A model generated the notes under the pieces. The model worked only from the letters and a program-made list of their open reading frames with translations, did no database searches and had not been told where the DNA came from. Both the position numbers and the translations under genes were made by a program. 33,153 bases of DNA from Gemmatimonadales bacterium. Lineage in GTDB: Bacteria; Gemmatimonadota; Gemmatimonadetes; Gemmatimonadales; GWC2-71-9. Where the stretch lies: positions 1 through 33,153 of the forward strand of contig JAICJD010000018.1 of the NCBI GenBank assembly GCA_025928645.1. The letters run 5' to 3'. How positions within the stretch are numbered: the first letter of the stretch is position 1; each line of letters starts with the position of its first letter. This document shows, piece after piece, positions 1 through 33,153 of this stretch.

Positions 1-1980
1 CAGCGCGAGCGCGCGGTCGCCGCCGAGCGCGCCCAGCGCGGTCACCGCGGCCTCGCGCACCTGCGCGGAGGTGTCGCGCGCCGCGTCGGCCAGCGCGGGC
101 TCAGCGACCGCGGCGGGAAAGGCGGCGAGCGCCTGCGCGGCCTCGGCCCGCGTCAGGAAATAGTCGGCCCCGCGCGCCGCGCGGGCGAGCGCCCGACCGG
201 CCAGCGAGTCCGAAGGTCGGGCCGCCAGGCGCGAGACGGCCCAGGCCCGCTGCCAGAGATGCGGGTGGCGCTCGAGCAGACGCGCCAGCCACGCCGTGGG
301 CTGATCGAAGTCGAGCGTCTTGAGCACGGCGTTCTCGTCGTCGAACGCCACCATCGTGGGCGCGCCGGGCAGGCTGTCGATGCGGACCGTCTGGTCCCGG
401 CGGTCGATGGTCACCCGGCGCACCACGTCGCCCGCCGCGGTGCCGACCCGGATCGCGATCGGGGCGCGGAACACGGTGGGGACGCTGAAGCGGAGGCCGG
501 TGCTGTCCGCGGTCGCCGTATCCACCTGGGTCTGGTGCACCGCGAGCGTGAGGGCGCGCGCCGCCGAATCGTAGCTCGACGTGACAGTGAACGCCGGATA
601 GCCCGCCTGGTAGATCCACTGCGACCAGAACCAGCCGAGGCTCTGTCCGGTCGCCGCGAGCACCGCCTGGCGCAGGTCGTCGCTCGTGGCGGTGCCGTAG
701 GCGTGGTCGGTCAGGTAGCGGCGGATCGACGCCCAGAACCCCTCCGGCCCGAGCAGGGTCTTGAGCATCTCGAGCACCAGCGCGCCCTTGGGGTACACGT
801 TGTTCGAGCTGTAGGTCGAGAGCGGCATCCGCCGCCGCGCGTCGAGGCCGAGGAACTGCTGGTACTCGTCGAGGTAGTAGTCCTGCTCCGCGTGCGCCCC
901 CAGCTTCGCGCCCCAGTACTGTCCGGGCATGAACTCCGCCATGCCCTCGTTGAGCCAGTAGTTGCCCCAGTTCTCCGCGGTGACGAGATCGCCGAACCAC
1001 TGGTGGGCCAGCTCATGCGGGATGAGCGACCGGCGGTACCAGGGCCGGTCGCGGTAGGCGCGCGGGCCCGGCAGCCAGTCCACCAGGGTCGTGGCGCTCA
1101 CGTTCTCCATGCCGCCGATGAAATCAGCGACGGTGACCTGGGCGTACTTGTTCCACGGGTAGGGCACGCCGGTGAGCCGGCTGTAGGTCTCCATCACGTC
1201 GGGCGTCATGCCGAACAGCGGCCGCGCCAGGGCGCTGTCCTCGCGGTAGACGTAGTAGTCCACCGGGACGGTGCGCCAACGGTCGGCGATCCTCACGAAC
1301 GGCGCGGCGGCGAGCGAGATGAGGTAGGTCGAGGCCGGCTTGTCCTGGCGCCACGTGACGGTGTGCTGCCGCCCGGGCGCCGGCCGGTCGCTCACCAGCC
1401 GGCCGTTGGAGACGACCGTGAGCGCGGCGGGCACCGTCGCCGCAAGCTCCCACGTGGCCTTGTCGGCGGGGCCGCCCCACGTCGGCAGCCAGCGCGGGTT
1501 CCCGTCGGTCCCGCCGCCGGTATACACCTGCTGCGGGCGGTGCGGGCGGCCGTCGTCGGTGAAGAAGTAGAGGCCCTGCCCCTGCCGGATGTTGCCGTGG
1601 TAGTCCACCGTGAAGCGCACGGTGTCGCCGTAGCGCGCGGGGCGCGCGAGCCGCACCACGAGCGAGTCGTTGGGCCGGCCGAACCCGCGCGACGGGGTGA
1701 CGCTCCGGACGACCAGCATCTTGCCCATGTCGAGCACCACCGAATCCACCCGCGGGCGGCGCGCCACGAGCGTGGTGGCGACCCGGGCGTCGAACGTGAT
1801 CGAGTCCCAGTCGAAGTTGCGGATCTCGATGCGCTGGTGAATGAGGTCGTAGTCGTGCGAGGGCGTGAAGCCGCCGTTGACGACGCGCTCGAGGTTGGTC
1901 TGCGCGGCGAGCGGCGCGCCGGCGGCGAAGCCCGCGAGGATGCCCGGGACGGCGACGCGAAGCACGCGCAGCGAACGCAT
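1..1980 (-). CDS. Secreted M1-family zinc aminopeptidase with C-terminal HEAT-like repeats (3' end outside window)
   Basis: Likely a zinc-dependent aminopeptidase trimming N-terminal residues from peptides outside the cytoplasm. The visible 660 codons start at ATG 1978-1980 with a signal peptide ending near ALAAQ-like residues GAPLAAQ (about residue 27). The M1 exopeptidase motif GGMEN lies at residues 289-293 and the zinc site HELAHQW at 322-328, followed by NEGMAEF carrying the third zinc ligand. The last 80 or so visible residues are Ala/Leu-rich helical repeats resembling HEAT repeats, and the frame is still open at base 1, so the protein is partial here. A TACATT box 6 nt before ATG suggests a leaderless transcript. 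It is divergent from the chromate operon. Family assignment is firm; the substrate is unknown. Confidence 0.93.
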   Translation of the reverse strand, partial: MRSLRVLRVAVPGILAGFAAGAPLAAQTNLERVVNGGFTPSHDYDLIHQRIEIRNFDWDSITFDARVATTLVARRPRVDSVVLDMGKMLVVRSVTPSRGFGRPNDSLVVRLARPARYGDTVRFTVDYHGNIRQGQGLYFFTDDGRPHRPQQVYTGGGTDGNPRWLPTWGGPADKATWELAATVPAALTVVSNGRLVSDRPAPGRQHTVTWRQDKPASTYLISLAAAPFVRIADRWRTVPVDYYVYREDSALARPLFGMTPDVMETYSRLTGVPYPWNKYAQVTVADFIGGMENVSATTLVDWLPGPRAYRDRPWYRRSLIPHELAHQWFGDLVTAENWGNYWLNEGMAEFMPGQYWGAKLGAHAEQDYYLDEYQQFLGLDARRRMPLSTYSSNNVYPKGALVLEMLKTLLGPEGFWASIRRYLTDHAYGTATSDDLRQAVLAATGQSLGWFWSQWIYQAGYPAFTVTSSYDSAARALTLAVHQTQVDTATADSTGLRFSVPTVFRAPIAIRVGTAAGDVVRRVTIDRRDQTVRIDSLPGAPTMVAFDDENAVLKTLDFDQPTAWLARLLERHPHLWQRAWAVSRLAARPSDSLAGRALARAARGADYFLTRAEAAQALAAFPAAVAEPALADAARDTSAQVREAAVTALGALGGDRALAL

Positions 1981-1986
1981 GCGCGG

Positions 1987-1992
1987 AATGTA
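1987..1992 (-). promoter_or_regulatory. Candidate -10 box (TACATT) of the M1 peptidase gene
   Basis: On the minus strand TACATT ends 6 nt before the ATG at 1980. This spacing places transcription start at or next to the start codon, so the mRNA would be leaderless. No clear -35 hexamer is visible. Three other genes in the window show the same TANNNT-to-ATG arrangement, which raises confidence modestly. Confidence 0.4.
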
Positions 1993-2343
1993 ATGGGCCG
2001 ATGGACTCGTCATTCCGCTCGCCGTTCCCTCCGTAGCCGGACGCAACGTCTTCGCGGAAGGTCCCCGCGGCTTGCGGCTTCAGGTTGACGACCTCCGGAT
2101 GGGCCTCCTCAGGCGCCGGTCGTCACGTTATCTGGTCGGCAGGGGCGGCGGGAGGCCCTGGCGGCGCTTCTCCGTTCCCTGCCCCTTGTTCGTCGTTCGT
2201 CCTCCGGCGCCCTTCTCGCGCGCGATGTGCGTCCGCAATATGCGTCGGGCCGGGCCGATGTCGAAACGGCGCCTGCCGCCCGAGCGATGGCGCCCCTGCC
2301 TGGGGTATGGGCGAGCCGCGTGCCGGGCCGGCTTGCGTTGCTT

Positions 2344-2357
2344 GTAACCGTGGTTAC
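2344..2357. promoter_or_regulatory. Perfect inverted repeat GTAACC-GT-GGTTAC in the candidate chromate-operon promoter
   Basis: Two 6-bp arms are exact reverse complements separated by 2 bp, ending 10 nt before the ATG of the first chrB gene. The dyad sits between a possible -35 (TTGCGT, 2333-2338) and a possible -10 (TACCTT, 2355-2360), with 16 bp between them, and it overlaps the -10. That is a typical operator position. ChrB proteins are known chromate-responsive regulators of chrA, so autoregulation through this site is the simplest reading. This is inferred from position only. Confidence 0.45.
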
Positions 2358-2367
2358 CTTGGGTGGC

Positions 2368-2925
2368 ATGCCGCCGACGCCCTGGATCCTGCTCTCCTCA
2401 CGGCTCCCTCGGGAGCCCAGCCGGCTCCGGCTGGGCATCTGGCGCCGGCTCAAGCGGCTCGGCGCCGTGCTCGTGCACGATGCCGTCTGGATGCTGCCGG
2501 CCGATGCCAAGACGCGGGAGGCGTTCGAGTGGCTGGCGGAGGAGATCGACGAGCAGGGCGGCACGGCATGGGTCTGGGAGGCGGCCGGCCTGTCGTCGGG
2601 TCAGGACCGCGAGGCCGTCGAGCTGTTCCGCCGTGAAGCGAGCGCCCGGTATGCCGAGATCGGCGCGGCCGCCCGGGCCATCCGGGGCACGATGACCCGA
2701 GGGCGGCCCGGCGGCCGGCGGCGGCCCTCCCCATCGGCCCTGTCCCACGCCGAGCGGCAGCTTCGGGGGCTCGAGCGCGCCCTGCGGCTGGAGCGCCGCC
2801 GCGACTACTTCCGGGCCGAAGGCCGCGCCGAGGCGGGCACCCTGGTGAGGGAGGCGCTCGCCGCGGTCGAAGCCTTGGCGTCAATGCCGGCCGGGGAAGG
2901 AGCTCGTCGTGCTTTGGGTGACTAG
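2368..2925 (+). CDS. chrB: Chromate resistance regulator, ChrB N-terminal domain protein
   Basis: 185-residue protein matching the N-terminal half of ChrB: WILLSSRLPREPSRLRLGIW at residues 5-24, then a GAVLVHDAVWMLPA segment typical of the family and a Lys/Arg-rich helical tail. ChrB senses chromate and controls chrA expression in known systems. In classical ChrB this domain is fused to a C-terminal domain; here the frame stops at TAG 2923-2925 and the C-terminal domain is the next gene, overlapping by 17 nt. ATG 2368 was chosen over upstream in-frame starts because homology begins there and a promoter-like box with dyad lies just before it. First gene of a six-gene operon. Whether the split is ancestral or recent cannot be told from one sequence. 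Confidence 0.85.
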   Translation: MPPTPWILLSSRLPREPSRLRLGIWRRLKRLGAVLVHDAVWMLPADAKTREAFEWLAEEIDEQGGTAWVWEAAGLSSGQDREAVELFRREASARYAEIGAAARAIRGTMTRGRPGGRRRPSPSALSHAERQLRGLERALRLERRRDYFRAEGRAEAGTLVREALAAVEALASMPAGEGARRALGD

Positions 2926-3328
2926 ACCGCATCCACACATCGACCGGACGGCGTGCGCCTGGCTGATCCGGCGTTTCGTCGATCCGGAGGCGACCTTCGC
3001 CTTCGCACCCGACCCCGACGGGGCCCGGGCGCTCGGCGGCACGCCGTTCGACATGCGCGGCGTCGAGCTCGGGCACCACGAGGGCCGCTGCTCCTTCGAG
3101 TCCATCCTTCTCAAGCACGGCCTCACAGATCCGGCGCTGCACGAAATCGCGGCCATGGTGCACGACGCCGATCTCGACGACGAGAAGTTCCGCTCCCCCG
3201 AAGCCCCTGGACTGGACGTGATCGTCCGCGGGCTCGGTCTCGTCGTCCAGGACGACCACGAGCTGCTCGGCTTCACTCATCGGGTGTACGACGGGCTGTA
3301 CGCATGGCTCGGACAAACACCGCAGTGA
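2909..3328 (+). CDS. ChrB C-terminal domain protein (stand-alone)
   Basis: 139 residues from GTG 2909. It matches the ChrB C-terminal domain from its first residues: WVTRPHPHIDRTACAWLIRR at 3-22, then FDMRGVELGHHEGRCSFE, then HEIAAMVHDADLDDEKF, the conserved His/Asp/Glu-rich stretch. It has its own Shine-Dalgarno, GGAAGGAG at 2894-2901, 7 nt before GTG, inside the end of the upstream chrB gene. This argues for a genuine separate gene rather than a sequencing frameshift. It probably acts with the N-terminal domain protein in chromate sensing or handling. Stand-alone copies of this domain are known in other bacteria. The 3' end overlaps chrA. Confidence 0.85.
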   Translation: MLWVTRPHPHIDRTACAWLIRRFVDPEATFAFAPDPDGARALGGTPFDMRGVELGHHEGRCSFESILLKHGLTDPALHEIAAMVHDADLDDEKFRSPEAPGLDVIVRGLGLVVQDDHELLGFTHRVYDGLYAWLGQTPQ

Positions 3329-4494
3329 CCGGGCGCAGCGGTCCTCCCGCGAGCGTGCCCCTCGCCGCGCTCACCTCCTATTTTCTGCGGCTCGGCACGT
3401 TCGGGTTCGGGGGGCCGATCGCCCTGACCGCGGCCATGCATCGCGACCTGGTTCAGGAGCGCCGATGGGTGACGGCGCAGGAGTACAGCGAGGGACTGGC
3501 ACTGGCGCAGCTCGCGCCCGGGCCGCTGGCCGCGCAGCTGGCCGTCTATCTCGGCTGGGCGCGACGAGGCGTGCTCGGCGCGACCCTGGCGGGGGTGGCG
3601 TTCGTCGGACCGTCGTTTCTCATGGTCACGGTGCTCTCGGTGTTCTATCTCCGGTTCGGCGAGCTCGGGTGGATTCAGGGCGCCTTTTACGGGATCGGCG
3701 CGGCGGTCATCGCCATCGTGGCCCGCGGCGCCGGCAAGCTGCTCGGCTCCAGCGTGGGCCGCGATCCCCTGCTCCGGGGCGTCGTGCTGGTGAACGCCCT
3801 CGTCGTCGCCTGGACGGAGGCGGAAATCCTGTGGGTGTTCGCGCTGAGCGGCGGGGTGGTGCTGGCCTGGCGAGTGGTGCGCGAGCGCGCCCCGGCCCGG
3901 GGGGCCACGGTTGCGTCCGTAGTCCCGCTATGGCTGGTGACGGGCCTGCACGGCCCCGCCTCCGATGCGATGCTGGCGCGCATCCTGGGCTACTTCGCCA
4001 AGGCCGCGGTGGTGGTGTTCGGCAGCGGGCTGGCCGTGGTGCCGTTCCTGCACGGGGGCGTGGTCGGCGACTACGCGTGGCTGAGCGAGCGCCAGTTTCT
4101 CGACGCAGTCGCGGTCTCGATGATCACGCCGGGACCCGTGGTCATCACGGTGGCGTTCATCGGCTACCTCGTCGCCGGACCGCTCGGCGGCCTGCTCGCC
4201 GCGTTCGGCATGTTCCTGCCGACCTACCTGGCCGTGGTCCTGGCCGCCCCGTCGTTTCATCGGCTGACCGCCAACCGCCACCTCAAGGCGGCGGTGGACG
4301 GGGTGACCGCCGCCGCGACCGGCGCCATCGCGGGGGCGGTCGTGGTGCTCGGACGTCGGGCGATCACCGACGCCGAGACGGGCGCGATCGCGCTGGCCAC
4401 CCTGCTGGTGCTCCTCCGCGTGCGGCGGGTACCGGAGCCCCTGGTGATCATCGCCGCGGGCGCTGTCGGCGTCGCGCTGACGCAGCTCGGCTGA
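3304..4494 (+). CDS. chrA: Chromate efflux transporter, long-chain two-domain ChrA
   Basis: Inner-membrane transporter of the CHR family that exports chromate. The 396-residue length and two homologous hydrophobic halves fit the long-chain class. The first half starts with FLRLGTFGFGGPIALTAAMH near residue 27 and contains LAQLAPGPLAAQLAVYLG. The second starts with YFAKAAVVVFGSGLAVVPFL and contains SMITPGPVVITVAFIGYL; the paired PGP motifs are family hallmarks. Several transmembrane helices are evident in each half. I used ATG 3304, which overlaps the preceding gene by 25 nt. GTG 3325, giving a GTGA overlap with that gene's stop, is an equally plausible start and would remove 7 residues. Function is well supported by the adjacent chrB genes. 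Confidence 0.93.
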   Translation: MARTNTAVTGRSGPPASVPLAALTSYFLRLGTFGFGGPIALTAAMHRDLVQERRWVTAQEYSEGLALAQLAPGPLAAQLAVYLGWARRGVLGATLAGVAFVGPSFLMVTVLSVFYLRFGELGWIQGAFYGIGAAVIAIVARGAGKLLGSSVGRDPLLRGVVLVNALVVAWTEAEILWVFALSGGVVLAWRVVRERAPARGATVASVVPLWLVTGLHGPASDAMLARILGYFAKAAVVVFGSGLAVVPFLHGGVVGDYAWLSERQFLDAVAVSMITPGPVVITVAFIGYLVAGPLGGLLAAFGMFLPTYLAVVLAAPSFHRLTANRHLKAAVDGVTAAATGAIAGAVVVLGRRAITDAETGAIALATLLVLLRVRRVPEPLVIIAAGAVGVALTQLG

Positions 4495-4531
4495 CCGGGC
4501 GGAACCGCCGGACGAGGAAAGGACGGCGCGC

Positions 4532-5533
4532 ATGGCACAGGGCACGCTCGTGGTCTCTCGCGGCGAGGTGGCGCGCGCGCTGACCACGCCGGAGTGCATC
4601 GAGGCCGTGGAGCGCGCGTTCCTTCGCCACGGCCGGGGGGAGACCATCCCGCCCGGCGTTCTCGGTACGCACGTCGAGGGCGGCGGCTTTCATGTGAAGT
4701 CGGCCGGCCTCCCGGACGCCATCGGAGGCCGCCCGGTGTTCGCGGCCAAGGTGAACGCCAACTTTCCCGGCAACCCGGACCGAAACGGCCTTGCCACCAT
4801 TCAAGGCGTGATTGCGCTGTTCGATGCCTCGGACGGGCGCCTGCTGGCGCTGCTCGACTCCGGCGAGATCACGAGCCTCCGCACGGCCGCGGCCACCGCC
4901 GTGGCGGCGAGGTATCTGGCGCCGGACGCCGCGCGGGTGACGATCTGCGGCTGCGGGGAGCAGGCCAGATACCAGCTCCGCGCCCTGGCGTGCGTTCGTT
5001 CCCTGGAATCCGTGAGGTCGCTCGACTCGAACGCGGAGCGGTCGCGCCGGTTCGCCGCCGAGATGACGGCAGAGCTGGCGCTCGACGTCGTGGCCATCCG
5101 CGATCCGGCCGAGGCCGCGCGCGAAACCACGATCTGGGTGACCTGCACGCCCGCGCGCCGCTGGCTCCTGGGCCGCGAGCACGTAGCCCCCGGTGCCTTC
5201 GTGGCCGCGGTCGGCGCGGACCACCCCGACAAGCAGGAGATCGAGCCCGAGCTGCTCGCCGCCGGCGCTGTGGTGGCGGATGTCCTCGATCAGTGCGTCG
5301 CCATGGGCGACCTGCACCACGCGATCGACGCGGGCCTCATGGGCCGCGAGCAGGTCCGCGCCGAGCTGGCGGAAGTGGTGGCGGGACACAAGCCCGGCCG
5401 GCTCGACGCCGCCGAGATTGTCGTATTCGACAGCACGGGCACGGCGCTCGAGGACGTGGCCGCCGCGGCGGTGGTCTATGAGAAGGCGATGGTGAAGGGC
5501 GTCGGCCTCAGCGTTCGGCTGGGCGCGGCGTGA
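4532..5533 (+). CDS. Ornithine cyclodeaminase / mu-crystallin family NAD(P)-dependent dehydrogenase
   Basis: 333-residue cytoplasmic enzyme of the OCD/mu-crystallin family, whose members act on amino or imino acids (ornithine cyclodeaminase, alanine dehydrogenase, ketimine reductase). Conserved features are AAKVNANFPGN with the substrate-binding Lys (K73), SGEITSLRTAAATAVAARYL at 110-129, the dinucleotide loop GCGEQA starting at G140, GADHPDKQEIEPELL with the catalytic-type Asp, and STGTALEDVAAAAVVYEKA near the end. A strong ribosome site, GAGGAAAGG at 4514-4522, precedes ATG 4532. It lies 37 nt after chrA and overlaps the M20 peptidase by GTGA. The exact substrate cannot be read from sequence, and its link with chromate resistance is unexplained. 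Confidence 0.88.
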   Translation: MAQGTLVVSRGEVARALTTPECIEAVERAFLRHGRGETIPPGVLGTHVEGGGFHVKSAGLPDAIGGRPVFAAKVNANFPGNPDRNGLATIQGVIALFDASDGRLLALLDSGEITSLRTAAATAVAARYLAPDAARVTICGCGEQARYQLRALACVRSLESVRSLDSNAERSRRFAAEMTAELALDVVAIRDPAEAARETTIWVTCTPARRWLLGREHVAPGAFVAAVGADHPDKQEIEPELLAAGAVVADVLDQCVAMGDLHHAIDAGLMGREQVRAELAEVVAGHKPGRLDAAEIVVFDSTGTALEDVAAAAVVYEKAMVKGVGLSVRLGAA

Positions 5534-6957
5534 GGGCGACTCCAGCCCTGGGCCCGGAGGCAGCGGCCCCGGCCGGGGACGGGCCGCTCGCCTGGCTGGC
5601 CCGCCACGAGACGGTCGTCCTGGCCCGACTGAACGAGTTCCTCGCCATTCCCAGCGTGAGCACCAGGGCCGAGCACCGGGCGGACGTGGCGAGGTGTGCC
5701 GCGTGGCTCGCGGCGGAGCTCCGGCGGATCGGGCTCACGGCCGAGTGCCTCGCGACGCCCGGGCATCCGGTCGTGCTGGCCGAGTGGCGCGGCGCTCCGC
5801 GCGATGTGCCCACGGTGCTGATCTACGGGCACTACGACGTCCAGCCGCCGGAGCCGCTCGGGCCGTGGGCGTCGCCGCCGTTCACGGGCACGGTGCGGGA
5901 CGGCCGGCTGTATGCCCGTGGCGCGGCCGACGACAAGGGCCAGCTCTGGGTCCACGTCGCCGCACTCGAGGCGTGTCTGGCGGCGCGCGGCGCGCTGCCG
6001 GTCAATGTCGTGATGCTGGTCGAGGGAGAGGAGGAGGTCGGGAGCCCGAGCCTGGCCGGCGTGGTCGCGGCCGAACGCGCGCGGCTCGCGTGCGACTACA
6101 TCGTCATCTCGGACACGGTGATGCTCTCGCCCGAGGTACCGAACATTCTCGGGTCCATGCGCGGGCTGGCGTACTTCGAGCTCACGGCACGCTCGGCGGC
6201 GACCGATCTCCACTCGGGCCAGTACGGGGGCGTGGTGGCGAACGCGGCGGCCGGCCTGGCTCGCGCCGTGGCCTCGCTGGTGGACCCTGGCGGGCGGGTC
6301 GCGATCCCGGGCTTCTACGATGACGTCCGGGAGCCATCGCCGGCACGGCGCGAGGAGCTGGCCCGATTCCCGTTCGAGGAGGAACGCTTCGCCTCCGACA
6401 GCGGGATCGACGTCCTGATCGGGGAGGAGGGCTATACGGCACTGGAGCGGCTCTGGCTCCGGCCGACCTGCGAGGTGAACGGCATCTTCGGCGGGTACAT
6501 TGGCGAAGGGGCCAAGACGGTGATTCCGTCGGCCGCGGCGGCCAAGGTGAGCTTTCGCCTGGTGCCGGACCAAACCCCCGAGAGAGTCGAGCGCCTGCTC
6601 CTGACGCATCTCGCGAGCCTCGCGCTGCCCGGGGTGCGGATCGACCTCCGCCGACTCAGCGGCAGTCTGCCCTGGCGGACGCGCGGCAACACGGCCGGCC
6701 TGGCAGCCGCCCGACGCGCGCTTCGGACCGCATTCGCCGGCGACCCGGTCGGCGGCGGGACCGGCGGCACCATCCCGATCGTCCCGGAGCTCGCGCGGTC
6801 CTTCGACGCCGAGATTCTCCTCATCGGGTTCGGGCTGCCGGGCGAGAACGCCCACGCGCCGAACGAATGGCTCGATCTCGAGACCTTCCGGCGCGGGGCT
6901 CGGGCGGTGGTTGCGCTGTACGAGGAGCTGGGGTCCCGTACCGGACGGGAATCGTGA
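5530..6957 (+). CDS. M20-family dipeptidase/carboxypeptidase (ArgE/DapE/carnosinase type)
   Basis: 475-residue di-zinc peptidase. Metal-site motifs are visible in order: YGHYDVQP with H101 and D103, ARGAADDKG with the bridging Asp at 134, EGEEEVGS with the general-base Glu at about 167-168, DLHSGQYGG opening the dimerisation lid domain, and the final HAPNEW histidine. This order and length fit the dipeptidase/carnosinase branch of M20. No signal peptide is visible, so it is probably cytoplasmic. The GTG start at 5530 overlaps the preceding stop as GTGA, and its own end overlaps the next gene in the same way, so the trio is translationally coupled. Likely substrate is a dipeptide or N-acyl amino acid, possibly feeding the upstream OCD-type enzyme; that link is inference. 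Confidence 0.92.
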   Translation: MRATPALGPEAAAPAGDGPLAWLARHETVVLARLNEFLAIPSVSTRAEHRADVARCAAWLAAELRRIGLTAECLATPGHPVVLAEWRGAPRDVPTVLIYGHYDVQPPEPLGPWASPPFTGTVRDGRLYARGAADDKGQLWVHVAALEACLAARGALPVNVVMLVEGEEEVGSPSLAGVVAAERARLACDYIVISDTVMLSPEVPNILGSMRGLAYFELTARSAATDLHSGQYGGVVANAAAGLARAVASLVDPGGRVAIPGFYDDVREPSPARREELARFPFEEERFASDSGIDVLIGEEGYTALERLWLRPTCEVNGIFGGYIGEGAKTVIPSAAAAKVSFRLVPDQTPERVERLLLTHLASLALPGVRIDLRRLSGSLPWRTRGNTAGLAAARRALRTAFAGDPVGGGTGGTIPIVPELARSFDAEILLIGFGLPGENAHAPNEWLDLETFRRGARAVVALYEELGSRTGRES

Positions 6958-8054
6958 CAGCCGCCCACGGCTTCGCCCGCCCTCCAAGGATCGGCCGGGC
7001 GCTGCTCACGGCCGTGCTCCTTGCCGCGTGCGCCCCCCTGGCCAAGCCTTCCTGCGCGGCGTGTTCTGGTCGGGTCGCCGCGCTGGTACACGCCTGGGCT
7101 GCCGCGGCGGCGCCGGCCGGCGTCGAGACCGCTTCGCCGCTCGCGAAATGGCGCATCGTCGCCGACGTTCCCCTTCCCGGTCCGCCCGCGCGCTTCGACT
7201 ATCAGAGTTTCGACACGACGACGGGGTGGCTCTGGATCGCCCATATGGGAGCAGGCGAGGTCCTCGCCTTCGACGTGAGGGCTCGCCGGGTGACCGCCCG
7301 GGTGCCGAATATGCCGGGGGTGACGGGCATACGCGTCGTGCCGAGCCTGCGGCGGGTATTCGCGTCGCTCAGCGGAGACCATGCGGTCGCGGTGCTCGAC
7401 AGCCGTAACGGGCAGGTCACCGCGCGAGTGCCCGGGGGCCGGTTTCCCGACGGGGTGGCGTACGCGCCTCAGGCTCACAAGCTGTACGTGTCGGACGAGC
7501 GTGGCGGACAGGAGCTCGTCATCGATGTGCCCTCGTCCTCGGCCCGCCGGGCCATCCGACTCGGCGGCGAGGCGGGGAACACCCAATACGACGCCGTGAC
7601 GGCTCGGGTGTGGGTGGCGGTGCAGACGCGCGAAGAGCTTGCCGCGATCGATCCGCTCGCCGACTCGGTGGTCGCGCGCGTGCCCACGCCGGGGATCCGG
7701 CGTCCGCACGGGATTCTCGTGGACGCCGACCACCGTTTCATTTACGTGGCGGGCGAGGAGAACGCCCGCCTAGGCATCCTCGACCTGCGCACGATGCGGA
7801 TCGTTCGAACGTATGCGGTGGGAGGTGAGCCGGACGTGCTGGCCATGGATCCAGGGCGGCGGCGCCTGTTCGTCGCGGCCGAATCAGGCGTGATCTCGGC
7901 GTTCGTCGCGCGTGGCGATTCGCTCGTGCCTTTGCCGCGGTACGAGGTCCCTCATGGTCATTCCGTCGCGGTGGACCCGACCACCCACCTGGTGTACGTG
8001 CCGCTCGAGAATGTGAAGGGGAAGCCCGTGCTCCGGATTCTCCGCCTGGAATAA
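6954..8054 (+). CDS. YncE-like beta-propeller lipoprotein
   Basis: 366 residues from GTG 6954, which overlaps the M20 stop as GTGA. The N-terminus has an export signal with a lipobox LAAC, lipidated Cys at 26, so it is probably anchored facing the periplasm. The rest is a series of about 40-residue beta-blades typical of YncE/SMP-30-like propellers, with recurring phrases such as GWLWIAHMGAGEVLAFDVRA, RVFASLSGDHAVAVLDSRNG, KLYVSDERGG, RFIYVAGEENARLGILDLRT and HLVYVPLENVKG. Such folds serve as binding or scaffolding domains; no catalytic residues are evident. It is the last gene of the operon beginning with chrB. Its role there is unknown. Confidence 0.8.
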   Translation: MTAAHGFARPPRIGRALLTAVLLAACAPLAKPSCAACSGRVAALVHAWAAAAAPAGVETASPLAKWRIVADVPLPGPPARFDYQSFDTTTGWLWIAHMGAGEVLAFDVRARRVTARVPNMPGVTGIRVVPSLRRVFASLSGDHAVAVLDSRNGQVTARVPGGRFPDGVAYAPQAHKLYVSDERGGQELVIDVPSSSARRAIRLGGEAGNTQYDAVTARVWVAVQTREELAAIDPLADSVVARVPTPGIRRPHGILVDADHRFIYVAGEENARLGILDLRTMRIVRTYAVGGEPDVLAMDPGRRRLFVAAESGVISAFVARGDSLVPLPRYEVPHGHSVAVDPTTHLVYVPLENVKGKPVLRILRLE

Positions 8055-8115
8055 GATCCGCCGGCCCCCGAGCATCTCGATGCAGAGTGACGCGCCCATC
8101 AGATCGCCCGCCTCC

Positions 8116-8871
8116 TCATCGGCGAAGCTGGACGCCGGCGTAGATCCGGCGGTCGAGCCGGCGATCCTCCGGGCCGCTCACACCCCAGCCGAACGCCGCC
8201 AGCAACGTCACGAGCGGGCCCAATTGCGCTCGCCCGCCGCCACCACAGAGCGTGCCGACGCCGTCGAGCTCCGCGCCCGCCTCCGCGTGGCATTCTCCCA
8301 GCAGCTCGAGCCAGGGCCGGGCCAGACGGGACACGGCCAAGCCGAAGATGAAACCCGACGCCCCCTCCGCCTGCTCCCATCCCGCATCGGCGTTGAGGTG
8401 CACTGGACCGACCGCCCAGGCGACCTCGACCGGCAGCAGCACGGATGTTTCCGCGTCGGCCACACCTCTCGCCACCGCACCTCTGGAACCGGCGAACGAG
8501 ACCTGAGGATACGTCGAGACGGCCATTCCGCGCTCACCGCCGTCCACGAAGCGCAGCTTCACCCCGACATTGAGATTGCCGAGCCCCGCTTTGGCGCGGG
8601 CACCGCCCCCCGCGGCCACTCGCCAGGGCATCTCGGCCTTGAGTTGCATGCGAGGTCCGACGCCGAGGTTCAGGTCCGCGCGTGGTGCGTCGTAGTCAGT
8701 ACCCCCGAACGAGCGTTCGGCCGCGAACGAGAGATTGAGCTCGACGTGTCCGTTGCCCGGCGTGCCGGGGTCGTCCGTCACGAGCGGCGGTCCACCCTGG
8801 GCAGACGCCGATTGCGCGAAGGCAAATGCGGCCAAGGCGCAGAGACGCGCGGCCTCCGGGACCAGATGCAC
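8116..8871 (-). CDS. Putative outer-membrane beta-barrel protein, function unknown
   Basis: 251 residues from GTG 8869-8871. A signal peptide ending SASAQ is followed by GGPPLVTDDPGTPGNGHVEL, an opening common to exported proteins annotated as putative transporters or phenol-degradation-type barrels. Alternating hydrophobic and polar beta-strand segments with aromatic ends (HVELNLSFAAERSF, LNVGVKLRFVDGG, VAWAVGPVHLNADAGWE) and a C-terminal RIYAGVQLRR strand support a small barrel. It begins 17 nt after the rnhB stop, so it may be co-transcribed with the ribosomal block. No good Shine-Dalgarno is visible and no ATG suits, so the start is uncertain by a few codons. Confidence 0.6.
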   Translation of the reverse strand: MHLVPEAARLCALAAFAFAQSASAQGGPPLVTDDPGTPGNGHVELNLSFAAERSFGGTDYDAPRADLNLGVGPRMQLKAEMPWRVAAGGGARAKAGLGNLNVGVKLRFVDGGERGMAVSTYPQVSFAGSRGAVARGVADAETSVLLPVEVAWAVGPVHLNADAGWEQAEGASGFIFGLAVSRLARPWLELLGECHAEAGAELDGVGTLCGGGGRAQLGPLVTLLAAFGWGVSGPEDRRLDRRIYAGVQLRR

Positions 8872-8888
8872 GGAGAGCGCCCAGCCGA

Positions 8889-9524
8889 TCAGAATAGCGC
8901 GAGCTGAGCGATGGGCTCGAAGCTGCGACGGTGATGGGCGGTGGGGCCCCGCGCCCGGAGCCCGGCGTGATGCTCCTCGGTGCCGTAGCCCATGTTGGTC
9001 TCCCACCCATACCCGGGGTGCCGCGCCGCGAGGCGCTGCATCAGCCGGTCGCGGACGGTCTTGGCCAGCACGGCGGCAGCGGCGATGGACTGGCAGCGCG
9101 CGTCGCCGTCCACCAGCGCGTCGTGGGGATAGCCGACCTCGGGGAGCGGCAGGCCGTCGATCAGGATACGATAGGGCCGGCCGGTGAGCCGGTCGGTTCG
9201 AAGCAGTGCGGTGATGGCGCGGTGCATGGCGAGCGCGGAGGCCACGCGGATGTTGAGCCGGTCGATCTCGTGCGACGAGGCGGCGCCCACGGCGAAGCCG
9301 AGCGCGCGCGACCGGACCCGCTCGGCGAGCACCCGGCGGACGCGCGCCGGAAGGATTTTGCTGTCCCGGAGGCCGCGGACCGCACGGCACATGGGAGGAA
9401 ACACGACGGCCGCGGCGACCACCGGTCCTGCCAGTGGGCCGCGGCCCGCTTCGTCGACGCCCACGAGGAGCGCCTCCTCGGCCCAGGCCACCCGTTCTCG
9501 TTGGAGCGAGGGGCGGAGGGGCAT
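8889..9524 (-). CDS. rnhB: Ribonuclease HII
   Basis: 211-residue RNase HII, which cuts the RNA strand of RNA-DNA hybrids and removes misincorporated ribonucleotides. The N-terminal signature VGVDEAGRGPLAGPVVAAAV carries catalytic D24 and E25. Further motifs are RDSKILPARVR, the DGLPLP segment with an acidic residue, CQSIAAAAVLAKTVRDRLM and the family-typical GYGWETNMGYGTEEHHAGL. It starts 4 nt after the rplS stop; rplS-rnhB adjacency is a common bacterial order and supports the call. Confidence 0.96.
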   Translation of the reverse strand: MPLRPSLQRERVAWAEEALLVGVDEAGRGPLAGPVVAAAVVFPPMCRAVRGLRDSKILPARVRRVLAERVRSRALGFAVGAASSHEIDRLNIRVASALAMHRAITALLRTDRLTGRPYRILIDGLPLPEVGYPHDALVDGDARCQSIAAAAVLAKTVRDRLMQRLAARHPGYGWETNMGYGTEEHHAGLRARGPTAHHRRSFEPIAQLALF

Positions 9525-9528
9525 CGGC

Positions 9529-9876
9529 TCAGCCCTCGCGCTTCTCCCGGATGCGCGCGGCCTTGCCGCTCAGCGCGCGGAGATAGTAGAGCTTGGCCCG
9601 CCGCACCCGGCCCCGCCGCACCAGCTCCACCGACGCGATGGTCGGGCTGTGCATCGGGAACAGCCGCTCGACGCCCACGCCAGCCGAGACTTTCCGCACG
9701 GTGAAGTTCTCGCTGATGCCGCCGCCGCGCTTGGCGATCACCAGCCCCTCGAAGGCCTGGAGCCGCTCCTTGTCGCCCTCACGAACGCGGACCATGACCC
9801 GCACGGTGTCTCCCGGATCGAATGCAGGAATGTCCGTGCGCATGCCCTCACGGGCCACCGCTGCCAATCGCTCCAT
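9529..9876 (-). CDS. rplS: 50S ribosomal protein L19
   Basis: 115 residues, normal length for L19, a large-subunit protein at the interface with the 30S subunit. Typical sequences are [60 protein letters not shown] and [23 protein letters not shown] 9876 follows a good ribosome site GGAGGA. Upstream of it is a 188-nt spacer after trmD holding a large REP-like hairpin, unlike the tight spacing of the rest of the block, so mRNA processing or separate control of rplS is possible. Confidence 0.97.
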
Positions 9877-9953
9877 CGTCGAATCCTCCGCGCCGTCCGG
9901 CGCCTGGTGCCTGCAGGTTACCCCAATGTACACGGTCGGCCGCTGCCGTGGCC

Positions 9954-10035
9954 TCATCCCGAGCGCAGCGAGGGACCTTGCCGGGGATCGGCTCGTGAGC
10001 GGCGCGGGCGAGGTCCCTCGCTGCGCTCGAGATGA
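9954..10035. repeat. REP-like inverted repeat, full copy 1
   Basis: Two 25-nt arms (9954-9978 and 10011-10035) are reverse complements at 24 of 25 positions, with a 32-nt loop. The core reads CCCGAGCGCAGCGAGGGACC. The same sequence with GGAGC in place of GCAGC recurs at 23804-23886, and fragments occur at 10798-10820 and 28369-28393. It lies between trmD and rplS, so it could act as an mRNA-stabilising or processing hairpin inside the operon. No mobile-element gene accompanies it. Confidence 0.85.
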
Positions 10036-10064
10036 AGATTTGCGCTGGCGACGAAGCCCTCCGC

Positions 10065-10793
10065 TCACGATCCCTCGTCCCCCGCGTACCGCTCCCACAG
10101 ATCCGGCCGACGCTCCCGCGTCAGCCGCTCCGCCTCCGCCCGCCGCCACGCCTCGATCCTCGCGTGATCGCCCGAGCGCAGGACCTCGGGCACCGCGAGC
10201 CCGCGATACTCCGGCGGCCGGGTATAGCTGGGCGGGCTCAGCAGCCCCTCGTAGTGCGAATCGCCGCTCGCGCTCTCGTGGTCGCCCAGCGCGCCCGGGA
10301 GGAGCCGCACCACCGCGTCGAGCACGCAGATGGCCGCCGGCTCGCCGCCCGAGAGCACGAAGTCGCCGACCGACAGCTCCTCGGCGCCCAGCCCATCGGC
10401 CACGCGCTGATCCACGTCCTTGTAGTGGCCGCAGAGCAGCGTGAGCCGGCGGCGAATCGAGAACCGCACCGCGTCGTCGTGCCCGAACCGGCGCCCTCGC
10501 GCCGAGAGCAGCACCACCGCGTCCAGGGGCCCCAGGCTCTCGACCGCCTCGAAGAACGGCTCGGGCTTGAGCACCATCCCCGCGCCGCCGCCGTAGGCGT
10601 AGTCGTCCACCGTGGCGTGCCGGTCGTGGGTGAAGGCGCGGAGCTGTACCAGATTGAACGTCACCAGCCCGGCCGCCGCCGCCCGCCCCGGGATGCTCGC
10701 CGCGGTAAACGGGGCGATGACCTCGGGGAACAGGGTGACGACGTCGATGGTCAGCGGACGGTCGGAAGGTCGGACGGTCGGACGGTCGGACAA
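10065..10793 (-). CDS. trmD: tRNA (guanine-37-N1)-methyltransferase
   Basis: TrmD methylates G37 next to the tRNA anticodon using S-adenosylmethionine and prevents frameshifting. The knotted SPOUT core is clear: [16 protein letters not shown] near the start, [53 protein letters not shown] and [16 protein letters not shown]. The C-terminal helix region ends [15 protein letters not shown]. The start is odd: no ATG or GTG lies before the conserved LTIDVV. The longest frame begins at TTG 10793 and adds 13 residues encoded by an octamer repeat tract; CTG at 10754 would begin directly at the conserved part. It lies between rimM and rplS, the usual order. Confidence 0.95.
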
Positions 10794-10864
10794 TATGCCG
10801 TTCCCTCACTCGGGATGACCGAACCATTCCCGTCGCCCCTGACCGTCCGACCGTCTGACCGTCC
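10756..10864. repeat. Inverted pair of GGACGGTC tandem tracts between rimM and trmD
   Basis: 10756-10791 carries about four and a half octamers of the GGACGGTC type; one unit has an A for C. 10841-10864 carries three units in the opposite orientation (GACCGTCC and a variant). The two tracts could pair as a long imperfect stem around a roughly 50-nt loop. The left tract overlaps the first codons of trmD and the right tract abuts the rimM stop. Similar GGACGG-cored tracts occur at 14972-15005, 17786-17821 and about 28301-28355. Confidence 0.75.
10798..10820. repeat. REP-like element fragment
   Basis: The sequence CCCTCACTCGGGATGACC matches the right arm of the REP-like element (CCCTCGCTCCGCTCGGGATGAC) with an internal deletion of a few bases. 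It sits in the loop between the paired GGACGGTC tracts, so this rimM-trmD gap has gathered both repeat families. Confidence 0.5.
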
Positions 10865-11391
10865 TACTCCACCAGCCCCTCCGGCGGCGTCACTACCAGC
10901 CTCCGCCCCGCCCGGTCCACCTGGGCCACGAACTCCTTCCGGTACGGCAGCAGGAACTCGCGCTTTGGGCCCTGCACCTCGATCATCAGCCCCGACGGCA
11001 GCTCGTACACCCCGCTCACCAGGCCCAGCGGCGTCTCGTCCGGCAGCCGGACCGCGAAGCCGTCCAGCTCGTGGAGGTAGACCTCGTCGTCCGCGGGCGG
11101 CGCGAGGTCGCCCGCCGGCGCCGCCACGAACAGCCCGCGCCACGGATCGATGTCCTCGCGCCGCTCCGCGCCCGCGAACTTGAGCAGCCATTCGCGGTGG
11201 TACGCCCTGCTCCGCTCGATCGTGAGCGGCCCCGCCACCGTTTCGCCGTCCAGGCCCACCAGCCAGACCGACCGGCCCGGCGCGAAGGCCAGCGCGGGAT
11301 CGTCGGTGAGCGGGAAGAGCGTGAGATCGCCCTTGAGCCCGTGCGGCTTTCGGAGCCGGCCCACCACCAGGTGGTGGGGCTCGGCCGTCAT
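10864..11391 (-). CDS. rimM: 16S rRNA processing / ribosome maturation factor RimM
   Basis: 175 residues, normal length. RimM binds ribosomal protein S19 and the 30S head to help 16S rRNA maturation. The N-terminal RimM domain begins HLVVGRLRKPHGLKGDLTLF, with the expected G-x-HG-xKG pattern. The C-terminal PRC-barrel half contains DDEVYLHELDGFAVRLPDE and ends EFLLPYRKEFVAQVDRAGRR then LVVTPPEGLVE. ATG 11391 shares one base with the rpsP stop (TGATG), so the two are coupled. The gene order rpsP-rimM-trmD is widely conserved. Confidence 0.96.
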   Translation of the reverse strand: MTAEPHHLVVGRLRKPHGLKGDLTLFPLTDDPALAFAPGRSVWLVGLDGETVAGPLTIERSRAYHREWLLKFAGAERREDIDPWRGLFVAAPAGDLAPPADDEVYLHELDGFAVRLPDETPLGLVSGVYELPSGLMIEVQGPKREFLLPYRKEFVAQVDRAGRRLVVTPPEGLVE

Positions 11392-11654
11392 CAGGCCGAC
11401 GCTGGCGCGAACACCCCGGCCTGCTTGAGAAGCGACTGCACGGTGTCCGACGGCGTCGCGCCCTGCCGGATCCACTGGCGGGCCTTCTCCGCGTCCACCT
11501 GGACCTTCTCGGCCGCCGTGGTGCCCTTCGGGTTGTACGTGCCGATGATCTCGATGAACCGCCCGTCGCGCGGCGACTCCTGGTCGGCGACGACGATACG
11601 GTACAGCGGGAGCTTCTTGCGGCCGACGCGACGCAGCCGAATCCGAGTTGCCAT
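11391..11654 (-). CDS. rpsP: 30S ribosomal protein S16
   Basis: 87-residue S16, a small-subunit assembly protein. The start [20 protein letters not shown] is characteristic, followed by [20 protein letters not shown] and [20 protein letters not shown]. It begins 23 nt after ffh and runs directly into rimM. The small KH-domain RNA-binding gene that many bacteria carry between rpsP and rimM is absent here. Confidence 0.97.
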
Positions 11655-11677
11655 GTCCGTTCCTGGGTGTCCTGGGG

Positions 11678-13021
11678 TTAACCGGGGAAAGGTCCACGCC
11701 CGAAGGGGAGCTTCATGCCCATGCCCCCGGTCTTTCCCACCGTCTTCATGACCTTCTGCATCTGCTTGAACTGCGCGAGCAGCGTGTTCACTTCCTGCAC
11801 CGTGCGGCCGCTGCCTTTGGCGATCCGGAGCCGCCGCTGCCCGTTGATGACGTCCGGATTGGTGCGCTCCTTGGGCGTCATCGAGAGCACGATGGCCTCG
11901 ACGTGCTTGAGCTTCTTGTCGTCGACCTTGGCCGCCTGCAGCATGGCCGGGTTGATGCCCGGCAGGAGGCCCAGCACGTTCTTGAGCGGCCCCATCTTCT
12001 GCATCTGCCGCATGGCGTTGAGGAAGTCCTCGAGATCCATCCCCTTCTTCGAGGTGACCTTCTTCGCCAGCCGCTCGGCTTCCTTCTCGTCGACCGCCGT
12101 CTGCGCCTTCTCGACCAGCGACAGGATGTCGCCCTGCTGCAGGATGCGGCCGGCGAGCCGGTCGGGATGGAACGGCTCGAGCGCGTCCAGCTTCTCGCCC
12201 ACGCCGATGAACTTGATCGGCGCGCGGGTGACCCCGTAGATCGAGAGCGCGGCGCCGCCCCGCGCATCGCCGTCCATCTTGGTGAGGACGACGCCGGTGA
12301 CGCCGAGCGCGTCGTGGAAGCCCTGCGCGATGCGGACCGCATCCTGGCCGGTCATCCCGTCGGCCACCAGCAGGATCTCCTGCGGGTCGACGGCGGCCTT
12401 GAGCTTCCTGAGCTCCTGCATCATCTCGTCGTCGATCTGGAGCCGGCCGGCGGTGTCGACGATGACCGTCCGCGCCCGCGCCTTGCCCGCCTCGACGATG
12501 CCGCGCTTGACGATGCCCACCACGTCCGTGGATCCCGGATCGCCGTACGCGCCGACCTCGACCTGCTTCGACAGCGTGAGGAGCTGCTCGATGGCCGCCG
12601 GACGGTACACGTCGGCCGCGACCAGGAACGGCGCCTTCTGCTCCAGCTTGAGCCGGCGCGCCAGCTTGCCGGCGGTGGTGGTCTTGCCCGAGCCCTGGAG
12701 GCCCACCAGCAGGATGACGGTGGGCGGCACCGTGGCGAACGCGAGCGGCGCCTGCTTCTCGCCGAGCAGCGCCACCAGCTCGTCGTAGACGATCTTGACG
12801 AGCTGATGCCCCGGCCGCACCTCCTTGAGCGCCGTGATCCCGACGGCCTTGGCCTGGACCCGCTCGAGAAACTCGCGGGTGAGGTCGAAGCTGACGTCGG
12901 CTTCGAGAAGGATCCGGCGGATTTCCCGGAGCCCTTCCTTGACCGCGTCTTCCGTCAGGACACCGCGGCCCGTGAGCTTCTGGAGGGTGTCGTTGAGTTT
13001 CTGGGACAGCTCGTCGAACAT
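11678..13021 (-). CDS. ffh: Signal recognition particle protein Ffh (SRP54)
   Basis: 447 residues. Ffh binds signal sequences and 4.5S RNA and, through its GTPase, docks ribosomes to FtsY at the membrane. Domains are in order: N-terminal four-helix bundle from [21 protein letters not shown] domain with P-loop [15 protein letters not shown] at 107-121, [20 protein letters not shown] and [10 protein letters not shown]; and a Met-rich M domain with the RNA-binding [12 protein letters not shown] region and a short tail. A TATGCT box 9 nt before ATG 13021 suggests a near-leaderless promoter. First gene of the ffh-rpsP-rimM-trmD-rplS-rnhB series. Confidence 0.97.
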
Positions 13022-13030
13022 AAGCCCGTA

Positions 13031-13036
13031 AGCATA
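13031..13036 (-). promoter_or_regulatory. Candidate -10 box (TATGCT) for the ffh operon
   Basis: On the minus strand TATGCT lies 9 nt before the ffh ATG, in a 55-nt gap after the galactose-oxidase-like gene. Spacing suggests a transcript with almost no leader. No convincing -35 is visible. Confidence 0.4.
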
Positions 13037-13076
13037 ACCGGCGAGCGGGCTTTGGACAAGCCGCAGGGTCGCTCGC

Positions 13077-14585
13077 TCAGGGGCCGACGGTGAGCATCCG
13101 GGCCCGCGACGGCACGCCCTTGTCGTTGAGCAGGAAGAGCATGTAAGGGCCGGGCGGGGCCAGGTGGGAGTTGAGCGGGCCGGCGGCCCGGAGCGTGGTG
13201 GCGCCGGTCTTGGTGAAGGTGAGCGGGTAGATGAGCTGGCTCTGATTGAATGCGTGGGTCACCGAGGAGAGCCGGATGAGCGTGCCACGGTGCACGGAGG
13301 CGGCGTCCGCCGACCCGACCGTGAACGTCTGCCCGTAACGCACCCGCGCCGGGGCCGTCCCGATCGGGGGCCGATGGGCCAGGCTTCCGTCGGACGCGAA
13401 CAGATAGGGCGGCGAATAGATCTGGGCCGAAAACTCGCTGCTCTCGAATGCCACTCCCCCGCCCTCCCCACTGCCGCTCGAGAGCACCCGCCCGTCGGGC
13501 AGGAGCAACGCCGTCGAGTGATAGGTCCGGCCGACCGCCTCGGACGCGACGACCGTCCAGGCGTGGGTGACCGGATCCCAGAGCTCCGCCCGCCGGACGG
13601 GGCTCGTCACGTCGTTGAACCCGGGCCCGCTGGTCCCGTTGGTGACCAGTACCTGTCCGTTGGCGAGAATCGTCGCGTTCATCTGGCGCCTGGCGACGTG
13701 CATCGCGGGGACGGTTTGCCACGCCGGCGACGGCTGATTCAAGTCGATGATCTCGGCCGACGCGGTCGGCGGGTCGCCGCCGCCGGCGTAGAGGATCTTG
13801 CCGGGCGCGTACATCACGGCCGAGCCCATCCGGCGGTCCGCCACCTGGCGAGCGGCCACAGAGATCCAGCGACCAGTTCCCGACAGCGCCAGATACGAGG
13901 AGGCGGCGGGAAAGCCGGCGAGAAAGACCTGGCCGTTGGGCGCCACGAACATATCCGGGTAGAACGGCGCGCCGATGGCCAGCGGCGCGGTGGTGAGCCG
14001 CCGCCAGGTGGACCCGTTCCAGATCTCGGGGACGGTGACGACGTGCCCGTTCTCGTCGTTGCCCGAGACCACCAGCACGTTGCCGCTCGGCAGCGCCGTG
14101 AGCGTCGGGTAGTAGCGACCTTGCGCCATGGACGGTGTCGCGGTCCAGGTGCCGGTGCGCGCGTCGTACACGGTGGCGTGCAGCTGGCCTCTCGGCCCGC
14201 TGCCGGTGGGGGTCCCGCTCACCACCCCACCGGTCACCAGCAGCCGTCCATCCGGCAGGAAGGTGTGCCCGCTGCAGAAGATGCGGTACGTCTTGGACAC
14301 CGCGGTGAAGCCGGCTGCCGGGTGCGACGGGTCCCACAGCTGGGCCTCGCCCCGGTCGCCCCAGAGCAGGACCTTGGCGGTGGGCAGCAGGTGCAGGTGG
14401 ACCGCGACGACCGGCGTGGAGAACGCGGCGCCCCACTTCCCCTGGCTGGCGAACGTGACCGCCTCGCCGCTCACCGCGTTGGAAATCACCGGCTCCATCG
14501 GGCGTCCCGGATCGCGGCAGGCAGCGAGGGACAGGGCGAACACCGCGAGGCGGCTGACCAGAGTTCTGTCCGGTAGAGGACGCAT
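13077..14585 (-). CDS. Galactose oxidase/glyoxal oxidase-like copper-radical oxidase, lipoprotein
   Basis: 502 residues from ATG 14585; an ATG at 14627 is possible but the signal sequence fits the later start. The lipobox LAAC gives Cys23, so the mature protein is probably membrane-anchored outside the cytoplasm. It has kelch-type propeller repeats (GHTFLPDGRLLVTGG, ALPSGNVLVVSG, LLLPDGRVLSSG) followed by a C-terminal immunoglobulin-like DUF1929 domain. Every residue of the copper-radical site has a counterpart: C104 in RIFCSG (thioether Cys), Y159 in GRYYPT (cross-linked Tyr), Y355-H356 in GRTYHS and H444 in VTHAFNQSQ. These enzymes oxidise alcohols or aldehydes to release hydrogen peroxide. 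The substrate is unknown. Same strand as ffh, 55 nt upstream of it. Confidence 0.88.
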   Translation of the reverse strand: MRPLPDRTLVSRLAVFALSLAACRDPGRPMEPVISNAVSGEAVTFASQGKWGAAFSTPVVAVHLHLLPTAKVLLWGDRGEAQLWDPSHPAAGFTAVSKTYRIFCSGHTFLPDGRLLVTGGVVSGTPTGSGPRGQLHATVYDARTGTWTATPSMAQGRYYPTLTALPSGNVLVVSGNDENGHVVTVPEIWNGSTWRRLTTAPLAIGAPFYPDMFVAPNGQVFLAGFPAASSYLALSGTGRWISVAARQVADRRMGSAVMYAPGKILYAGGGDPPTASAEIIDLNQPSPAWQTVPAMHVARRQMNATILANGQVLVTNGTSGPGFNDVTSPVRRAELWDPVTHAWTVVASEAVGRTYHSTALLLPDGRVLSSGSGEGGGVAFESSEFSAQIYSPPYLFASDGSLAHRPPIGTAPARVRYGQTFTVGSADAASVHRGTLIRLSSVTHAFNQSQLIYPLTFTKTGATTLRAAGPLNSHLAPPGPYMLFLLNDKGVPSRARMLTVGP

Positions 14586-14668
14586 GGCACTACCACCGAG
14601 AAGGGACGCGTTCGACGGACGCGCCAAAGGTGGCGCGGCGCCGTCAAGCCGATATCAAGTGCCGTGAC

Positions 14669-14945
14669 ATGGAGGACGGGCGGCTCGTCACCCGCGCGGG
14701 GCCCGGCGGCCCCTATCGGCTCGGCCCCGGCAACAGCGTCGCCTCCGCAGCCCGCCAGGAGCTCGAGGCGCTGACCCGGGCCACCGGCGAGCCCTCGAGC
14801 GTCGAGATCCTCGCCGGCGACGAGACCCTGATCCTCGACGAGGTCCAGGGCGGGCATTCTGATCGGTACGTCGCCGAGCGTCGGCACCAGCAGGCCGGCG
14901 CACGAGGCGGCCCGCCGGCTCGACTCGGCCACCGGGGTGTGGTTC
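14669..14945 (+). pseudogene. Truncated, frameshifted IclR-family regulator remnant
   Basis: From about ATG 14669 the frame reads MEDGRLVTRAGPGGPYRLGP, matching the end of an IclR winged helix (LxxxGxVxR then YRLGP). SVASAARQELEALTRATGEP and VEILAGDETLILDEVQGG follow, the start of the IclR effector domain. At about 14855 the match moves to the +2 frame (ILIGTSPSVGTSRPAHEAAR), resembling the GxRxPLHATA segment, and it stops where a pyrimidine tract begins near 14950. The first half of the DNA-binding domain and most of the effector domain are missing. The gene cannot make a working regulator. The 456-nt gap between the oxidase and the DUF445 gene otherwise holds only the tract. Confidence 0.7.
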
Positions 14946-14971
14946 GGCGGCGGCGACCTCCTCCTCTCCCT

Positions 14972-15005
14972 CCTTTCCGTCCTTTCCGTCCTTCCGTCTT
15001 CTCCG
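14972..15005. repeat. CCTTTCCGT tandem tract
   Basis: Two exact 9-nt units CCTTTCCGT (14972-14989) are followed by degenerate units CCTTCCGT and CTTCTCCG, in a wider pyrimidine-rich stretch from about 14958. The unit is the reverse complement, with one mismatch, of the GGACGGAGA units at 17786-17821. The two tracts thus bracket the DUF445/ATP-grasp gene pair in opposite orientation. Confidence 0.7.
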
Positions 15006-15041
15006 ACTAAGTTTCCACGCTCCCTCGCGCCCAGGAACCCG

Positions 15042-16316
15042 ATGGTCACCGTCGCCGCGATCCCGCAGGTCACCGACGCGGAGCACAAGCAGCGCCAGCT
15101 CGACCTGATGAAGCGGCGGGCGACCGGGCTGCTGGTGCTCATGGGCGTCGTGTTCGCGGTGGCCTGGACGCTGGAGCCGGCGCATCCGTGGCTGGGATAT
15201 GTCCGGGCCACCGCCGAGGCGGGCATGGTGGGCGGCGTGGCCGACTGGTTCGCCATTACCGCGCTGTTCCGCCGGCCGCTCAACCTGCCGATCCCGCACA
15301 CCGCCATCATTCCCCAGCGGAAGGACCGCATCGGCCGGAGCCTGGGGAACTTCGTCCAGAACAACTTCCTCTCGCCCGAGGTGCTCGGCGCCAAGCTCAA
15401 GGCGGCGGAGCTGAGCCGCCGGGCCGCCGACTGGGTGCGGCAGCCGGAGCACGCGCGCACGCTGGTGCGGCAGGGCGCGGGCGCGCTCCGGAGCGCCAGC
15501 GCGGTCGTGCGCGACGAGGACGTTCACGCCATGCTCGAGCGCAGCGTGATCGAGCCGCTCAAGCGGCGGCCCATCGCCCCCGTGCTGGCCGACGGGCTCG
15601 CCCTGCTCACCGTCAACGACCGGCATCAGCAGCTGCTCGACCGCCTGGTGCAGGGCCTCGCGCACCTCGTGGCGCAGAACGAACCGATGATTCGCGAGCG
15701 CATCCGCGCGGAGAGCCCGTGGTGGGTGCCCGAGTTCGTGGACGACCGGCTGCACGAGCGCGTGGTCGAGGGCATCGAGCGCACGCTGTCCGAGGTGGGG
15801 ACCGATCCCGGCCATCCGCTGCGCCGCCAGCTCGACGATCTGCTGGTGACCTGGATCGAGCAGCTGCGCCAGTCGCCCGAGGCGATCGCCCGCGCGGAGC
15901 AGATCAAGCAGCAGGTGCTCGATCACCCCACCAGCGAGCAGCTCACCGAGTCGCTCTGGCGCGAGGTCAAGCAGGTGCTGGACCGGCAGGTGGCCGCGGC
16001 GGAGCACGGCGCGCCGGGCGGCCTCGAGCGCGGTCTCATCGCCCTGGCGGAGGCCACCCTCGAGGACGCGGCCCTGCTCGACAAGCTCGACGAGTGGCTG
16101 ATCGGGGCGGTACTCCACGCGGTGGACCAGCACCGCCACGAGGTGGGGCAGCTCATCGCGCACACCGTGAGCGTGTGGGATCCGGACGAAACCTCGCGGC
16201 GGATCGAGCTGCAGGTGGGCCGCGACCTGCAGTTCATCCGCATCAACGGCACGCTGGTGGGCGGACTCGTGGGCCTGGTGCTGTACGGCCTGACCCAGCT
16301 CCTGGGCCACGGGTAG
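15042..16316 (+). CDS. DUF445 family membrane protein
   Basis: 424 residues from ATG 15042, preceded by a weak ribosome site AGGAA. DUF445 proteins (YjiN-like) are membrane-anchored and of unknown function. Residues about 29-46 (GLLVLMGVVFAVAWTLE) form the first membrane segment. AEAGMVGGVADWFAITALFR and PIPHTAIIPQRKDRIGRSLG follow, the family's most conserved stretch, then a long amphipathic helical region with coiled-coil character, and a C-terminal membrane segment VGGLVGLVLYGLTQLL. The topology suggests both ends in the membrane with a large soluble helical domain between. It is followed 6 nt later by the ATP-grasp gene, so the products probably work together. Confidence 0.9.
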   Translation: MVTVAAIPQVTDAEHKQRQLDLMKRRATGLLVLMGVVFAVAWTLEPAHPWLGYVRATAEAGMVGGVADWFAITALFRRPLNLPIPHTAIIPQRKDRIGRSLGNFVQNNFLSPEVLGAKLKAAELSRRAADWVRQPEHARTLVRQGAGALRSASAVVRDEDVHAMLERSVIEPLKRRPIAPVLADGLALLTVNDRHQQLLDRLVQGLAHLVAQNEPMIRERIRAESPWWVPEFVDDRLHERVVEGIERTLSEVGTDPGHPLRRQLDDLLVTWIEQLRQSPEAIARAEQIKQQVLDHPTSEQLTESLWREVKQVLDRQVAAAEHGAPGGLERGLIALAEATLEDAALLDKLDEWLIGAVLHAVDQHRHEVGQLIAHTVSVWDPDETSRRIELQVGRDLQFIRINGTLVGGLVGLVLYGLTQLLGHG

Positions 16317-16322
16317 CCGCCC

Positions 16323-17831
16323 GTGACCGACGTCGCGCCCGAGCCGGCTCCCGTGCCGCCGCCCGGCCCCGCCGAGCGGGTCGGGCTGCGCGGCGCCGAG
16401 CTGGCGGCGCGGGTACGGCAGGCGCTGTACCGGACGCCCACGCGCGCCCTCGCGGCGGCCTTCGAGCGGATGGTGGACGGCGGCACCGCGCGCCACCTGG
16501 ACTACTTCATGGACGGCGTGGTGCACCGGATCCGGGTCTTTCCCTGCCCCCTCACCCTGCTTCCGGAGCAGGCGGCGTATCTCCACCGCGTGGTCCGCAC
16601 CCTCCACGACGCGCTGGTCCGGCTGCCCGAGCTCTACCTCGCCGACCCCGAGGTCCGCGGCATTCTCCGGCTGGAGCCGGAAGAGGACGCGTGGCTGCGG
16701 GACTGCTGGACGCCCGCCGTTCGCGCGCGGCCTGCCGTGTTCGACCGGCTGGACGCGCTGGTGGACTACACGAGCCCGGTCTGGAAGGACACCCTCAAAT
16801 TCGTCGAGCCGAATCTCACCGGGGTCGGCGGATTGCACCTCGTGCCGTCGGTCGAAGAGATCCTGAGCGAGACGGTGGTGCCCCTGCTCGAGGCGGCGGA
16901 CGTCGGCCTCCGGCTCGCCCGGCTGGCCGACGCGCGCGAGCTGCTCCACCGGGAGCTGGCCGACCAGCTCGAGGCGATCGGCCGGCCGGGCGGCACCGTG
17001 TGCTTCGTGGAGCCCAAGTACGAGCTGGAGGGAATCGACGAGCAGCGCCGCCTGGTGGAGTACCTCGGCGCGCGCCACGGGATGCGCGCGCTCCACGCCG
17101 ATCCGTGCGAGCTCCACATGCACGGCACGGAAGCGTACTGCGGCGACGATCGGGTGGATCTCGTCTACCGCGACTACAGCGTGCTGGACCTGGCTGAGCT
17201 CGAGCGGGATGGCGTGGACGTCACGCCGATGCGCACGCTGTTCCGGGAGAACCGGGTCGTGAGTTCGATCGGCGCGGAGCTGGACCACAAGGCCTGCTGG
17301 GAAATCCTGACCGATCCGGATATCGCCGGGCGCTACTTCGACGAGGCGTCGCGCCGGTGCTTCCAGCGGCACGTGCTCTGGACTCGGGTGCTGTCCGACC
17401 GGGTCACCTCGCTGCCCGCCGGCGAGCGCGGCCCGCTGCTCGAGTACGCGCGCGGGGCCCGCGATACGCTCGTGCTCAAGCCCTCACGCGGCTACGGCGG
17501 CGAGGGCGTCGTCATCGGGCAGACGCTCAGCGACGCGGAGTGGGAGCTCGCGCTCGCGGCCGCGCTGGCGGATCCGGAGCTCTGGGTCGTGCAGACGCTC
17601 GCCTACATCCCGGTGCTCGAGGTGCCGACGCTCGCTCCCGACGGCGCCCTCCGCCCCGAGATGTACTATCACGTGATGGGATACGCCTCGTCGGAGGCGG
17701 GCCTCGCGATCCTCGCCCGGGCCTCGCAGCGGCAGGTGGTGAATGTGGCCCAGCGGGGTGGAATGGCGGGGGTGATGGTGGTGAAGGACGGAGAGGACGG
17801 AGAGGACGGAGAGGACGGAGAGGGCGGATAG
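16323..17831 (+). CDS. Circularly permuted ATP-grasp / glutathionylspermidine-synthase-like protein
   Basis: 502 residues from GTG 16323, 6 nt after the DUF445 stop. The central part resembles permuted ATP-grasp ligases: FVEPNLTGVGGLHLVPS in the place of the EINTNAGG-type substrate motif, CFVEPKYELEGIDEQRRLVE, VDLVYRDYSVLDLAEL, and LKPSRGYGGEGVVIG with the ATP-binding Lys at 386. Such enzymes join a carboxylate to an amine or thiol through an acyl-phosphate. The substrate is unknown. The N-terminal 150 residues match nothing I recognise. The last 16 residues are a low-complexity KDGEDGEDGEDGEGG tail encoded by a GGACGGAGA tandem tract that runs into the terminator hairpin. Confidence 0.72.
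   Translation: MTDVAPEPAPVPPPGPAERVGLRGAELAARVRQALYRTPTRALAAAFERMVDGGTARHLDYFMDGVVHRIRVFPCPLTLLPEQAAYLHRVVRTLHDALVRLPELYLADPEVRGILRLEPEEDAWLRDCWTPAVRARPAVFDRLDALVDYTSPVWKDTLKFVEPNLTGVGGLHLVPSVEEILSETVVPLLEAADVGLRLARLADARELLHRELADQLEAIGRPGGTVCFVEPKYELEGIDEQRRLVEYLGARHGMRALHADPCELHMHGTEAYCGDDRVDLVYRDYSVLDLAELERDGVDVTPMRTLFRENRVVSSIGAELDHKACWEILTDPDIAGRYFDEASRRCFQRHVLWTRVLSDRVTSLPAGERGPLLEYARGARDTLVLKPSRGYGGEGVVIGQTLSDAEWELALAAALADPELWVVQTLAYIPVLEVPTLAPDGALRPEMYYHVMGYASSEAGLAILARASQRQVVNVAQRGGMAGVMVVKDGEDGEDGEDGEGG
17786..17821. repeat. GGACGGAGA tandem tract encoding the ATP-grasp C-terminal tail
   Basis: Four exact 9-nt units occupy 17786-17821 in frame with the upstream gene and encode repeated Glu-Asp-Gly triplets just before its TAG at 17829-17831. 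Further degenerate, inverted units (CTTTCCGTC, CCGTCCTCTCCGTC) follow at 17857-17895 and supply the other side of the terminator stem. Confidence 0.85.
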
Positions 17832-17878
17832 GTGACGGAGAGGCTGACTACCGACCTTTCCGTCACCCCTCCGCCCTC
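17820..17878. terminator. Bidirectional terminator hairpin between convergent genes
   Basis: Arms 17820-17843 and 17855-17878 are reverse complements at 21 of 24 positions around an 11-nt loop. The stem spans the stop codons of the convergent ATP-grasp gene (ends 17831) and metallopeptidase gene (ends 17863). No long T-run follows on either strand, so intrinsic termination may be partial. Confidence 0.7.
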
Positions 17879-19110
17879 GCCGTCCTCTCCGTCACCTTGG
17901 CGCCAGGCAACGAACCCCACCGGTCCCAAGCCGCCGGCGCCAAGGTATATCTCACCGCCGGCCTCCCCGACACCGTGACCGAATCGAACGCCGCTCTATA
18001 GCCGGCGCGGGCGGTACGCCGAAGGGGCGGCCCCGCGGTCCGCACGAAGCGGTCGGCGGAGCGGGCGTCGTCCCATACGATGTACCAGATGAGCGCGGGG
18101 CCCCCGGGCGTATCATAGACCCGGAAGCGGTCGCCGCCCCAGCCGATCGGCACCACGGTCTGCACCTCGTCCGATCCCGCCAGGACGGCCAGCAGCACCC
18201 GGATCTCGTTCTCGCCCAGCACGTCCTCGTAGGCGACCCCGCGCTCGGACGGAAACGCCAGCGCGAGCGGCCGGTCGCCGCGCGCGTAGCGCTCCGGGTG
18301 GAGGATCTGCTCGGTCGAGACCGGCATGCGCGGGCCGTAGGGCAGCGTGTCCTTCGGGCCGGCGGTCTCCCACCAGTACATGAACTGGGCGCCGTCCAGA
18401 TACGGAAAGATCAGCGCCTCGCGCACCACGAGCGGCGCGTGGGCGAACACCGGCATCTGCGATTGCTGCTCGCGGACCTGATCGCGATACATGTCCCAGA
18501 ACTCGGGCGTGGTCGTCACCCGCCGGCCCGGAGCGAGCACCTCGATGGAGGTCAGGGTCGCCTGCCCCTCGAGCACCGACTGGGCGGCGGTGAGCCGGTC
18601 GTTGTTCGCGGTGGCGCCAAGGATCGAGTCGAGCGGGAGGTACTGTCCCTGGAGCGCGTGTACCATCTCGTGCGCGAGGACCAGCCGGAGCTGGTCGTGC
18701 CCGGCCCCGGCCACCCCGAAGAGCATCGCCGAGTCGGGGTCGTAGTAGCCGGCGACCTGCTCCGCGTAGAGATCGAGCAGCAGGCCCCGGAGCTCGAGCG
18801 TGTCGGGAAGGAGGCCGAACAGCCGGTAGGCCGTCTCGAGGCCGCGCATGCGGGCGGGCGGCAGCTCCTGATCGAGCTTGGCGAGCAGATAGCCGCGCAC
18901 CTGGTCCCGGGTCCTGAGCGCGGAACGCGGCGGTGTCCGGAAGGTCAGCCCGGCCGCGCGCTCGACGGGACTGCGCAGGCTGTCCACCAGGCGCTGGAGC
19001 TCCAGCGCCTCGGAGCCGGTCGCGCCGGGACGCTGCCCCCGGCACGCCGCTGCCGTGGCGAGGAGCCCGCCGGCCACGAGCAGCCGGCCAGCGGCCCGGC
19101 GGAGCGTCAT
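17863..19110 (-). CDS. HExxH metallopeptidase-like lipoprotein
   Basis: 415 residues from ATG 19110. The N-terminus GRLLVAGGLLATAAAC looks like a lipoprotein signal with Cys23, although the -3 residue is Ala rather than Leu. A zinc site LVLAHEMVHALQGQ has H147, E148 and H151, and VLEGQAT with E181 about 30 residues later is a good third ligand, as in gluzincin-type peptidases. The segment AEQVAGYYDPDSAMLFGV before it is typical of a poorly studied family of predicted exported proteases. It overlaps the prepilin peptidase stop by ATGA, so the two are coupled. Substrate unknown. Confidence 0.78.
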   Translation of the reverse strand: MTLRRAAGRLLVAGGLLATAAACRGQRPGATGSEALELQRLVDSLRSPVERAAGLTFRTPPRSALRTRDQVRGYLLAKLDQELPPARMRGLETAYRLFGLLPDTLELRGLLLDLYAEQVAGYYDPDSAMLFGVAGAGHDQLRLVLAHEMVHALQGQYLPLDSILGATANNDRLTAAQSVLEGQATLTSIEVLAPGRRVTTTPEFWDMYRDQVREQQSQMPVFAHAPLVVREALIFPYLDGAQFMYWWETAGPKDTLPYGPRMPVSTEQILHPERYARGDRPLALAFPSERGVAYEDVLGENEIRVLLAVLAGSDEVQTVVPIGWGGDRFRVYDTPGGPALIWYIVWDDARSADRFVRTAGPPLRRTARAGYRAAFDSVTVSGRPAVRYTLAPAAWDRWGSLPGAKVTERTARAEG

Positions 19111-19877
19111 GCCTGTCCCAGGTAGCCGCCGTACCAGGCGAAGAGCGCGGGGCCGACCAGGTAGGTGGCCGCCGCGCCGATGGCGAGGAAAATTCCGAAC
19201 GGCACCAGCTTCTTGTGTCCCGCGATCGACAGCGGGACGAAGATGAGGCTGCCGATCAGCGCGCCAAGGAACACCGTGAGCAGGGTGCCCTGCCAGCCGA
19301 CGAAGGCGCCTACCATCGCCATCATCTTGACGTCCCCGCCGCCCATCGCCTCCTGCTTGAACATCCATTCGCCCGCCACCGCCACCAGCCAGAGCAGACC
19401 GAAGCCGAACGCGGCGCCGAGCAGCGCCGTGCCGAGCGGCTGCCGGCCGAGGGCCAACGCGAGGAGCACGCCCAGCACGAGCCCGCCGAGCGAGAATTCG
19501 TCGGGGATGATGTAGGCCCGCGCGTCCGTCATCGCGATGCCGAGCAGGACCGTCCCGAACACGGCGCCGCGCAGCGTCTCGAGACTCAGTCCGTAGCGCC
19601 ATACCATCCCGGCCCAGAGCAGCGCCGTGGCGAGCTCGATGAGCGGATACTGCGCCGAGATGGGCGCGCCGCAGCCGCGGCAGCGCGCCCTGAGCACGAG
19701 CCAGGAGATGATGGGGACGTTGTCGTACCAGCGAAGGCCCATGTCGCACGTGGGACAGTGCGACCGGGGACGCACGACCGACTGCTTCGGCTCCGCGCCC
19801 CAGCGCAGGATGCAGACGTTGAGGAAGCTGCCGATGACCGCGCCGAACAGCCCGGCGATGACGATGAACAGCGGCAT
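19107..19877 (-). CDS. pilD: Type 4 prepilin peptidase / leader peptidase PilD
   Basis: 256-residue inner-membrane aspartyl protease that cleaves type IV prepilin-like leaders and N-methylates the new terminus. Residues 1-25 form the first membrane segment. The cytoplasmic zinc-binding methyltransferase loop has C41-x2-C44 and C66-x2-C69 (HCPTCDMGLRWYDNVPIISW, RCRGCGAPISAQYPLIE). The peptidase half carries both catalytic aspartates, D118 in TDARAYIIPDEFSL and D182 in MGGGDVKMMAMVGAFVGW. Several further helices follow. No pilin or type II secretion gene is visible nearby. It sits between an RNA methyltransferase (1 nt upstream) and a lipoprotein (4-nt overlap). Confidence 0.95.
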   Translation of the reverse strand: MPLFIVIAGLFGAVIGSFLNVCILRWGAEPKQSVVRPRSHCPTCDMGLRWYDNVPIISWLVLRARCRGCGAPISAQYPLIELATALLWAGMVWRYGLSLETLRGAVFGTVLLGIAMTDARAYIIPDEFSLGGLVLGVLLALALGRQPLGTALLGAAFGFGLLWLVAVAGEWMFKQEAMGGGDVKMMAMVGAFVGWQGTLLTVFLGALIGSLIFVPLSIAGHKKLVPFGIFLAIGAAATYLVGPALFAWYGGYLGQA

Positions 19878-19878
19878 G

Positions 19879-20664
19879 TCAGGCGTCACGCGTGACCTCG
19901 TACAGGAGGATGCCGGCGGCGACTGCGACGTTGAGCGACTCGACCCCGGCTGCGAGCGGGATGGCGACGCGGCGGTGGGCTGCCGCGAGCAGGACCGGGC
20001 TCGCGCCGGCCCCCTCGTTCCCCAGCACCACTGCGAGCGGCGTGCCGCCGCGCGGCCGGCGGCGGAGCGGCTCGCCGTGGCTGTCGGCCACGAGGAGTTC
20101 CACTCCGCGGGCCGCAGCCCAGGCAAGGAAGGTATCCGGGCCGGCCGGAGCAGCGGGCAGGCGGAACGCGGCACCCATGCTGCCGCGCAAGACCTTGGGA
20201 TTGGCCAGCTCCGCCGTGCCCCTGAGGGCCACGACCCCCGCGGCGCCGAGGCCGAGCGCGGTCCGCAGGATGGCGCCCACGTTTCCCGGATCCTGCACCG
20301 CGTCGAGCGCGAGCACGGTTCCCCCCGGCGGGGTCGGCACCTGCTCCAGCGCCCACGCGGGCGGGGCCACGACGGCGACGATTCCCTGCGGCTGCTCGGT
20401 GTCCGCCAGCGTGTCGAGCATGGCGGGGGTCACCTCCACCACCCGCACCCCGCGCTCGGCCAATGCGATCTTGAGAGCCCGCCCGCGGGGAGTACCTTCC
20501 AACGCCGGAGACACGGCGGCCCCGCGCACCGGCACGCCGGCCGCGAGCGCCTCCTCCAGCAGGCGCACGCCTTCGGCGAGGGCGAGCCCGCGCCGCTCGC
20601 GCGCCCGGCGCCGGGCCAGGTCGCGGATGGTCGTGAGCAGCGGATCGGATTCGGAGGTGGTCAC
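19879..20664 (-). CDS. TrmH/SpoU-family RNA 2'-O-methyltransferase
   Basis: 261 residues from GTG 20664. The N-terminal substrate-binding part is RRRARERRGLALAEGVRLLE, as in RlmB/TsnR-like enzymes, then a C-terminal SPOUT knot: LDAVQDPGNVGAILRTALGL, ELANPKVLRGSMGAAFRLP, VVLGNEGAGASPVLLA and IPLAAGVESLNVAVAAGILL. It probably methylates a ribose in rRNA; the exact site is not predictable. No upstream ATG exists in the conserved region, so GTG is the best start. That GTG is only 3 nt from the divergent thiD ATG. First gene of the set with pilD and the metallopeptidase. Confidence 0.92.
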   Translation of the reverse strand: MTTSESDPLLTTIRDLARRRARERRGLALAEGVRLLEEALAAGVPVRGAAVSPALEGTPRGRALKIALAERGVRVVEVTPAMLDTLADTEQPQGIVAVVAPPAWALEQVPTPPGGTVLALDAVQDPGNVGAILRTALGLGAAGVVALRGTAELANPKVLRGSMGAAFRLPAAPAGPDTFLAWAAARGVELLVADSHGEPLRRRPRGGTPLAVVLGNEGAGASPVLLAAAHRRVAIPLAAGVESLNVAVAAGILLYEVTRDA

Positions 20665-20667
20665 GGG

Positions 20668-21474
20668 ATGAAGATCGCGCTCACCATCGCGGGCTCGGAC
20701 TCGGGCGGCGGGGCCGGCATTCAGGCGGACCTCAAGACCTTCCAGCAGTTCGGCGTGTTCGGGACCTCGGTCATCGTCGCGCTGACCGCGCAGAACACGC
20801 GCGGCGTGCGCGCGGTGGAGACCGTGCCCGAGGCGATGGTCTCGGCGCAGCTCACCGCGCTGGCCGAAGACCTGCCGCCCGCCGCGCTCAAGACCGGGAT
20901 GCTGGCCGAGGCGGCCATCGTCCGCCTGGTGGCGAAGGCGATCCGCGAGAACGGGTGGCAGCCGCTCGTGCTGGATCCGGTCATGGTCTCGAGCTCGGGC
21001 CACCGCCTGCTCAGCACCGAAGCCGAAGACGTGATCCGCGACAATCTGCTGCCGCTCGCGGCCCTGGTGACCCCGAACCTCGACGAGGCCGCGGTGCTCA
21101 CCGGCCGGGTGGTGCACGACGTGCCCACGATGGAGCGCGCCGGCGAGACGCTGGTGCGCTTCGGCGCCGGGGCCGCGCTGGTGAAGGGCGGCCACCTGCC
21201 GGGCGACGACGCGACGCTCACCGACGTGCTGGTGACGCCGGACGGCACGCGGCACTTTCCCCACCCCCGGCTCGACACCCGCTCGACGCACGGCACCGGC
21301 TGCACCCTGTCGGCCGCGGTGACGGCGGGCCTCGCGCTCGGGCGCCCGCTCGAGACCGCGGTGGCGGACGCGCTCGACTTCGTCCATCGCGCCATCGCGC
21401 GCGCGCCCGGCCTGGGCGCCGGGCATGGCCCGCTGGACCACACGGTCACAGCGCCTCCACCACTCCCTCGATGA
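20668..21474 (+). CDS. thiD: Hydroxymethylpyrimidine/phosphomethylpyrimidine kinase
   Basis: 268 residues. ThiD phosphorylates HMP and HMP-phosphate to HMP-diphosphate in thiamine synthesis and salvage. The start MKIALTIAGSDSGGGAGIQA is diagnostic, with later DPVMVSSSGHRLLS, TPNLDEAAVLTG, ALVKGGHLPGDDATLTDVL and the anion-hole/catalytic STHGTGCTLSAAVTAGLALG. ATG 20668 is preceded by an excellent ribosome site GGAGGTGG (20654-20661) that lies inside the first codons of the divergent methyltransferase gene. No other thiamine gene or TPP riboswitch is visible. The 3' end overlaps the convergent phosphorylase gene by 29 nt. Confidence 0.96.
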   Translation: MKIALTIAGSDSGGGAGIQADLKTFQQFGVFGTSVIVALTAQNTRGVRAVETVPEAMVSAQLTALAEDLPPAALKTGMLAEAAIVRLVAKAIRENGWQPLVLDPVMVSSSGHRLLSTEAEDVIRDNLLPLAALVTPNLDEAAVLTGRVVHDVPTMERAGETLVRFGAGAALVKGGHLPGDDATLTDVLVTPDGTRHFPHPRLDTRSTHGTGCTLSAAVTAGLALGRPLETAVADALDFVHRAIARAPGLGAGHGPLDHTVTAPPPLPR

Positions 21475-22282
21475 GCGCGGCCAGCTCGCCCGCCACCCGG
21501 TAGGCGACCTCCATCACTTCCAGATGATCCAGCTTGTGCGGCGTGACGCCGGCCGCCGGGTTGGTGATCGCGCTGAAGCCGAGGCAGCGGAGGCCCGCGG
21601 CGCGCGCGGTGATCACCTCGACGACCGTGGACATACCCACCGCGTCGGCGCCGAGCCGCTCGAGCATCCGGATCTCGGCCGGCGTCTCGTAGCTCGGGCC
21701 CAGCAGGCCGACGTATACGCCTTCGGCCAGCGGGATCCGCCGCCGGCGGGCGACCTCGCGCGCGAGCGCGCGAAGCGCGGGGTCGTACGGGTCGGACATG
21801 TCGGGAAAACGGGTTTCGCCCGGGAGCGCCGGACCGAACAGACTGTTCCGGAAGCTCAGGTTGATGTGGTCGGCGATCAGCATCACCGTGCCCGACCCGA
21901 AGCTGCGGCGGATGCCCCCCGCGGCGTTCGTGAGGATCAGGGTCTCGACGCCGAGCCTGGCGAAGACCCGGACCGGCAGCGCGGTGAGCGCGGCGGGATG
22001 GCCCTCGTACATGTGGAACCGGCCGCTCTGCACCAGGACGCTCCGGCCGCCGAGGCTGCCGGCCACCAGCTCGCCGCTGTGCCCCATCACGGTGGGCGAC
22101 GGGAAGTGCGGCACCTCCGCGTACGGCACCCGCACGGCGTCCTCGAGCCGCTCGGCGAACTCGCCCAGCCCCGAGCCGAGCACGATGGCGACGCGCGGCG
22201 CCCGCCCCTCGAGACGGCCGCGGACGGCCGCGGCGGCCTCGTCGACGCTGCCGGCCCAGACGTCCGACGCCGTCACGCTCAC
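21446..22282 (-). CDS. punA: Purine nucleoside phosphorylase (trimeric, PunA/PNP-I type)
   Basis: 278 residues from GTG 22282, overlapping the transporter stop as GTGA; GTG 22276 is an alternative. It splits inosine or guanosine with phosphate into base and ribose-1-phosphate. Motifs are IVLGSGLGEFAERLEDA, the VMGHSGELVAG and SGRFHMYEGH active-site loops, TNAAGGIRRSFGSG, GLLGPSYETPAEIRMLERL with the purine-binding Glu, GADAVGMSTVVEVI, and SAITNPAAG with the Asn that selects 6-oxopurines. This specificity matches the upstream adenosine deaminase, which makes inosine. Last gene of the nucleoside operon; its end overlaps thiD. Confidence 0.95.
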   Translation of the reverse strand: MSVTASDVWAGSVDEAAAAVRGRLEGRAPRVAIVLGSGLGEFAERLEDAVRVPYAEVPHFPSPTVMGHSGELVAGSLGGRSVLVQSGRFHMYEGHPAALTALPVRVFARLGVETLILTNAAGGIRRSFGSGTVMLIADHINLSFRNSLFGPALPGETRFPDMSDPYDPALRALAREVARRRRIPLAEGVYVGLLGPSYETPAEIRMLERLGADAVGMSTVVEVITARAAGLRCLGFSAITNPAAGVTPHKLDHLEVMEVAYRVAGELAALIEGVVEAL

Positions 22283-23754
22283 AGGAGGATCCCCGCGATC
22301 GTCGCGGACAGAAAGTTGGCGAGCGTGCCCGCGAGCATGGCGCGGAGACCGAGGCGCGCGAGGTCGCGCTTCCGCTCGGGCACCAGCGCGCCGATCCCGC
22401 CGAGCTGGATGCCCACCGAGCTGAAGTTGGCGAACCCGGCCAGCGCGAATGAAGCGATGGTGAACGAGCGGGGGTCGAGCTGGGCCCTCATCGGCCCGAG
22501 CTGGGCGTAGGCGATGAACTCGTTCAGCACCATGCGCGTCCCGAGCAGGCTCCCGATCGCCCCGCTGTCGCGCCACGGCACACCCATCGCCCAGGCAATC
22601 GGGCGGAAGGCCCAGCCGAGCACGGTCTGCAGGTTCGCCGGGAACCACGCGACGTAGCGGTGGACCGCGCCGAACCCGCCGTTGAGCAGCGCCACCAGCG
22701 CCACGAACGAGACCAGCATGGCGATGACGTTGAGCATCAGGTTGAGACCCTCGCTCGTGCCCCGGGCCGCGGCGTCGAGCAGGTTCACGTCCTGCTTCGG
22801 CATGTCGAGCCGGACCTTCCCGTAGGTCTCCGGGATCTCGGTCTCGGGCTCGAACAGCTTGGCCATCATGATCGTGCCCGGCGCGGTCATGATCACCGCG
22901 GTGAGCAGGTGGCGGGCCTCGATGCCGAACGCGATGTAGGCGACCATGATCGAGCCGGAGATGTGGGCCATCCCGGAGGTCATCACGGTCATGAGCTCCG
23001 AGCGGGTCATCCGCGCGAGGAACGGCCGGACGGTGAGCGGCGCCTCGGTCTGCCCCATGAAGATCGACGCGGCCACGTTGAGGCTCTCGGCGCCGCTTGC
23101 GCCCATAACGCGGCTCATCACCACCGCGAAGGCGCGGACCACGATCTGCATGATGCCCAGATAGTACAGGATCGCGAACAGCGAGCTCACGAAGATGATG
23201 GCCGGCAGGAGCTGAAAGGCGAAGATCACGCCCAGACTCGAGTGCTGCTTGCCCAGCTCGCCGAACACGAACTCCGACCCGATGTACGAGTAGCCCAGGA
23301 TGCCGGTGACCAGATCGCCCAGCCAGCGAAACAGCGCCTGGCCCGCCGGCACCCGGAGCACGAAGATGGCGAACAGCAACTGCAGGCCGAGGCCCCAGGC
23401 GATCACCCGCCAGCGGATGGCGCGCCGCTGGTGGGACAGGAGGACGCCCAGCCCGACGATCAGCACCAGCCCGATGAGGCCCGACAACCGGCTGGCCGGC
23501 GAGACGGGCCCGCTGGCCGGCGATGGCAGCTCCACCCGGGCGCCCGGCACGGTCGGCGGCGCGGGGGTCGGAGCGGTGGTGGTTCCGGTATCCTGCTGCG
23601 CCGTCGCCGCGGTAGCGGGCCGCTCCATGGCGGCGAGGCCGCGCCAGGCGAAGCCCGGGATCAGCCACGCTCCCGCCAGCGCCGCGGTGATCAGCGCGAA
23701 GGCGACGAGCGCACGGCGCAGTCCTCCGGCCCCGGAATCACCGGCGTTCGGCAT
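22279..23754 (-). CDS. nupC: Concentrative nucleoside transporter (CNT/NupC family)
   Basis: 491-residue inner-membrane ion-coupled nucleoside importer. The CNT core begins around residue 90. It includes IGSEFVFGELGKQHSSLGVI, FVSSLFAILYYLGIMQIVVR, the substrate/ion site MGQTEAPLTVRPFLARM and, in the second half, GTRMVLNEFIAYAQLG and GFANFSSVGIQLGGIGALVP. Unusually, a separate membrane segment (residues about 13-33) and a Pro/Thr/Ala-rich linker (about 45-88) precede the core, making it longer than typical 400-residue CNT proteins. The long linker probably sits outside the cytoplasm. It overlaps punA by GTGA. The REP-like hairpin and 188 nt separate it from the adenosine deaminase gene. Confidence 0.94.
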   Translation of the reverse strand: MPNAGDSGAGGLRRALVAFALITAALAGAWLIPGFAWRGLAAMERPATAATAQQDTGTTTAPTPAPPTVPGARVELPSPASGPVSPASRLSGLIGLVLIVGLGVLLSHQRRAIRWRVIAWGLGLQLLFAIFVLRVPAGQALFRWLGDLVTGILGYSYIGSEFVFGELGKQHSSLGVIFAFQLLPAIIFVSSLFAILYYLGIMQIVVRAFAVVMSRVMGASGAESLNVAASIFMGQTEAPLTVRPFLARMTRSELMTVMTSGMAHISGSIMVAYIAFGIEARHLLTAVIMTAPGTIMMAKLFEPETEIPETYGKVRLDMPKQDVNLLDAAARGTSEGLNLMLNVIAMLVSFVALVALLNGGFGAVHRYVAWFPANLQTVLGWAFRPIAWAMGVPWRDSGAIGSLLGTRMVLNEFIAYAQLGPMRAQLDPRSFTIASFALAGFANFSSVGIQLGGIGALVPERKRDLARLGLRAMLAGTLANFLSATIAGILL

Positions 23755-23803
23755 GCAGGCTCCTGAAGTTCGGATTCGACTGACGCTTCATCCCGAGCCG
23801 CAC

Positions 23804-23886
23804 GTCATCCCGAGCGGAGCGAGGGACCTTGCCCCGCCGTGCTCGGAGCATTCCCGGGCAAGGTCCCTCGCTCCGCTCGGGATGAC
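23804..23886. repeat. REP-like inverted repeat, full copy 2 (perfect 30-bp arms)
   Basis: Arms 23804-23833 and 23857-23886 are exact reverse complements over 30 nt, with a 23-nt loop. The arm contains CCCGAGCGGAGCGAGGGACC. A further partial copy (TTCATCCCGAG) lies just upstream at about 23788-23798. It sits between nupC and add inside the nucleoside gene set, where it could attenuate transcription or protect mRNA ends. It matches copy 1 at 9954-10035. Confidence 0.9.
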
Positions 23887-23942
23887 GGTGCGGCGCCCGG
23901 GATGCCGTGTTCCGCTCCGGATAAAGCCCTGCACGGCCCGCG

Positions 23943-24965
23943 CTAGAGCGCGGCCAGCTCCTCCGCCACCCGCGTGAGCATCGCGTGCCGCTCCGGCCAG
24001 GGCAGGAACGCGCTCGCGAACCCGTCCAGGATACAGCGGTCGATCTCCGCGCGGGTGAAGCCGAGCTCGGTGTGGGCGAGCCAGTACTCGTCGCTCAGCG
24101 TCACCCCGTTCATGAGCCACCCGTCGGTGCACAGCGTGACGACGAGCCCGGCGTCGAGATAGCCGCGCACCGGGTGGTCCGCGGCCCGCCGCACCGCGCG
24201 GGTCTGCACGTTGCTCGTGATGTTGATCTCGATCGGGATCCGATGGTCGCGGACGTAATCACGAAGGCCCGGGTCTTCGTACAGCCGGGTCCCGTGGCCG
24301 ATGCGGTCGGCGTGGCAGTGGTGCAGCGCCTCGGCGATCGAAGGGGCGCCCGCGGCCTCGCCCGCGTGGATGGTGATGGCGAGATTGCCGTCGGCCGCGA
24401 TGTCGAATGCCGCCTGGTGGACGCCGGGCGGGCGGCCCGCCTCCCCGCCGGCCAGATCGAACGCGACCACGCCCTGGTCGCGGTAGGTGACGCTCAGCCG
24501 GGCGATCGCCACGGACACCTCGGGCGCGTAGTGGCGCAGCGAGCAGTTGATGACCCGGGTTACCACGCCGAAGTCGTTCTCGCCCCGTGCCAGGCCGCGG
24601 AGCTCGGCCTCGAGCGCGGCTTCCATGGCGAGCCCGCCCCGGGTGCTGAGCCGGGGGCAGTAGCGCACCTCGAGGTAGCGGAGCCCGTCGCGCGCCGCGT
24701 CCTCCACCATCTCGTAGGCGACGCGCTCGATGGCCTCGGGCGTCTGGAGCAAGGGGATCGTGTACTCGAAGCGCTTGAGGTAGTCCTCGAGGCTGGCCGC
24801 GTTGCGCACGAGCATGAACTCGCGGAGCGCGTCCGGATCGGTGGTCGGGAGGGCGAACCCTGCCTCGCGCGCCAGCTCCACCATCGTGGCCGGCCGGAGC
24901 GCGCTGTCGAGGTGGACGTGCAGCTCCGCCTTGGGCAGCCGGCGCAGCAGCTCACGCGTCAGCAT
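23943..24965 (-). CDS. add: Adenosine deaminase family protein
   Basis: 340 residues. Adenosine deaminases hydrolyse adenosine to inosine and ammonia using one zinc ion. The metal and catalytic residues are visible: H16 and H18 in AELHVHLDSALRP, H200 and E203 in TIHAGEAAG, H224 in RIGHGTRL and D281 in CTDGWLMNGVTLSDEY. The residue after D281 is Gly where vertebrate enzymes have a second Asp and many actinobacterial ones Asn, so base recognition may differ slightly. There is no signal peptide, so it is cytoplasmic. It overlaps the small upstream gene by 14 nt. Neighbouring nucleotidase, transporter and phosphorylase genes strongly support a nucleoside role. Confidence 0.92.
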   Translation of the reverse strand: MLTRELLRRLPKAELHVHLDSALRPATMVELAREAGFALPTTDPDALREFMLVRNAASLEDYLKRFEYTIPLLQTPEAIERVAYEMVEDAARDGLRYLEVRYCPRLSTRGGLAMEAALEAELRGLARGENDFGVVTRVINCSLRHYAPEVSVAIARLSVTYRDQGVVAFDLAGGEAGRPPGVHQAAFDIAADGNLAITIHAGEAAGAPSIAEALHHCHADRIGHGTRLYEDPGLRDYVRDHRIPIEINITSNVQTRAVRRAADHPVRGYLDAGLVVTLCTDGWLMNGVTLSDEYWLAHTELGFTRAEIDRCILDGFASAFLPWPERHAMLTRVAEELAAL

Positions 24966-25197
24966 CGGCGTCCTGCTCGCCGCGCCGGGCGCGGACGATC
25001 ACGCGGAGGATGGCGCCCGCGCCGAGCGGGCTCTCGAGCGGCAGCGCGATGCCGCGCGCGTCGGTCACGAGCGCGGCGCCGTCCTCCGCCCGGGCCGCGA
25101 GCGCGGGGTCGTGGGCCCGGATGGCCGCGCGCACGCTGGCGCCCGCGGGGAGCTCCACCGGCGTCGCGTTCACGAAGACGCGGATCGCGTCGCTCAC
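24952..25197 (-). CDS. Small ThiS/MoaD-like (beta-grasp) protein, function unknown
   Basis: 81 residues from GTG 25197, which overlaps the nucleotidase stop as GTGA; its own end overlaps add by 14 nt. Both overlaps and the unbroken frame support a real gene. The pattern IRVFVNATPVELPAGASVRA, then GAALVTDARGIALPLESPL and GAGAILRVIVRARRG, resembles the strand-helix-strand layout of ThiS/MoaD sulfur carriers. The C-terminal Gly-Gly needed for sulfur transfer is missing and the tail is DADADA. It may be a structural or regulatory relative. I cannot assign a function; the fold is inference. Confidence 0.6.
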   Translation of the reverse strand: MSDAIRVFVNATPVELPAGASVRAAIRAHDPALAARAEDGAALVTDARGIALPLESPLGAGAILRVIVRARRGEQDADADA

Positions 25198-28100
25198 GGC
25201 CGGCTCGACACGAAGCCCGCCGCCCGCACCACCTCGACCGGCTGCGGCAGCCGGCGGAGCAGCGCGGCCACCGCCTCGACGTCCACCAGCCCCGCACGCT
25301 GGAACACGAGAGCGCGGAGCACAGTGAGACCGCCCGCGCCCTCCACCGTCGGCAGATCGGTGGCCAGGGTCACCTCCCCCTCGCGGCGCAGCTTGCGGCC
25401 GCCCTGCAGCACGACGCCCTTGACCCGGTGCCCGGGCCGGGCCCGAGGATCGTAGCGCACCTGCGCGCCGGCCAGATGCACGGTCGGCCCGTCACCGGCC
25501 AGCGCCTGCTCGAGGAGCGCCGTAAGCTGGTTGCCGGTGAGCGTGAGCCGCACCAGATCGCTCCGCGCCGGCTCGACCTCGGACAGGCGCGCGAAGGTCG
25601 CCGGGCCGGCGGGCAGATCGGCGCGGATGGCTTCGCTCCGCACCAGGCCGAGGTCGGTGCGGAGCGCGTTGCGCCGCGCTTCCGCGATGAGCGCGCCGAG
25701 CGAGTACTGCGCGCCCTCGCGCGCCAGCGGGCGTTTGAGGTCGGCGATCGGCCGGGAGCGCACCGAGTCGCTCCGCCGGGCGTAGGCCTCGAGCGCCGCC
25801 CGCAGCTCGGAGCTGCCGCCGACCCGCGCCGAATCCACCGGCGAGACGCCCACCCGGAATTCGATGCCGCCCGCCGGCGTCTTCACCAGGTCCGCCACGC
25901 CTACCATGCGTCCGCCGCTCCCGGTCTCGAGAATGGGAATGCCCGCCACGCGGGTGGTCAGGAGCTGATGCGTGTGGCCCGCCACGATGAGGCCCACGCC
26001 GCGCCCGCCGAGCTGCTCCGCCAGCCGCACGATCTCGCCGGCGCACGCCATCGAGTCGCAGCTTCCGCCCGCGTGCGCCAGCAGGATGGTCGCCGCGGGC
26101 CGGCGCGCCGCGACCTCGCCCAGCACGTCGTGCAGCGCCAGCTCGCCTTCGCCGAACCGGAGTCCCGCCGTGCGGTCCGCCGGCAGCGTCCGCTTGGTGT
26201 CGGGCGTAATGTAGCCGATGACGGCCACCGTGAGACCGGCGACGTCCAGCAGCCGGTACGGCTGTACCCACTCGGGCCGGCGGCCCGTGACGCTGTCCAC
26301 GACGTTGGCTGCGAGCCATGGATAGGGCGACTCGCTCATGCGGGCCCGGAGCGCGTCGAGCGACCAGTCGAAGTCGTGATCGCCGAGGGCCGCGGCCGCG
26401 TAGCCCAGGCGGCCCAGCACGGCCATGCCGGCGCGGCCGCGGCTCTCGTTCTGCACCGGCGTCCCCTCGATCGCGTCGCCCGCGTCGAGCCGGAGCCCGG
26501 CGCAGCCGCACGCCGCGGCCAGGCTGTCGAACGCGGCCGCGAGCGCGCCGGCGCCGGGGGCGCCGGGCTCCGGGAGAAACCGGCCGTGGAGGTCGCCGGT
26601 GGCGAGCACGCGAAGCAGCACGGTGTCGCGCGCGCCGGCGGGGAGCGGCGGCGCCGGCACGTTGAACAGGCCGCGCACCGCGCGGTCCGCCACCTCGGGC
26701 ACGATGCGCCAGCTCGTGGTGCCGGCGAGCCGTTCCGGATCGATCGGGCTCGCGCTCCTCACCGCGTCGATCAGCAGGTCGACGATCCGCTCGCCCTTGT
26801 CGTAGACCACCGGCGCGCCGCGCACCATCTCGTAGCCGCCGGCGCCGGTCTGACGCGCGCTGCTGAGCGCCATGGTGAAGCTGTCGGACGGCTGGACCGG
26901 ACGGCCGCGCACGCTGAGACGCTGAATCCGGTCGCCGACCGGGCGCCGCAGATCGATGTCGTAGCTCGCCCCCGCCACCACGTCGTAGTCGTATCCCGGC
27001 ACCGAATCGTCGAGGCCGACGCGGCCGGCCGGGTCCACCCGGTAGTAGCGCGCACTCCACTCCAGGTAGGCCTTGAGCTGCGCCCCGCCCAGCCGGACCG
27101 CGCGGAGCGTGTGGTCGTAGGGATAGAGCGCCAGCACGTCGGCGACCCGGATCGTGTCGGCGTCGAAGCCCGCGCCGAGGTCCGGCGCGGAGGCCGCCGA
27201 CAGATCGGCGCCGGTCCGGCGTCGCAGGACGTCCTGCACGAAGTCGACGATCGGGACCGGCCCGACCCGGGCCGCGCGGGCCCGCATCGGGGCGGCCGCG
27301 AGGCCGACCGGCGTCCGGACCCACGTGCGCACGGCGTCCCGCGCCGGTCCGAGTCGCTGGGCCAGCAGCGCGGACGGGGCGACGTCGCGCGTGTCCACCA
27401 GCTCGGCGCGTACGCGGCGGATCCGCCACCGGCCCGCTTCGCGGACCAGGTCGAGGTGCACCACCGACACTTCGGCGCCGAACGGGCGCGGCTGCACGAA
27501 GTGAACGCCGTGGATGACCGAGTCGCGCATCTCGCGATGCGAGTGTCCAACCACCACGAGGTCCGGCGGCGACGGGAGGTCCGCGAGGCCGGCGGCGACG
27601 TTTTCGCCGCCGACCCCGCTCGTGTCGTAGGACGCCTGCCCATCCATGCCCGAATGGGTCAGCAGGATCCGCACGTCCGCGTCCTGCCGCATCGCCTCGA
27701 GCACCCGCGCCGCGGCCGGCAGGATCGGTCGGAGCCGCGCCTTGCCGGCGAGCTGCTCGCGGTCCCACACCGTCGTGCCGGGCGTCGTGAGGCCCGTGAC
27801 CGCGACCCGCACGCCCTGGCGGGGGAAGACGCGCCAGGCGGGAAACAGGAGCGAGTCTCCCGCCGGCGCGGCCAGGTTGGCGCTGACGTAGGCGAATCGG
27901 GCGTCGGCGACGGCCTGGCGGAAGAACGCGAATCCCCAGTCGAAGTCGTGGTCTCCCGGCGTGGCCGCGTCGTACCCGGCGAGGTTCATCGCCTCGACGA
28001 TCGGCTGCGGGTGCGCGGGCGCTACCCTGGCGTAGTAGGTGGCGAAGGGATCGCCCTGAAGCAGGTCGCCGGCGTCGACCAGCAGCACCTGCGCGGGGTA

Positions 28101-28283
28101 GCGCGCGCGGAGCGAGTCCGCCACCGCGGCCACGCGGGAAACGCCGCCGGCCCCGGGCCGATCGGCGAGATAGTCCCAATCGGTCGCGTGCCCGTGCACG
28201 TCGGCGGTGGCCACGACGACGACGTGCGCCGTGTCCTGGAAGGAAGCGGCGGCGAGGACGAGCGCGGTGAGGATGGGGAGCAT
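25194..28283 (-). CDS. Exported tandem 5'-nucleotidase / metallophosphatase (two full units in one chain)
   Basis: 1029 residues with a signal sequence (MLPILTALVLAAASFQ). Two complete UshA-like units lie head to tail. Unit 1 has ATADVHGH (D28, H30), DAGDLLQGDP (D70, D73), GDHDFDWG (110-117), LTHSG (H210) and VVVGHSH (H247, H249), then a nucleotidase C-domain (GADLSAASAPDLGAG, LALYPYDHTLRAVRLGG). Unit 2 repeats these at D564/H566, D600/D603, GDHDFDWS (634-641), H737 and AGHTHQ (H770, H772), with a second C-domain. Both units have Asp where the family usually has the metal-binding Asn of GNHE/GNHD. It probably dephosphorylates nucleotides outside the cytoplasm to feed the transporter. First gene of the operon, with a candidate leaderless promoter. 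Confidence 0.9.
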   Translation of the reverse strand: MLPILTALVLAAASFQDTAHVVVVATADVHGHATDWDYLADRPGAGGVSRVAAVADSLRARYPAQVLLVDAGDLLQGDPFATYYARVAPAHPQPIVEAMNLAGYDAATPGDHDFDWGFAFFRQAVADARFAYVSANLAAPAGDSLLFPAWRVFPRQGVRVAVTGLTTPGTTVWDREQLAGKARLRPILPAAARVLEAMRQDADVRILLTHSGMDGQASYDTSGVGGENVAAGLADLPSPPDLVVVGHSHREMRDSVIHGVHFVQPRPFGAEVSVVHLDLVREAGRWRIRRVRAELVDTRDVAPSALLAQRLGPARDAVRTWVRTPVGLAAAPMRARAARVGPVPIVDFVQDVLRRRTGADLSAASAPDLGAGFDADTIRVADVLALYPYDHTLRAVRLGGAQLKAYLEWSARYYRVDPAGRVGLDDSVPGYDYDVVAGASYDIDLRRPVGDRIQRLSVRGRPVQPSDSFTMALSSARQTGAGGYEMVRGAPVVYDKGERIVDLLIDAVRSASPIDPERLAGTTSWRIVPEVADRAVRGLFNVPAPPLPAGARDTVLLRVLATGDLHGRFLPEPGAPGAGALAAAFDSLAAACGCAGLRLDAGDAIEGTPVQNESRGRAGMAVLGRLGYAAAALGDHDFDWSLDALRARMSESPYPWLAANVVDSVTGRRPEWVQPYRLLDVAGLTVAVIGYITPDTKRTLPADRTAGLRFGEGELALHDVLGEVAARRPAATILLAHAGGSCDSMACAGEIVRLAEQLGGRGVGLIVAGHTHQLLTTRVAGIPILETGSGGRMVGVADLVKTPAGGIEFRVGVSPVDSARVGGSSELRAALEAYARRSDSVRSRPIADLKRPLAREGAQYSLGALIAEARRNALRTDLGLVRSEAIRADLPAGPATFARLSEVEPARSDLVRLTLTGNQLTALLEQALAGDGPTVHLAGAQVRYDPRARPGHRVKGVVLQGGRKLRREGEVTLATDLPTVEGAGGLTVLRALVFQRAGLVDVEAVAALLRRLPQPVEVVRAAGFVSSRP

Positions 28284-28292
28284 TGGGGAGGG

Positions 28293-28298
28293 AATATA
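28293..28298 (-). promoter_or_regulatory. Candidate -10 box (TATATT) of the nucleotide-scavenging operon
   Basis: On the minus strand TATATT lies 9 nt before the nucleotidase ATG, and the intervening bases are pyrimidine-rich with no Shine-Dalgarno. Both facts fit a leaderless transcript. Upstream lies a G/C-only repeat tract with no recognisable -35. Confidence 0.5.
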
Positions 28299-28300
28299 TC

Positions 28301-28355
28301 AGGCGGTCGGGCGGGCAGGCGGACGGGCGGGCAGGCAGGCGCGCGGGCGGCCGGG
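28301..28355. repeat. GC-only degenerate tandem tract (GGACGGGCGGGCAGGC type)
   Basis: A stretch almost entirely of G and C made of reshuffled GGGCGGGCA, GGCGGAC and GGCAGGC words. It lies immediately upstream of the nucleotidase -10 box and shares the GGACGG core with the tracts at 10756, 14972 (reverse complement) and 17786. Confidence 0.55.
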
Positions 28356-28368
28356 GGGCGTGCGCACC

Positions 28369-28393
28369 TTCATCCCGAGCGGAGCGAGGCCCC
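28369..28393. repeat. REP-like element, half copy
   Basis: Matches the left arm of the REP-like elements (TTCATCCCGAGCGGAGCGAG) and then diverges. No matching right arm follows, so it cannot form the long hairpin. It lies in the divergent region between the nucleotidase and the arsR-type gene. Confidence 0.75.
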
Positions 28394-28433
28394 CCGCTCA
28401 CGCCACTCCGCGGCGCTTCCCCATCCGTCTCGG

Positions 28434-28443
28434 CGTATATACG
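28434..28443. promoter_or_regulatory. Palindrome CGTATATACG upstream of the arsR-type gene
   Basis: A perfect 10-bp palindrome ends 11 nt before the ATG at 28455 and contains TATATA, a possible -10. It stands out as AT-rich in GC-rich surroundings. Overlap of a palindrome with the -10 is typical for autoregulation by ArsR-family repressors, so it is a candidate operator. No binding data; position only. Confidence 0.4.
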
Positions 28444-28454
28444 TTTCCCCGCAT

Positions 28455-28820
28455 ATGGACACGGCCCTCTCCGCCACCGAGCTGCTGCTCACCGTCGCCG
28501 AGCCGACCCGGCTCCGGATCCTCAACTGCCTCGCGGCCGCGCCGCTCTTCGTCTCCGATCTCCAGGCCATCCTCGGCCTGCCGCAGCCCACCGTCTCGCG
28601 GCACTTGCAGGTGCTGCGCCGGCTCGACGTCGTGCGCGACACCCCCATCGCCCAGTTCGTGCTCTACCGGCTGCGCCGCGACCTCGGTGCGCGGGGCCGG
28701 CTGCTCTCGGCCATTCTCGACGCGGTCGCGCGGGACGACGCCCTGATGCGCGCCGAGCGAGACCGCGCCGCCGAGCGGAGCCGCGCCCATACCAAGTCCC
28801 GGGTGGAGAGGACCTCATGA
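28455..28820 (+). CDS. ArsR-family winged-helix regulator
   Basis: 121 residues. ATELLLTVAEPTRLRILNCL at 7-26, LFVSDLQAILGLPQPTVSRH at 31-50 and LQVLRRLDVVRDTPIAQFVL at 51-70 give the ArsR winged helix, with the recognition helix around residues 43-56. The only Cys is C25 and the metal-binding CxC motif of the arsenic/cadmium sensors is absent, so it probably does not sense metal by that route. The basic, charged tail from about residue 93 may help DNA binding or dimerisation. Its stop overlaps the response regulator start (ATGA), placing a one-component repressor-type gene inside a two-component operon. A palindrome at 28434-28443 may be its site. Confidence 0.88.
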   Translation: MDTALSATELLLTVAEPTRLRILNCLAAAPLFVSDLQAILGLPQPTVSRHLQVLRRLDVVRDTPIAQFVLYRLRRDLGARGRLLSAILDAVARDDALMRAERDRAAERSRAHTKSRVERTS

Positions 28821-29524
28821 TGCACCGCATCCTGGTGGTGGATGACGAGCCCGACATCACCGCCCTCGTCGCCTACCATCTCGCCAAGGCCGGGTTCCGG
28901 GTCTCGACCGCCAGCACCGGGCCGGACGCGCTCAAGGCGGCGAGCGACGAGCGGCCCGACATCGTGATCCTCGATCTGATGCTGCCGGGTATCTCGGGCT
29001 ACGACGTGCTCGAAGAGCTGCGGAAGCGGGAGGAGACGCGCGACGTCGGCGTCATCCTGCTCACCGCGCGTCGGGAGGAGACCGACCGGATCCGCGGCCT
29101 CTCGCTCGGCGCCGACGACTACCTGACCAAGCCGTTCTCGCCACAGGAGCTGGCGCTCCGGGTCCGGGGGCTGCTCCGCCGGCTCGCCTCGCCGCCCGTG
29201 ACCGCCGGCAGCACGCTCACGGCCGGGCCGATCGCCATCGACCGCTCGGCCCACCGGGCAACGGTGGGCGGCCAGGAGGTCGCCCTCACGGCCACCGAGT
29301 ACAAGCTGCTGCTCACGCTGGTCGAGCGGCGGGGCCGGGTCCAGACCCGCCCGCAGCTGCTCGAGACGGTGTGGGAAGCCCAGCCCGACATCCAGACCCG
29401 CACCGTGGACATGCACGTGCAGCGGCTCCGCACCAAGCTGGGAGACGCAGGCAGGCTGATCGAGACCGTGCGGGGCTTCGGCTACCGCTTCCGGAGCGGC
29501 GAGCGCGGAGCGCGCGCCCGGTGA
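28817..29524 (+). CDS. phoB: PhoB/OmpR-family response regulator
   Basis: 235 residues. The receiver domain (about 3-120) has acidic pocket D9-D10, phosphoacceptor D53 in VILDLMLPGISGYDVLEELR, T83 in ILLTARREE and K105 in DDYLTKPFSPQELALRVRGL. The OmpR-type winged helix follows (about 135-230): VALTATEYKLLLTLVERRGR, a recognition helix around TRTVDMHVQRLRTKLG, and IETVRGFGYRF. The architecture fits PhoB, PhoP and relatives. Phosphate control is suggested by the PAS-HisKA partner kinase but not proven. It overlaps arsR by ATGA and the kinase by GTGA, so all three are coupled. Confidence 0.92.
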   Translation: MMHRILVVDDEPDITALVAYHLAKAGFRVSTASTGPDALKAASDERPDIVILDLMLPGISGYDVLEELRKREETRDVGVILLTARREETDRIRGLSLGADDYLTKPFSPQELALRVRGLLRRLASPPVTAGSTLTAGPIAIDRSAHRATVGGQEVALTATEYKLLLTLVERRGRVQTRPQLLETVWEAQPDIQTRTVDMHVQRLRTKLGDAGRLIETVRGFGYRFRSGERGARAR

Positions 29525-31248
29525 GCTTTGCCCGGCGGCTGGTGCTCGGCACCGTCGCGATCCTGATCCTGGTCGTGCTGGTGCTCCTGTGGGGCGCGGA
29601 GCGGTCGCTGCGCCGCGATCTCGAGGGCGACATCGCGCACGGGCTCGAGAATGAGGCCGGGCTCATCCGCGAGGGGTTGCCCGCCGATTCGCTGGGCTGG
29701 GACGACGCGGTGCACCGCCTGTCGCGGGCGAACGGGCACCGCATCACGCTGGTGGACCGCACGGGGCGAGTGCGGGCGGACAGCGACTTCCCGCCCGGTC
29801 CCCTCCCGCCGATCGAGAACCACGCCGGCCGGCCGGAAGTACGCGCCGCGCTCGAGGGTCGGACCGGCGCGTCCACCCGGCGGAGCGTCACGGTCGGCCG
29901 ATCCCTCATGTACCTGGCGGTGCCCGGCGGCCCGGGCGCCATCCGCGTCGCTGCCGACCTGACGCAGGTGGACGCGGTCGTGCGGCGCGCGCAGGGCGCC
30001 GTCGCCGGGGCCGCGTTGCTCGCGCTCCTCGTGGGAACGGCGCTGGCCCTGGTGGCGGCCCGCTCGGTGGCGCGGCCGCTCACCGATATCGCCGCGGCGG
30101 CCGGCGGGATCGCCGCGGGTGAGGCCCCGCGATTTCCCCGCTCCGGCATCCCCGAAATCGACCGCCTGGTTCAGGCACTCCGCGCGATGCACGGGCAGCT
30201 CGCCGACCGGTTCGACGAGCTCCGCCGCGAGCAGGCGGAGTCGGCCGCACTGGTCGAGTCGATGGTTGAAGGCGTCGTGGCGGCCGACGGCCGCGGGCGT
30301 ATCGTCACCGCCAATCCTGCCGCGCGGCGACTGCTGGGTTACGAAGCCGGCGAGGCGCTGCCGGACCTCCCGGAGCTGTTCCGCGTGAAGGCGGCGCGCG
30401 AGGTGGTGGATGCGGTGCTCCGCGGGGCGCCGGTGCAGGATCGTCAGCTCGAGACGGGCAGCCGGGTGTTGCTGGTGAACGCGCGACCGCTGCCGAACGG
30501 CGGAGCGGTGCTCGTGCTCCACGATCTGACCGAGGTTCGCCGGCTGGAGGCCGTGCGCCGCGACTTCGTGACCAACGTGTCGCACGAGCTCAAGACGCCG
30601 CTCACCTCCATCTCCGGCTACGCGGAGACGCTGCTGGGAGACGCCCCCGGCCCCGCGACGGCCGAGCGGTTCCTCCGGACGATCCTGAGCAACGCGCACC
30701 GGATGCAGCGGCTGGTCGACGACCTGCTCGACCTCTCGCGCATCGAGTCGGGCCGCTGGCATCCGACGCTGAGCGAGGTGGATGTGGCCGCGGCGGCGCG
30801 CGAGAGCTGGGCGGCCCTGGCCGGGCGACCGGATCATCGTCGGGTCGGGCTGACCCTCGACGTGGCGCCCGACGCGACCACCGTCGACGCCGACCTCGAC
30901 GCCCTCCGGCAGATCCTCACCAACCTGATGGACAACGCGCTGCGCTACGCTCCGGACGGCAGCAGCATCATCTGCCGGACGCGCCGGAGCGAGGCCGACG
31001 TGCTGGTCAGCGTCATCGACGCCGGGCCAGGCATCACGGGCGAGCACCTGCCGCGGATCTTCGAGCGGTTCTACCGCGCCGACCCGTCGCGCTCGCGCGC
31101 AGAGGGCGGCACCGGCCTCGGCCTGGCCATCGTCAAACATCTGGTGGAGGCGCACGGCGGCCGGGTGTGGGCGGAGAGCGAGCGCGGCCGCGGCACGACG
31201 GTGAGCTGCCTGTTTCCGTCGCCAAGCGAGGAGCCGAGCCGGCGGTAG
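29521..31248 (+). CDS. phoR: PhoR-like membrane sensor histidine kinase
   Basis: 575 residues from GTG 29521. Membrane helix 1 is residues about 8-24. A periplasmic sensor of about 135 residues follows, then helix 2 at about 159-180. HAMP comes next (ARSVARPLTDIAAAAGGIAA, 180-235), then PAS (ALVESMVEGVVAADGRGRIV through VLHDLTEVRRLE, about 243-343), HisKA with phospho-His H355 in FVTNVSHELKTPLTSISGYA, and HATPase with the N box LTNLMDNALRYAP (N472), DAGPGI and GGTGLGLAIVKHLVEAHGG. It would phosphorylate the overlapping response regulator. HAMP-PAS-HisKA is the PhoR layout, but here with a large periplasmic domain, so the signal may not be phosphate. Confidence 0.93.
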   Translation: MSFARRLVLGTVAILILVVLVLLWGAERSLRRDLEGDIAHGLENEAGLIREGLPADSLGWDDAVHRLSRANGHRITLVDRTGRVRADSDFPPGPLPPIENHAGRPEVRAALEGRTGASTRRSVTVGRSLMYLAVPGGPGAIRVAADLTQVDAVVRRAQGAVAGAALLALLVGTALALVAARSVARPLTDIAAAAGGIAAGEAPRFPRSGIPEIDRLVQALRAMHGQLADRFDELRREQAESAALVESMVEGVVAADGRGRIVTANPAARRLLGYEAGEALPDLPELFRVKAAREVVDAVLRGAPVQDRQLETGSRVLLVNARPLPNGGAVLVLHDLTEVRRLEAVRRDFVTNVSHELKTPLTSISGYAETLLGDAPGPATAERFLRTILSNAHRMQRLVDDLLDLSRIESGRWHPTLSEVDVAAAARESWAALAGRPDHRRVGLTLDVAPDATTVDADLDALRQILTNLMDNALRYAPDGSSIICRTRRSEADVLVSVIDAGPGITGEHLPRIFERFYRADPSRSRAEGGTGLGLAIVKHLVEAHGGRVWAESERGRGTTVSCLFPSPSEEPSRR

Positions 31249-31251
31249 GCG

Positions 31252-31269
31252 GGCGGACGCGCGTCCGCC
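31252..31269. terminator. Palindromic hairpin between convergent phoR and the DUF1634 gene
   Basis: A perfect 18-bp palindrome (GGCGGACGC then GCGTCCGCC) fills the 29-nt gap between the kinase stop (31248) and the end of the DUF1634 gene (31278). Its position suggests transcription termination for both genes. No T-run is present. Confidence 0.55.
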
Positions 31270-31277
31270 TCCGCCCG

Positions 31278-31691
31278 TCACATCGCCCACCCCATCAACC
31301 CCGCCGCCAGCACCGCCAGCACGAAGGCCGTGAGCGCGGCGTAGGTGCGGTCGCGCTGCTCGAGAAAGGCGATGAGCGACGCGCCCACCCGCGCCACCGG
31401 GGTAGCGATGAGCACCAGCAGGCCGGCCATGATCATGGCCCGCCCGCGAAAATGCACCGCGCCGTCGACGATGCCTCCCACCTGGCGCAGGTTGACCGGC
31501 TCGCCGGTAAAGAGACGGCCCGGAGGCGGCGCGCTGCCGTGTTCCATCAGGTAGCGCGCGCCCCCGGCGGCCACCACGATCGCGGCCAGGATCACACCGG
31601 CCCGGAGCAGATGACCGAGCACGGCCTCGATGGCCTCGTCCGCCCACACGTGCGGCGGCCCGGGCGGGCTAGAACCGGCCGGCGACGCCAT
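31278..31691 (-). CDS. DUF1634 membrane protein
   Basis: 137 residues. DUF1634 proteins are small inner-membrane proteins usually encoded next to TauE/SafE permeases. Three hydrophobic segments are visible: LLRAGVILAAIVVAAGGARY (about 29-48), AMIMAGLLVLIATPVARVGA and YAALTAFVLAVLAAGLMGWA. The conserved FTGEPVNLRQVGGIVDGAVH lies between the first two. ATG 31691 overlaps the end of the permease gene by 23 nt, indicating coupling; a GTG a little downstream could also serve. It is probably an accessory subunit of the neighbouring transporter; the role is unproven. Confidence 0.88.
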   Translation of the reverse strand: MASPAGSSPPGPPHVWADEAIEAVLGHLLRAGVILAAIVVAAGGARYLMEHGSAPPPGRLFTGEPVNLRQVGGIVDGAVHFRGRAMIMAGLLVLIATPVARVGASLIAFLEQRDRTYAALTAFVLAVLAAGLMGWAM

Positions 31692-32502
31692 GCACGATCA
31701 TCTGGATCGCGAGCACCCCGATCACCAGCGCGAACACGGCGCGGAGAGCCGCGGAGCGGGTCCGGGTCAGCACCCGCGCGCCCACCATCGAGCCGCTGAG
31801 CACGCCGAGCATGACCGGCATCGCGATGCCGGGGTCGATGTACCCTCTCGCCAGGTAGATGCCGGCGCTCGCCGCGGCGGTCACGCCGATCATGAAGTTG
31901 CTCGTGGTGGTGGACACCTTGAACGGCAGGCACATCGCCTGGTCCATCGCCAGCACCTTCAAGGCCCCCGAGCCGATGCCGAGCAGGCCCGACAGCGCGC
32001 CGGCTCCGAACATGAGGCCGAAGCCGAGCGGCACGCGCTGCACGTGGTACTCGCGCTCGCCGTCCAGCGACGGGTAGGTCCCGTCCAGCCGCAGCCGCAC
32101 CGCCAGCGGATCGCGGGTACCGACGATGTGCTCCTGGCGCGGCCGCGACGCGACGAACGCCGAGTAGAGCAGCACCAGGCCGAGCACGACGCCGAGCAGG
32201 CTGGTGGAGATGAGGCCGGCGAGTGAGGCGCCGACGACCGCCCCGACCGTCGTCGCGACCTCGAGGAACATCCCGACCCGGATGTTGGTGAACCCCTGCC
32301 GCACGTACGCCGCCGCCGCCCCCGACGACGTGGCGATGACCGAGACCAGCGAGGCCCCCACCGCATAGCGGAAGTCCACGCCGAAGAGCAGGGTCAGCAT
32401 GGGCACGATCACCACCCCGCCTCCCAGCCCCGTCAGTGCGCCGAGCAGTCCTGCCAGCAGAGATCCGAGAGCGACCAGCAGCGTGAAGGTCGTGGTAGTC
32501 AC
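31669..32502 (-). CDS. TauE/SafE family sulfite/organosulfonate exporter-type permease
   Basis: 277 residues from GTG 32502, where the first membrane helix begins (TFTLLVALGSLLAGLLGALT). The family moves sulfite, sulfoacetate or other anions across the inner membrane. Diagnostic features are the duplicated GxGGGxxxVPxL-like motifs: GALTGLGGGVVIVPMLTLLF near residues 18-37 and GALSGLLGIGSGALKVLAMD in the second half. FRYAVGASLVSVIATSSGAA and FKVSTTTSNFMIGVTAAASA also match, and there are about eight helices. It is paired with DUF1634 in an overlapping operon and is divergent from the porin-like gene. The transported anion cannot be read from sequence. Confidence 0.92.
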   Translation of the reverse strand: MTTTTFTLLVALGSLLAGLLGALTGLGGGVVIVPMLTLLFGVDFRYAVGASLVSVIATSSGAAAAYVRQGFTNIRVGMFLEVATTVGAVVGASLAGLISTSLLGVVLGLVLLYSAFVASRPRQEHIVGTRDPLAVRLRLDGTYPSLDGEREYHVQRVPLGFGLMFGAGALSGLLGIGSGALKVLAMDQAMCLPFKVSTTTSNFMIGVTAAASAGIYLARGYIDPGIAMPVMLGVLSGSMVGARVLTRTRSAALRAVFALVIGVLAIQMIVHGVAGRF

Positions 32503-32564
32503 GGCAGGATCATCGCCACGACCCCCGCGCGAGTCCAGGGCCCGTGAGGACCTCAAGCGTACGC

Positions 32565-32582
32565 GGTTTACGAGGCTGTTAC
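32565..32582 (+). promoter_or_regulatory. Pho-box-like direct repeat (GGTTTAC-4 nt-CTGTTAC)
   Basis: Two 7-nt units, GGTTTAC and CTGTTAC, are spaced with the 11-bp period of PhoB half-sites. The second unit matches the enterobacterial consensus CTGTCAT well; the first shares only part. It lies about 110 nt upstream of the porin-like gene and beyond the PhoBR-like pair. A third GTTTAC occurs at 32617-32622, out of phase. Weak evidence. Confidence 0.3.
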
Positions 32583-32691
32583 ATCCGCGCCGCGCGCGCG
32601 TGACGGGACAGGGGGTGTTTACACGGCGTCAGCGCGGGCCGCCCGGCCCCCTGCTGAAGCCCGAGGCGGCACACCCTATCACGAGGTGCAG

Positions 32692-33153
32692 ATGCGTCTT
32701 GCTGCGAAGTTGGCCGGCCTGCTGGTCCTCTTCGGCGCCGCCGCGCGGACGGCCGCCGCGCAGGGCACACCGCCGCCGACGCCGAGCGTCACGGTCGGGG
32801 GCGTGGTCTACGCGCAGTATCTCTACCAGCTCAGGGACACCGCCGACCACGCCAACAACTTCGATATCACCCGCTCGTACATCAACGTGATCGGCAAGTT
32901 CGCGGGCGGCCTCGGCACCCGCGTGACCGCGGACATCTACCGGAACGCCGACAACTCGCTCGCCTACCGGCTCAAGTACGCCTACGCCGCGTTCACGCCC
33001 GACGGCAGCCCCCTGACCTTCAAGCTCGGTGAGATCCACACGCCCTGGCTCGACTGGGAGGAGGCGCTGTGGGACTACCGCATGCAGGGACAGATGGCGA
33101 TGGAGCGCGGCGGCTACATCTCCAGTTCCGACTTCGGCGCCGGGATCGACGGG
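32692..33153 (+). CDS. Porin-like outer-membrane protein (3' end outside window)
   Basis: The first 154 codons are visible; the frame is open at the window end. ATG 32692 follows a clear ribosome site GAGGTG at 32683-32688. A signal peptide ends near RTAAAQ. The mature part opens with VTVGGVVYAQYLYQL, a first barrel strand, then NNFDITRSYINVIGKFAGGL and TRVTADIYRNADNSLAYRLK, alternating strands as in phosphate-selective or general porins. ITRSYINV and GEIHTPWLDWEEALWDYRMQ also look like porin turns. Substrate cannot be told; phosphate or phosphonate uptake is possible given the PhoBR-like genes upstream, but that is inference. Confidence 0.7.
   Translation, partial: MRLAAKLAGLLVLFGAAARTAAAQGTPPPTPSVTVGGVVYAQYLYQLRDTADHANNFDITRSYINVIGKFAGGLGTRVTADIYRNADNSLAYRLKYAYAAFTPDGSPLTFKLGEIHTPWLDWEEALWDYRMQGQMAMERGGYISSSDFGAGIDG

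Follow-up and report, generated by a model that had tools for sequence, protein, structure and literature searches.

A dehydrogenase clade that recurs beside chromate resistance genes and its pairing with a dipeptidase in a Gemmatimonadales operon

A distinct clade of OCD/mu-crystallin dehydrogenases recurs beside chr genes in several bacterial phyla, and one of its members is the new element of a six-gene chr operon that we analysed in a Gemmatimonadales bacterium (contig JAICJD010000018.1; the whole stretch of 33,153 nt is referred to as the window). Accounts of chromate resistance usually invoke efflux, regulation, superoxide dismutase and a small number of lipoproteins without an assigned role. 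With modest confidence, we propose that this chr operon recruited a catabolic pair, composed of a dipeptidase and an NAD-dependent amino- or imino-acid oxidoreductase, beside a known ChrK lipoprotein. The features of the operon are as follows:

2344..2357, no strand assigned: candidate chr operator GTAACCGTGGTTAC, palindrome class GWWACN4GTWWC
2368..2925, + strand: chrB, N-terminal half in its own frame (PF20229, 46 bits, cut-off 23)
2909..3328, + strand: chrB, C-terminal half (PF09828, 164 bits, cut-off 25)
3304..4494, + strand: chrA, long-chain chromate efflux transporter (TIGR00937, 349.5 bits, cut-off 171.7)
4532..5533, + strand: chr-type OCD/mu-crystallin dehydrogenase, probably NAD-dependent (PF02423, 204.8 bits, cut-off 24)
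5530..6957, + strand: M20 dipeptidase, PRK08201 type (NF006053, 502 bits, cut-off 441)
6954..8054, + strand: ChrK/ChrZ-type beta-propeller, putative lipoprotein, assigned by identity to ChrK and ChrZ

The gene order given by the first-pass annotation holds: all six genes are present on the + strand, the first five with profile matches above cut-off. The ChrB domains adjoin ChrA, each above its cut-off, so that the chrB-chrA core stood as annotated, except that chrB is not one gene; it consists of two overlapping frames and is split likewise in the nearest relative (L032) and in Arthrobacter FB24. GTGA overlaps are found at 3325, 5530 and 6954, the first with an alternative chrA start (GTG at 3325), and 37 nt separate chrA from the dehydrogenase gene. 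Since both neighbours, an M1 aminopeptidase gene (1-1980) and a gene at 8116-8871, lie on the minus strand, we regard the six genes as one unit, which is probably read as a single transcript. On the + strand between 1900 and 8200, no sigma-70-like site was found and there is one terminator-like site (4672), against 1.6 in shuffled sequences; for a genome of this kind, neither result weighs much. In G008, the closest relative and a member of the same genus, the order is chrB-chrB-MFS-chrA-propeller-TauE, with neither the OCD nor the M20 gene, hence this pair is dispensable.

The comparison with other genomes covered 298 genomes of Gemmatimonadota and, as a second set, 80 contig loci, the latter retrieved by OCD sequence and not by linkage to chr; a locus was scored as linked when the retrieved stretch contained a match of more than 75 bits no farther than 5 kb away. 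In a rapidly searched tree, many branches of which are weak, 70 of 98 rows formed one OCD clade (SH-aLRT 100), and chr-linked rows made up 44/70 inside versus 0/28 outside this clade, L137 and L190 being scored as linked through DUF1259 alone. ChrB or ChrA was located within 5 kb at 31 of the 52 contig loci of this OCD type, including L168 and L201, which are identical to training loci and were excluded from the tree and the gene-run count, versus none of 28 other OCD loci (Fisher p = 1.9e-8); most of these controls come from archaea, in which chr operons are perhaps uncommon, and the bacterial controls are also without chr linkage. Outside Gemmatimonadota, the corresponding count was 27/47 (p = 5.6e-8). 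Same-strand runs with chr genes, or an arrangement divergent from chrB or DUF1259, occur at 27/50 contig loci and at 14/19 Gemmatimonadota loci, with genes outside the window called by an own codon model or by choice of the longest ORF and the second count covering 19 of 21 OCD genomes (G121 was left out and the OCD gene in L148 of G109 was missed by the gene caller); control OCD loci have such same-strand runs in 0/28 cases. ChrB and ChrA are missing within 5 kb at 21/52 OCD-type contig loci, where some contigs end early, and six-frame translation of L138, L142-L145 and L148 gave no match to ChrB, ChrA or DUF1259.

The chr-linked clade spans Acidobacteriota, Gemmatimonadota, Bacteroidota, Krumholzibacteriota, Rokubacteria and Proteobacteria. 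These chr-linked loci also carry relatives of DUF1259 (ChrL/ChrY), propeller (ChrK/ChrZ) and MFS (ChrP) proteins, and in L173 a superoxide dismutase (SOD)-rhodanese fusion resembling ChrC/ChrE lies downstream of the OCD gene. We found no report of a link between OCD and chr genes in the open literature searched. Plasmid chr operons were rejected as the source of the enzyme: identity reached about 41% at most among the 40 plasmid rows listed, several of which are annotated as EutC or BhcD.

The palindrome at 2344-2357 ends 10 nt upstream of the chrB ATG and is the sole match of its class in the window. Within 120 nt of the start, the class was found at 15/51 first-ChrB genes versus 6/1337 other genes, a count in which some loci had also served to define the class; with the five motif-shaping starts removed, 10/46 first-ChrB starts retained it. 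It recurs in five back-to-back chrB/OCD gaps, and in L139 the leading OCD gene has its own copy. Two other candidates were discarded: a TGATTCA inverted repeat (L117, L132), since such a site occurs at just 5/61 ChrB starts, and the O. tritici ChrB repeat, the sequence of which differs from the window palindrome. ChrB of O. tritici responds to chromate (PMC3817168).

A peptidase adjoins the OCD gene in 15/41 chr-linked loci, and these peptidases belong to the unrelated families S51 (PepE), M20, M14 (L176) and M28. Among the families listed for 90 OCD neighbour proteins (25 of 132; M17, M19 and the second M28 carry no locus assignment), S51 is represented at least 12 times, M20 at least four times, M28 at least twice, and S58, M17 and M19 at least once each; no peptidase is found among the 25 of 56 families listed for 54 control-OCD neighbours. 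The PepE neighbour matches NF003642 (260 bits, cut-off 156). It forms one run with the OCD gene and chrB or chrA in L160, L162, L164, L165, L167, L170, L171 and L184, and in L161 pepE-OCD is placed between chrA and chrB. L177 and L186 (both pepE-OCD-ClpS) are among the loci without ChrB or ChrA within 5 kb, thus the pepE-OCD pair also has a life outside chr. M20 genes appear in the orders chrB-chrA-M20-OCD (L205) and chrB-M20-OCD (L200), and the window enzyme is 36% and 32% identical to the OCD-adjoining M20 genes of L200 and L205, respectively. M20 enzymes of other types adjoin OCD genes in L134, L200 and L205. A homologue of the window M20 (E <= 1e-100) is present in 258/298 phylum genomes, too frequent for a chr gene in its own right.

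The propeller is, judged by sequence relation and by its place in chr clusters, of the already known ChrK/ChrZ kind, being 43% identical to ChrK of FB24 (Arth_4252) and 42% identical to ChrZ of pMOL28 (Rmet_6194). A candidate lipobox, LAAC, was spotted by eye near the N-terminus of its translation. In L157-L159 the propeller lies beside chr genes; close homologues occur in 33 phylum genomes, of which 15 have ChrB or ChrA in the fetched stretch. The first-pass annotation had seen no established chromate link for a YncE-like lipoprotein, but such a link exists in ChrK (PMC2751784) and ChrZ (PMC2864759). It rightly suspected the added genes to be part of the operon, and the comparison across genomes that it asked for comes out positive for the dehydrogenase and, separately, the propeller, both of which recur beside chr genes elsewhere, more than chance would explain; the widespread M20 is just one of several peptidases next to this OCD type. 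Wide occurrence of the three added genes together without chr genes, named by the annotation as refuting, was not seen: in the regions retrieved for propeller and OCD matches from the 298 phylum genomes, the trio is found only in the window, so that one conserved module was rejected as well.

Which reaction might the dehydrogenase catalyse? Its predicted model (pLDDT 95.5) is placed in the OCD/mu-crystallin superfamily by PF02423 and by comparison with the archaeal alanine dehydrogenase 1omo (Z 46.4), followed by the iminosuccinate reductase BhcD (6rqa, Z 44.5). By total score, it is closer to archaeal-type alanine dehydrogenase (TIGR02371, 233 bits, cut-off 409) than to BhcD (NF045643, 183 bits, cut-off 500), both far below cut-off; as no NCBIfam cut-off is reached, we rejected the names ornithine cyclodeaminase, alanine dehydrogenase, EutC and BhcD. 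BhcD and 1omo have the same fold and an Asp at D230 in common with the window enzyme, and BhcD additionally shares H263 and Q91, which 1omo lacks. In contrast, both are without H54 and K56, which are conserved in 70/70 clade rows (H263 in 67/70), and the clade does not show R52/M54 of the 1omo pocket. PepE is expected to be specific for Asp-X. PepE neighbours and pocket residues weakly point to aspartate/iminosuccinate as substrate rather than to proline or a ketimine, the metabolites considered by the first-pass annotation. We read peptidase and NAD-dependent amino- or imino-acid oxidoreductase as an accessory pair that recurs in chr loci and is possibly aspartate-directed.

Under our favoured explanation, ChrB would occupy the sole promoter at the palindrome until chromate comes in, whereupon the six genes would be produced together. 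ChrA would export chromate and ChrK would work in the envelope, while the cytoplasmic dipeptidase would release amino acids from short peptides, e.g. leftovers from the turnover of Cr(VI)-damaged protein. The OCD enzyme would oxidise one of the freed amino acids, most likely aspartate or another small one, and the resulting NADH and keto acid may help against Cr(VI) and the oxidants made by it. Only tentatively do we extend this to an unrecognised metabolic arm of bacterial chromate defence. In this view, NAD-linked imino/amino-acid dehydrogenases of a clade dedicated to the task would be induced with the pump, pair up with any available dipeptidase and burn peptides (aspartyl or others) derived from damaged protein, so as to supply NADH and keto acids with which cells would reduce Cr(VI) and counter oxidants.

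The enzyme might instead run in reverse and use NADH to reduce an imino acid (iminosuccinate, pyrroline-2-carboxylate or a cyclic ketimine) to a protective or needed amino acid, e.g. aspartate/NAD precursors or proline, with the peptidase feeding the same pool. We regard this as unlikely: the nearest folds do include iminosuccinate and pyrroline-2-carboxylate reductases, and clade members adjoin BhcB-like dehydratases (L189, L202) or a BhcC-like aldolase (L191), but these three loci are not chr-linked, the BhcB-like scores (446 and 421) are below the cut-off of 550, and a paired peptidase fits amino-acid breakdown better than synthesis. BhcB-like neighbours were discarded as substrate evidence, since PALP-type genes are found beside control OCDs, too (7/54 neighbours). 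Mere passengers, which share a chr promoter or island and have no effect on chromate tolerance, are less plausible still; neither the nearest relative nor any of the plasmid chr operons inspected has the pair and the window M20 is generic, yet recurrence inside operons of several phyla, chr-type palindromes before OCD genes and the differing peptidases argue against this. That the operons serve another anion, with ChrA exporting e.g. a product of the amino acid handled by peptidase and dehydrogenase and ChrB sensing that anion, appears improbable. In its favour, the pair looks metabolic and CHR-family substrates beyond chromate are poorly known; against it, linked loci carry relatives of chromate-linked genes (DUF1259, propeller, MFS, SOD-rhodanese) and O. 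tritici ChrB responds to chromate.

A catabolic pair within a chr operon, as we favour, fits a dehydrogenase clade beside chrB/chrA in several phyla, which suggests a metabolic step needed under chromate stress; a named gene pair and a candidate operator are now offered for the study of chromate defence. In Cupriavidus metallidurans, the pMOL28 cluster with chrO, N, P, Y and Z has chrB, chrA, MFS, DUF1259 and propeller (ChrZ) genes in one direction, together with SOD and rhodanese genes but, in the part inspected, no OCD or dipeptidase gene, and five downstream genes are stated to be chromate-induced (PMC2864759). The genes of the determinant of Arthrobacter sp. FB24 (chrJ, chrK, chrL) are reported as chromate-induced (PMC2751784). 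A split chrB, chrA and a propeller occur there as in the window, the YVTN propeller ChrK of FB24 being signal-bearing, and a DUF1259 lipoprotein is also present; the extra enzyme is a malate:quinone oxidoreductase, and the part inspected has neither an OCD nor a dipeptidase gene.

Six genes run head to tail on the + strand, with opposite-strand genes on both flanks, and form a real operon of the extent that the first-pass annotation had described:

2368-8054, + strand: ChrB_N, ChrB_C, ChrA, OCD/mu-crystallin dehydrogenase, M20 dipeptidase, YncE-like propeller

The GTGA overlaps that it had noted were found at 3325, 5530 and 6954, and its 37-nt gap separates chrA from the OCD gene, with an AG-rich stretch ahead of the OCD ATG. 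The two overlapping frames of chrB are paralleled in the nearest relative, a genome of the same genus (G008), and in the Arthrobacter FB24 region (PMC2751784). The window genome is 97% complete and contains one ChrA at the search threshold. The cluster of G008 (L032:8560-13804) reads chrB-chrB-MFS-chrA-propeller; a TauE/SafE sulfite-exporter-like gene comes next, and OCD and M20 are absent. Elsewhere in the window, a 1611-codon open frame (23985-28820) carries an ArsR-type helix-turn-helix near its end; long minus-strand frames overlap it, and it is probably in part a shadow frame.

The dehydrogenase, together with a peptidase, is a recurrent and apparently so far unreported companion of chr genes. 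At E<=1e-60, OCD occurs in 21 of 298 Gemmatimonadota genomes; among the 20 loci fetched, 13 (window counted) have ChrB or ChrA nearby, one further locus has a DUF1259 gene, and all three are absent near the OCD gene in six. Fourteen of these chr-linked sequences served to build a profile; run against contigs sampled at one genome per species, it yielded 80 loci, 52 of which were set apart by their identity to the window OCD (about 42% or more). ChrB or ChrA lies within 5 kb in 31 of these 52, compared to none of the 28 others, thus bearing out the anticipated co-occurrence across genomes; after removal of the five Gemmatimonadota loci, 27/47 are linked. In the OCD tree, 44 members of a single clade of 70 are chr-linked and none of the 28 sequences outside it. 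According to their records, linked loci belong to Acidobacteriota, Krumholzibacteriota, Rokubacteria, Bacteroidota, Gemmatimonadota, 'Deltaproteobacteria', Alpha- and Betaproteobacteria. The gene lies in a same-strand chr run, or back to back with chrB or DUF1259, in 27/50 contig loci and 14/19 Gemmatimonadota loci. At one locus (L173:3538-4488), a superoxide dismutase-rhodanese fusion gene (ChrC plus ChrE-like) directly follows the OCD gene. Among titles and abstract beginnings in largely open-access literature, no report of an OCD or peptidase gene in a chr operon was found; in PMC2864759, the C. metallidurans OCD belongs to a siderophore cluster.

Taken by itself, the dipeptidase is ordinary. 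A dipeptidase E gene (S51, PepE) stands immediately 5' of OCD in 12 contig loci, nine of them chr loci, and M20 genes occupy this position elsewhere:

L184: chrB-pepE-OCD-DUF1259-chrA
L167: chrB-chrA-pepE-OCD
L205: chrB-chrA-M20-OCD
L200: chrB-M20-OCD

The M20 of L205 and L200 is of subtype NF005914, that of the window NF006053. Genes 3' of OCD encode an ArgE/DapE-type M20 (L134), an M14 (L176) or an M28 peptidase (L182), and a peptidase adjoins OCD in 15/41 chr-linked loci. As unrelated peptidase types occupy the same post, we infer a task common to them, in which the peptidase would supply an amino acid to the OCD enzyme. Peptidases also accompany clade members without chr linkage. In Acidobacteria gp7 (L177:2493-6751, L186:8307-12507), pepE and OCD lie directly ahead of clpS-size genes, that of L177 being ClpS by Pfam with clpA next (TIGR02639); chr genes are absent, and the layout links the two enzymes to protein turnover. 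In a Woeseiaceae locus (L191:7475-11082), likewise without chr genes, OCD is flanked by an S58 peptidase and a D-threonine-aldolase/BhcC-like gene.

Propeller scores are bimodal in the 298 phylum genomes, with close homologues (about 44-66% identity) in 33 and many remote ones below about 31%. ChrB or ChrA lies within the fetched stretch in 15 of the 33 (window counted), again in line with the expected co-occurrence. Two further proteins are frequent in Gemmatimonadota chr/propeller loci (L048:10418-12646, L123:10183-12420, L120, L036 and others): a DUF5916-CBM9 outer-membrane-type protein and one resembling 3-keto-disaccharide hydrolases. Neither is known as a chr gene. Among the best plasmid matches were Burkholderia pyrrocinia (49%), Arthrobacter FB24 (43%) and C. 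metallidurans pMOL28 (42%), all three inside chr clusters. Published work names the FB24 gene chrK, chromate-induced, with the chrJ, chrK and chrL regions contributing to resistance (PMC2751784), and Rmet_6194 chrZ, chromate-induced and adjoining chrY and the MFS gene chrP (PMC2864759). Since both are published as chr genes, the propeller is already known as chr-linked, and the first-pass annotation, which named no established chromate link for the added genes, was incomplete on this one (ChrK, ChrZ).

A perfect palindrome, GTAACCGTGGTTAC, lies at 2344-2357, the sole member of its class within the window. The class recurs in back-to-back chrB/OCD gaps of 63-150 nt (L132, L163, L182, L192, L193) and at L139, where OCD leads chrB_C. 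Within 120 nt upstream, it precedes the first ChrB in 15/51 cases, OCD in 6/72, ChrA in 2/59, the propeller in 1/47, DUF1259 in 0/29 and other genes in 6/1337; without five motif-defining starts, ChrB retains 10/46 (p 4e-12). The palindrome is a candidate operator to which ChrB may bind. O. tritici ChrB binds its own promoter and answers to chromate, and the repeat there, at -37 to -4, differs in sequence from the window palindrome (PMC3817168).

The predicted OCD model (pLDDT 95.5) resembles archaeal alanine dehydrogenase (1omo, Z 46.4), pyrroline-2-carboxylate reductase (6t3e, Z 44.6) and the iminosuccinate reductase BhcD (6rqa, Z 44.5), and looks like an active amino/imino-acid oxidoreductase. 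D165, invariant in alignment A2, closes strand two of the nucleotide-binding fold; an Asp at this place generally selects NAD rather than NADP, which suggests the same preference here. The clade conserves H54 and K56 (70/70), N75 (69/70), F78 (70/70) and H263 (67/70), whereas the corresponding residues are R, M, V, H and V in 1omo and in 21/28 control OCDs. PepE cleaves Asp-X peptides, and H263 and Q91 recur in 6rqa; for these reasons, aspartate/iminosuccinate is our first guess for the substrate pair.

Follow-up and report, generated by a model that had tools for sequence, protein, structure and literature searches.

Three unrelated parts probably make up the locus described here: a resident gene of the DUF445 family, an inserted paralogue of a circularly permuted ATP-grasp ligase whose native counterpart in a make-and-unmake or trim-and-extend pair would be an M32 carboxypeptidase, and a member of a dispersed family of hairpins. 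The locus lies in a window of 33,153 nucleotides (the whole stretch of DNA analysed; contig C95 of genome G000, which has 3.9 Mb in 294 contigs). A preliminary description had joined the DUF445 gene and the ligase as a functional pair; that false link is here replaced by a testable one, between the ligase and a metallocarboxypeptidase of family M32, which adjoins the ligase or is fused to it in several genera (eight divergent pairs, one truncated pair and one fusion), the copy in the window excepted. What emerges is an uncharacterised family of bacterial peptide ligases with a metallocarboxypeptidase as its conserved, once-fused partner, a combination on which no paper was found.

The ligase gene (16323-17831, forward strand, GTG start) was recognised from the fold of its product and from conserved residues, and the early call of a permuted ATP-grasp enzyme holds good on both counts. 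Its AlphaFold model (pLDDT 81, pTM 0.83), a check proposed at the outset, places the protein in the glutathione/glutathionylspermidine synthetase superfamily. In a Foldseek search of the PDB the best matches were the eukaryotic-type glutathione and homoglutathione synthetases (1m0w, 2hgs, 3kal; E 1e-13, probability 1.00), likewise circularly permuted ATP-grasp enzymes, and the range from E 1e-13 to 3e-5 took in homoglutathione synthetase, human and yeast glutathione synthetase, Cp1B, the putative glutathionylspermidine synthase 3n6x, E. coli YgiC/YjfC and trypanothione synthetase(-amidase); the superfamily is common to the ligase and to the glutathionylspermidine and trypanothione synthetase-amidases, YgiC and YjfC (2vps, 7uk8, 7uk6). 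ATP-dependent C-N ligation, as in the glutathione and homoglutathione synthetases, is expected of the window enzyme too, but identity to them is 12-16%, loop details differ, the genomic partner is another one, and no glutathione pathway context was seen around the ligase. In the fungal pathway to E-64, the ATP-grasp ligase Cp1B couples trans-epoxysuccinate with an amino acid (PMC12568646). Together with 3n6x, Cp1B (9cjn) is the closest PDB sequence and matches in fold at E 8e-13, but overall sequence similarity is marginal (E 0.11 with the single sequence, 0.1 with the profile), the match to these two (only E ~0.1) arising at the ATP-binding loop, and no trans-epoxysuccinate or adenylating partner genes lie near the ligase. 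The score against PF14403 (CP_ATPgrasp_2) is 22.3 bits, below the curated cut-off of 32. The window ligase is intact, has the fold of this superfamily and belongs to a subfamily of its own, a new one made up of circularly permuted ATP-grasp ligases that have an M32 carboxypeptidase as partner.

Conservation within the subfamily is strong. Alignment A1 comprises nine orthologues including the window protein, the other members being 45-69% identical to it, and has more than 100 invariant columns, all retained in the window protein. The invariant stretches are E162-P163-N164 (16806-16814, forward strand), which we take to be a probable Mg2+-binding E-x-N; Y282-R-D-Y285; D321-x-K323; the ATP-binding loop K386-P-x-R-x-Y-G-G-x-G395 (17478-17507, forward strand), in which K, P, R, Y and the three lettered G following them are invariant; and N474. 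E162, N164, K386, G392, G393, G395 and N474, whose roles are assigned by analogy, are identical in 9/9 ligases down to 45% identity, and the loss of ATP-binding residues that had been considered was seen in none of the nine. A distant sister family (~30% identity) is common in the order, one member scoring 36.8 bits against PF14403. At L193:4185-11299 and L195:3228-8622 members of this sister family are clustered with genes for Peptidase_C26/GATase and GCS2, an esterase-like gene and an unassigned protein, a setting that again suggests the formation of small amides.

When 395 genomes of the phylum were searched with a profile, the close ligase subfamily turned up in 12 genomes of the order. 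In eight of the genomes examined, from several genera, a gene for an M32 (Taq) carboxypeptidase adjoins the ligase divergently (G003, G004, G005, G076, G189, G376, G101, G132), among them 5/5 of the ligase genomes of other genera (the last five), and the starts of the two genes lie ~50-140 bp apart in the six pairs measured. The M32 proteins of G003 (547 bits) and G004 are full-length, the contig of G005 ends inside its M32 gene, and HExxH is retained in every M32 examined. In a Proteobacteria MAG the two are fused in one continuous reading frame of 1014 residues (L055:2183-5227). Full-length M32 occurs in 11 of the ~228 genomes of the order (a hand count from the genome listing), nine of which also carry the ligase subfamily; put the other way, M32 is present in 9/12 genomes with the ligase and 2/216 without it (Fisher p 3e-12, uncorrected for kinship). 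The M32 proteins of the order form one clade in the M32 tree (100/99) and the fusion M32, a long branch, falls outside it, so that the association of ligase and M32 arose at least twice. At G156:C8:20554-21213 a ligase and a divergent M32 stand side by side, both as C-terminal fragments only, as if a single deletion had taken both N-terminal halves together with the shared promoter.

The window ligase is a paralogue unlinked to M32. In the ligase tree it groups with the G002 and G006 copies and the G009-type copy (91/100), a clade of which no member (G000, G002, G006, G009) is adjacent to M32. No M32 was found in G000 at 97% completeness; contig C55 begins with the final part of another ligase copy, of the M32 type, which the contig end cuts, and the absence of M32 may therefore be an assembly gap. 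M32 is present without an adjacent ligase in G002, G260 and G289.

Permuted ATP-grasp ligases fused to a hydrolase that cleaves the ligase product are familiar from the glutathionylspermidine and trypanothione synthetase-amidases, whose hydrolase is a CHAP cysteine amidase. The ligase-M32 fusion likewise unites ligase and hydrolase in a single polypeptide, although the hydrolase there is a zinc carboxypeptidase where the synthetase-amidases have an amidase. Judged from its fold and conserved residues, the window ligase would use ATP to phosphorylate a carboxylate and, through the acyl-phosphate intermediate, would link it to an amino acid or amine, as glutathione synthetase, YgiC and Cp1B do. 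A small peptide or acid would in this way gain a residue at its C-terminus, and the M32 enzyme, being specific for C-termini, would remove a residue, in reversal or in processing. Because M32 is the conserved partner of the family, divergent or fused, a make-and-unmake or trim-and-extend pair is the most likely native role. Between the two forms we prefer making and unmaking on the precedent of the synthetase-amidase fusions; taken by itself it is a tentative model, to which we would give rather less than even weight. The fusion protein offers a single construct for substrate finding.

Somewhat unlikely by comparison is a one-way route in which M32 trims peptides into an acceptor that the ligase then caps, yielding a small peptide product. 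The adjacency and fusion data fit it equally, the sister family sits in a GATase/C26, GCS2, ligase and esterase cluster, and Cp1B and other stand-alone ATP-grasp ligases make small secondary metabolites (PMC12568646), but around the M32-linked loci conservation does not extend to other biosynthetic genes. A common promoter for divergent genes also need not mean a common pathway, and the two enzymes could be linked by chance retention or by such a promoter while serving separate processes, general peptide turnover on the one hand and a separate conjugate on the other. Their separation in G002, G260, G289 and the window clade would suit that explanation, which we nevertheless regard as distinctly unlikely given two independent associations, one of them a fusion, and the strong co-occurrence of the genes.

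The DUF445 gene, by contrast with the ligase, is old at its site. It lies at 15042-16316 on the forward strand and encodes a membrane-anchored protein of 424 aa, correctly named in the preliminary description: the match to PF04286 (369 bits, E 5e-110, above the cut-off) covers positions 1-367 of 368, a full-length family likeness with nothing unusual about it. The family presumably includes E. coli YjiN and B. subtilis YheB. The structure model was poor (pTM 0.35), too low for a fold search. DUF445, looked for in the 61 genomes in which the ligase was also sought, is present in 10/10 same-genus genomes, including G001, G007 and G008, from which the ligase is absent, and a translated comparison of the window genes recovers in congeners the order RNase H, trmD, rpsP/rimM, ffh, DUF445, the 17863 gene, thiD and nucleoside phosphorylase, with kelch/ffh on one side of DUF445 and the convergent 17863-19749 gene on the other. 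The latter, on the reverse strand and weakly similar to an Hvo_1808-type surface protein in its conserved part (17863-19035, start approximate), is the ancestral right-hand neighbour. DUF445 is thus a resident gene in its ancestral position within conserved synteny. A regulator remnant proposed to its left is a weak suggestion at best (possible IclR type, 14688-14900, forward strand; IclR_C, 40 residues, 11.8 bits, E 0.18, below cut-off).

What follows the DUF445 stop varies among congeners. In five (G003, G004, G005, G007, G008) an empty spacer of ~90-250 nt separates it from the 17863 gene; G001 and G006 have a second DUF445-like reading frame where the window has the ligase, and G002 has other sequence. 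DUF445-like genes 3' of DUF445 were seen at L131 (G001), L136 (G006) and L133 (G009), the last matching DUF445 weakly, and at G006:C224:14726-15130 (L136:7730-8200) a DUF445 with an internal deletion joins residues 6-108 to 393-424 in one open frame. Among the loci compared, a ligase stands behind DUF445 in the window genome only, which indicates insertion into conserved synteny: the ligase, a paralogue, is the later arrival in the short spacer behind DUF445. Misassembly at a repeat or a chimeric contig is unlikely; the junction of the two genes is free of repeat, and the ancestral order of DUF445 and then the 17863 gene spans the insertion, the retention of these neighbours on both sides arguing against a chimera. 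Spread of the ligase on plasmids was set aside, with three weak plasmid matches as its only trace.

The proposal of an envelope-associated biosynthetic pair made of DUF445 and the ligase, conceived as a small-peptide or polyamine-conjugate system, fares badly against these data. In its favour are the same-strand arrangement across a 6-nt gap (16317-16322, forward strand) and a consistent ligase start codon. A search of 61 genomes for the ligase, with wider regions around its homologues then examined, placed DUF445 near none of 20 ligase loci other than that of the window, and no ligase lay near any of ~30 DUF445 loci elsewhere, so the survey of neighbours gave no recurrence of a pair that contains one late insertion and one older gene found without it. 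No envelope or polyamine link was found, and we consider the proposal, refuted by the test set for it in the preliminary description, very improbable. The gap, read at first as a sign of co-translation, is real and marks the insertion point; co-transcription in G000 is plausible and the inserted gene is probably transcribed and translated along with DUF445, but the functional coupling to DUF445 falls away. A scan of 14600-18100 detected neither a sigma-70 promoter nor a U-tailed terminator.

The third part consists of tandem tracts of 9-nt units at 14958-15005 and 17785-17843, which do run in opposite orientation, as first described, but of which the right one is not a flank of the gene pair. 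The left tract, a single arm upstream of DUF445 (14958-15005), is an imperfect tandem (CTCCGTCCT)n. The right tract falls inside the ligase gene, where it encodes residues 488-502 (DGEDGEDGEDGEGG), and supplies the left arm of a hairpin with tandem-repeat arms (17785-17893) that folds at -89 kcal/mol, its local inverted arms (17805-17843 and 17855-17893) being 90% matched. The left arm encodes the last 15 ligase residues, before which close orthologues stop; the right arm encodes the last residues of the convergent gene, whose orthologues end a few residues past ...WG.VP/LP. The hairpin has rewritten the C-termini of both convergent genes. A small mobile element made of the DUF445-ligase pair and delimited by its tracts as inverted repeats is scarcely credible and was rejected: opposite tracts do stand on both sides of the pair, but DUF445 is ancestral at the site, the ends of close ligase orthologues in other species are free of such tracts, the right tract forms one half of a local hairpin, and the 9-nt unit recurs at 19 loci of G000, mostly without DUF445 or ligase genes. 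Nor do the tracts specifically bracket the pair; they are a dispersed repeat unrelated to it.

The tracts belong to a dispersed hairpin family whose repeat unit is specific to the lineage. Genome-wide counts come from exact-pattern searches and are lower bounds, many G006 tracts lying at contig ends. The 16-mer GGACGGAGAGGACGGA has 31 copies at 19 loci in G000, mostly in hairpin arms, with none for the reversed control, so that the family of the G000 unit occupies at least 19 loci. An exact search found it in none of eight congeners, and outside G000 it reaches at most one copy per other sample genome (8/395 genomes in all). The unit is GGACGGAGA in G000; G006, G002 and G009 use AACGGCGG (45, 27 and 7 matches, none in G000), and G003 and G007 have others, tandem tracts of other units also occupying the spacer upstream of DUF445 in these two. 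The rimM-trmD spacer carries hairpins in G000, G006, G007 and G003, each of a different unit, and none in G005. Orthologous spacers with tandem-armed hairpins of different 8-10-nt units were likewise seen at window positions 10755-10864 against L136:4624-4730, L135:10780-10810 and L130:11344-11380, and at L096:14274 against L297:3020 and L080:5649 against L281:3023; the units in such spacers are each dispersed in their own genome or lineage. Of the 18 G000 sites compared, two fall in a spacer that has orthologous genes flanking it on either side and that carries a site of a different unit in G006 or G002, where a rough count would expect ~0.26, and one of these hairpins lies directly behind the same tRNA gene (read by eye) in both species.

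As far as genes can be called, the G000 hairpins lie between tandem or convergent genes, which suggests a role at 3' ends, and the dispersed hairpins probably act at the 3' ends of transcripts; at the window hairpin no U-tailed terminator was found. With one in 223 kb of unbiased contigs, tandem-armed hairpins are rare and not a dense genome feature. The turnover of the hairpin unit is the oddest feature at the locus, and raises the question of how dozens of dispersed hairpins switch their repeat unit together. A tentative answer, in our view only a little short of evenly balanced, is that the hairpins keep their places (behind tRNAs and at the 3' ends of genes) and their build (two inverted arms, each of tandem 8-10-nt units) while between congeners the unit is replaced genome-wide in concert, by concerted evolution through inter-locus copying, with selection for the hairpin itself rather than for its sequence.

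Two earlier reports describe intergenic heptamer tandem repeats in Beggiatoaceae (TAACTGA) and in Xanthomonas and Nostoc (PMC4679880, PMC4692102). Like the window hairpins, these arrays are dispersed, intergenic and built of a short unit. Those of the window type differ in being arranged mainly as inverted pairs that fold into strong hairpins, and in having a unit that varies from one congener to another within a given spacer. At two loci of G002 (L303 and L297) the loop of a tandem-armed hairpin contains another hairpin repeat, of a common type (TCATCCCGAGCGGAGCGAGGGATCTTC-like). In another lineage of the order, L193 carries dense heptamer arrays (GGGCTGA, CCCTAGC, GTTGGTA and GGCAGAG/CTCTGCC) at 4091-5156, 6850-6958 and 9369-9439, some of them as inverted pairs.
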